A DNA stretch of 37,974 nt. Origin: an uncultured Alteromonadaceae bacterium. Lineage in GTDB: Bacteria > Pseudomonadota > Gammaproteobacteria > Pseudomonadales > Halieaceae. Made by a program: the position numbers and the translations under genes. Location of the stretch: the NCBI GenBank assembly GCA_913064725.1, contig CAJYAI010000021.1:1-37974 (forward strand), read 5' to 3'. Under the pieces are notes generated by a model. It had not been told where the DNA came from and did no database searches. It worked only from the letters and a program-made list of their open reading frames with translations. Each line of letters opens with the position of its first letter. The first letter of the stretch is position 1. This document shows positions 1 through 37,974 of this stretch, piece by piece.

Positions 1-220
1 GTTGCTCGGCTCGTCAGGTTATGCCCGTTTTCGAAAAGGCTCTGTTATTACAAAGACCCATTATGGTACCAGAGGCCAACATCATTACCTGTTATCGGTA
101 CCACACCACTTCAAAGGTCTCTGAAACCTAAGCATTTACTAAGGACTGCCTAGTCGTCAAGGAAACACTTGGTGCTACTGTTAGTGCTACTCAGAGCCCG
201 GGCAGGTGACCGTACCCCCT

Positions 221-242
221 CCCACATATGTATACATGTGGG
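221..242. repeat. 22-base inverted repeat in non-coding left flank
   Basis: Arms CCCACAT (221-227) and ATGTGGG (236-242) are exact reverse complements around an AT-rich centre that is itself nearly palindromic. The rest of 1-412 shows no gene I can support: short open frames enter from the left edge and a weak minus-strand ORF lies at 150-383, none recognisable. The repeat could be an operator or a small hairpin; nothing nearby identifies its user. Confidence 0.4.
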
Positions 243-412
243 TGCAGAAGTTGAGGGAGTTTTGGGTGTAAACCAGATGTCACTGTCGCAGTAGTTCCCC
301 GCCAGACACACCAGAAGACAATTTGAAAAAAGTAGGTCTTTAGAAACAGAGTCGTGATTGTTGTTGGTTCTAGATAGATACATTAGAGGGTGAACGAGCC
401 AAAAAGATAAAG

Positions 413-450
413 TAAAAAAAATAAAAAAAGGGGACGATGAGCCCCCTTTT
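413..450 (-). terminator. Rho-independent terminator of the TonB receptor gene
   Basis: Read on the minus strand, AAAAGGGG (450-443) pairs with CCCCTTTT (433-426), followed by a long T-rich run down to about 413. It starts 22 bases past the receptor stop codon at 472, the expected place. Stem and U-tract are seen directly; function is inferred. Confidence 0.85.
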
Positions 451-471
451 CATCGATCCCTGAATTGGCGT

Positions 472-2664
472 TTAGAAGGTGTAACGTGCGGTTAGTAGCC
501 AGTTAGCGGGAGTACCTTCGATCAGAGTTGGATAACCGAGCGAGCCTGCCGTATTGCCTGCGTCAATCAAGTACTCCTTGTCGAGAATGTTCTTGCCATA
601 TAAGCCAAGTGTCAGCACATCAGTGACCTGATACTCAACACTTGCGTTGAGTAAACCGTAGCCCTCCTGCAGGGTGTCTGGATCGTTAGAGGCTTCGAAG
701 AAGACGTCGTCAATGTAGTTCCAGCTGAGAGTAGAACGCAGCTTGTCGGTATTGAATCTCACACCCACAGCGTAGGAAAACTCAGGAGAGAATCGATACT
801 GATTGCCTTCGTAGTTGATGATGCCATCAACGTCATCGTTCTTGCCGTACTCAGCATCATTAAAGCCATAGGTTAGGTATGCTGAGAATGCGTCATTAAA
901 CGTGTATTCGCCTTGGAATTCGAAGCCCGAGATTGACGCTTCGTCGTAATTAACTTGCTTGGGAAGGCCTGTGACAGGGTCGTCGATACCGACAACAAGG
1001 TTCTTGTAGTCGTATGTGAAGTAGGCCGCACCCAGACTCAAATTAGCTGCGACGTAATACACGCCAATATCGTGAGAGTCGACCGACTCACGCTCAAGCG
1101 ATGTGCCGACCAAGACCGTTTCGCCTGAAGGTGTTTGGCCTTGTGCGAAGTTGTAATAAACGCTCATGTAGTCATTTACGGCGTAGTTTGCGCCCAGTTT
1201 CCAGAGCACCTCTGAAGCCTCGTCAGCGTTACCGTTGACTTCGGTCTCTTCATCTCTGACGCCTACGGTCAAGGTTAGTTGCTCTGTCACATTAACGTCG
1301 ACGTTAGCGAACAAGCCTGAAGTCTCGGTTTTGGTTGGCCGGAGAAATGAAGTGAAGTCAGCGAGTAGCCCAACCCCGGCCGGCACAGCCTCACCGGTAA
1401 AGGGATTCACGGTTACAGGGTTTAATGCGTACGTAGTGTCGGCAACGGCTTGTCGTAGGCTTTGAATACCGAGGGCGTCTGGGAAAACCGTATCGTCGCT
1501 GAAACTTTGAAATCCTGTGGGGGGAATGACGGCGCCTTGTGCAAACTCATAGGCGAGACGGTGTTGCAGATCACCGTAGAGCTTGAAGAAAGTGAACTCG
1601 TTTTCCACGGTTAAATCGTTGTAGCCAATGCGAATAGTAAAAAGATCATTACTGTAGTTTGCGAAAATCTCGTGGCCCGTGAATTCTGACTCGTAGCCGT
1701 AGTCACGCTCGTCAATTCGGAGTGGGCCACCGTCGACTTCGTAGTACTCGTAGAGATCACCCTCGTTCTTGTAGCCGTTGTAATTGAAGCTCAATTGGTC
1801 ATTCCACTCTAACGCAGTCTTGAGTTGATACAGTGACATGTCACGTTTGATGCTGGTTTCGGCACCGCCAAAGTCCAAGGGGTCAGATGCAGATGCTGTA
1901 CCACCTACCGGCAAAAAGTACTTGCTCTTGAAGCCGATGCCGGGACCGTCGTTGTCCTCGTTAGCCAGAATAATGTCTGCGGAGAATCGATCGAATTCGA
2001 TGCTGGTTGTGAAGCGAATATTGTCACCCACCCGCGCGTTTTGGTCTTCACCGTTTAGGTTTTCTGAGTAGCCGTCTTTATCGACTGAAAACGCGGCAAG
2101 ACGCATTGCGACATTGTCGTTTATAACTACGTTCGCGAGACCTTGAACACGGCGTTCGGAGAACGATCCTACCCCTGCACCAACCATGAACTCGTTTCCA
2201 TCGAAGCTAGCCTTAGTTGAGACCACGTTTACCGCGCCAATTACTGCGAACGAGCCAAAGGCTGTTGGCTGGGGACCTTTGAGGACCTCAACACGCTCAA
2301 CATCATGCAAAAACTGGCTGGCGAAAATTCGGTCGGTTGTATTCAAACCGTTAAAAAATGCACCAAGTTTTGGGTCGCCATCCTCGTCGCCAATACCACG
2401 AATCGTGTAGCTGGGACCGGCAACAGACTGCTCTTGCACGAGCATGTTAGGTACAAAATTAGACAGTTGATTCATCTCTTTAATTTCCTCGCTTTCGAGG
2501 AAGGCGGTGTCGAACACGTTAGTCGTGGTGGTAACGTCGAGGATGGATTTTTCAACCTTTTCGGCGGTGACAATGACAACCTCAACCTGATCTGAGTTTT
2601 GCGCGGATGCGGTAGAGGTGAGTAATGTTATGAACAATGAAGAGATGATCCAATTTTGTCTCAT
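472..2664 (-). CDS. TonB-dependent outer membrane receptor
   Basis: A 730-residue outer membrane beta-barrel receptor that would import a scarce nutrient (iron chelate, vitamin, carbohydrate or other ligand) using TonB/ExbBD energy. It has an N-terminal signal peptide ending near ASAQ, a TonB-box-like stretch (VEVVIVTAEK, about residues 27-36), a plug domain (YTIRGIG, then VERVEVLKGPQ near 125-135), and an aromatic C-terminus ending in ARYTF, the usual barrel terminus. An AGGAG motif 8 bases upstream supports the ATG at 2664. The gene stands alone and ends at a terminator at 413-450. It is divergent from the ABC operon across a 377-base gap. The ligand cannot be deduced; the plug and barrel architecture makes the family call secure. 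Confidence 0.93.
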   Translation of the reverse strand: MRQNWIISSLFITLLTSTASAQNSDQVEVVIVTAEKVEKSILDVTTTTNVFDTAFLESEEIKEMNQLSNFVPNMLVQEQSVAGPSYTIRGIGDEDGDPKLGAFFNGLNTTDRIFASQFLHDVERVEVLKGPQPTAFGSFAVIGAVNVVSTKASFDGNEFMVGAGVGSFSERRVQGLANVVINDNVAMRLAAFSVDKDGYSENLNGEDQNARVGDNIRFTTSIEFDRFSADIILANEDNDGPGIGFKSKYFLPVGGTASASDPLDFGGAETSIKRDMSLYQLKTALEWNDQLSFNYNGYKNEGDLYEYYEVDGGPLRIDERDYGYESEFTGHEIFANYSNDLFTIRIGYNDLTVENEFTFFKLYGDLQHRLAYEFAQGAVIPPTGFQSFSDDTVFPDALGIQSLRQAVADTTYALNPVTVNPFTGEAVPAGVGLLADFTSFLRPTKTETSGLFANVDVNVTEQLTLTVGVRDEETEVNGNADEASEVLWKLGANYAVNDYMSVYYNFAQGQTPSGETVLVGTSLERESVDSHDIGVYYVAANLSLGAAYFTYDYKNLVVGIDDPVTGLPKQVNYDEASISGFEFQGEYTFNDAFSAYLTYGFNDAEYGKNDDVDGIINYEGNQYRFSPEFSYAVGVRFNTDKLRSTLSWNYIDDVFFEASNDPDTLQEGYGLLNASVEYQVTDVLTLGLYGKNILDKEYLIDAGNTAGSLGYPTLIEGTPANWLLTARYTF

Positions 2665-3041
2665 TACGGATGCTCCTGGTGGGTAGAGTGGGTTGGTCGA
2701 ACTGCTCCGACGGCGGGAGTATGGTGATAGAGGACTACAGTTCGGTGAAACTGAGATGATGTTTTTGTGTCTACTGAGACATCGCTCGTATTGGCTTTAT
2801 AGGACCGATATCGGGACTGGTTCCTACAACTGCTTGAGTGAGTAAGTAGCCTAGTTCAGGTCTTGTAGATCACGGCGCCGCTGTTTCTTGGCTCGCATGG
2901 TGGAGGTTGCCCTAAGTGCTGCCTTGGACCGTCCTGTTTGACTCGCCCGGCTTCTGTCGATGCCAATGTCATCACAGGACTTGCCGTGATCGACCTGAGT
3001 TTGCGAACGTGCTTCACTCTCAACGGAGGGTCAGTTGTTGA
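2665..3041. other. Divergent intergenic region
   Basis: This 377-base stretch separates the minus-strand receptor from the plus-strand ABC operon, so promoters for both should lie here. I see a 10-base palindrome CCGATATCGG at 2805-2814, and GGAGGG at 3025-3030 serving as ribosome binding site for the ABC gene. No convincing -35/-10 pair or riboswitch could be assigned by eye. Confidence 0.4.
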
Positions 3042-3737
3042 TTGACACCGCTCGCTAACACACCAAAGGCTGCTATGTTCGAGCTCAAACACATTGACAA
3101 GGCATTTCGGGATCGTGAAGACGAGATCCACGTGGCGCGTGATTTGTCTTGGTCTTTGGGTGCCGGTGACAACGCGGCGCTCATGGGGGAGAGTGGGGCG
3201 GGAAAAACCACGCTGATGAATATTATAGCCGGCCTAGATACCGTCGACGCTGGCGAGGTGCTGGTGGGCGGCGAGCCAATAGCTGGCCTCAGTCAGGCGG
3301 AACTGACCACTTTTCGTCGAAATCGCCTTGGCTTGATCTTCCAAAAGTTCCACTTGGTTCCTGCGCTGTCGGCGTGGGATAACGCGGCACTGCAAGCACG
3401 TCTTGCGGGCGCCTTTGACAAGGGTTTTGCCGCACATCTGTTTGACATGCTGGGTATTGAACAGCTCGCACATCGACGTCCAGAGCAATTGTCAGGCGGG
3501 CAGCAACAGCGCGTTGCCATAGCCCGAGCGCTTATGCATAAACCGCAGTTGGTCCTAGCTGATGAACCAACAGGCAACCTCGACGAGGCAACGAGTGATA
3601 CGGTCATTGAGTTACTGGTAAGCGCCGCATCAGAGGCAGACGCTACGCTGGTCGTTGTGACACACAGTGCGGCTATTGCCAGTCATTTGAGTCACACCTG
3701 GCGGTTGGCCTCCGGTGCCTTGACACGCGCCGCATGA
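3042..3737 (+). CDS. ABC transporter ATP-binding protein (LolD/MacB/AttE-like)
   Basis: Cytoplasmic ATPase of 231 residues powering the FtsX-type permease encoded next. Walker A GESGAGKT is at residues 49-56, the ABC signature LSGGQQQR at 150-157, and Walker B LVLADEP at 170-176, all intact. Length and motifs fit the LolD/MacB ATPase class, which acts mechanically on envelope substrates and does not drive classical import. Translation probably starts at TTG 3042, preceded by GGAGGG at 3025-3030; ATG 3075 is the alternative and would remove 11 residues. The stop overlaps the permease start by 4 bases, implying coupled translation. With the AttH-like gene downstream, this is the conserved ATPase-permease-AttH arrangement. 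Confidence 0.92.
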
Positions 3738-6208
3738 CTCGCGCGGTTCTCGTGACGCTGGCGACCACACTCGCCTTTTACCGTCAAAATCCACTGCAGG
3801 CGCTATTCGTGTTAATCGGCTTGGTGTTGGGCTGCGGACTTTACACGGCGGTTGCTCAGATTAACGCCAGTGCGAAAGCCAGCTACGCAGAAGCCGATCA
3901 AATTTTGGGTGCGTCGGCGCAGTGGCGCATCACCGACCGACTGAGCACTGAGGTGGCTATTGATGACTACATCCGCCTTCGCCGAGCCGGTTTTACTCAG
4001 GTTTACCCCATCATTGAACGGCGACTTGCCAGTGCTGATGGGGCACTCATTTCGATCATAGCGACAGACTTATTGGCATTGCCGTTGACGACAGCAGGCA
4101 CCGACAGTGAGGGCGAAAATCCTTTTGGCAGTAGCGGCTGGAGCCGCTTGACGCAGTCGCCGTTTGAAGCCTGGGTTCCGTCTCAGACGGCTGAGCGTTT
4201 AGGGGTTGTCGAGGGTGAGCAAATTCGGTTGCGAGACGGCACCTTACTGCCGCCCGCGGCCATTAGGTCTCAGGCTCAACAGCGGGATCAGATTTTCATG
4301 GATTTGGGTGCCGCGTTATCGCTATTTGAAACCGACAGGGTGTCCTATCTTGCCGCCTCTGGGTTAACTGCTAGTGAGCGGACGTCATTTGTCGATCAGT
4401 TTGGTGATCGTTTAGTGCTGTCTAATCAATCCGAGGCACTTGATCTGTCGCAGTTGACCCAAAGTTTGCATACAAATCTCACGGCCTTAGGGCTGTTGTC
4501 GTTTGTTGTTGGCACTTTCATTGTCTTTAATGCCGTTAATTTTTCTCTGCATGCACGCCGAGAAACGTTGCGAGTTTTGAGCGACTTGGGTGCGGTGCGC
4601 GAGGCCATTGTTACCGCCATTGCAATAGAGTCACTCGTATGGGCATTGCTCGGGGCGTTACTGGGAACACTGCTCGCACAACCCCTGAGCGCGGCGCTCA
4701 TGCCGGCTGTTGCGGCAACCATGCAAAACATCTACGGCGCCTCAGTATCAAGTCTGCCGGTTTTTAATGCCGGCCTTTTTTGGGAGGCGCTGTTGCTCGC
4801 TCTGGCGGGCCTTAGCTTGGCGCTCGTTTTACCCTTACTGCGGGCAACTTCAGAGAGCTCCAAGAGCCCCACGACGCAGGATGACACGCTGCTCACTCGA
4901 CGAGACATAGCTTCAGGCGCCATCGGCGTGGCACTCCTTCTCCTCGCTTATGTGAGCTACCCGGTAGCCTCGACTGTTGTTCAAGGGTTTGCGCTGCTCG
5001 CACTGGTCCTGTTCGCTGGCATAGCACTCCTGCCCGTCATTGTGCTGTTGGTCGCGGCGCTGGGAAAAACGGGGCTAAAACAGCACTGGCTTGCCCGGTG
5101 GGCATTTGCCGACGTCACCTTCCAGTTTCCGCATCTGCGCCTTGCCATGATGGCCTTGTTGCTCACCTTGATTGCCAATATCGGCGTCACATCCCTGGTG
5201 GGTAGTTTCCGACTGGCCTTGACCGACTGGCTTGAAACGCGGTTATCGGCAGATATTTATGTGACGGCGGGTGTTGTGGATGACGAGACCCTCGCCACAG
5301 AAGACTGGGTGCGTGCCGCGCACCAACGAGTGACAACGGAGATGACGTTCTCGGGTCGAACCATGACCGTTGTTGGGGTCGATGTTGAGGCGCCAGATTT
5401 TGGGCCTGCGAATATTATCGACGGCGGACCTGATGCATTCCCTCGCTGGTCCGCCGGCGGCGCTGAGACCGAGGGTGTGTTTGCCAATGAGCAGTTGAGA
5501 TATCTCGCTGGTATTGAGGTAGGAGACTCGTTGGCATTGATGACCGAACTGGGCACGCGATCCTTCGAGGTGCTGGGCTTTTTTCATGATTACGGGAACG
5601 TCAACTTTGCGCTGCACCTGCCGAGTAAACGCTTTGAGCAACTTTATCCAAATGCCAAGCCACAAGGCTGGGGGATTTGGGTTAAAAACGACCAACAACA
5701 GGCGGCAGAGCTCGGTTTGTCAGAGCTTGGCGTGGGGCCAACACAGTGGGTCTCGCAACGTGAGGTGTTAACGCTATCGATGACTATTTTTGATCGCACG
5801 TTTGCGATTACGCGCGCGCTCAATACGTTGACCTTGATGGTTGCCGCCGTAGCAATCTTTGCCTCGCTGCTGGCGGTGTACCAGTTTAGACGCCCGGAGT
5901 ACGCCCTGTGGCGGTCACTGGGCATGGGTTGGCTGACGTTTTTTGCCATATCAGGATTTCCTATTGTGCTAATGACTACCCTGGTGATGGCGCTCGCGCT
6001 ACCTTTGGGTGTCGCACTCTCCTGGCTACTCATCCATAAAATCAATGTGATCTCTTTCGGGTGGACCATGCCGGTCATCGTCGATGCGCAGCCCATTACC
6101 TTTTTGTTTTTTGTTGTTGCAGCCGTTGTATTGGCGGCGTTTGTTCTGGCCTCATTGAATCAGAGAGCTGCGGTGAACAACGCCCTCAAAAGTTTGGCAG
6201 GGGAGTGA
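3734..6208 (+). CDS. FtsX-family ABC transporter permease
   Basis: An 824-residue inner membrane permease with duplicated FtsX-like domains. A hydrophobic segment lies near residues 20-42. A first cluster of membrane segments occurs around 245-370, another around 395-500, and the last at about 695-810, with large periplasmic domains between. This is the layout of eight-to-ten-segment permeases that work with LolD-type ATPases on lipids, lipoproteins or attached substrates in the periplasm. It overlaps the ATPase gene by 4 bases, and its TGA overlaps the start of the next gene. Substrate unknown. In the Agrobacterium att cluster and in many gammaproteobacteria the same pairing precedes an AttH/CrtC-like secreted protein. 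Confidence 0.9.
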   Translation: MTRAVLVTLATTLAFYRQNPLQALFVLIGLVLGCGLYTAVAQINASAKASYAEADQILGASAQWRITDRLSTEVAIDDYIRLRRAGFTQVYPIIERRLASADGALISIIATDLLALPLTTAGTDSEGENPFGSSGWSRLTQSPFEAWVPSQTAERLGVVEGEQIRLRDGTLLPPAAIRSQAQQRDQIFMDLGAALSLFETDRVSYLAASGLTASERTSFVDQFGDRLVLSNQSEALDLSQLTQSLHTNLTALGLLSFVVGTFIVFNAVNFSLHARRETLRVLSDLGAVREAIVTAIAIESLVWALLGALLGTLLAQPLSAALMPAVAATMQNIYGASVSSLPVFNAGLFWEALLLALAGLSLALVLPLLRATSESSKSPTTQDDTLLTRRDIASGAIGVALLLLAYVSYPVASTVVQGFALLALVLFAGIALLPVIVLLVAALGKTGLKQHWLARWAFADVTFQFPHLRLAMMALLLTLIANIGVTSLVGSFRLALTDWLETRLSADIYVTAGVVDDETLATEDWVRAAHQRVTTEMTFSGRTMTVVGVDVEAPDFGPANIIDGGPDAFPRWSAGGAETEGVFANEQLRYLAGIEVGDSLALMTELGTRSFEVLGFFHDYGNVNFALHLPSKRFEQLYPNAKPQGWGIWVKNDQQQAAELGLSELGVGPTQWVSQREVLTLSMTIFDRTFAITRALNTLTLMVAAVAIFASLLAVYQFRRPEYALWRSLGMGWLTFFAISGFPIVLMTTLVMALALPLGVALSWLLIHKINVISFGWTMPVIVDAQPITFLFFVVAAVVLAAFVLASLNQRAAVNNALKSLAGE

Positions 6209-7356
6209 TGATGCGCCGAGACGGATCACGCCGATTCCTATTTACCTCACTAGGTAACTCACTATTCACCTCACTGTTTATCGTTGCTGGCGCCACGGCA
6301 GAGCTCGCTCAGGCGCAAGACCCCTATCAACTTCTTCGGGAGTCGGGAGAGGGGTTTGCGCAGGTGCAACCGGGTCGGGCGTTTATTTTTCCCCAGGATC
6401 ACTACCCACATGAGCGTTTCAAAATCGAGTGGTGGTATCTCACTGCTAATCTCACAGGGAGTGACGGGCGTGACTACGGCATTCACTGGACGCTATTTCG
6501 TCAGGCGATGAATGCGGCGTCTAACCCCGGTGGCTGGCAGTCCAGCCAGACCTGGATGGCGCATACGGCCATCTCAACGCCGCTTGGTTTTGAATTTTCA
6601 CAACGGTTTGCGCGTGGTGGCATAGGTCAGGCTGGCGTCGCAGCGACGCAGCAAAACACCTTTGAAGCTTGGATGGATGACTGGCTTTGGCAATCAGATT
6701 CGTCGGCGCCGTTCCCCGGTGTGCTCTCTGCCAGCACAGACAATCAGCGCTTTAACCTGACGCTACAGGCGACAGATGACTGGGTGTTGCAGGGTAAAAA
6801 CGGGTTCAGTCAAAAGAGTGACCTGGGGCAAGCAAGCTACTACTACAGCCAGCCCTTTATCGATATCACGGGGACGGTGTGGGTTGCGAACGAGCCGATT
6901 GAGGTGGCGGGTAAGGGTTGGCTAGATCGCGAATGGAGCTCACAGCCGCTGGCTGATAATCAGGCCGGATGGGACTGGGTTTCTTTGCATTTAAGTGATG
7001 GCAGTGCGCTCATGGTCTATCAGCTACGCCATGATTCGGGTGAGCATTACATCAGTGGTAGCTGGGTGAGTGGGTCTGGCGAGGTCACCACGCTCGAAGC
7101 GGACGATGTGACGATGACACCGCAAAGTGAGACACGAATTACGACCGAGAGCTCTGCGGCCGGTAACGACGAAGGGGAAATAAAAGCACTGCCACTCGAG
7201 TGGCGTGTTCGCGTGCCAAAACTCGGCATTGATGTGTCCGTAACCACGAATCGCCCCAACAGTTGGCTGGCGACCGCATTTCCCTACTGGGAAGGGCCTG
7301 TCACCGTGGAGGGCAGTCACCAGGGCGCAGGTTATCTGGAGCTGACCGGATACTAA
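6208..7356 (+). CDS. AttH/CrtC-like lipocalin-fold secreted protein
   Basis: A protein of about 382 residues resembling the AttH family, which is related to carotenoid 1,2-hydratase (CrtC). A signal peptide is likely over the first 35 or so residues (basic start, hydrophobic core, cleavage near AQAQ). The family hallmark IEWWYLTANL follows soon after, and GWLDREWSSQ appears in the second half, as expected for the two lipocalin-like lobes. I start it at ATG 6208, overlapping the permease stop; AGGGGAG at 6199-6205 sits slightly better for the adjacent ATG 6211. The open frame extends further upstream only inside the permease gene. Context suggests a periplasmic partner of the ABC transporter. 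True carotenoid hydratase activity is unlikely, since no carotenoid genes are nearby. Confidence 0.88.
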   Translation: MMRRDGSRRFLFTSLGNSLFTSLFIVAGATAELAQAQDPYQLLRESGEGFAQVQPGRAFIFPQDHYPHERFKIEWWYLTANLTGSDGRDYGIHWTLFRQAMNAASNPGGWQSSQTWMAHTAISTPLGFEFSQRFARGGIGQAGVAATQQNTFEAWMDDWLWQSDSSAPFPGVLSASTDNQRFNLTLQATDDWVLQGKNGFSQKSDLGQASYYYSQPFIDITGTVWVANEPIEVAGKGWLDREWSSQPLADNQAGWDWVSLHLSDGSALMVYQLRHDSGEHYISGSWVSGSGEVTTLEADDVTMTPQSETRITTESSAAGNDEGEIKALPLEWRVRVPKLGIDVSVTTNRPNSWLATAFPYWEGPVTVEGSHQGAGYLELTGY

Positions 7357-7575
7357 AGAGGCGGCGGTAGTTTGGGTTTTCGTTCCACGGCTCACTGCTC
7401 ACCATCTCGCAGCGTGCCTGAGGTCGCTCTCGATCGTTGGTGGCGAAGCTGATGGGTTTGAAATAGCACCCCCTAGCACGTAAACGGTGGTAATGCGTCA
7501 TTTTATGTACTAGATTTGGACTAATGATAACAAAAATAGATGGCAGATCTTAACCAAGAGAACAAGGAGCGCGCC

Positions 7576-10002
7576 ATGTCTCGTTTTTTTAACGAAAACC
7601 CGATACACCGAAACTTGCCCAAAAAAGTCATTGTCTCAGGCGTAGCGGCTGCGCTCGGAGTAACGAGCGCTGGATTTGCATGGAGTGCGGAGCTAGAAGA
7701 GGTCGTAGTTACAGCTCGCCAACGATCTGAGACATCGCAAGAAATTCCTATGATGGTGCAAGCACTTTCTGGCGAAGAAATTCGAAAACAGGGGATAACA
7801 ACGCTAGAAGATTTTTCTCGTTTCGTTGCCGGACTGAATATTTCGACGACCACTCCGGGGCAGAATACCATTGTCTTCCGTGGCGTGAGTGACGGTGGCG
7901 GATTCTTGGTTGATCCAACGGCGGCGATCTATCTCGACGAACAACCTATGTCGCTGACATCGGCTGCTCCTGATATATACCCCGTTGATCTCGCGCGGAT
8001 GGAAGCGTTAGCGGGACCTCAGTCAACGCTTTATGGGGCGTCGTCTCAAAGCGGTGCTATTCGTGTAATTACCAATAAGCCCGACCCTACCGAGTTTTCG
8101 GCAAATGTTGGTGCCGGTATGGGATCGACCAATAGCGGCGGTAACAGCTACGAGCTAGATGCGACCGTTAATATTCCCCTTAGCGACAATGTTGCTATTC
8201 GGCTGTCAGGTTTCAGTGCAACGGACGCGGGCTACATCGATAACGTGCAGGGCAATACGGTCGTTAACAATGTTTTCACAACGGGCGAAAGTCCCGATGA
8301 GGGCGGTCTGCGCAATAACAGTGACATGTTGGAGGACGACTTCAATAGCGTCGACTGGCGGGGCGGTCGGGCGGCTGTTCGATGGCTGGTTGACGATAAT
8401 TGGTCAGTCACTGCAACCACGAATTTTCAAGAACTAGAAGCGGGCGGCTACAACGATTATGACCCCTTAGTGGGTGACTTGCAGGCCGTCAAGTTTGCAG
8501 AAGAGACACGCACTGACGACTGGGTCCAGACGAGCCTTGTTATTGAAGGCGATCTTGGCTTCGCGCAATTGGTATCCGCGACCTCTTATTACGATCGCGA
8601 GATGCTCTACACGAATGACACGCAAAGCTATGCGGCCTACTTCCACTACTCGTTTGGCCGTTACGCAGGATATGCGACGTATGACTTTGGTTTAGATCCG
8701 ACGGGCTATTTGGTCAATGATCAAGAAAATGAAAGTTTCACTCAAGAGATTAGATTATCGGGCGCGACCGATAGCGTAAATTGGACCCTTGGAGGATTCT
8801 GGCAGGAGTCGGAGGAGACCTGGGATTTTTACTCTTACGTCGACGACTACCGCAATTCACCAGCGTTTGCCGCGTGGAGCTATTACTACCCTGGTATAGC
8901 GCCCACAGATGCATGGTGGAACTCCTTCCAAGGCACGGACCGTACCGACAAGGCCGTATTTGGAGAAATGGATATTGTCTTGATGGAAGATCGTCTGACC
9001 GCACTGCTTGGCGGGCGCTGGTACGAGGTAGATCGAGAGCTTACATATGGTGTTGAGCGTCCAGATAGTCGTGTTGAGCAATATTTGCCCGACAGAGGCG
9101 CTACGGATGAAGGTTTTATCCCCAAGTATGGGCTAGAACTCCAAATTAATGACGATGTGATGGTCTACGGGGTTTACTCCGAGGGATACCGTGTAGGTGG
9201 TACCAACCGAGGTAGAGGCATTAGTTTGGGCGGACCCACCCTTCCAGTCAATTACGAGTCTGACATTCTCGAGAATAAGGAGTTCGGCTTAAAATCAACG
9301 TTTGCTGATGGCCGGATAATCTTCAATGCGGTTTATTACGAGATGAAATGGATTGATATGCAGATCGAAGTAACCGATCCCAGCTTCAATCTCGCGAGCT
9401 TCAGTCCGGTTGATGTAAACGGTGATCCAATCAATGGAAGCGTTCCATTCCAAATCGTTGTTGGTAATGTGGGTGATGCGACCGTGAAAGGTTTGGACCT
9501 CGAACTTAAAGCCTTAATTAGCGAGAATATGGAGGTTGGCTTTAATTTGACAGATATTAGTGACGCCTTTGTCGAGGCCCCGGAGTTTTATGATGAACCG
9601 CGTGCGGCAGGAGGACAAATTCCGTCAGGGCTGGACCCTAAATCTGCTTTACCCCTATTTGCAGACCAAAGTTACTCGATGTACTTCGAGTACTCAGGTA
9701 TCAACCTGATGGGGGGTGAGGGCGCCTTCAGACTCCAACACAATAGTGTGGGCTCATCACTGAATCAGCTAAATGATGGCTATACTGCACCGAGGTTGAA
9801 GCAGGGTGATTATAAAGTCACCGATGCTATATTTACCCTCGACATGGATGAGTGGCAAGCGCGTCTTTATGTCAATAACTTGTCTGATGAGCGAGGAATT
9901 ACCTATGAGGATAGCTCGGACTTCGACCCTCTCTGGGGACGAAATAGTTCTAACGTCATACGGCCAAGAAACTTTGGAATCTCGCTTCGACGGTCTTTCT
10001 AA
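7576..10002 (+). CDS. TonB-dependent outer membrane receptor
   Basis: An 808-residue receptor with signal peptide (cleavage near FAWSAE), a canonical TonB box region LEEVVVTARQR, a plug domain (FRGVSDGGG; ARMEALAGPQSTLYGASSQ) and a long barrel ending in the aromatic LRRSF. The start at ATG 7576 is chosen because AAGGAG at 7564-7569 lies 6 bases upstream; an in-frame ATG at 7540 lacks this. The plug signature with LYGASSQSGAIR resembles receptors common in marine and sphingomonad-type degraders. These are often tied to uptake of polymers, lipids or plant-type compounds, but no adjacent gene reveals the ligand. It ends at a strong bidirectional terminator. Confidence 0.93.
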   Translation: MSRFFNENPIHRNLPKKVIVSGVAAALGVTSAGFAWSAELEEVVVTARQRSETSQEIPMMVQALSGEEIRKQGITTLEDFSRFVAGLNISTTTPGQNTIVFRGVSDGGGFLVDPTAAIYLDEQPMSLTSAAPDIYPVDLARMEALAGPQSTLYGASSQSGAIRVITNKPDPTEFSANVGAGMGSTNSGGNSYELDATVNIPLSDNVAIRLSGFSATDAGYIDNVQGNTVVNNVFTTGESPDEGGLRNNSDMLEDDFNSVDWRGGRAAVRWLVDDNWSVTATTNFQELEAGGYNDYDPLVGDLQAVKFAEETRTDDWVQTSLVIEGDLGFAQLVSATSYYDREMLYTNDTQSYAAYFHYSFGRYAGYATYDFGLDPTGYLVNDQENESFTQEIRLSGATDSVNWTLGGFWQESEETWDFYSYVDDYRNSPAFAAWSYYYPGIAPTDAWWNSFQGTDRTDKAVFGEMDIVLMEDRLTALLGGRWYEVDRELTYGVERPDSRVEQYLPDRGATDEGFIPKYGLELQINDDVMVYGVYSEGYRVGGTNRGRGISLGGPTLPVNYESDILENKEFGLKSTFADGRIIFNAVYYEMKWIDMQIEVTDPSFNLASFSPVDVNGDPINGSVPFQIVVGNVGDATVKGLDLELKALISENMEVGFNLTDISDAFVEAPEFYDEPRAAGGQIPSGLDPKSALPLFADQSYSMYFEYSGINLMGGEGAFRLQHNSVGSSLNQLNDGYTAPRLKQGDYKVTDAIFTLDMDEWQARLYVNNLSDERGITYEDSSDFDPLWGRNSSNVIRPRNFGISLRRSF

Positions 10003-10017
10003 AGTTTAACGTGTGTT

Positions 10018-10045
10018 AAAAAGGGCGCCGCAGGCGCCCTTTTTT
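10018..10045. terminator. Bidirectional rho-independent terminator
   Basis: GGGCGCC (10023-10029) and GGCGCCC (10033-10039) form a perfect 7-base-pair stem around GCA, with T6 at 10040-10045 on one side and A5 at 10018-10022 on the other. It separates the plus-strand receptor from the convergent minus-strand DUF4915 gene, whose stop codon lies within the element, and suits both transcripts. Confidence 0.92.
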
Positions 10046-10991
10046 ATGACCATTGTGCAGGCCAGCACTCGAGCCCATGGATGGCGTTTCTGATATCCAT
10101 TGTCAAGTTCACGGCCGTCACACGTTCTCCTTGTGCAATGTCGATGATAGAAATGGTCGAGGGCGAGGAGCCCGCGGCCACCAGGTGGTCATTTATCAGA
10201 CAAAGGCCTCGGCCAAATCCTTGCCTAGCAATCTTAGAGTCATCGATCCCCATAAATTCCAGTTCGCTCAATGGAAATGTCGGTACGGCGACGCTGCGTT
10301 GGTCCCCAGTGCGCATCACGTGACGCACAGTATTTGAGGCTGTGTCATTAAAGACAATGCCATCGCCAAAGGGCATTGCATTGTGGCAACCCTTTGGCAG
10401 GCTGCAGATTTCAGAAATAGACATGTCGGCGGCAACGGCCAGAAGTGCTTGAGTGTTGAGACCACTAAATGAGATTCCATCAGTGTCCACCCGAACCATA
10501 TTAATGTGGTACGAGTTAACAAAGGCTGGACCGCCCCGATTTCTGGGGTCGAATGTTTGCCCAACCCACTCTGATCCATTTTTCGATACGTACAGGCCCC
10601 AAATGAAATCCTTGATCGTTAAATCAAATGCCAAGAGAGAATCAAAACCGGTTGAAGTAAGAAACAATAAATTATCTTTTCGACTGATCTCATGGCAGTG
10701 TTTTAAGTAAGGGTTACGGAAGGAATCGATCAGTTCGAAGTCGGGCGAATAACAAAACAGCTCATCACTCGCGGCAATCCAGACGTTATTAGCCGTCAGT
10801 TCAATCCCTCGAAGCCCTCGATCCCAGCCTCGACCTGCGAAATCAATATCGCCCGAGTTCCAGTCAATTTTTTGCTCTACAGACTGGTTTTCAAAGTCGA
10901 TTAAATAAACGCCACCGTGACTTTGTCCTTTCTCAGAGCCCCTAATCACGGAAGTCGCTATGAGCTTTGGTATGTGAAGCCTATCGCTCAT
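10044..10991 (-). CDS. DUF4915/TIGR03032-like protein, function unknown
   Basis: A 315-residue protein with recurring beta-rich segments (for example GVYLIDFEN, ELFCYSPDFELIDSF, SLLAFDLTIKDFIWG), suggesting a propeller-like fold. I recognise the general pattern of the TIGR03032/DUF4915 family, whose members often neighbour TPR or sulfotransferase proteins, as here. No signal peptide, membrane segment or catalytic motif is obvious. Its ATG overlaps the stop of the TPR-sulfotransferase gene by 4 bases (ATGA), so the two are co-translated and probably act together, perhaps in sulfated polysaccharide or protein synthesis. The family call is from memory of sequence style and needs a profile search. 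Confidence 0.6.
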   Translation of the reverse strand: MSDRLHIPKLIATSVIRGSEKGQSHGGVYLIDFENQSVEQKIDWNSGDIDFAGRGWDRGLRGIELTANNVWIAASDELFCYSPDFELIDSFRNPYLKHCHEISRKDNLLFLTSTGFDSLLAFDLTIKDFIWGLYVSKNGSEWVGQTFDPRNRGGPAFVNSYHINMVRVDTDGISFSGLNTQALLAVAADMSISEICSLPKGCHNAMPFGDGIVFNDTASNTVRHVMRTGDQRSVAVPTFPLSELEFMGIDDSKIARQGFGRGLCLINDHLVAAGSSPSTISIIDIAQGERVTAVNLTMDIRNAIHGLECWPAQWS

Positions 10992-12976
10992 GATTGTGAA
11001 GACTCGGGGAAAACCGGGGCGAGAATATCTTTGAGTGGGTCGAGGTGTGACCCGTACCGCTTCCAGGTTTCAACCGAGCCTTTATAAATTGGCTGTCGCA
11101 CTTGCTCCGAACTTGCTGTCCGAACGGCGCGCTTCGTTTCGTGGAAATTAATACACGCCTCCTCAAACGGTAGCTGGCAAAACTCTAGGATTCGCCTTAC
11201 TTGAGTGTCAAGGTCATCGACTACATCCTCGTACTGAACCCTGAGCACTTCGCCAGGTAATACGTCGTCCCAGTGATCCATAACACGCAGGTACTCAAGA
11301 TAAAATTCGCCGAGCTCAAATAAATCGTAAGTGAACGTTTGACCCTTTGCGAAGTGCTGCTTAAAGCACCCGAAACAGCTATCCATGGGGTGGCGTCTGG
11401 CATCTATTATCTTGGCGTTGGGCAGTATCGTTTTTATGAATCCAACATAGGCAAAGTTGTTCGGCATTTTGTCGGTAAAGAAGGGCGCCGTTTTGCGGTG
11501 TCGCTGAACTTGTTTGAGGTACTGCTCTCCAAGACCTTTTAGCTCAGATTCGCTCAGATCATTCATACATTGAGGGAACACTTGCCCGGATCGAGGCTGC
11601 GTTAAATGCTGCGCTATCATTGATATATCAGGAAGCTCACTGGTTCCGTCAACCAAGGAATGACTGGCTAAAATCTGCTCCAGCAAGGTAGATCCGGAGC
11701 GCGGTAGGCCTACGATAAAAATAGGGTCGGGAGACAAGCACGTGCTCTTCTGTCCTCGTTGCTCACAGAAATTCACGGTGAACACGTTTCTCATTCGCTC
11801 ATGGGCGATTTCAGTTTGCACCGGATCGTAGGCTATGGTGTCTCGATGTAACTGATTGGCTAGATCGTAATGCTCAAACGCCCGATCGTAGTCCTTTGCA
11901 TCCTCATAGGCCTTGCCTAGCGCAAAAGCGAAATGAACTCTGCAGTCGGTCGGTAGTGTTTTGTTGGCGAGTCGAAGACTCATATCTTCAATATCGCCGC
12001 TGGTGAAGGTAAACGTCTTTAAATTGGCAAGGCTGTAATAGGTTTCTCCAAAATTCGGTCTTAACTCTATCGCCCGCCGGTAGGCTGCTATCCCACCAGA
12101 CTGATCTCCAAGCGTTTTAAGAACATGGCCTAGCCCGACATAAGCTCCGACTAATTCAGGATTGATCTCAACGGCTCTGCGATAGGCGATGACGGCGTCT
12201 TCCGTTTGTGCGGCCATAGCCAATGCCGCACCCGCAAAGTAATGCGTCATCGCATTGCCGGGTTGGAGTTCCTGAGCCCTTCTGAGAACCAACACAGCCT
12301 CTTCATATTCGTGTAGCTCTTTAAGGACGGTTCCAAGGTCGTGCCATGCGGCGATAAACCGCGGTGTGGTCGCAGTAATCTTCTCCAAGATGACTCTTGC
12401 GTCTTCGAAGCAGTTAGCATTAATCGCAAGACGTGCCAGCAGCAGCGCAGAGTTGACATCATTTGGGTTTGCCCTCACTAACTCCTGCGCGAGTTTCTCC
12501 GATTCACGAAAGCGACCCTCGACAAACAGTCGGGTCGCCTCCTCTAGTTTCCCTTGTCCGGGGGACATTTCGACAGCCTGAGCCCTTAATGCTTCTGCTT
12601 CCCCCATCATCCCTACGCTGAGATAGGCGCCACTGAGCTTGCTCAATAAAGCCGCATCTGGTGGTCTAAGCTCGAGTGCCCGCTTTAGGTGCGGAATTGC
12701 TTGCTGACCTTTATTTAGGTTCAACAGAGTAGTGCCCAAGTCTTCCTGTGCCTTGGCGTGTCCCGGAGCTGCTTTCACCGCCCGAGATAAAAGCACTTCC
12801 GCCTCTTCAAGCCCCCCTTGGTCCGCAAGAATGGATCCCAAGAGGACGACAAAATTGATATCTCCGGGGTCACGTTCTAGTGCGTCACGACACAATAATT
12901 CGGCCTCACCGTGCCGCCCAGATTTTAGGAGACTCAAAGCCTGTTCAAAAATTTTTCGAGGATGCTGATTGCTCAT
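10988..12976 (-). CDS. TPR-repeat sulfotransferase
   Basis: A 662-residue protein. The first 400 or so residues are tandem tetratricopeptide repeats (repeated A..LG..L...G....A...Y..A....P patterns, e.g. AYRRAVEINPELVGAYVGLG). The C-terminal third is a PAPS-dependent sulfotransferase. The 5'-phosphosulfate loop FIVGLPRSGSTLL lies near residues 419-431. DARRHPMDSCFGCF, about 100 residues further on, matches the 3'-phosphate binding region with its conserved Arg and Ser. Such TPR-sulfotransferase fusions are common in marine bacteria and are thought to sulfate sugars or tyrosines; the acceptor here is unknown. It is the first gene of a two-gene operon with the DUF4915-like gene, divergent from the MFS transporter. 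Confidence 0.9.
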   Translation of the reverse strand: MSNQHPRKIFEQALSLLKSGRHGEAELLCRDALERDPGDINFVVLLGSILADQGGLEEAEVLLSRAVKAAPGHAKAQEDLGTTLLNLNKGQQAIPHLKRALELRPPDAALLSKLSGAYLSVGMMGEAEALRAQAVEMSPGQGKLEEATRLFVEGRFRESEKLAQELVRANPNDVNSALLLARLAINANCFEDARVILEKITATTPRFIAAWHDLGTVLKELHEYEEAVLVLRRAQELQPGNAMTHYFAGAALAMAAQTEDAVIAYRRAVEINPELVGAYVGLGHVLKTLGDQSGGIAAYRRAIELRPNFGETYYSLANLKTFTFTSGDIEDMSLRLANKTLPTDCRVHFAFALGKAYEDAKDYDRAFEHYDLANQLHRDTIAYDPVQTEIAHERMRNVFTVNFCEQRGQKSTCLSPDPIFIVGLPRSGSTLLEQILASHSLVDGTSELPDISMIAQHLTQPRSGQVFPQCMNDLSESELKGLGEQYLKQVQRHRKTAPFFTDKMPNNFAYVGFIKTILPNAKIIDARRHPMDSCFGCFKQHFAKGQTFTYDLFELGEFYLEYLRVMDHWDDVLPGEVLRVQYEDVVDDLDTQVRRILEFCQLPFEEACINFHETKRAVRTASSEQVRQPIYKGSVETWKRYGSHLDPLKDILAPVFPESSQS

Positions 12977-13146
12977 GTTGTCTATTTTCGCCGACTACTT
13001 TGGGTCCGAGTGTACGATTTTTACGGCCGCGGTGCCGCATTTGATGCGACTGATCAGATGCCATCATTGCCTTCAGTCGGCCTGAGTGACACAGTGTCGA
13101 TGGTATGCGTGCGCTAAAAGATTGCTGCTAGTATGTGAGGTATTAC

Positions 13147-14307
13147 GTGAATACGTTTTCGATAATTTCGTCGTCATCCGACAATCCCTTCGATCGACGG
13201 GGGCCCTTCCTACTCAGCCTGTTCATGACCTTAGTGGGTTACAGCGTTTTAGTCGCCTTGCCTGCTATAAATAGCGCCTGGGTTGATCAACTTGGTTTCA
13301 CTGACGTGGAAGTCAATCGCGTTGCGTCAGCAGATCTGCTAGGCCTATTTCTCGGGGCAGTTGCAACGAGCGTTCTAATCCGAAGCTGGAGCCGGCAAAC
13401 CCTGACATATTTGGGCATAGTGCTGGCGATTTCCGCGAACGCGCTTTGCACACAATACGTGGACTACGAGACGACACTTGCACTGCGACTGCTCGCCGGA
13501 TTTGGCTCCGGATTTTATACTGCCGTCGCTGTCGCTGGATTGGGGGCGCATTCAAAGCCTAGAGAAGCATTTAACTGGATGCTCTTGGCTTTTGCCATCT
13601 CACAATTTCTTGAGTTACAACTTATTCCGCACCTGACCATGAACGGCATTTACATGTTTTTTATCGTAACCTATGTCGTAACGATCCCATTTGTGCGTCT
13701 CATACCCACTGTCGCTGTGACATCGGGTGAGCCGATTGAGGCCCAGCAAGATGCCAAGGGTCCAACTTCTTTGGCATGGATCGGTATTGTTGCCATCGTG
13801 ATTTCCTATATCAATATCGGCGCATACTGGGCCAACATAGATCTTGCGGCAGAGGCCGCGGGTTTGGATGGGGAGTGGTCCGCACAAGTTATTTCTTGGT
13901 CTGTATTGCTCTCCTTCTTCGGTTGTTTTGGCGCCATGTATGTTCTCAAGCGCTTCGACTATGAGCGCCCGCTATTGCTGACTTTTTTGTTGATGATTGC
14001 AGCGGTGGGCTTACTTGCGGTTAACTTTACTGCGGCGGTATTTGTGTTGAGCGTTGCTACGTTTAATTTCTTATGGATCTTCATTGATGTTTATCAGATG
14101 GGAGGGGTCTCAGTCGCGGATAGATCGGGAAGCGCCGCCGCGTTCATTCCGGGTGCGCAAGGTCTCGGACAAACTATAGGGCCATTTGCGGCATCTTTTA
14201 TGCTGGACTTTGGCTGGGGTTTCGAGGGAATTTTTGTACTGTGCGCACTATCAGCGGCTCTCGCATTTACGATCTACGGTGTTGTTTATCTTTCAAACCG
14301 AGAGTGA
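13147..14307 (+). CDS. MFS transporter
   Basis: A hydrophobic protein of about 386 residues with some twelve membrane segments. It has the major facilitator architecture: six segments, a short polar central loop around residues 190-215, then six more. The substrate is not identifiable. I prefer GTG 13147, which has GAGG at 13137-13140 six bases upstream; an in-frame GTG at 13135 has no visible ribosome binding site. The gene is divergent from the TPR-sulfotransferase and is followed after 200 bases by the hydroxylase-like gene on the same strand. Confidence 0.82.
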   Translation: MNTFSIISSSSDNPFDRRGPFLLSLFMTLVGYSVLVALPAINSAWVDQLGFTDVEVNRVASADLLGLFLGAVATSVLIRSWSRQTLTYLGIVLAISANALCTQYVDYETTLALRLLAGFGSGFYTAVAVAGLGAHSKPREAFNWMLLAFAISQFLELQLIPHLTMNGIYMFFIVTYVVTIPFVRLIPTVAVTSGEPIEAQQDAKGPTSLAWIGIVAIVISYINIGAYWANIDLAAEAAGLDGEWSAQVISWSVLLSFFGCFGAMYVLKRFDYERPLLLTFLLMIAAVGLLAVNFTAAVFVLSVATFNFLWIFIDVYQMGGVSVADRSGSAAAFIPGAQGLGQTIGPFAASFMLDFGWGFEGIFVLCALSAALAFTIYGVVYLSNRE

Positions 14308-14507
14308 CGCAAGGTCACAATATCCAGAGCAAATTAACTGATAACAACGCATTATCCTCAAACCACTGTTTCAAACTACTCCCTTAGGATCCGTTCAGCA
14401 TTTTGACGCTGTTCATGGCGGCGTTTGGTTGCTCAACGCCCGAGCGTGGCTTGATAACGACTGGGTATTTAGCCATCATCAAAAAGAGCCCATAACAAAA
14501 GACGACT

Positions 14508-15065
14508 ATGGATATTGGGGTATCACTAAAAGACCTTGGTGCTTACGATATCGAGCCACTCAAGCAAACGATATTGAGTCTGCCTGAGGATGCCTGGTGG
14601 GGTAATCAGTTCAGGCAACTTGAGTACGAGGTGCACCAGCACACGCAATCGATTGTTATGGTCTTCACTGATGGCCAAGGTTGGCCCAATATTGAGGTAT
14701 CAAAGGATATTGGTTGGGATCTACTCGCCGACACGGCCATACCGTTGATGCACCAGATTTTAGGTGAACACTACCCTCCGGGCGGCACTATTATCCGCGC
14801 AATGGCGGCACGTCTTGAAGCCGGAGGAATCATAAAGCCTCATCATGATAAGCACCCGTCTTTCCACGCCGGACATAGAATTCATATACCCATTTATACC
14901 AACCCTAGAGTTCGATTCATGATTGATGGAAGAGCTCAGAAAATGGCTATTGGACGGGTCTATGAAATTAATAACCAGAGGAAGCACAGCGTTATGAATA
15001 AGGGTGAAGAGGGGCGAATCAATTTTATTTTCGACTACATTCCTCCGGAAATCATATCGCGATAG
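14508..15065 (+). CDS. Aspartyl/asparaginyl beta-hydroxylase-like 2OG-Fe(II) oxygenase
   Basis: A 185-residue cytoplasmic protein with the complete facial triad of a 2-oxoglutarate Fe(II) oxygenase: H112-x-D114 in the segment IKPHHDKH, H160 in RKHSVMN, and R170 in GRINFIFDY as the 2-oxoglutarate anchor. Spacing and surrounding residues fit the aspartyl/asparaginyl beta-hydroxylase family. Small bacterial members often hydroxylate peptides or natural product precursors rather than EGF domains; the substrate here is unknown. The ribosome binding site is weak. The gene is convergent with the TetR gene. Confidence 0.82.
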   Translation: MDIGVSLKDLGAYDIEPLKQTILSLPEDAWWGNQFRQLEYEVHQHTQSIVMVFTDGQGWPNIEVSKDIGWDLLADTAIPLMHQILGEHYPPGGTIIRAMAARLEAGGIIKPHHDKHPSFHAGHRIHIPIYTNPRVRFMIDGRAQKMAIGRVYEINNQRKHSVMNKGEEGRINFIFDYIPPEIISR

Positions 15066-15071
15066 CGACAC

Positions 15072-15107
15072 GGCTTATCAAGGTAAGCCCGCGCGCGCTT
15101 TGTTTTT
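15072..15107. terminator. Possible terminator between convergent genes
   Basis: GGCTTA (15072-15077) and TAAGCC (15084-15089) form a perfect 6-base-pair stem. A second GC-rich stem built from AAGC and GCTT borders the T-rich run TTTGTTTTT at 15099-15107. It lies directly after the hydroxylase stop. The spacing between the first stem and the T run is longer than in classical terminators, so the call is tentative. Confidence 0.45.
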
Positions 15108-15115
15108 ACACGCCG

Positions 15116-15748
15116 TTATATGTGACGCGGAAACGCTCGATGTAAGAAGTTTCGAGCAATGGCTTTAGCTTGGCGTTTACTGATCTCGCGGGGCGTGACG
15201 AGGAGCGCTAGATGCAAGCCGTCAATGAGTGCGGAATAACCCATGGCGATTTCTGCGGGGTTCGCATCCTTATACTGCCCTTCTTCAATGATGTCTGTGA
15301 ACAGTGACTCAAGCGTAAGCGCGGCCATCCGATCGCTTGCCGAAACTATTTTCTGATAGACGGGTCTCGCGCCCGCTTCCCCATAGTAAGCAAACCAAAC
15401 CGCCATCTTTTGTCGCTGAGTCACGCCTCGGCCGAGTTGAAAAGCGAGTAGTGACGCTAAGCGATCAGCTAATCCTGCCGTCCGATGACCTTCCATGATA
15501 GCGATTTGTCCGCCGTGGTATTCCTCGGCAACTGAGCGCAAGGTTTCTTTAAGGAGATTGTCTTTCGTTTTAAAATGCAGGTTTGCAATCCCTAAGCTTA
15601 GTCCCGCCTCTTGGGTAACCATGTGCATGGTGATTGACCCTAAACCGTCGCGTGCGATGCAACGAATGGTCGCTTCAATCAGCTGTTGCCGCCGCTGCTC
15701 TTTTGGCAGAATTTGGCGCTTTTTCTTAGGCATGGTCGCTGTAGTCAA
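15116..15748 (-). CDS. TetR/BetI-like transcriptional repressor
   Basis: A 210-residue regulator. The basic N-terminus leads into a TetR helix-turn-helix (ATIRCIARDGLGSITMHMV, then EAGLSLGIANLHFKTKDNL), very much in the style of BetI, the repressor of choline/betaine genes. The C-terminal all-helical domain (about residues 75-200) would bind the inducer. The first codon is TTG 15748 with GGAAG upstream; ATG 15733 is an alternative five codons in. It is divergent from the FAD/GcvT/Rieske operon, and a 20-base near-palindrome at 15837-15856 lies between them. I infer that it represses that operon, and possibly itself, until a methylated amine or metabolite binds. Confidence 0.88.
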   Translation of the reverse strand: MTTATMPKKKRQILPKEQRRQQLIEATIRCIARDGLGSITMHMVTQEAGLSLGIANLHFKTKDNLLKETLRSVAEEYHGGQIAIMEGHRTAGLADRLASLLAFQLGRGVTQRQKMAVWFAYYGEAGARPVYQKIVSASDRMAALTLESLFTDIIEEGQYKDANPAEIAMGYSALIDGLHLALLVTPREISKRQAKAIARNFLHRAFPRHI

Positions 15749-15794
15749 AGGGCTGTCTTCCGAGTCAGAGGCCGTTGTAAGTGTCGATTATGTA

Positions 15795-15813
15795 ACGCTT
15801 CAAGCTTAAGCGT
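15795..15813. promoter_or_regulatory. Inverted repeat, possible second operator
   Basis: ACGCTT (15795-15800) and AAGCGT (15808-15813) are exact reverse complements separated by 7 bases that include the palindrome AAGCTT. It lies between the TetR start and the 15837-15856 palindrome. It could be a second regulator site or part of the repressor gene's own control region; only the symmetry is observed. Confidence 0.4.
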
Positions 15814-15836
15814 TGTAATTGATTTGCTCAATATGG

Positions 15837-15856
15837 GAATGAATGATCGTTCATTC
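15837..15856. promoter_or_regulatory. Putative TetR-family operator palindrome
   Basis: GAATGAATGATCGTTCATTC is symmetric at 18 of 20 positions around a central GATC. The GAATGAA/TTCATTC half-sites are of the type bound by many TetR-family repressors, where outward-facing half-sites regulate the divergent gene. It lies 108 bases upstream of the repressor start codon (15748-15733) and 64 bases upstream of the first operon gene, placing it over or near their promoters. Confidence 0.75.
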
Positions 15857-15920
15857 TGAGTAGACGTTTCCACCTTATCGTGGCACCATTTTGGTTGATA
15901 CCGAGTCGTCGGAGGCAACT

Positions 15921-17537
15921 GTGAATCAGTATGACGCTATCGTTATAGGGGCGGGCCATAATGGCCTTACCAACGGCGCCTATTTAGCTAAGGCTGGTCT
16001 GAAGGTGGCTGTGCTTGAGCGCAATCCCTACATTGGAGGTGCAACTGTCAGTCGCGAGCTTCACAAGGGCTGGTATTACTCAAATTGCTCTTACGTGTCT
16101 AGTCTGCTGCGACCCGAGATCACTCGAGATCTTGAGTTGCCGCGTCATGGACTTCAGGTAGTCCCCTTTGGCGGCGGCGCTACTTTTATGCGAAACGGCG
16201 ATCACTTTGGCAATTATGCAGATCACGATCGCCATTATCGCGAGATCGCCAGACATTCAAAGCGCGACGCAAACGCGTATGATCGATATTCCGCAGATAC
16301 AAGCTTACAAACGAAGCTGATTCGCCCTTACCTAATGCGCACTCCTCCAGATCCGACTTCACTGAAGCCGAGAGATCTTAGGGACTTACTTGAGTTTGCT
16401 CAGTCATTTATGGCGCTTGGTGAAGAGAAGTTGCTCGATACGATTAAGTTTTGGACGGCGAGTGTTGGCGATTATCTAAACGAATATTTCGAAACTGATG
16501 TTATCAAAGCGCATATGGCGGGAAGCGGTATTATTGGTACCGCATTGGGAGTCTATTCGCCCGGAACGGCCTACGTGCTCCTTCACCATTACATGGGTGA
16601 TGTTGATGGTAATGTCGGGGCGTGGGGCTTTGCTCGTGGTGGTATGGGCGCTATTGCAGAGGCACTTTCGAAAGCTTTTATGTCTTTCGGCGGCGAAATT
16701 ATTTGCGATGCCAATGTAGATAAGATCATTGTCAAAAACGGTAAGGCCGTCGGTGTTGCGCTCAAGGATGGCACTGAATATCGAGCGCCTATTGTGGTTT
16801 CCAATCTTGATCCCAAGCGCACGTTTTTGGACATCACGGATCCTAAGGATCTACCCACGGACGTGGTGCGGAAAGCAGAGAATTTTAAGATCAGAGGTTC
16901 GTCAGGGAAACTCAACATCGCACTTGATGGGTTGCCTGTCTTTAACGGCCTTGATCCGCGCAATCGGTTGATGGCGGGTGACCTTCACTTTAGTGATTCG
17001 CTGGAAAGACAGGAGCGGGCATACGATGACTGGAAGGCAGGAACTTGGTCTAAGGATCCTTACCTAGACATGATGATCCCCTCCCTGACCGACCCGACAA
17101 TGGCGCCACCCGGCAAACATATGATGTCGGTGTTTGTTCAGTATGCGCCGCCAAAGGTTGAGGGTAAGGACTGGACTGACGAGGATAAGGACGGTTTCGA
17201 AAAATCGGTCATCGACCAGATCTCGAATTACAGCCCTAACTTTAGAGATTTAATTCTTCACTGTGAGACCAGGACGCCCCGTGAGATCGAAGCCGAGGTC
17301 GGATTGACCGAGGGAAACATTTTCATGGGTGAACTGACGTTTGATCAGCTGCTATTTAATAGACCGTTTCCCGGATACGCACAGTACCGATCGCCTATCA
17401 AGGGAATGTATATGTGCAGTTCCGGAACGCACCCTGGTGGCGGTGTGATGGCAGCGCCTGGCGCAAACGCCGCACGTGAAATTCTTCGGGATCTCAAGCG
17501 ACCAAACACGGTGCCAGGAGGCTATGCAGATGACTGA
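15921..17537 (+). CDS. PYROXD2/phytoene-desaturase-like FAD oxidoreductase (A)
   Basis: A 538-residue flavoprotein of the COG1233 type. The N-terminal Rossmann motif GAGHNGL (about residues 10-16) ends its strand with an acidic residue (VAVLERN), as expected for FAD binding. The C-terminal FAD motif GTHPGGGVMAAPGANAA closes the fold, as in PYROXD2 and carotenoid desaturases. GTG 15921 is chosen because GGAGG lies at 15911-15915, 5 bases upstream; the open frame continues back to TTG 15891. No carotenoid genes are present, so desaturation of a carotenoid is unlikely. In this operon an amine or carbon-carbon oxidation is more plausible. The gene overlaps the next, paralogous gene by 8 bases. 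Confidence 0.86.
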   Translation: MNQYDAIVIGAGHNGLTNGAYLAKAGLKVAVLERNPYIGGATVSRELHKGWYYSNCSYVSSLLRPEITRDLELPRHGLQVVPFGGGATFMRNGDHFGNYADHDRHYREIARHSKRDANAYDRYSADTSLQTKLIRPYLMRTPPDPTSLKPRDLRDLLEFAQSFMALGEEKLLDTIKFWTASVGDYLNEYFETDVIKAHMAGSGIIGTALGVYSPGTAYVLLHHYMGDVDGNVGAWGFARGGMGAIAEALSKAFMSFGGEIICDANVDKIIVKNGKAVGVALKDGTEYRAPIVVSNLDPKRTFLDITDPKDLPTDVVRKAENFKIRGSSGKLNIALDGLPVFNGLDPRNRLMAGDLHFSDSLERQERAYDDWKAGTWSKDPYLDMMIPSLTDPTMAPPGKHMMSVFVQYAPPKVEGKDWTDEDKDGFEKSVIDQISNYSPNFRDLILHCETRTPREIEAEVGLTEGNIFMGELTFDQLLFNRPFPGYAQYRSPIKGMYMCSSGTHPGGGVMAAPGANAAREILRDLKRPNTVPGGYADD

Positions 17538-19089
17538 TTATGACGCGATAGTGGTTGGGGCAGGTCACAATGGTTTGATCTGTGCAGCCTACCTGGCAAA
17601 AGCTCAGCACAAGGTCTTGGTTGTAGATGGACGTTCTGTCCCCGGCGGATGTGCTAGTACGAGAGAGTTTGCGGACGGTTTCAGTGTGTCTGATTGCGCG
17701 CAATGGCTGTCGCAGCTGGATCGCAATGTGATGAGTGACTTAAAGCTTGCCGATATGGGACTTTCGCTTAGCGACGCAAAGGCAACCATTAGCCTTCAGG
17801 CGGACGCTGATCACCTGATTCTCGCTGATGGTACTGCCTCAGGTGCGGGAGTCGATGACGAGGATCTTGCGGCTTATCGTGGATTTCGGCACATGATGAC
17901 GCGGTTCGCGAACGTCTTAAAGACGCTCTATCAAGGTCGACCCCCCAAACTGGTTGAGAAAAATTGGACTGACCGGCTCACGCTTTTAAAGTTAGGTTTA
18001 GGTCTGAAAATGCTGGGTAAAAACCACATGCAGGACCTGATGCGTCTGGCTTTGATCAATATTTACGACGTAATGAATGAACACTTCAAGCATCCAGCAC
18101 TGAAAAGTGCCATAGCCATGGATGCCGTGACAGGCACTAATATGGGACCGCGATCTCCAAATACCGTGTATTCCTACTTACACCGTATTACCGGTGAGCA
18201 TCTAAGTGGTACTGGGACCACGCAGGTTATGGGTGGAATGGGAGTGTTAGGGGATGCGTTGGCCGAGTCGGCCAAGGCGGCTGGTGCAGAAATTAAGCTT
18301 GGTGTGGCGGTCAAGAGTATCGAAAAGACGGGTGATAAGGTATCCGGTGTCGAGCTTGAAGATGGATCTCATATCACCAGCAAAATTGTTATTTCGAGTG
18401 CCGATCCAACCACAACCTTTAAGACACTGCTGGGCTACCACCAGATGGAAGCGGGTATGGCAAAGCGCGCCGAGCTCTATCGAAACCGGAGTGGAACGGC
18501 CAAGATCCATCTTGCATTGAGGGCATTGCCTAGCTTCACAGGGCTGACCACGAAACAGCTCTCTCAGCGGCTCATTATTGTGCCGCCGATGGATGAGATG
18601 GAGAAGGCTCTAAATCCTATTAAGTATCGCGAAATTAGCGACCGTCACCTGTTTGACATCAGCGTTCCTACCATCGAAGACTCGAGTCTTGCACCGGAAG
18701 GACAACACGTATTGACCGCACTGGTGCATTACGTGCCGTTTGATCCGAAAGAAGGCTGGGATGAGGCGCGTGGACCCTTGCTTGAGCGTTTAATTGGGGA
18801 ACTAGAAGTTTATGCCCCTGGGTTGAGCTCACTGCTGATCGCCAGCGAACTTGTCACGCCAAGTGACTTTGAGCACTCCCATAAAGTAACGGGTGGTAAC
18901 TGGCACCACGGGGAACTGTCGATCGATCAAGCGCTCATGATGCGTCCTTTTCCGGGCTCGACACAATACGCCACTGCGGTCGACGGTCTCTTTCTCTGTG
19001 GAGCTGGAGCGCACCCCGGTGGGGGCTTGTTAGGTCTTCCAGGGCGCAATGCGGCCCGTGAAATTATTAAGCGAGGAGCTTTGGCATGA
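17530..19089 (+). CDS. PYROXD2/phytoene-desaturase-like FAD oxidoreductase (B)
   Basis: A 519-residue paralogue of the preceding gene with the same FAD signatures: YDAIVVGAGHNGL at the N-terminus and GAGAHPGGGLLGLPGRNAA near the C-terminus. The two proteins differ substantially in the middle, so this is an old tandem pair and not a recent duplication. They may form a heteromer or act on successive intermediates. ATG 17530 has AGGAGG at 17516-17521, 8 bases upstream, and overlaps the upstream stop by 8 bases. Its own stop overlaps the GcvT-like gene by 4 bases, indicating strict stoichiometric expression. The reaction is not known. Confidence 0.86.
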   Translation: MTDYDAIVVGAGHNGLICAAYLAKAQHKVLVVDGRSVPGGCASTREFADGFSVSDCAQWLSQLDRNVMSDLKLADMGLSLSDAKATISLQADADHLILADGTASGAGVDDEDLAAYRGFRHMMTRFANVLKTLYQGRPPKLVEKNWTDRLTLLKLGLGLKMLGKNHMQDLMRLALINIYDVMNEHFKHPALKSAIAMDAVTGTNMGPRSPNTVYSYLHRITGEHLSGTGTTQVMGGMGVLGDALAESAKAAGAEIKLGVAVKSIEKTGDKVSGVELEDGSHITSKIVISSADPTTTFKTLLGYHQMEAGMAKRAELYRNRSGTAKIHLALRALPSFTGLTTKQLSQRLIIVPPMDEMEKALNPIKYREISDRHLFDISVPTIEDSSLAPEGQHVLTALVHYVPFDPKEGWDEARGPLLERLIGELEVYAPGLSSLLIASELVTPSDFEHSHKVTGGNWHHGELSIDQALMMRPFPGSTQYATAVDGLFLCGAGAHPGGGLLGLPGRNAAREIIKRGALA

Positions 19090-20270
19090 GTACGGTCAGT
19101 CGAGATACGATGATGCTTACCACGCCGTTCCACTCTCGAGTGGAAGCAATGTGTGATTTAAACGACTGGGGTAATTGGATGGGGTATACCACCCCAAATG
19201 CTTACTTTGACGTTGAACTGGAGTATTTTGCGGTCCGCAGTACTACGGGCGTCTTTGATCTTTCCCCGATGAATAAATATCGAATTTCTGGACCGGATGC
19301 GTCACGTTATATGGACCGACTGGTCACGAGGGATGTTTCAAAGATAGGCATTGATCGCGTCGGATATGCAATTTGGTGCAATGATGCCGGACAGGTGCTG
19401 GATGATGGAACCATCTTCCGCTTTGCGGAAAATGAGTTTCGCCTGTGTTCGTATCAGCGGGCTGACGATTGGCTCGCTTGGAATACGCTTGGATTTGATG
19501 TGAGCGTTGAAAACGTCTCGGAAAGCATCGCTGCACTTGCAGTTCAAGGGCCGACATCGTGCACCATACTGACTTTGCTAGGTTGCGAAAATTTAAATCA
19601 GTTGAAGCCATTCGGTATGGCTCATTACACGTTTGAAGGCCACCCGCTGATGGTCAGCCGAACCGGCTTTACCGGTGATCTAGGGTATGAAGTTTGGGTG
19701 CCGCCCGAAACGGCGGAGGCACTATGGGATCGGCTTTTTGAGCTCGGTCATGAGTATTTGATAAAGCCCTTTGGGTCACATGCTTTAGAGTTGGCGCGCA
19801 TTGAGGCGGGATTTTTGCAAGCGCATGTCGACTTTCTACCCGCCGAGGACGTTGTCAGAGTTGGACGGACCCGAAGCCCCTTCGAATTGGGTCTTGGTTG
19901 GTTGGTCCACTTTTCAAAGCCCCTGTTTAATGGGCGATCCGCGTTGTTAAAGGAGCAAGAGCAAGGCTCCCGTTATCGATTTGCGCTTTTAGATGTGGCC
20001 GGTAACAAGCCCGCTGAGCACTCATTCATCATGAAGGATGGTAAAGTTGTGGGTACCGTAACCTCCGCTGCGTGGTGCCCCACCGCTAAATCTAACTTAG
20101 CTTATGCGCAGATAGAGATGCCGCACGGAGCGGTGGGTGACGAATTGGTGGCGGAGATCTACTACCAGAGAGAGCTCCACTGGACTCAGCTGTACGCGCC
20201 TTGCAAAGTCATTGATGGGCCTATATTTCAGCCAGCTCGTCGCCGTCAAACGCCCGCGCCACCGCAATAA
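19086..20270 (+). CDS. GcvT-like folate-dependent aminomethyltransferase/demethylase
   Basis: A 394-residue protein of the GcvT/DmdA/dimethylglycine-oxidase T-domain superfamily. These enzymes transfer a one-carbon unit from a methylated substrate to tetrahydrofolate. Visible signatures are FRISGPDASRYMD-like N-terminal folate-fold residues (here YRISGPDASRYMD), the acid pair in GQVLDD near residue 105 that corresponds to the catalytic region of GcvT, LAVQGPTS, and RTGFTGDLGYEVWVP. It is not the glycine cleavage T protein in context, because gcvH and gcvP are absent. The partners are two FAD enzymes and a Rieske oxygenase, so I infer it captures the carbon of an oxidised N-methyl group as methylene-THF. 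It overlaps the upstream gene by 4 bases. Confidence 0.88.
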   Translation: MSTVSRDTMMLTTPFHSRVEAMCDLNDWGNWMGYTTPNAYFDVELEYFAVRSTTGVFDLSPMNKYRISGPDASRYMDRLVTRDVSKIGIDRVGYAIWCNDAGQVLDDGTIFRFAENEFRLCSYQRADDWLAWNTLGFDVSVENVSESIAALAVQGPTSCTILTLLGCENLNQLKPFGMAHYTFEGHPLMVSRTGFTGDLGYEVWVPPETAEALWDRLFELGHEYLIKPFGSHALELARIEAGFLQAHVDFLPAEDVVRVGRTRSPFELGLGWLVHFSKPLFNGRSALLKEQEQGSRYRFALLDVAGNKPAEHSFIMKDGKVVGTVTSAAWCPTAKSNLAYAQIEMPHGAVGDELVAEIYYQRELHWTQLYAPCKVIDGPIFQPARRRQTPAPPQ

Positions 20271-20305
20271 CAGCGGTCTTTAACCCAGAGTAAGCGAGAG
20301 ATCCT

Positions 20306-21574
20306 ATGTTCACGATTGCTACCTCGGTTGACGATTCGTTTGAGCGAATGCAGTCGAAGCTCGAGGCTGAAAAGGTTCAGCCGAATCACGCCATAGATCC
20401 CTATTTTTATCGTTCTCACCTCGTGCACGAACAGGAGTTAGGTCATCTTATATTCAGAAGTTGGCTTTATGCAGTGCACACCAGTGAACTGCCAAATAAT
20501 GGGGACTATCAGTTAATTGAGGTTGGCGAGGACTCGATCATTGTTGTGAGAGGTGCCGATGGTGAGATCAGGGCAATGCACAACATATGCCGACATCGCG
20601 GGTCTCGTGTTTGCGAGGAAACCCAAGGCAACCGCAAGACCTTCGTATGCCCCTACCACGGCTGGGTTTACAACACCGATGGATCGCTAAGGGCTGCTCG
20701 AGAAACGCATGTGATGCCTGACTTTAGCGCCGAGGATCATGGGCTCAAGTCAGTCAATTGCGTCGTGTACATGGGGCTGGTTTTTATCAACTGCGATTTG
20801 AACGCCGGTGATTTGGTTGCGTCGCTCGACAATATCAAGGAGCCGTTGGGTGCCTATGATCTTGCGAACGCCAAAGTTGCTCATCGGAACAGTTATCGAG
20901 TCAACGCTAACTGGAAACTCGCGGTGGAAAACTATCTCGAGTGCTATCACTGTGCCACGTCTCATCGAGCCTATGCTCGCTTGCATACACTCAAAGATCT
21001 TGAGGAAAAGGCGGGACCTGTGGTCGCAAAAATGCTGGAACGATCCGATGAAATTACGGGCATACCGGGGATGTCAAAAGAACACACGGAAATCTATCTC
21101 GATGCCCCGAGCTTCGGGACATGTGCTCACACCATGCGCTATGGTTTATTCGACGGCTTCGTAACGGGAAGCAAAGATGGAAGGCCTGTCGCACCTTTAA
21201 TGGGAGATATTAAGGATTACGACGGTGGTGCTGGCGATTTTCAGCTTGGGCCACTCACCTTCATGTTGAACTACCCGGATTATTGCGTGCTGTATCGATT
21301 CTTACCGCGATCGCTGACTGAAACCGATATGGAGCTCGTCTGGTTTGTTCGCGGAGACGCGATAGAGGGTAAGGATTACGACGTCGATGAGGTTACCTGG
21401 CTTTGGCATCACACAACGCAGGAGGATGACTACATCATCACGCGAAATAGCGCGGGGGTGAATTCCCGATTTTTCGAGCCGGGGCCATATCACACGGAGT
21501 TTGAGGCAACCCTTCAGCAATTTATTAGTTGGTACCTGCACTCGCTTGAGCAAAGTCTTTCCGCCGCCCCCTGA
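20306..21574 (+). CDS. Rieske non-haem iron oxygenase, CntA/GbcA class
   Basis: A 422-residue oxygenase alpha subunit. The Rieske [2Fe-2S] motif is complete: C95-x-H97 and C115-x2-H118, exactly 17 residues apart. The catalytic domain carries H215 and H220 as mononuclear iron ligands in ENYLECYHCATSH. The residue bridging the two metal centres is Glu (E212), where ring-hydroxylating dioxygenases normally have Asp. Glu at this position is reported for carnitine oxygenase CntA, and the surrounding segment resembles the CntA/GbcA group acting on quaternary ammonium compounds. This supports oxidative N-demethylation or C-N cleavage of a betaine-like substrate. The cognate ferredoxin-reductase subunit (GbcB/CntB type) is not in the window. 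Start ATG 20306 has GAGAG just upstream. Confidence 0.9.
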   Translation: MFTIATSVDDSFERMQSKLEAEKVQPNHAIDPYFYRSHLVHEQELGHLIFRSWLYAVHTSELPNNGDYQLIEVGEDSIIVVRGADGEIRAMHNICRHRGSRVCEETQGNRKTFVCPYHGWVYNTDGSLRAARETHVMPDFSAEDHGLKSVNCVVYMGLVFINCDLNAGDLVASLDNIKEPLGAYDLANAKVAHRNSYRVNANWKLAVENYLECYHCATSHRAYARLHTLKDLEEKAGPVVAKMLERSDEITGIPGMSKEHTEIYLDAPSFGTCAHTMRYGLFDGFVTGSKDGRPVAPLMGDIKDYDGGAGDFQLGPLTFMLNYPDYCVLYRFLPRSLTETDMELVWFVRGDAIEGKDYDVDEVTWLWHHTTQEDDYIITRNSAGVNSRFFEPGPYHTEFEATLQQFISWYLHSLEQSLSAAP

Positions 21575-21720
21575 GGAAGTCTGCTTGCCAATCTGCCTGT
21601 GTTCTGGGGCACTCAGTAGTCATAGCGCTTTCACTGTAATAAGGTCGGCATACAGTCAAAACAAAGCGCGGAACAAAGCCTAGGCATAACTAGACTTCCG
21701 TTTCGATACTGGGGACGCGT

Positions 21721-23139
21721 TTGCAGCAAGCACAAGAGCCGTCACAATCGAAAACTCCTCTGCAACGTACTCCACTCCCCGTACTGAGCGCGTTTTTCAT
21801 GATTTATATCTTTGTGTCGGGTGGCTCTTTCGGCATCGAAGAAATGATTTCGTCTTCCGGTCCCGGACTGACGCTTATTTTATTAATGACACTACCTTTC
21901 CTGTGGGCCTTGCCTATGGCCCTTGTGTCAGCTGAATTGGGCGCTGCGCTCCCTGATGGTGGGTTTTATCATTGGACACGCAGAGCAATCGGACAGTTCT
22001 GGGGGTTTCAATCGGCCTGGTGGTGGACACTAGCCACCTTGGTCGACACGTCACTTTACGTGGTGCTCGCCGCGAGCTACCTGCAGGGAGTTTTAGGTTT
22101 TGATCAAACGGTCTTTTATGTCACCTGTTGGTCAATTATAGGTCTCTTCGCTGCGATCAATATCTTAGGCTTGCGGTTTGTAGCACTCAGCTCGACCGTG
22201 TTTTCACTGTTGATTATTTCGCCATTTTTGATACTCATCGCGGTGGGTTTAGCAAATTGGCAGTTCAATCCATTTCTACCGATCGTCCCGCCTGAACAAA
22301 ATCTCTTAGGCGGCGATGGTGCGTTAATTTTAGGGCTAAGTGTTGGTCTGTGGATGTATTCAGGATACGAATCTATGTCAACGCTATCGGGCGAGATAGA
22401 AAACCCTCAGAACGTTATACCTAAGGCCCTTATGCTCGCACTGCCATTTGTTGCGCTCATGTACTTGTTGCCGACGCTCGCAAGCTTGGCTGCGTTCGGT
22501 CAGTGGGAACGATTTGGCGTCGCAGGGGTCGGCGGCGAAGTGTCTTTTATAGATATTGGAAGAGCATTGGGAGGCAGCTATCTGGGATATGCGCTACTGG
22601 CGTCCGCCTTACTCGGTAACTTGGCGCTCTATCTCGATTACATGGGATCGTGTGCTCGTCCCTTATATGCCTTGGCTGACGACGGCTTATTCCCTACGTT
22701 CCTATTAAGAGTCAGCCCCCGTTTTGGTACCCCTGTTGCGGCTATTGTTGCAGTAGCTGCAGTCAACTGCGTCTTGGTGGTAGGACCATTTCAGAGTCTG
22801 GTCGTCATTGATGTAATACTCATGATTGCTGCTTACGCCCTGATTCTAATTTCCGCCGTCCGTTTGCGCGTCCGCGAACCAACGATGGCACGTCCCTTTA
22901 GAGTGCCCCTGGGTACCGGTGGCCTGGCTCTTTTGATTGTTCCCCCCCTAGCTTTGATCGGTCTGGTCATCTATCTCGCCATAGTTGATCGATCAATGAC
23001 GATCGGAGGTACAAGCGAGTTAAGTGTTTTGGGAATTTCAATCGGGTGGTACGGGGCTGTAAGTATCTTCGCATTAGCCTCTGGACCACTTATTTATTGC
23101 TGTGTGAGCCGACGAAAGGTAAAGGCTCCACTGCAGTAA
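21721..23139 (+). CDS. APC-superfamily amino acid/amine permease
   Basis: A 472-residue inner membrane transporter with about twelve hydrophobic segments. The APC pattern is visible: the first broken helix region ends SSSGPGL, then E in ELGAALPDGGFYHW (segment 2-3), and SGYESMSTLSGEIENPQNVIPKA in the segment 6 to loop region typical of amino acid/polyamine antiporters. A TTG start at 21721 has GGGGA at 21711-21715. It follows the Rieske gene by 146 bases on the same strand and may import the substrate of that operon, though no terminator or promoter was found to decide whether it is co-transcribed. It is convergent with the PhyH-type gene. Confidence 0.88.
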   Translation: MQQAQEPSQSKTPLQRTPLPVLSAFFMIYIFVSGGSFGIEEMISSSGPGLTLILLMTLPFLWALPMALVSAELGAALPDGGFYHWTRRAIGQFWGFQSAWWWTLATLVDTSLYVVLAASYLQGVLGFDQTVFYVTCWSIIGLFAAINILGLRFVALSSTVFSLLIISPFLILIAVGLANWQFNPFLPIVPPEQNLLGGDGALILGLSVGLWMYSGYESMSTLSGEIENPQNVIPKALMLALPFVALMYLLPTLASLAAFGQWERFGVAGVGGEVSFIDIGRALGGSYLGYALLASALLGNLALYLDYMGSCARPLYALADDGLFPTFLLRVSPRFGTPVAAIVAVAAVNCVLVVGPFQSLVVIDVILMIAAYALILISAVRLRVREPTMARPFRVPLGTGGLALLIVPPLALIGLVIYLAIVDRSMTIGGTSELSVLGISIGWYGAVSIFALASGPLIYCCVSRRKVKAPLQ

Positions 23140-23169
23140 GCCCTAGCCTTGGGTTAGCGCACTATAAGA

Positions 23170-23961
23170 TTAAGTTTGGTACCAAAGCTCGTCTGGGTCG
23201 TCGGGCCAAACGCCGAGATACGGTCCATGTGCTTGATACCCCAGTAGTCGGCGAACCTCGTCAGATAACTGCGCGACCTCCTTAGGATCTAGACACAAAT
23301 ATTGGTTTTCTTCCTGTCTTAGCCAGCCAAGACAGTAGGTATTCACGAGCGCTTTACGCGGCTGATCGCTGTTGTTTGCCCCACCCCCGTGGATGGTTGA
23401 ACCCAAATAAATCACCACGGAGCCTTTGGGCATCACCGCTTTCTGGTTAGCTGCCGCCGCGCCGCTCGTGCCGGAGGGTTCTGGATCGCTCTTCAGCACT
23501 ACACAGGTCGCGCCGTTATCCTCCGTAAAGTCGTCAAGCGCCCAAAGCACTGAAATCTGCATCTCGAAGGGGACCAGATGACTGGGATAACAGGTGTCAT
23601 CCGCATGAAGTTCCTGAGCCACTTCACCGGGTAAGATTTCAATAGCCGTAGTACTGCCAACTTGATAAACCTCGCAGTGGGGTTTTAGGATTGCATCGGC
23701 AATCTCGAGAATTGTTGGATGCGCGAGTAGCGATGGAAACTCTTTTGAAAATTTTGTTACTGCTCCAACCCTGCGTGTTTTATATCCGTTAAAGTCACCT
23801 TGGAATAAATGACCCTGTCGATCGAATTCAGCTCGAAGATCGTCGTTGAAGCGTTCAATAACCTCATCGCCAACCAACTGCTTGATGATAACTGCACCGT
23901 CTTTTAACAGCGCCAATGTCATGGACTCAATAGAGTCTGATGCGAGAAATTGAGTGATCAT
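23170..23961 (-). CDS. PhyH-family 2OG-Fe(II) dioxygenase
   Basis: A 263-residue phytanoyl-CoA dioxygenase family protein. The iron triad is H119-x-D121 (in ELHADD) and H191 (in STIHGGG); R202 (in QPRKALV) would bind 2-oxoglutarate. The family includes ectoine hydroxylase and enzymes acting on small polar metabolites, alkaloids and phosphonates, so phytanic acid is an unlikely substrate in this setting. It is convergent with the permease, 30 bases away, and divergent from the amidohydrolase. A hydroxylated osmolyte or methylated amine is a reasonable but unproven substrate. Confidence 0.85.
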   Translation of the reverse strand: MITQFLASDSIESMTLALLKDGAVIIKQLVGDEVIERFNDDLRAEFDRQGHLFQGDFNGYKTRRVGAVTKFSKEFPSLLAHPTILEIADAILKPHCEVYQVGSTTAIEILPGEVAQELHADDTCYPSHLVPFEMQISVLWALDDFTEDNGATCVVLKSDPEPSGTSGAAAANQKAVMPKGSVVIYLGSTIHGGGANNSDQPRKALVNTYCLGWLRQEENQYLCLDPKEVAQLSDEVRRLLGYQAHGPYLGVWPDDPDELWYQT

Positions 23962-24064
23962 TTTGGATTACCTTAGTAGATAACTCATGGCTATCGGTGC
24001 AGACTATCTTGAACAAACGCTGCTGCCAATGAGTGCGAATCCTTCTGAATATGGTCGAACTGTT

Positions 24065-25801
24065 ATGAGCCGGCGATTACTAATGTGCAACGTCATGTTG
24101 GGCTTGTTGCTGGGGTTATCACCTATGGCCACAGTGGCATCGACAGACCTTGTGTTCGCGGGTGGGCATATCTATACCGCTGATCCTGCGAATCCGCGAG
24201 CTGACGCTGTTGTGGTCCGTAACGGAGAGATTATTCATGTAGGTTCTATGAATGATGCCTCCGCAATAGCGACGTCTGATGCAAATTGGATTGATATCTC
24301 CGGAAAGATGCTCCTCCCAGGTTTTCACGATGCGCATGTTCACACGCGGCTCGGCGGACGTTCACTGACGGGCTGTGACGTCACCAGCGCCGGTAGCCTC
24401 GACCAGCTCAGCCAAATGCTAAGGCTCTGTTTTTCAACCTCAGAAAAACCATGGCTCGTTGCTGAGGGGCTGAATTTGGGGTTTTTTGGACCGGCAGGAC
24501 CGATGTCTCCTTGGATAGACGCACTGAGCACAACTAAACCCGTGTTGCTAAGAGCCTCCGATGGTCACTCTGTATCTATCAACTCGATGGCCATGCGTGT
24601 GGCCGGCATTACGGCCAAAACGTTGACGCCCGTTTCTGGTGTTATCGAGAGAGATTCTGATGGATCTCCCACGGGCACACTGCGCGAGTCTGCAATGGAT
24701 TTGGTCGAACGCCATGTGCCGGCCGAATCTTTTGCTGAGCGTCGCGAGATGATGCAGATAGCTGTTCAGGAAATGAACCGTTTCGGTATTACCAGTGCCT
24801 TCGATGCGTGGGTGGGTCGTGAAGATATCGATGTTTATAGAGATCTCGACCGAGAGGGCGCGCTGACGGTTAGGATTCGAGCGGCACTTGCCTACGGACA
24901 TGGCGCGCTATTCACGCTCGACTCCCCACAAGAATACGAACGCTTGGTCAGCGATGGTGCTCAGCTAGCGACCGAAAATTTTAAGCTTGGTGCGGTCAAG
25001 CTATTTATTGACGGTGTCCTCGAGGGCGAAACGGCCGCTTTAGTAAGTCCTTATCTAAGTGAGAAGGGCGGGCGTGGTGATCTCACGTACACACAGGCGG
25101 AGCTCAATAGTATTGTCATTGATCTTTCCAAAAGGGGAGTGCAAGTCTATACACATGCTGTTGGCGACGGCGGAGTCAGATCCATTTTAGACGCGTTTGA
25201 AGCAGCTCAGACGGCTTTTGGGAAGTCAGATTTGCGGAATCAAATATCGCACTTGCAACTTATTCATCCCGATGACTATTCGCGCTTTTCAGAGCTTGGG
25301 GTTGTTGCCAATTTTCAAGCGCTGTGGGCACTTCCAGACGAATGGATCATGAACTTAAACCTGCCAGTTGTTGGTATGGAGCGGGTGCAAAGAATGTATC
25401 CAATCGCGAGCCTTTCCAGAGCAGGCGCGACCATTGTCGGCGGAAGTGACTGGAATGTCAGTTCTTTGAATCCGCTCGAGGCGATCGAGGTAGGACTACT
25501 GCGACAAGACTGGACGAAAAATGATCGCCTTCCAGATGGTGCAACTGATCAGATTGACACCTTAAATCCGGACGAGCGCGTCGATCTCGACACCATGCTT
25601 CGTGCTTACACGGTTAACGCTGCCTGGGCAATGCACCAAGACACGATTACCGGTAGCTTGATGCGTGGGAAACGCGCTGACTTGGTCGTCTTGTCGAAAG
25701 ACTTGTTCGCTGTACCACCGCAGAAGATAAGCACGGTTTTTGTAGAGCGGACGTATATGAACGGTAATTTGGTCTATGAGAGCGGAGCGGTCACTGATTA
25801 A
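24065..25801 (+). CDS. Exported amidohydrolase, YtcJ-like (amidohydrolase 3 family)
   Basis: A protein of about 578 residues from ATG 24065. This start places a signal peptide at the N-terminus (MSRRLLMCNVMLGLLLG, cleavage near VAST). The open frame reaches back to ATG 23987, but that adds a polar stretch in front of the signal sequence. The metal-binding HDAHVHTRLGG motif near residue 93, TYTQAELN and YTHAVGDGG segments, and GGSDWNVSSLNPLEAI near the C-terminus are those of the YtcJ group. Members hydrolyse amides or N-formyl compounds, but most are uncharacterised. Export to the periplasm suggests action on an environmental compound before uptake. It is divergent from the PhyH gene. Confidence 0.87.
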   Translation: MSRRLLMCNVMLGLLLGLSPMATVASTDLVFAGGHIYTADPANPRADAVVVRNGEIIHVGSMNDASAIATSDANWIDISGKMLLPGFHDAHVHTRLGGRSLTGCDVTSAGSLDQLSQMLRLCFSTSEKPWLVAEGLNLGFFGPAGPMSPWIDALSTTKPVLLRASDGHSVSINSMAMRVAGITAKTLTPVSGVIERDSDGSPTGTLRESAMDLVERHVPAESFAERREMMQIAVQEMNRFGITSAFDAWVGREDIDVYRDLDREGALTVRIRAALAYGHGALFTLDSPQEYERLVSDGAQLATENFKLGAVKLFIDGVLEGETAALVSPYLSEKGGRGDLTYTQAELNSIVIDLSKRGVQVYTHAVGDGGVRSILDAFEAAQTAFGKSDLRNQISHLQLIHPDDYSRFSELGVVANFQALWALPDEWIMNLNLPVVGMERVQRMYPIASLSRAGATIVGGSDWNVSSLNPLEAIEVGLLRQDWTKNDRLPDGATDQIDTLNPDERVDLDTMLRAYTVNAAWAMHQDTITGSLMRGKRADLVVLSKDLFAVPPQKISTVFVERTYMNGNLVYESGAVTD

Positions 25802-25987
25802 AGTGACGTCTACAGGCACATTTGAGCCGCGTCATAACAGCCAGCCGCTTGACTGCTTGAGAGGCTTTTTATCCGGTTATTGAGTTGGCGTTTTTTTCTT
25901 CGCTATAAAGCCCTCTGTGTTACTAATTGAACGCTTAAATCTAGGCGTTTTGGGGGTATCTTGGAGCGGCTACGGGGAGGGGATGAC

Positions 25988-27748
25988 ATGCTTGTCGGTT
26001 CAGTTAGAAAGTTTATGAAAGGGGGCTTATCGCCGGCTCACGTTTGGAGCAGTGTCGTACTAGGCTTCTTACTGGGCATGATTCCCGATTACGGTGCGAG
26101 TGCAGGGTTGGTCGCGATCCTATTACTGTGCTCCGCCCTCATTCGTGTTAATGCTGGCCTGTTTGCGCTGTCGCTAATCCTGTCGAAGACCATTCTACTT
26201 TTGAGCCTTCCCTGGTTATTTGACCTTGGGCAGGCTGCTCTTCATGGATCACTCGGCACCGTGTTCCTCAACCTGAGTCAGCTACCCGTATTGGCCTGGT
26301 TCGGGTTTGAACGCTACGCGATGGTGGGCGCGCTGGTTGCTGGTGTACCCCTCGCCCTCCTTGCGGCCCTGGTCATTAACGCTGGTGTTCAAAAGATGCG
26401 ACTGGCGAGTGCTGATTTACAGGTCAATCGAAAGTTCGATGCCTTTGTGCAATCACTGATAGGTAGGATTACCCTCAGCCTGTTGCTTGGCAAGTCGGCT
26501 AGAGAGGGTCTGGGATCTGCACTCAGCCAGCCGGTTCCTTTGTTCCGATGGAAAGCAGGACTCATCGCCACTTCGCTTGTTGCGCTCCTCGCAGTGGGCG
26601 CCTGGCAGTGGGCGAAATCAGGTCTTAAGGATGTTTTACTGCCCGTCATCGAGCGCGCTAACGGCGCGACGGTGGATGTTGACCGCCTGAGCTTAAACCT
26701 ATGGACGGGAACTATCGATGTGACCGATTTGGAAGTGGCGGACCCGTCAGATCTTTCGGTGAATCTATTCTCAGCAACAGACTTACGGGTTTCCATTTCA
26801 AGTGTAGCCTTACTTTCTAAGCGGCTTGTGGTCAGTGAAGTGCGAACTCAAGAGGCTCGCTCGGGCATGCCTAGAACAAGCCCCGGGCAATTGATTGGCC
26901 CCTTGATTGAAGCTGTAGCCATTACGGCGCCCACGTCAGACGAAGTGGGCAGTTACGTGAAGGATGCAGAGCACTGGCTTGACCGGTTAAGGCAAGTTCA
27001 GGCGTTGTTAAAGCGTTGGGAGGGAATGATCCCGGCGGGCTCTGAGTCCAAGCCCGCTCTTGGCTCGCCTAGCTATCAGGAGTGGTTAGACGAACAAATT
27101 GCGCAAAGTGGTTACACAAGGCTGTCATTTGATCCGATTAAAGACGGCTATTGGTCTGCTCTGGCAGTGAAGGTGTCGGTAGACTCCGTTCGTATCGCCA
27201 CTTTCGGTGATAAGGATCTGACTCTTCTGGCGGAAAACATTGCATCAAACCCCAAGCAAGTGGGGCTCTCGCCTAGCCTTAAGATGAATTCAGAGGACGG
27301 ATCAGTAGGTATGCTCCTGCAACTTGACGAGTTGAGTGGTGCTGGCGCCAATCGCGTCAATTTTAGTGTCGATGGCTTGGATGCACAGAGTGCCTTGTTG
27401 TCGCTGAAGCCCTCGATCTCTAGTCGAGTCAATGGCGGGCAGATTGATTTCAGTCTCGATGGTGAATTCCGCTACGCAGGTAAGGGTGAGTTAGCAATAG
27501 ATCTGCTCGCCAGGCTGAGAGATTCGGAGTTAACGATTCAGCGTCGGAAAATTCCTGTGGATGAGTTCGAGGTGCCAGTGCTCGTCGAGGGAACATTCAA
27601 AGCGCCCAAACTTCGAATGGACAATAAAACGATGGAGGATCAGCTCAAAGATCTAGCCGAGGATGCGCTCAAGGACGAGGCAAAGTCGAAGGTAGAAGAC
27701 AAGGTTAAGGGCAAGCTATTTGATCGGCTCAAAGGGCTTATCAAATAG
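25988..27748 (+). CDS. Probable TIGR03546-TIGR03545 fusion membrane protein
   Basis: A 586-residue protein. The first 160 or so residues contain several membrane segments (SPAHVWSSVVLGFLLGMIP and onward), resembling TIGR03546/DUF2062-like proteins. A further membrane anchor at about residues 185-205 is followed by a large soluble region, GATVDVDRLSLNLWTGTIDV onward, with AsmA/TIGR03545-style repeats and a lysine- and acid-rich helical tail. These two families are usually separate adjacent genes; here they form one polypeptide. This suggests an envelope or lipid-transport role like other AsmA-type proteins, but no function is established. ATG 25988 is chosen because GGGGAGGGG lies at 25974-25982; TTG 25961 also begins the frame. 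Confidence 0.68.
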   Translation: MLVGSVRKFMKGGLSPAHVWSSVVLGFLLGMIPDYGASAGLVAILLLCSALIRVNAGLFALSLILSKTILLLSLPWLFDLGQAALHGSLGTVFLNLSQLPVLAWFGFERYAMVGALVAGVPLALLAALVINAGVQKMRLASADLQVNRKFDAFVQSLIGRITLSLLLGKSAREGLGSALSQPVPLFRWKAGLIATSLVALLAVGAWQWAKSGLKDVLLPVIERANGATVDVDRLSLNLWTGTIDVTDLEVADPSDLSVNLFSATDLRVSISSVALLSKRLVVSEVRTQEARSGMPRTSPGQLIGPLIEAVAITAPTSDEVGSYVKDAEHWLDRLRQVQALLKRWEGMIPAGSESKPALGSPSYQEWLDEQIAQSGYTRLSFDPIKDGYWSALAVKVSVDSVRIATFGDKDLTLLAENIASNPKQVGLSPSLKMNSEDGSVGMLLQLDELSGAGANRVNFSVDGLDAQSALLSLKPSISSRVNGGQIDFSLDGEFRYAGKGELAIDLLARLRDSELTIQRRKIPVDEFEVPVLVEGTFKAPKLRMDNKTMEDQLKDLAEDALKDEAKSKVEDKVKGKLFDRLKGLIK

Positions 27749-28006
27749 ACCTGTAGCTACTTCAGACGTGGTAAGAGAGTCTGTTCTTAGTTGGACGACT
27801 GACAAAACATTCCACAAAAATGAGGCTCTGTGGACCCCGAAAACCAGCTCGGGAGTTTGGTTTGGTGGGAAGTGGCACATCCACTCGAGTTGCTCTTGGC
27901 TAATTTGCTACCCCGAAAATTGTCGTGGTCATTGCTGATGCCAGTGGTTCAAGGCGCTTAAACCGGCTATGGTCCGAGACTGAGGAACAGGGAGTGCAGC
28001 GACACC

Positions 28007-28852
28007 GTGAGTGATTTAGTCGTCAGGCAAATTGACTTCGATGTAGATCAGGCCAAATTTATTTGGAATCCTGCCAACCCTTCTTTCTCTGTTTTAATGA
28101 ATCAAATTACGTTCTTTGTTGTCGGCTTTGAAAAGTATATGTGCCGTGTGATGCGCGATGCCGAAGCGCAGATCACTGACGCGGCAGTGATGGAAGAGGC
28201 CCGTGCCTTTCGCCAGCAAGAAGCCATCCACGCTCAAAAACACATGCGGCATGCCCGGGCCCTGATAGCGCAATATCCCGCATTGCAGGGCGTGCTCGAT
28301 AAAGTCCTCGCTAGCTATGACGATGTCTACAACACCCACCCACTGGAATACCACTTAGCCTATGCGGGTGGCCTAGAGGCAATTTTCACCCCTTTTTTCA
28401 AAATGATATTGGATCACCGTGCAGCCCTATTTGAAGAGGGTGACGCACAAGTGGCATCCCTTTTTGTTTGGCATTTTTGCGAAGAAATCGAGCACCGAAG
28501 TTCCGCCTACGATGTTTACAACCACGTAGTAGGGAGTCATTGGTACCGCATTCGAAACACCGGCGCATTTCAAAAACACACCCGCGATCTCTTCGACATG
28601 ATCAAGAACGAATTTGAATTGCTGGTCACAGACGTTCCAGAAAACGCCTACACAGACAATCCGTTTGCGCGCATACCGATTTGGGCACAGTTACGATCAG
28701 CCGTAGGTGTCCTAGCATCGCAGTTCCCCTGGCATGATAGTGTGAACCAGCCTTTGCCCGACTACTATCACGAGTGGCTTGGGCACTGGCAATCTGGGGC
28801 CGATGTGTCTCAAATTGTTGGCAAATCGCAACGCTTGGTACTCAGTGACTGA
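28007..28852 (+). CDS. Predicted metal-dependent hydrolase (PF10118, COG3687)
   Basis: A 281-residue helical protein. Potential metal ligands lie in RAFRQQEAIHAQKHMRHA (E, H, H), near residue 67, and in FCEEIEHRSSAYDVYN, near residue 160. These two E/H-rich helices give a ferritin-like di-metal arrangement typical of the COG3687 family. Members are called metal-dependent hydrolases, but substrates are mostly unknown. GTG 28007 starts the gene, with GGAG 12 bases upstream; the 258 bases before it contain nothing I recognise. It overlaps the following membrane protein gene by 8 bases if that starts at GTG 28845, so the two probably act together, perhaps in lipid metabolism. Confidence 0.78.
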   Translation: MSDLVVRQIDFDVDQAKFIWNPANPSFSVLMNQITFFVVGFEKYMCRVMRDAEAQITDAAVMEEARAFRQQEAIHAQKHMRHARALIAQYPALQGVLDKVLASYDDVYNTHPLEYHLAYAGGLEAIFTPFFKMILDHRAALFEEGDAQVASLFVWHFCEEIEHRSSAYDVYNHVVGSHWYRIRNTGAFQKHTRDLFDMIKNEFELLVTDVPENAYTDNPFARIPIWAQLRSAVGVLASQFPWHDSVNQPLPDYYHEWLGHWQSGADVSQIVGKSQRLVLSD

Positions 28853-29933
28853 GACAGCACTCACCTTTGCGCAGCTGGTTGAGCGTCTCGGTGGCTTTAC
28901 CCCCGCAAATATTGAAAGCTGGGTCTTTGTAAAAAGCCCCTTTACGCTGTCCCACTGGACCATGAATGTCGTTGAAGTACTGCTTATCGTTGGCGCGCTC
29001 TGGGGTCTGCGCCATAGCGTGGCCCGCTTTAAAGCGGGCGAGTCTGTCTATTTAGGCTTTTGGCTGGCGTCAGTCCTCTTTATGTTGGCGCTGGAAATCC
29101 CGGTGTACTTTCCTGAAAAGCTGGGCGCACCCGACAACGCCCTGTTTTTCATTCATAACGAATTTTCAGTGCAGTTCTTCTTCGGGCGAGCGCCGCTGTA
29201 CATCCTCGCGCTGTACCCCGCCATCATGTACGCATCCTTTGTCCTTGTTAGGCAAGCCGGGCTCTTTGATCAACGCTGGGGGGCACTCATTGGTGCACTC
29301 GGCGTAGGTGTCGTACACCACGTGTTCTATGAGATTTTTGATCACTTTGGACCCCAGTATGGCTGGTGGACGTGGAACTACCCCAACTTCACCTCTTCCC
29401 TCGCCTCGGTACCGGTCTCTAGCATGGTGGGTTTTGCCTTTGTCGGGCCGATTGCTCTGACGCTGGCCACACAACTTTTAGTCCCTAAATCTGTTGTCGC
29501 GCACAATGCAGACGCCAAGGATGCAAGTCGTCGGATTCGGAGCTTCGCTATCGGCACACTGCTGGCCGGGCTGTTGACACCCGTCATTTTTGTCCTGCTC
29601 ACAGTCAATACCTGGTTCAGTCTGCTCGGCATTGAGATGACCCCTCGCTCGGAGATGGTGGCTTCGGTGGCGATTGTTGGGACGGCGTTACTCCTAACTG
29701 TGGGTCAATTATTGCGCCTAACCACTTTTTCGAGCCGGGGCTTTTGGGCGTATTCCAAAGCCTATCTTGTTCTGTTTCTGGGTGTTTTCACCGGCTTATG
29801 GTTGTATGCGCTACCCGATTACTTTTCCGCAGTTGACGGCATCACTTCACAAGGGTACCCCGTAGGCTCATTAGCTTATGTGCTGTGTTGCAGCGGCTTC
29901 GCCGCATTTTTCCTTTTGCGAGAAAGGCACTAA
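28845..29933 (+). CDS. Polytopic membrane protein, function unknown
   Basis: About 362 residues from GTG 28845, which overlaps the upstream stop by 8 bases. An in-frame ATG at 28779 would overlap it by 74 bases and add a non-hydrophobic leader. Eight or nine hydrophobic segments are spread evenly, with a motif-like aromatic stretch (HHVFYEIFDHFGPQYGWWTWNYP) between the fourth and fifth. I do not recognise the family. Coupling to the PF10118 gene suggests a shared pathway at the membrane. The conserved-looking His, Glu, Asp cluster (HHVFYEIFDH) could bind metal, which is speculation. Confidence 0.72.
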   Translation: MTETALTFAQLVERLGGFTPANIESWVFVKSPFTLSHWTMNVVEVLLIVGALWGLRHSVARFKAGESVYLGFWLASVLFMLALEIPVYFPEKLGAPDNALFFIHNEFSVQFFFGRAPLYILALYPAIMYASFVLVRQAGLFDQRWGALIGALGVGVVHHVFYEIFDHFGPQYGWWTWNYPNFTSSLASVPVSSMVGFAFVGPIALTLATQLLVPKSVVAHNADAKDASRRIRSFAIGTLLAGLLTPVIFVLLTVNTWFSLLGIEMTPRSEMVASVAIVGTALLLTVGQLLRLTTFSSRGFWAYSKAYLVLFLGVFTGLWLYALPDYFSAVDGITSQGYPVGSLAYVLCCSGFAAFFLLRERH

Positions 29934-30341
29934 TGTTGCACGGAAACCTTGGGAGACTGCTCGAGTTGTCTTATTAGTCTAGAACCTGCCGTGGCGCTCA
30001 ATGTGAGCACCCTTAGGTCCCCACACGCGCTCAACCCATTTGTCCTCGGGTGTTTAAGGTGTCGTCAGTTTTACTTGCATGTACATCTCGTCAAAGTCGC
30101 GCTCACGTCATACGCTGTACGCGCGTTTTAGAGCATCGCTGCCACTAACACCCAAGTGGTTGGCAAAACCGCAAAGACGAGTATTCACAGGAAGTAAAAG
30201 AACGGCCAGTGCGCAAACGCTGCAGCGACGCGCCTTGGCATTGACAGCAAACGGGGGTGGTCGGCAAAGGACTTAATTCCTGACACTCTAGCAATCACTG
30301 CCTTAAATCTGGTCATTCGCGACTCTTTTTGCCTTCAATTT

Positions 30342-30363
30342 TTTGTCCACAATTTGTCCGTAA
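30342..30363. repeat. Adjacent 11-base direct repeats
   Basis: TTTGTCCACAA (30342-30352) is followed immediately by TTTGTCCGTAA (30353-30363), 9 of 11 positions identical, with a period of one DNA helical turn. Such phased repeats can be binding sites for an activator such as a LysR- or response-regulator-type protein. They lie about 230 bases before the dmdA start. Confidence 0.35.
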
Positions 30364-30482
30364 ATTCTCATAATGTGCCCCAGAAATTGATCGCATCGGG
30401 CTGAACGTGGTGCGAATCTGCGCCGGCTCACCAGCTTGGTATTCAAAGAGGTTACGTGCATGTACAAAACGTCGTGATGTCT

Positions 30483-30495
30483 ACCAACGGTTGGT
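30483..30495. promoter_or_regulatory. Short inverted repeat upstream of dmdA
   Basis: ACCAAC (30483-30488), a single G, and GTTGGT (30490-30495) form an exact inverted repeat 97 bases before the dmdA start codon. It could be an operator for a regulator of DMSP metabolism; no regulator gene is adjacent to support this. Confidence 0.35.
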
Positions 30496-30592
30496 GGATA
30501 GAGGCAGTCCATGCGGGCCAATAATTCAAAAAAGTCTCGCGCCTTCTTACAGCGGTAGCGGGTAAAAAAAATACTCAGCAGGCACATCCATT

Positions 30593-31882
30593 ATGTCAAC
30601 ACCACAAGCAGAATTCGGTTTCGGTACACAAATACGTAAATCCCCCTTTTTTGACGCAACGGTGCGCTGGGGTGCGCGGGACTTTTCGGTTTATAACCAT
30701 ATGTATATTCCGAGGGACTTTGGGGATCCTGAGCAGAATTTTTGGAACTTGGTCAACGAAGCTATTTTGTGCGACGTAGCCGTAGAGCGTCAGGTGGAGA
30801 TTACGGGGCCCGATGCTGCGCGCTTTGTGCAAATGCTGACGCCACGAGACCTGAGCCAATGCGCTGTGGGGCAATGCAAATATGTGCTTATCACCAATGC
30901 CGACGGCGGTATTCTTAACGATCCCGTATTGCTCCGATTGGCAGAGAACCATTTTTGGTTGTCTTTAGCCGACAGCGATATCCTGCTCTGGGCGCAGGGT
31001 GTCGCCGTTCACTCGGGGCTGGACGTCACGATCTGTGAGCCTGATGTATCGCCGTTGCAACTCCAAGGCCCTCGGTCAGGCGATATTATGGAAGCGCTGT
31101 TTGGTGAAGAGATTGCTGACCTTAAATACTATTGGTTACGACATTACACCCTAGACGGTATTCCCCTCGTGGTTTCTCGCACAGGCTGGTCTAGCGAGCT
31201 GGGATATGAGATTTACCTGCGAAATGGTGCACACGGGGATGCCCTTTGGGAAAAGATTATGGCGGCCGGGGCGCCGTTTGGGCTAAAGCCTGGACATACA
31301 TCGACTATCCGGCGCGTAGAAGGTGGCATGTTGTCGTATCACGCCGACATGGATATTCACACTAATCCTTTTGAGCTGGGTCTTGATCGACTCATTAATC
31401 TCGATATGGAGGCCGACTTTATAGGGAAGCGAGCGCTGACGGCGATTCGAGCGACGGGTATTACGCGAAAGCAGGTGGGTGTTGTGATTGCAGGCGAGCC
31501 ACTCGCCGCGCCGAACACGCGCGCCTGGTCTCTTTCCAGCGGCGCGGGTCAAGTAGGCTACGTTACCTCGGCTGTTTACTCTCCTCGTTTAGGCAAGAAC
31601 GTTGCACTGGCCATGGTGGATATGGATTACGTGGAGTTGGGAACAGAGCTCACAGTGAGTCTGTCGGGCGAGGACCGCAGTGCGACCGTTGTTGAAAAGC
31701 CATTTTACGATCCTAAAAAGCGCCTCGCCTCAGTTAGTTCGGTAACCGCCCAGTCAACGGACATTGAGGTGCCCCAGGTAAGTAATGTTGCTACTGAGGT
31801 CGATATCCCGGAGCGCACTTTGGACGCTTTTACACCCGTCAATGACGCCGCCCACGCTGAATCAAGTGCTACCATCGGCTAG
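30593..31882 (+). CDS. dmdA: DMSP demethylase DmdA
   Basis: A 429-residue member of the GcvT superfamily. It resembles Pelagibacter DmdA rather than GcvT along its length: FSVYNHMYIPRDFGDPE near the N-terminus, ERQVEITGPDAARFV with TPRDLS, LNDPV near residue 110 where GcvT has a DD pair, WLSLADSD, NPFELGLDRLINLD and FIGKRAL. DmdA moves a methyl group from dimethylsulfoniopropionate to tetrahydrofolate, yielding methylmercaptopropionate. A crotonase and an acyl-CoA ligase follow, fitting the downstream steps. Odd points are a low-complexity tail of about 50 residues after the catalytic core, absent from the Pelagibacter protein as I recall it, and a weak ribosome binding site. A paralogous GcvT-type demethylase of another specificity is the alternative. 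Confidence 0.85.
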   Translation: MSTPQAEFGFGTQIRKSPFFDATVRWGARDFSVYNHMYIPRDFGDPEQNFWNLVNEAILCDVAVERQVEITGPDAARFVQMLTPRDLSQCAVGQCKYVLITNADGGILNDPVLLRLAENHFWLSLADSDILLWAQGVAVHSGLDVTICEPDVSPLQLQGPRSGDIMEALFGEEIADLKYYWLRHYTLDGIPLVVSRTGWSSELGYEIYLRNGAHGDALWEKIMAAGAPFGLKPGHTSTIRRVEGGMLSYHADMDIHTNPFELGLDRLINLDMEADFIGKRALTAIRATGITRKQVGVVIAGEPLAAPNTRAWSLSSGAGQVGYVTSAVYSPRLGKNVALAMVDMDYVELGTELTVSLSGEDRSATVVEKPFYDPKKRLASVSSVTAQSTDIEVPQVSNVATEVDIPERTLDAFTPVNDAAHAESSATIG

Positions 31883-31945
31883 GAACTTAAAGATCGTTAC
31901 ATTCTAAATCTCTGGTGCCGCCGGAGCGCACCGAGAGTATGCTTT

Positions 31946-32017
31946 CCCATTGTCAGGTTAGCCCGTTTGTGATCCCTGCCTTGCAGACAGCGGACGTCTG
32001 GCTGACCTGATAATGGG
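31946..32017. repeat. 72-base element with 18-base inverted terminal arms
   Basis: The left arm CCCATTGTCAGGTTAGCC (31946-31963) and right arm GGCTGACCTGATAATGGG (32000-32017) pair over all 18 positions if two G-U wobbles are allowed. Inside, CAGAC (31984-31988) and GTCTG (31996-32000) can form a small hairpin. There is no T-run after the stem, so it is not a classical terminator. It lies between the dmdA stop and the crotonase start and could be an mRNA processing or attenuation structure, an unknown riboswitch-like RNA, or a miniature mobile repeat. Confidence 0.6.
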
Positions 32018-32142
32018 TGAGGTTCGTAATTAGGCGCGGCGGGTCGCAAGGTCGCCCAAAATGGATAAGAGAATGTCGAAGCAAAATAGTTGTGTAGCAC
32101 CGGAGAGCAGCTCGCTTAAGTGCTCTGACAAGGAGCATGGTT

Positions 32143-32943
32143 ATGTTAACCAATGAACTGGTTCCTCGTCATGACGAGGGCGGTATTACAACTCTCACCC
32201 TCAACGCTCCTAACACCATTAATGCCCTGTCAGAGACGATGATGGCGGCGCTTGGGTCGCAACTCGATCGTATCGTCATCGATGACGCTGTCCGTGTGGT
32301 GGTTATCCGGGGTGCCGGAGCACATTTTTGCGCTGGCCATAATCTTAAGGAAATGGCTGCGCGCCGGAGCGATGCAGACGGTGGGCTAGGGTACTTCCGT
32401 GCGCTGTTTCAAACGTGTTCTGAAGTGATGTTGCGTATAACGCAATTGCCGCAACCGGTTATCGCTGAGGTCAGCGGCATTGCGACAGCCGCAGGCTGCC
32501 AGCTGGTAGCCGCCTGTGACCTGGCCGTTGCCTCGAACGATGCGCGTTTCGCCACGTCGGGTGTCAATATTGGGTTGTTTTGCTCGACACCCCTTGTTGC
32601 CTTGTCGCGCACTGTTGCGCGTAAGCACGCGATGGAAATGCTGTTAACGGGTGGTTTTATCGATGCTCAGCAAGCTGTTGGTATGGGGCTCGTTAATCGT
32701 GCCGTCCCGGGGGATGAGCTTGCCGACGCGACTCGCCAACTAGCGGTGGACATTGCAAGTAAAACGCCCGCCGCAATCAAGGTGGGCAAGCGTCTCTTTT
32801 ATGAGCAGGCCACACTGAGCATGGAAGAGGCTTACGCGATGGCGGGTGAGGTTATGGCTTGCAATATGATGGCGGACGATACAAAAGCAGGCATTGATGC
32901 TTTTATTAACAAGCGGCCAATGCCCGAGTGGCGTGGCAAGTGA
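32143..32943 (+). CDS. Enoyl-CoA hydratase/crotonase, DmdD-like role likely
   Basis: A 266-residue crotonase. The oxyanion-hole segments are present: RGAGAHFCAGHNLKEMA near residues 55-71 and EVSGIATAAGCQLVAACDLAVAS near 109-131. The C-terminus MPEWRGK is typical of one enoyl-CoA hydratase subgroup. In this context it may hydrate methylthioacryloyl-CoA, the DmdD step that releases methanethiol, but crotonases cannot be assigned by eye. ATG 32143 has AGGAG at 32131-32135, 7 bases away, whereas the in-frame ATG 32137 is only 1 base from it. The 3' end overlaps the ligase gene by 4 bases. Confidence 0.83.
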   Translation: MLTNELVPRHDEGGITTLTLNAPNTINALSETMMAALGSQLDRIVIDDAVRVVVIRGAGAHFCAGHNLKEMAARRSDADGGLGYFRALFQTCSEVMLRITQLPQPVIAEVSGIATAAGCQLVAACDLAVASNDARFATSGVNIGLFCSTPLVALSRTVARKHAMEMLLTGGFIDAQQAVGMGLVNRAVPGDELADATRQLAVDIASKTPAAIKVGKRLFYEQATLSMEEAYAMAGEVMACNMMADDTKAGIDAFINKRPMPEWRGK

Positions 32944-34556
32944 CATTTCAGGGGCCGGAGCTCGACAAAACACCTGCGAACTTCACGGCAATGTCCCCAG
33001 TGACAATGCTCAAGAGAGTTGAACGTGTACACCCCGAGTTACCAGCGCAAATTCATGGGAATATTTGTCGAGACTGGGGCGAGGTAGCCTTACGTTGCCG
33101 CCGGCTTGCGTCTGCGCTTGCAAAGCGCGGTGTAAAAAAAGGCGATACGGTTGCACTCATCGCGCCAAATATCCCGGAAGCGCTCGAGTGTGCTCTGGCC
33201 GTGCCGATGATTGGAGCGGTTCTAAACGCAAACAATATCCGCCTGGATGCTCGCACGCTCGGTTACATCCTTGAACACGGTGAGGCCTCCGTGTTGTTGG
33301 TTGATACCGAGTTTTCGCAACTGGCGCGTGAGGCAGTGGCCCTGTCGGGTAGGCGTCTCCTCATAATCGATATTGAGGACAGCGAAGGTCCGGGCGGTGA
33401 GCGCATCGGTGAGTTGACGTACGAGGCTCTGCTGGCCGAGGGCACCGATGATTTTCCTTACACCCTGCCTGATGATGAATGGGATGCATTGGCGCTGAAC
33501 TATACCTCGGGCACAACGGGGCAGCCGAAAGGTGTAGTTTATTCTCATCGGGGTGCGTGGACTAACGCCGTTAATAACGTCATCACCTGGTCAATGCCGC
33601 ACCACCCTATTTATTTGTGGACGCTACCACTATTTCACTGCAATGGTTGGTGCTTCCCTTGGACGATTACCATGCTAGCGGGTACGCATGTATTCATGCG
33701 AAGCCCGACAGCCGAGGGAATCTATCATGCGCTGGGTGAGTACGGTGTAACACATTTGTGCGGTGCACCGATCATTATGTCGATGATTGCACAAGCACCT
33801 GAGCGCCAACGACGGGCCTTCGACCAAAAGGTCAAACTTATGACCGCCGCAGCCCCACCGCCTGCCTCTGTCATCTCAGCAATGGAATCCATGGGGATTA
33901 GTGTGACCCATGTTTATGGCTTAACCGAGGTTTATGGACCTGCTGTCGTCTGCGCTGAAAAGGAAACGTGGCAGGCACTTCCGCTGGATGAACAAGCCAA
34001 GTTGAAATCTCGCCAAGGTGTGGCTTACGAGCTCGAGGAGGACGTTCTAGTCCTTGATCCTGAGACGGCCCAACCCGTGCCTTGGGATGGCGCAACTCAG
34101 GGCGAAGTGGCGTTTCGCGGAAACATCGTGATGAGGGGGTACTTCAAGAGACCTGAGGATACGGCAAACGCGTTTAGAGAAGGATGGTTTTGGTCGGGAG
34201 ACTTAGCGGTACAACATCCTGATGGCTACATTGAAATAAAAGATCGCGCCAAGGACATCATTATTTCAGGTGGGGAGAATATCTCCTCCATCGAAGTGGA
34301 AAATGCGCTTTATAGTCACCCGGCAGTCAGCCTAGTTGCGGTGGTGGCTATGTCGGATGAGACCTGGGGTGAGGTTCCCTGTGCCTTTGTCGAGTTGACT
34401 GACGATGACTCTAATATTACCGAGGCAGAGCTCATCGCTCATGCGCGGACATCGCTGGCGAGTTTTCAGCGTCCTAAGAAAATTATTTTTGGTGAACTTC
34501 CGAAAACATCGACAGGGAAAATACGCAAGAACGAACTTCGAGACCGTCTTCGGTAG
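32940..34556 (+). CDS. Acyl-CoA synthetase (AMP-binding), DmdB-like candidate
   Basis: A 538-residue ANL-superfamily ligase. It has the P-loop-like YTSGTTGQPKG near residue 187, HVYGLTEVYGP, the adenylate-binding GDLAVQHPDGYIEIKDRAKDI region, and the C-terminal lysine in KTSTGKIRK. It activates a carboxylic acid with ATP and CoA. After dmdA the natural substrate would be 3-methylmercaptopropionate (DmdB step); a general medium-chain acyl ligase is the alternative. I prefer GTG 32940, which overlaps the crotonase stop by 4 bases; GTG 32928 would add 4 residues. DmdC, the acyl-CoA dehydrogenase of the pathway, is not present nearby. Confidence 0.85.
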   Translation: MTFQGPELDKTPANFTAMSPVTMLKRVERVHPELPAQIHGNICRDWGEVALRCRRLASALAKRGVKKGDTVALIAPNIPEALECALAVPMIGAVLNANNIRLDARTLGYILEHGEASVLLVDTEFSQLAREAVALSGRRLLIIDIEDSEGPGGERIGELTYEALLAEGTDDFPYTLPDDEWDALALNYTSGTTGQPKGVVYSHRGAWTNAVNNVITWSMPHHPIYLWTLPLFHCNGWCFPWTITMLAGTHVFMRSPTAEGIYHALGEYGVTHLCGAPIIMSMIAQAPERQRRAFDQKVKLMTAAAPPPASVISAMESMGISVTHVYGLTEVYGPAVVCAEKETWQALPLDEQAKLKSRQGVAYELEEDVLVLDPETAQPVPWDGATQGEVAFRGNIVMRGYFKRPEDTANAFREGWFWSGDLAVQHPDGYIEIKDRAKDIIISGGENISSIEVENALYSHPAVSLVAVVAMSDETWGEVPCAFVELTDDDSNITEAELIAHARTSLASFQRPKKIIFGELPKTSTGKIRKNELRDRLR

Positions 34557-34668
34557 TTTTGGACGCTGATTTCCTATCGCGTGGCGTTACTGAACGATCT
34601 CGAGTTATGGGTTACTGAGACTGTTTATCCGGAGGAGTTCAACGAGACGGCGGGAGTTTGAGTCTTCG

Positions 34669-34741
34669 CTGTCGCTCGACAGACCTCCGCTGCGCTACGG
34701 CCACCCTGCCCTTCGGGCGCGGTTTCAGCTGTCACAGCCGC
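34669..34741. repeat. Cluster of short GC-rich inverted repeats
   Basis: Three perfect inverted repeats follow one another: CTGTCG/CGACAG (34669-34682), GCCC/GGGC around TTC (34708-34718), and GCGG/CCGC (34719-34741) enclosing GCTGT/ACAGC (34728-34738). Such tandem stems are typical of REP-like intergenic elements or of a structured transcript end. No transposase gene is adjacent. Confidence 0.45.
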
Positions 34742-34808
34742 CAAAACAAATAAGAGCGAACTAAAGGTGGTGCTGATCTCTTTGTGCTGGAAGTGGCGGC
34801 AGGTTGAT

Positions 34809-34832
34809 GGAGTATGTCCCCATAAATACCCC
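34809..34832. repeat. Imperfect hairpin, possible REP/RAYT-type repeat
   Basis: GGAGTAT (34809-34815) pairs with ATACCCC (34826-34832) at six of seven positions around a loop containing TCCCCATAA. The text resembles the short GGGGACA-type flanking repeats associated with REP-associated tyrosine transposases in marine bacteria. This is from memory and weak. Confidence 0.3.
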
Positions 34833-34891
34833 TCCTTGCCCCTAAATGTGACGACAGGCGTATGGACTTGGATTGATGACAAGTGCATAAG

Positions 34892-34913
34892 AAGCCCCTT
34901 AGATAAGGGGCTT
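34892..34913. terminator. Strong stem between convergent operons, probable terminator
   Basis: AAGCCCCTTA (34892-34901) and TAAGGGGCTT (34904-34913) form a perfect 10-base-pair inverted repeat with a 2-base spacer. It lies 51 bases beyond the selenoprotein stop on the minus strand and is the last stem after the ligase on the plus strand. Flanking T-runs are short on both sides, so efficiency is uncertain, but position and stem strength favour a shared terminator. Confidence 0.6.
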
Positions 34914-34963
34914 TGTAGAGCCAGCCGGACATCGCCGGACTTTAGTTTGGCCAAGGCACGGAA

Positions 34964-35491
34964 TCATCCTTTATTGCTAAGCGCCGCTATTACGTCATCG
35001 ACGATCGCATCAGCTTTCTCACGAATCTGGTCACCTGTCGCGTCCTGAATGGGATGCGATACTAGTAGGTACCTCGCATCAGCCATACCCAGAGCCTTCG
35101 CCTGGATTTTTGCGGCGTCCCCAAATTCTGTCGAGGCAATGGCCACAGCAGGCTTTTTCTCGATTTCAAAATAAACGGTGTCATGCAAACTGCACGACGT
35201 ACAGGAACCTCAGTCGGCAAGACCTATGACAACAAAGTCATTGATTTTTTTGATCTCCCTGCGCAGATCAGCCGGCGCCGGTTTTGAAAAGGTGGGTTTT
35301 TGATACCGATTAACTTCAACTTGAGGAAGTCGCCGTTCCATCGCTTCCTGAAGACGGTCTAAAAACTCATCGCTCCGCCTTTTAGCAATATCAAGCAGGG
35401 CGACCTTGCCTACGATCGCCTCCGGTCTTGGTGTTATCTGTCGAGCAACCGGTACCTCTTCGTTGGTCGGATCTAGCAATGTCACTGACAT
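34964..35491 (-). CDS. UGSC-family selenoprotein (in-frame TGA as Sec94)
   Basis: Two adjacent open frames, 35210-35491 and 34964-35209, are in the same frame and separated only by TGA at 35210-35212. Read through as selenocysteine they give one 175-residue protein with the motif GLAD-U-GSCTSCSLHD, the signature of the UGSC selenoprotein family first seen in marine metagenomes. U94 and the cysteines at 97 and 100 would form a redox centre. Helical text after it (FGDAAKIQAKALGM, ATGDQIREKADAIVDDV) stays family-like, arguing against a dead gene. The start ATG 35491 has AAGGAG at 35498-35503, 6 bases upstream. A hairpin at 35180-35198 suits a SECIS. The gene lies 20 bases after the thioredoxin-fusion gene. 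Biochemical function is unknown. Confidence 0.87.
35180..35198 (-). promoter_or_regulatory. Putative bacterial SECIS hairpin
   Basis: On the minus strand GTCGTGCA (35198-35191) and TGCATGAC (35187-35180) pair over 8 positions, one G-U, closing a GTT loop. The loop begins 20 bases after the TGA and starts with G. Bacterial SECIS elements lie immediately 3' of UGA with the apical loop usually about 16-37 bases away and a G at the loop start, so this fits SelB binding. Confidence 0.78.
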
Positions 35492-35511
35492 ATCACTCTC
35501 CTTTACCTCAC

Positions 35512-37083
35512 TTACATATAGTCGTCTATTTTTCTGGAAACCGGAATAGAGCCCATACTTCTGGGGATCCAGCCGTGAAAGAATGCGGTGCATTTACCAG
35601 CCTCGCTGCCTGCCACAACAATTTCAATGTGATCTTCCGCACCGAATTTTCCGATTCGCCTATCGGCCGGTAGCTGAGCCAGGCCGGCAAGCTGTTCCGG
35701 TGATGCACTCGGGCCTTGAATAAGCTCTTGCACGGACTTTTCACTGGCTTTCTGAATGTCTCTGCGCAAGGCGGATTTGCTAACCTTGCCACGTTTAAAA
35801 ACATCGTTGTGCTCTGGAGAAACAACCATCAGGCAGTTTGAAGAAGCGTACCAGTTGGCATTGAACATGCCTTTAGTAGCTTCGCCGATGGCTGCGGCCA
35901 GCACAGGTGCTTCGGTGGTTGTTTCATCAAGAATCAAAGTTGGACCTGCCGACATGGCAAGCGTTGTAACCACCGAATCGTTGGCGTCAAACCCGCGATC
36001 AACATGAAACGGATCCCAGCAGGACCTCTCTTCCCACTCGGCAAAACACATGGTGAATTTCATGGGGTTTGAAAATGTCGAACGCTCTGTGCCGCCTGGC
36101 TTTGCGCCACCAACGTTGCGGATGACCAGCCTGAGTGCGCGGCCGATCGTCGCATTGGCCCGATTTCCCTGGCCTAGCGCGCCTAGCCCCATGTTCATCT
36201 TCAGAAGATGGCGAATTGGACCGTTGACAATCATGACTGGACTAGCACCCATAGTCGTTGCCATGACGCCATGGATATTAAATTCATCGGTGCACACGGC
36301 ATCAACTGCCGCCATGACGACTGGCAGGTACTCAGGTCTGCATCCAGCCATGACAGCGTTGATGGCAACTTTCTCGACGGTGACCTTCGCCATGTTCGGC
36401 GGCATGATGGCGATCACCTCCTGCGGATCTAGACTTGTACCCTGCAGCATGCTGAGCACTCTTTGAGGCGTTGGTGGAATAACCGGCAGGCCGTCAGTGA
36501 ATCCTTGATCAAACATGAACTCGAATTCGTCGTCTTGGCTGCCCATCTCTATTCGTCGCGCTCTTATCGGACTGTTTTCTGCCTCAGCCTGAAGCCGTTC
36601 AGCATGCAGCGGATCGACTGAAAGTGAACCACAACCTGGGCGCCAGCTGGGGAGTGAGTCCCATTCAACCGTATGTTGAGTAATAGCGTGTTGTTCGAAA
36701 AGTTCAGCGACCAACTCTTGCCATTCCTCACGGACAAAACCGCTGCGTTCGACCAGTACGTGGCCCCCGGAGTCGGTCAGAAATACCTGGGGTACGATTT
36801 CAATGTCATTGGTAAACGATACTTTTAGCGCGCTGTCATCGAGCAGATTGAAGGGGGGGTCAAACTCACTCATTAACCGGGAGTTACCACTACTGGTCTG
36901 ACCGATAATAAAAAAGTCGAGTTCACTGGATAGCGAATCATGTATGGCCGCTAGTACGGGTAGGACGAGCCTGCAAGTAGGGCAGTCCTCTTTGATAAAA
37001 CAGACAAGAGCTCGGCGCGTACTGGGGAAGCTGCGCTCTATGCCCGAGGAGTCTTCCAGTGTGAATGGGGTGATAACTGACAC
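35512..37083 (-). CDS. Thioredoxin-fold protein fused to a UGSC-associated domain
   Basis: A 523-residue protein. Residues 1-125 look like a thioredoxin/AhpC-type fold with a C-P-T-C motif (IKEDCPTCRLVLPVL, near residue 34) and VPQVFLTDSGGHV as the cis-proline region. A linker follows, and from about residue 165 a large domain begins (FTDGLPVIPPTPQRV, AINAVMAGCRPEYLPVV, GQGNRANATIGRALRLV). I recall that domain in widespread proteins of unknown function, often with UGSC-type partners. There is no signal peptide. The first codon is GTG 37083 with only a weak ribosome binding site. It is 20 bases upstream of the selenoprotein, so the two probably exchange electrons or share a substrate. The Cys-x2-Cys pair could reduce the selenoprotein. 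Confidence 0.75.
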   Translation of the reverse strand: MSVITPFTLEDSSGIERSFPSTRRALVCFIKEDCPTCRLVLPVLAAIHDSLSSELDFFIIGQTSSGNSRLMSEFDPPFNLLDDSALKVSFTNDIEIVPQVFLTDSGGHVLVERSGFVREEWQELVAELFEQHAITQHTVEWDSLPSWRPGCGSLSVDPLHAERLQAEAENSPIRARRIEMGSQDDEFEFMFDQGFTDGLPVIPPTPQRVLSMLQGTSLDPQEVIAIMPPNMAKVTVEKVAINAVMAGCRPEYLPVVMAAVDAVCTDEFNIHGVMATTMGASPVMIVNGPIRHLLKMNMGLGALGQGNRANATIGRALRLVIRNVGGAKPGGTERSTFSNPMKFTMCFAEWEERSCWDPFHVDRGFDANDSVVTTLAMSAGPTLILDETTTEAPVLAAAIGEATKGMFNANWYASSNCLMVVSPEHNDVFKRGKVSKSALRRDIQKASEKSVQELIQGPSASPEQLAGLAQLPADRRIGKFGAEDHIEIVVAGSEAGKCTAFFHGWIPRSMGSIPVSRKIDDYM

Positions 37084-37086
37084 TGG

Positions 37087-37296
37087 CTATAGTTCCACTG
37101 GGATGTTGACGCAGGGTTGCTCACTGCGGTTTCGATGTTCAATCAGGGTCGGGTGTATGTCTCCCTTAAAATCGTCGAGTCCCTGGTGCTCCATCATGGC
37201 CTTTGCCGGCAGTCTCCGCGTACTGGCATCGCCCCGTGTCAGGGCGTTTTGTAACCCATCGGATTTAAAAATTTCTTGGCTTGCCGTGTGTTGCAT
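37087..37296 (-). CDS. Small hypothetical protein, possibly a gene fragment
   Basis: A 69-residue open frame from ATG 37296 to TAG 37087, 3 bases before the thioredoxin-fusion start. It has a polar composition and no membrane segment, and I recognise no family. A modest AGG lies upstream. It sits between a truncated DUF3604 gene and the selenoprotein operon, so it may be a real small subunit or the remnant of a longer protein. Confidence 0.4.
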   Translation of the reverse strand: MQHTASQEIFKSDGLQNALTRGDASTRRLPAKAMMEHQGLDDFKGDIHPTLIEHRNRSEQPCVNIPVEL

Positions 37297-37311
37297 TACC
37301 TGCCTCAGTTT

Positions 37312-37890
37312 CTAGTACTGAACCTTATGACCACGCATTACGGTGCTACGTAGGTCCAGAGAGTCGAGACTCATAGTCTCGGGAGCATTGATATCGTTAA
37401 GTTTCAAGTATGGTTCGTAGGACGCTAGTTTGCTGGAGCCATTACTGATCGCGTTGAGCGTACCACGGAATATTGCATGATCTGTCACCGCGTAAAAGTT
37501 GAGAGGTTGACGCAGTTGCACATCAAACCCACCAGAATGTCTGATTTTTTCACCTCTCGCATAGCGATAGGCATCGCCTAGTGTTGCCAGGGTGCCGTAA
37601 GCGGATGCATCAAGGTAATAGGCGGTGTGAACGTGCAGATCTCCAAAGTAGGCCTTTCGCGAAGTCTGTTTGTCCGGCTGGAGAGTCAATGAGTCTCCGG
37701 GGATTTCATAGCGAGGGTCGAATGCTGCTGATGCGGGATTTACCGGGGTAGGGTCAGTTGATGAAGATTGATTCGGCGGTATTTCAGACCAACCAACGGA
37801 CAGGCAAAGTAACACTAAAAGGAAATCAACTCGCGTGATCCGAGATTTGGTTCTATCTAATGTAACTGGCGTAAGTATTTTCGATATCAT
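37312..37890 (-). pseudogene. Truncated DUF3604 (PHP-like) protein gene
   Basis: A 192-residue open frame with a signal peptide (hydrophobic core LLVLLCLSVGW). Then come the recognisable N-terminal DUF3604 segments: FGDLHVHTAYYLDASAYGTL with metal-ligand-type histidines, DAYRYARGE, and LNFYAVTDHA. Family members usually run to about 600 residues or more. Here the frame ends at TAG 37312-37314 shortly after the first third, and the following sequence does not continue the family in any frame. This points to a deletion or nonsense mutation. TAG is not a selenocysteine codon, so read-through is not expected. The start ATG 37890 overlaps the end of the upstream open frame by 38 bases. Confidence 0.65.
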
Positions 37891-37974
37891 CTACGACGCT
37901 TAGGCTTTCCTTGACGATTGCGGCAGCATCGTCAAGGACGTCTTCACCTGTATCCAAGCCCGCGCAGCGGTTCA
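37853..37974 (-). CDS. C-terminal fragment of a possible second UGSC-family protein
   Basis: An open minus-strand frame enters from the window edge and ends at TAG 37853-37855, giving about 39 residues. The stretch LDTGEDVLDDAAAIVKESL aligns without gaps to the C-terminus of the selenoprotein at 34964 (ATGDQIREKADAIVDDVIA), sharing TG, AxAIV and several acidic or aliphatic positions. The call is tentative because the active-site region lies outside the window. Confidence 0.45.
   Translation of the reverse strand, partial: NRCAGLDTGEDVLDDAAAIVKESLSVVDDIENTYASYIR

Follow-up and report, generated by a model that had tools for sequence, protein, structure and literature searches.

The UGSC gene and its recoded TGA

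The window analyzed here, a stretch of 37,974 nucleotides taken as a whole, is contig C21 of genome G000 (2.63 Mb, 98% complete). On its reverse strand it carries a predicted selenoprotein gene of the UGSC family, which is adjoined upstream by a partner gene whose C-terminal part, of about 330 residues, is a domain that we term U1. The features of the locus are as follows.

34964..35491, reverse strand: predicted UGSC-family selenoprotein gene, 175 aa with one Sec codon, ATG at 35491, stop TGA at 34966-34964
35210..35212, reverse strand: Sec codon TGA, codon and residue 94 of the UGSC gene, the sole internal stop of the frame
35180..35198, reverse strand: predicted SECIS hairpin GUCGUGCA-GUU-UGCAUGAC, 8 bp with loop GUU, starting 11 nt past the TGA
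35498..35504, reverse strand: AAAGGAG, read directly from the sequence as a likely ribosome-binding site 6 nt ahead of the UGSC ATG
35512..37083, reverse strand: partner gene of 523 aa, listed with a GTG start; its TAA stop precedes the UGSC ATG by 20 nt
36694..37083, reverse strand: thioredoxin domain, ResA/TlpA-like, at the N-terminus of the partner, with CPTC as residues 34-37
35536..36531, reverse strand: U1, the partner's domain without a name in Pfam or NCBIfam and the constant companion of UGSC

The preliminary description of this DNA held that standard gene calling splits the UGSC gene, and the plain list of open reading frames indeed breaks it into 35210-35593 (127 aa) and 34964-35188 (74 aa). 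The single in-frame TGA, at 35212-35210, falls on the U of the motif GLAD-U-GSCTSCS exactly as had been described. The joined 175-residue protein, for which an alignment to the family had been proposed, matches UGSC along its length, scoring 143.2 bits against NF041046 (curated cut-off of 125) and 149.9 bits against the Pfam UGSC model (PF24696, curated cut-off of 25). The family is defined by a motif position holding Sec or Cys and by a Cys three residues on, and the window gene has TGA at codon 94 and Cys at 97. It is a new member of the known UGSC family.

The relatives found on named genome contigs, at five loci, belong to Halieaceae, Pseudomonadales or unplaced gammaproteobacterial metagenome bins. 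Four of them (L021-L024, 71-99% identical) cover the TGA site, and all four preserve both the TGA and the frame; L025 is truncated before the site. Four positions are invariant among 36 UGSC members, namely U94 (read as Cys), C97, P114, and F123. A redox center with U and two cysteines had been suggested, of which U94 and C97 hold up, whereas residue 100, the third Cys of UGSCTSC, varies among the 36 members and was discarded as a part of the family's conserved center.

Exchange of Sec and Cys

In the 83 UGSC hits of the fetched loci, a count that includes the window and duplicates, the Sec position is a TGA 68 times, a Cys 12 times, a Met twice, and a gap once. The alignment of homologues continues through the TGA, where 80 of the 83 have TGA or Cys, and a Cys homologue is found even within the same genus (G858, L104, motif CGACSAC). 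Roseovarius sp. THAF8, a culturable carrier of the UGSC-U1 pair, also has the Cys form. Mapped onto a tree built from 61 distinct sequences, 48 of them with Sec, 11 with Cys, and two with Met, the Sec label requires 10 changes, at least six of them forced by well-supported branches. The label hardly clusters on this tree, because shuffled labels require a mean of 11.8 changes and 50 of 500 shuffles do as well as the observed labels; several rows sit on long branches, so that single placements are unsure. These repeated exchanges make UGSC well suited to the question of why selenium is employed. The two Met forms are diverged UGSC-U1 fusions on plasmids of Sporomusa (L122:6311-8035) and Vibrio (L123:6362-8047), with aconitase X and DUF126 genes nearby.

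The SECIS hairpin

The 8-bp hairpin with a G-first triloop that had been reported to begin 11 bases after the TGA is present at 35198-35180. Its stem includes one G-U pair, and 19 nt separate the TGA from the start of the loop. As a SECIS it fits the limits for bacterial elements stated in the relevant passage of PMC13188914, which are a stem of 4-16 bp, a loop of 3-9 nt with G in the first two loop bases, and 16-37 nt from UGA to loop. Synonymous-codon shuffles (300 draws) gave a p of 0.007 for this hairpin. The plain MFE z-score is weak and varies with the stretch taken (-0.51, -1.88, and -1.17), so that MFE alone would not have revealed a SECIS.

Under synonymous shuffles, 15 of 34 non-redundant Sec genes had p < 0.05, with a combined p of 1e-12 that is an overstatement because the 34 genes are related. 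A hairpin of 8-9 bp with the same spacing was found in 12 of the 12 non-redundant genes of the window's type. Ten of these were aligned, the other two repeating a third over that stretch; all cells of the alignment pair, seven pairs are invariant, and one pair covaries (CG in seven sequences, GC in two, UA in one). The observed covariation score was reached by two of 500 column shuffles, and the count of pairs changed on both sides by 212 of 500, because that count is only one. The hairpin set also contains two Cys homologues, one with a short weak hairpin (p 0.22) and the other with none. A simple perfect-stem search returned no significant hairpin in the second UGSC type (motif UGSCTTG, including the paralogue on contig C74 of the window's genome; p 0.07-0.54) and no hairpin at all in L038, a gene of the type fused to U1; most other U1-fused UGSC genes had hairpins with p of 0.05-0.4. 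An Rfam scan of the window gave no match.

The Sec machinery

The preliminary description implied a genome that encodes the Sec machinery, and selA, selB, selC, and selD were all located. The tRNA-Sec gene (selC) is at C46:19380 (72 bits, cut-off of 47), SelA at C46:16087 and SelB at C46:17460 are on one contig of the same genome as the window, and SelD is at C2:67638, on a contig other than that of SelA and SelB. A survey of 140 genomes of the family detected selA in 36 of the 40 genomes with TGA-UGSC, as compared to one of the five that have UGSC without TGA and 12 of the 95 without UGSC; the p of this association, uncorrected for kinship, is 4e-18. Cys was confirmed in two of the five (G858 and G859). 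The four TGA-UGSC genomes in which no selA match was found (G796, G815, G863, and G877) are 62-96% complete. Their coordinates place selA no more than 10 kb from UGSC in five genomes (G755, G775, G841, G861, and G885).

These data bear on the simplest alternative, that the TGA is an ordinary stop in a pseudogene or a product of sequencing error, which would agree with the splitting of the gene by plain gene calling. However, TGA persists even in relatives of only about 25% identity, at a position where others have Cys, it is followed by a SECIS, the Sec machinery is complete, and selA tracks the TGA-bearing genes. The conservation of TGA or Cys together with the tracking by selA led us to reject a pseudogene or sequencing error, and we give an ordinary stop practically no credence. 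On sequence grounds, the window gene is beyond reasonable doubt a selenoprotein gene.

The partner gene and the U1 domain

All 89 UGSC hits (87 loci, redundant) have a U1 on the same strand, either fused to UGSC or at most 398 nt away. Many of the 87 loci are near-duplicates, and three plasmid loci (L122, L123, and L125) were fetched through U1; the count leaves out 20 of the 55 UGSC hits of the genome search and takes in nine of the 17 UGSC plasmid records. The UGSC-U1 loci span Gamma-, Alpha-, and Betaproteobacteria, Actinomycetes, a Bacillota plasmid (with a weak UGSC), and haloarchaea. A search that started from U1 was positive in five of 398 genomes of the phylum, the window's genome included, and in five of the five further regions, which come from the other four genomes, UGSC adjoins U1. 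Three of these regions have TGA and two have Cys, and one holds two U1 genes for a single UGSC. Two haloarchaeal loci, L125:5314-8158 and L126:5917-8579, have UGSC between two U1 genes.

Eleven U1 columns are invariant among 22 members. Comparison of U1 with Pfam, NCBIfam, and PDB sequences yielded only scattered matches, the best of them at E 0.017, and kinship with a sequence of these collections was rejected. The AlphaFold model of U1 was of low confidence, with almost no confident residue, and a search of viral contigs with the partner protein gave no match. A passage of PMC2398784 describes UGSC fused to a conserved domain called Unknown_1, which is probably the U1 of the present analysis.

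Thioredoxin as proposed electron source

The N-terminal 130 residues of the partner have AlphaFold block means of 50-88, and the model matches ResA with a best E of 1.2e-9. Identity to this domain is 13-21% among the 50 structure matches listed, and a PDB sequence search with the partner reached a best E of 0.66, also to ResA. In 18 of 44 loci, a raw count, a thioredoxin or TrxB-like gene is present nearby or as a fusion; the 44 are the loci with longer flanks, close copies and short contigs being left out. Sixteen of the 18 were identified by BLAST (thioredoxin fusion or TrxB-like gene) and two, L098 and L102, by the CPTC motif, and several of the TrxB-like matches are only 29-38% identical. 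The other 26 loci, including that of the second UGSC type of the window's genome, showed none within the available flanks. In the clearest cases, the gene order is trxB-trxA-U1-UGSC in Arthrobacter, trxB adjoins UGSC in Roseovarius, and contig C2 of the gammaproteobacterial genome G332 groups a TrxB-like gene, selB, UGSC-U1, and selA (selA and selB assigned by clustering and by eye). According to a passage of PMC10298544, thioredoxin is the reductant of glycine reductase and has been ruled out for D-proline reductase, so that a tie to PrdB alone would not imply thioredoxin.

Probable relation to glycine and proline reductases

When 36 UGSC members were scanned at E up to 10, 14 matched TIGR01917, glycine reductase selenoprotein B, with a best E of 2.3e-6, and further matches were obtained with GrdF (12 members), TIGR01918 (five), PrdB (four), and GrdH (four); unrelated models also match 1-5 of the 36 members, at E 0.002 or worse. 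Ten members were rescanned at E up to 0.1, of which six match Grd models and four do not. The matches in this set cover positions 318-421 of 431-435, those inspected individually have E of 0.0005-0.1, and the scores of 11.7-19 bits are below the curated cut-offs of 65-800. The window's own UGSC protein matched no GrdB or PrdB model, and PF07355 was absent from the UGSC matches (Pfam, E up to 10).

An hhalign comparison of the 36-row UGSC alignment with ten GrdB/PrdB-like proteins gave 85.7% and a score of 45.5, with the CxxC in register, as opposed to at most 0.98% and a score of 19.4 in 40 column shuffles. The value falls to 47% with PrdB alone and to 54% with the Cys GrdB-like set alone, and the controls of UGSC against U1 and of U1 against the GrdB-like set gave 0.15% and 0.16%, respectively. 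Taken as sequence evidence, these comparisons point to a remote homology of UGSC to the Sec region of the B subunits of glycine, sarcosine, betaine, and proline reductases. U1 gave 0.12% against a single sequence of PrdA, a pyruvoyl-forming subunit; kinship of U1 with this PrdA was rejected, and the low score would speak against U1 as a pyruvoyl-forming partner.

Selenoprotein surveys, in their passages on UGSC, guess a thioredoxin-like fold (PMC2398784, PMC13188914). UGSC would then be a general thiol-disulfide or peroxide reductase to which U1 is an accessory, an explanation that suits the UxxC motif and the thioredoxin domain fused to the partner. However, hhalign of UGSC against 24 thioredoxin-like sequences gave 1.6%, over 17 columns, compared to the 85.7% for GrdB/PrdB-like proteins, and no thioredoxin family is among the Pfam and NCBIfam matches listed at E up to 10. 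The AlphaFold model of UGSC (five close sequences) is poor, with a mean pLDDT of 57.5, and weakly suggests a flavodoxin-like alternation of strands and helices, rather than a thioredoxin layout. The hhalign result speaks against a thioredoxin fold, and we consider this explanation quite unlikely. Foldseek found nothing for the UGSC model at E 0.001 or better, and PDB searches with UGSC, alone and as a profile, found nothing credible.

Genomic neighborhood and paralogues

CoA-type enzymes, such as CoA transferase, acyl-CoA dehydrogenase, malonyl-CoA synthase, and similar, are encoded near UGSC in seven of 11 annotated plasmid loci, a raw count. In the window, acyl-CoA synthetase and enoyl-CoA hydratase genes are on the strand opposite UGSC. 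Neighbors of this kind give only hints of organic-acid metabolism.

A further possibility is that UGSC and U1 carry out no small-molecule catalysis, and that U and C serve in metal binding or redox sensing and are reset by thioredoxin. The wide differences in neighbors from locus to locus and the Met at the Sec position of two distant relatives are in line with such a role, but relatives with neither U nor C there are rare (two of 83, plus one gap), the ten paralogues in one genome and the CoA transferase and acyl-CoA enzyme neighbors suggest metabolism, and the apparent homology is to catalytic subunits. We regard a metal-binding or sensing role as unlikely.

Several other genes were observed in the window and in related genomes. 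Near the enoyl-CoA hydratase and acyl-CoA synthetase genes, positions 30593-31882 (forward strand) encode a GcvT-type protein like DMSP demethylase that is below the family cut-off (378 vs. 410 bits). Before the partner gene, a DUF3604 gene at 37312-37890 (reverse strand) retains only roughly residues 1-185 of the approximately 694 present in L022 and is closed by a TAG. The match is the same in L021, a close relative, and the window gene looks like a deletion remnant. The window's genome contains a second UGSC selenoprotein gene (L050, G000:C74:550-981) with the motif UGSCTTG and its own U1 gene downstream, which is without a thioredoxin domain. In G332, at least 10 UGSC-domain genes with U1 have one TGA each (10 of 10 candidates scored, of 21); the UGSC loci of this genome are L029, L034-L042, and L055-L063. 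Judged by eye, several of the G332 UGSC genes start with an apparent signal peptide, and some are near PQQ-dehydrogenase-like genes.

Proposed function

The reading that we favor, with moderate confidence, is that the window gene encodes a genuine selenoprotein that serves as catalytic subunit in a two-part Sec/Cys reductase driven by thioredoxin and remotely akin to GrdB/PrdB. The computation supports the Sec signals and machinery, the family membership, the pairing with U1, the remote homology to GrdB/PrdB, and the thioredoxin fusion; the reductase activity, the role of U1, and the catalytic cycle are what we infer.

In the proposed mechanism, SelB with Sec-tRNA would decode the TGA as Sec, guided by the hairpin just downstream. 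The UGSC protein would be the catalytic subunit of the two-part reductase, its Sec-x-x-Cys pair sitting in a domain that may be remotely related to the Sec-bearing part of GrdB/PrdB-type subunits, while the partner's U1 domain probably serves to bind or position the substrate. Sec would attack an electrophilic substrate, or be oxidized by the substrate, and the product would depart. Sec and Cys-97 would form a selenenylsulfide, which thioredoxin, here presumably the CPTC domain fused to U1, would reduce again.

A broader proposal, which we offer tentatively and doubt more than we trust, is that UGSC and U1 constitute a reductase class across bacteria and haloarchaea that uses GrdB/PrdB-type Sec/Cys chemistry, with U1 as a new substrate partner replacing the pyruvoyl subunit and with electrons coming from thioredoxin. 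This class would have undergone repeated Sec/Cys swaps and would number at least 10 U1-fused copies in one gammaproteobacterium, several of them apparently exported; its chemistry possibly includes the cleavage of carbon-heteroatom bonds via a selenium-carbon intermediate.

UGSC is among the commonest selenoproteins of the ocean, with 8.2% of the selenoprotein genes in one survey (passage in PMC9402790). Its portrayal as a known, functionally uncharacterized family agrees with its listing in selenoprotein surveys (PMC2398784, PMC13188914), whose UGSC passages give no function. We found no published function for UGSC in the literature searched, which misses most subscription journals, and the UGSC passages of PMC2398784, PMC13188914, PMC9312934, PMC7539508, PMC5029168, and PMC9402790 made no link to GrdB/PrdB or to a thioredoxin partner. 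As far as these searches reach, the functional reading of UGSC is new, and neither the upstream partner gene nor the link to the glycine and proline reductase B subunits was a part of the preliminary description. With its constant U1 partner, a link to thioredoxin, and the distant tie to glycine and proline reductase, the function of UGSC becomes directly testable.

Comparison with known systems

With the UGSC family (NF041046/PF24696), the window gene shares its sequence, the U-x-x-C motif, the single TGA, and the SECIS; it differs in being a separate gene whose U1 partner bears an N-terminal thioredoxin domain.

The glycine, sarcosine, and betaine reductase B subunits (GrdB, GrdF, and GrdH) and PrdB differ from UGSC in several respects. 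The Grd models have 431-435 positions, whereas the window UGSC has 175 residues, and UGSC is far below the curated cut-offs of the GrdB/PrdB families. U1 is without similarity to the one PrdA tried from D-proline reductase, and the UGSC proteins considered here come from marine Halieaceae-type bacteria and haloarchaea. What these B subunits and UGSC have in common is the Sec-x-x-Cys pair and a local similarity around it. A passage of PMC13188914 gives UxxCxxC as the motif form of GrdB, and the window motif UGSCTSC is likewise UxxCxxC, although many UGSC members lack the second Cys. The GrdB/PrdB systems have a partner subunit, as UGSC has U1, and glycine reductase uses thioredoxin (passage in PMC10298544); in the window, a thioredoxin domain is fused to the UGSC partner. 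That domain, the N-terminal 130 residues of the partner, has in common with ResA/TlpA-like thioredoxin-fold proteins the predicted fold and the CPTC motif, and is distinguished from them by its fusion to U1.
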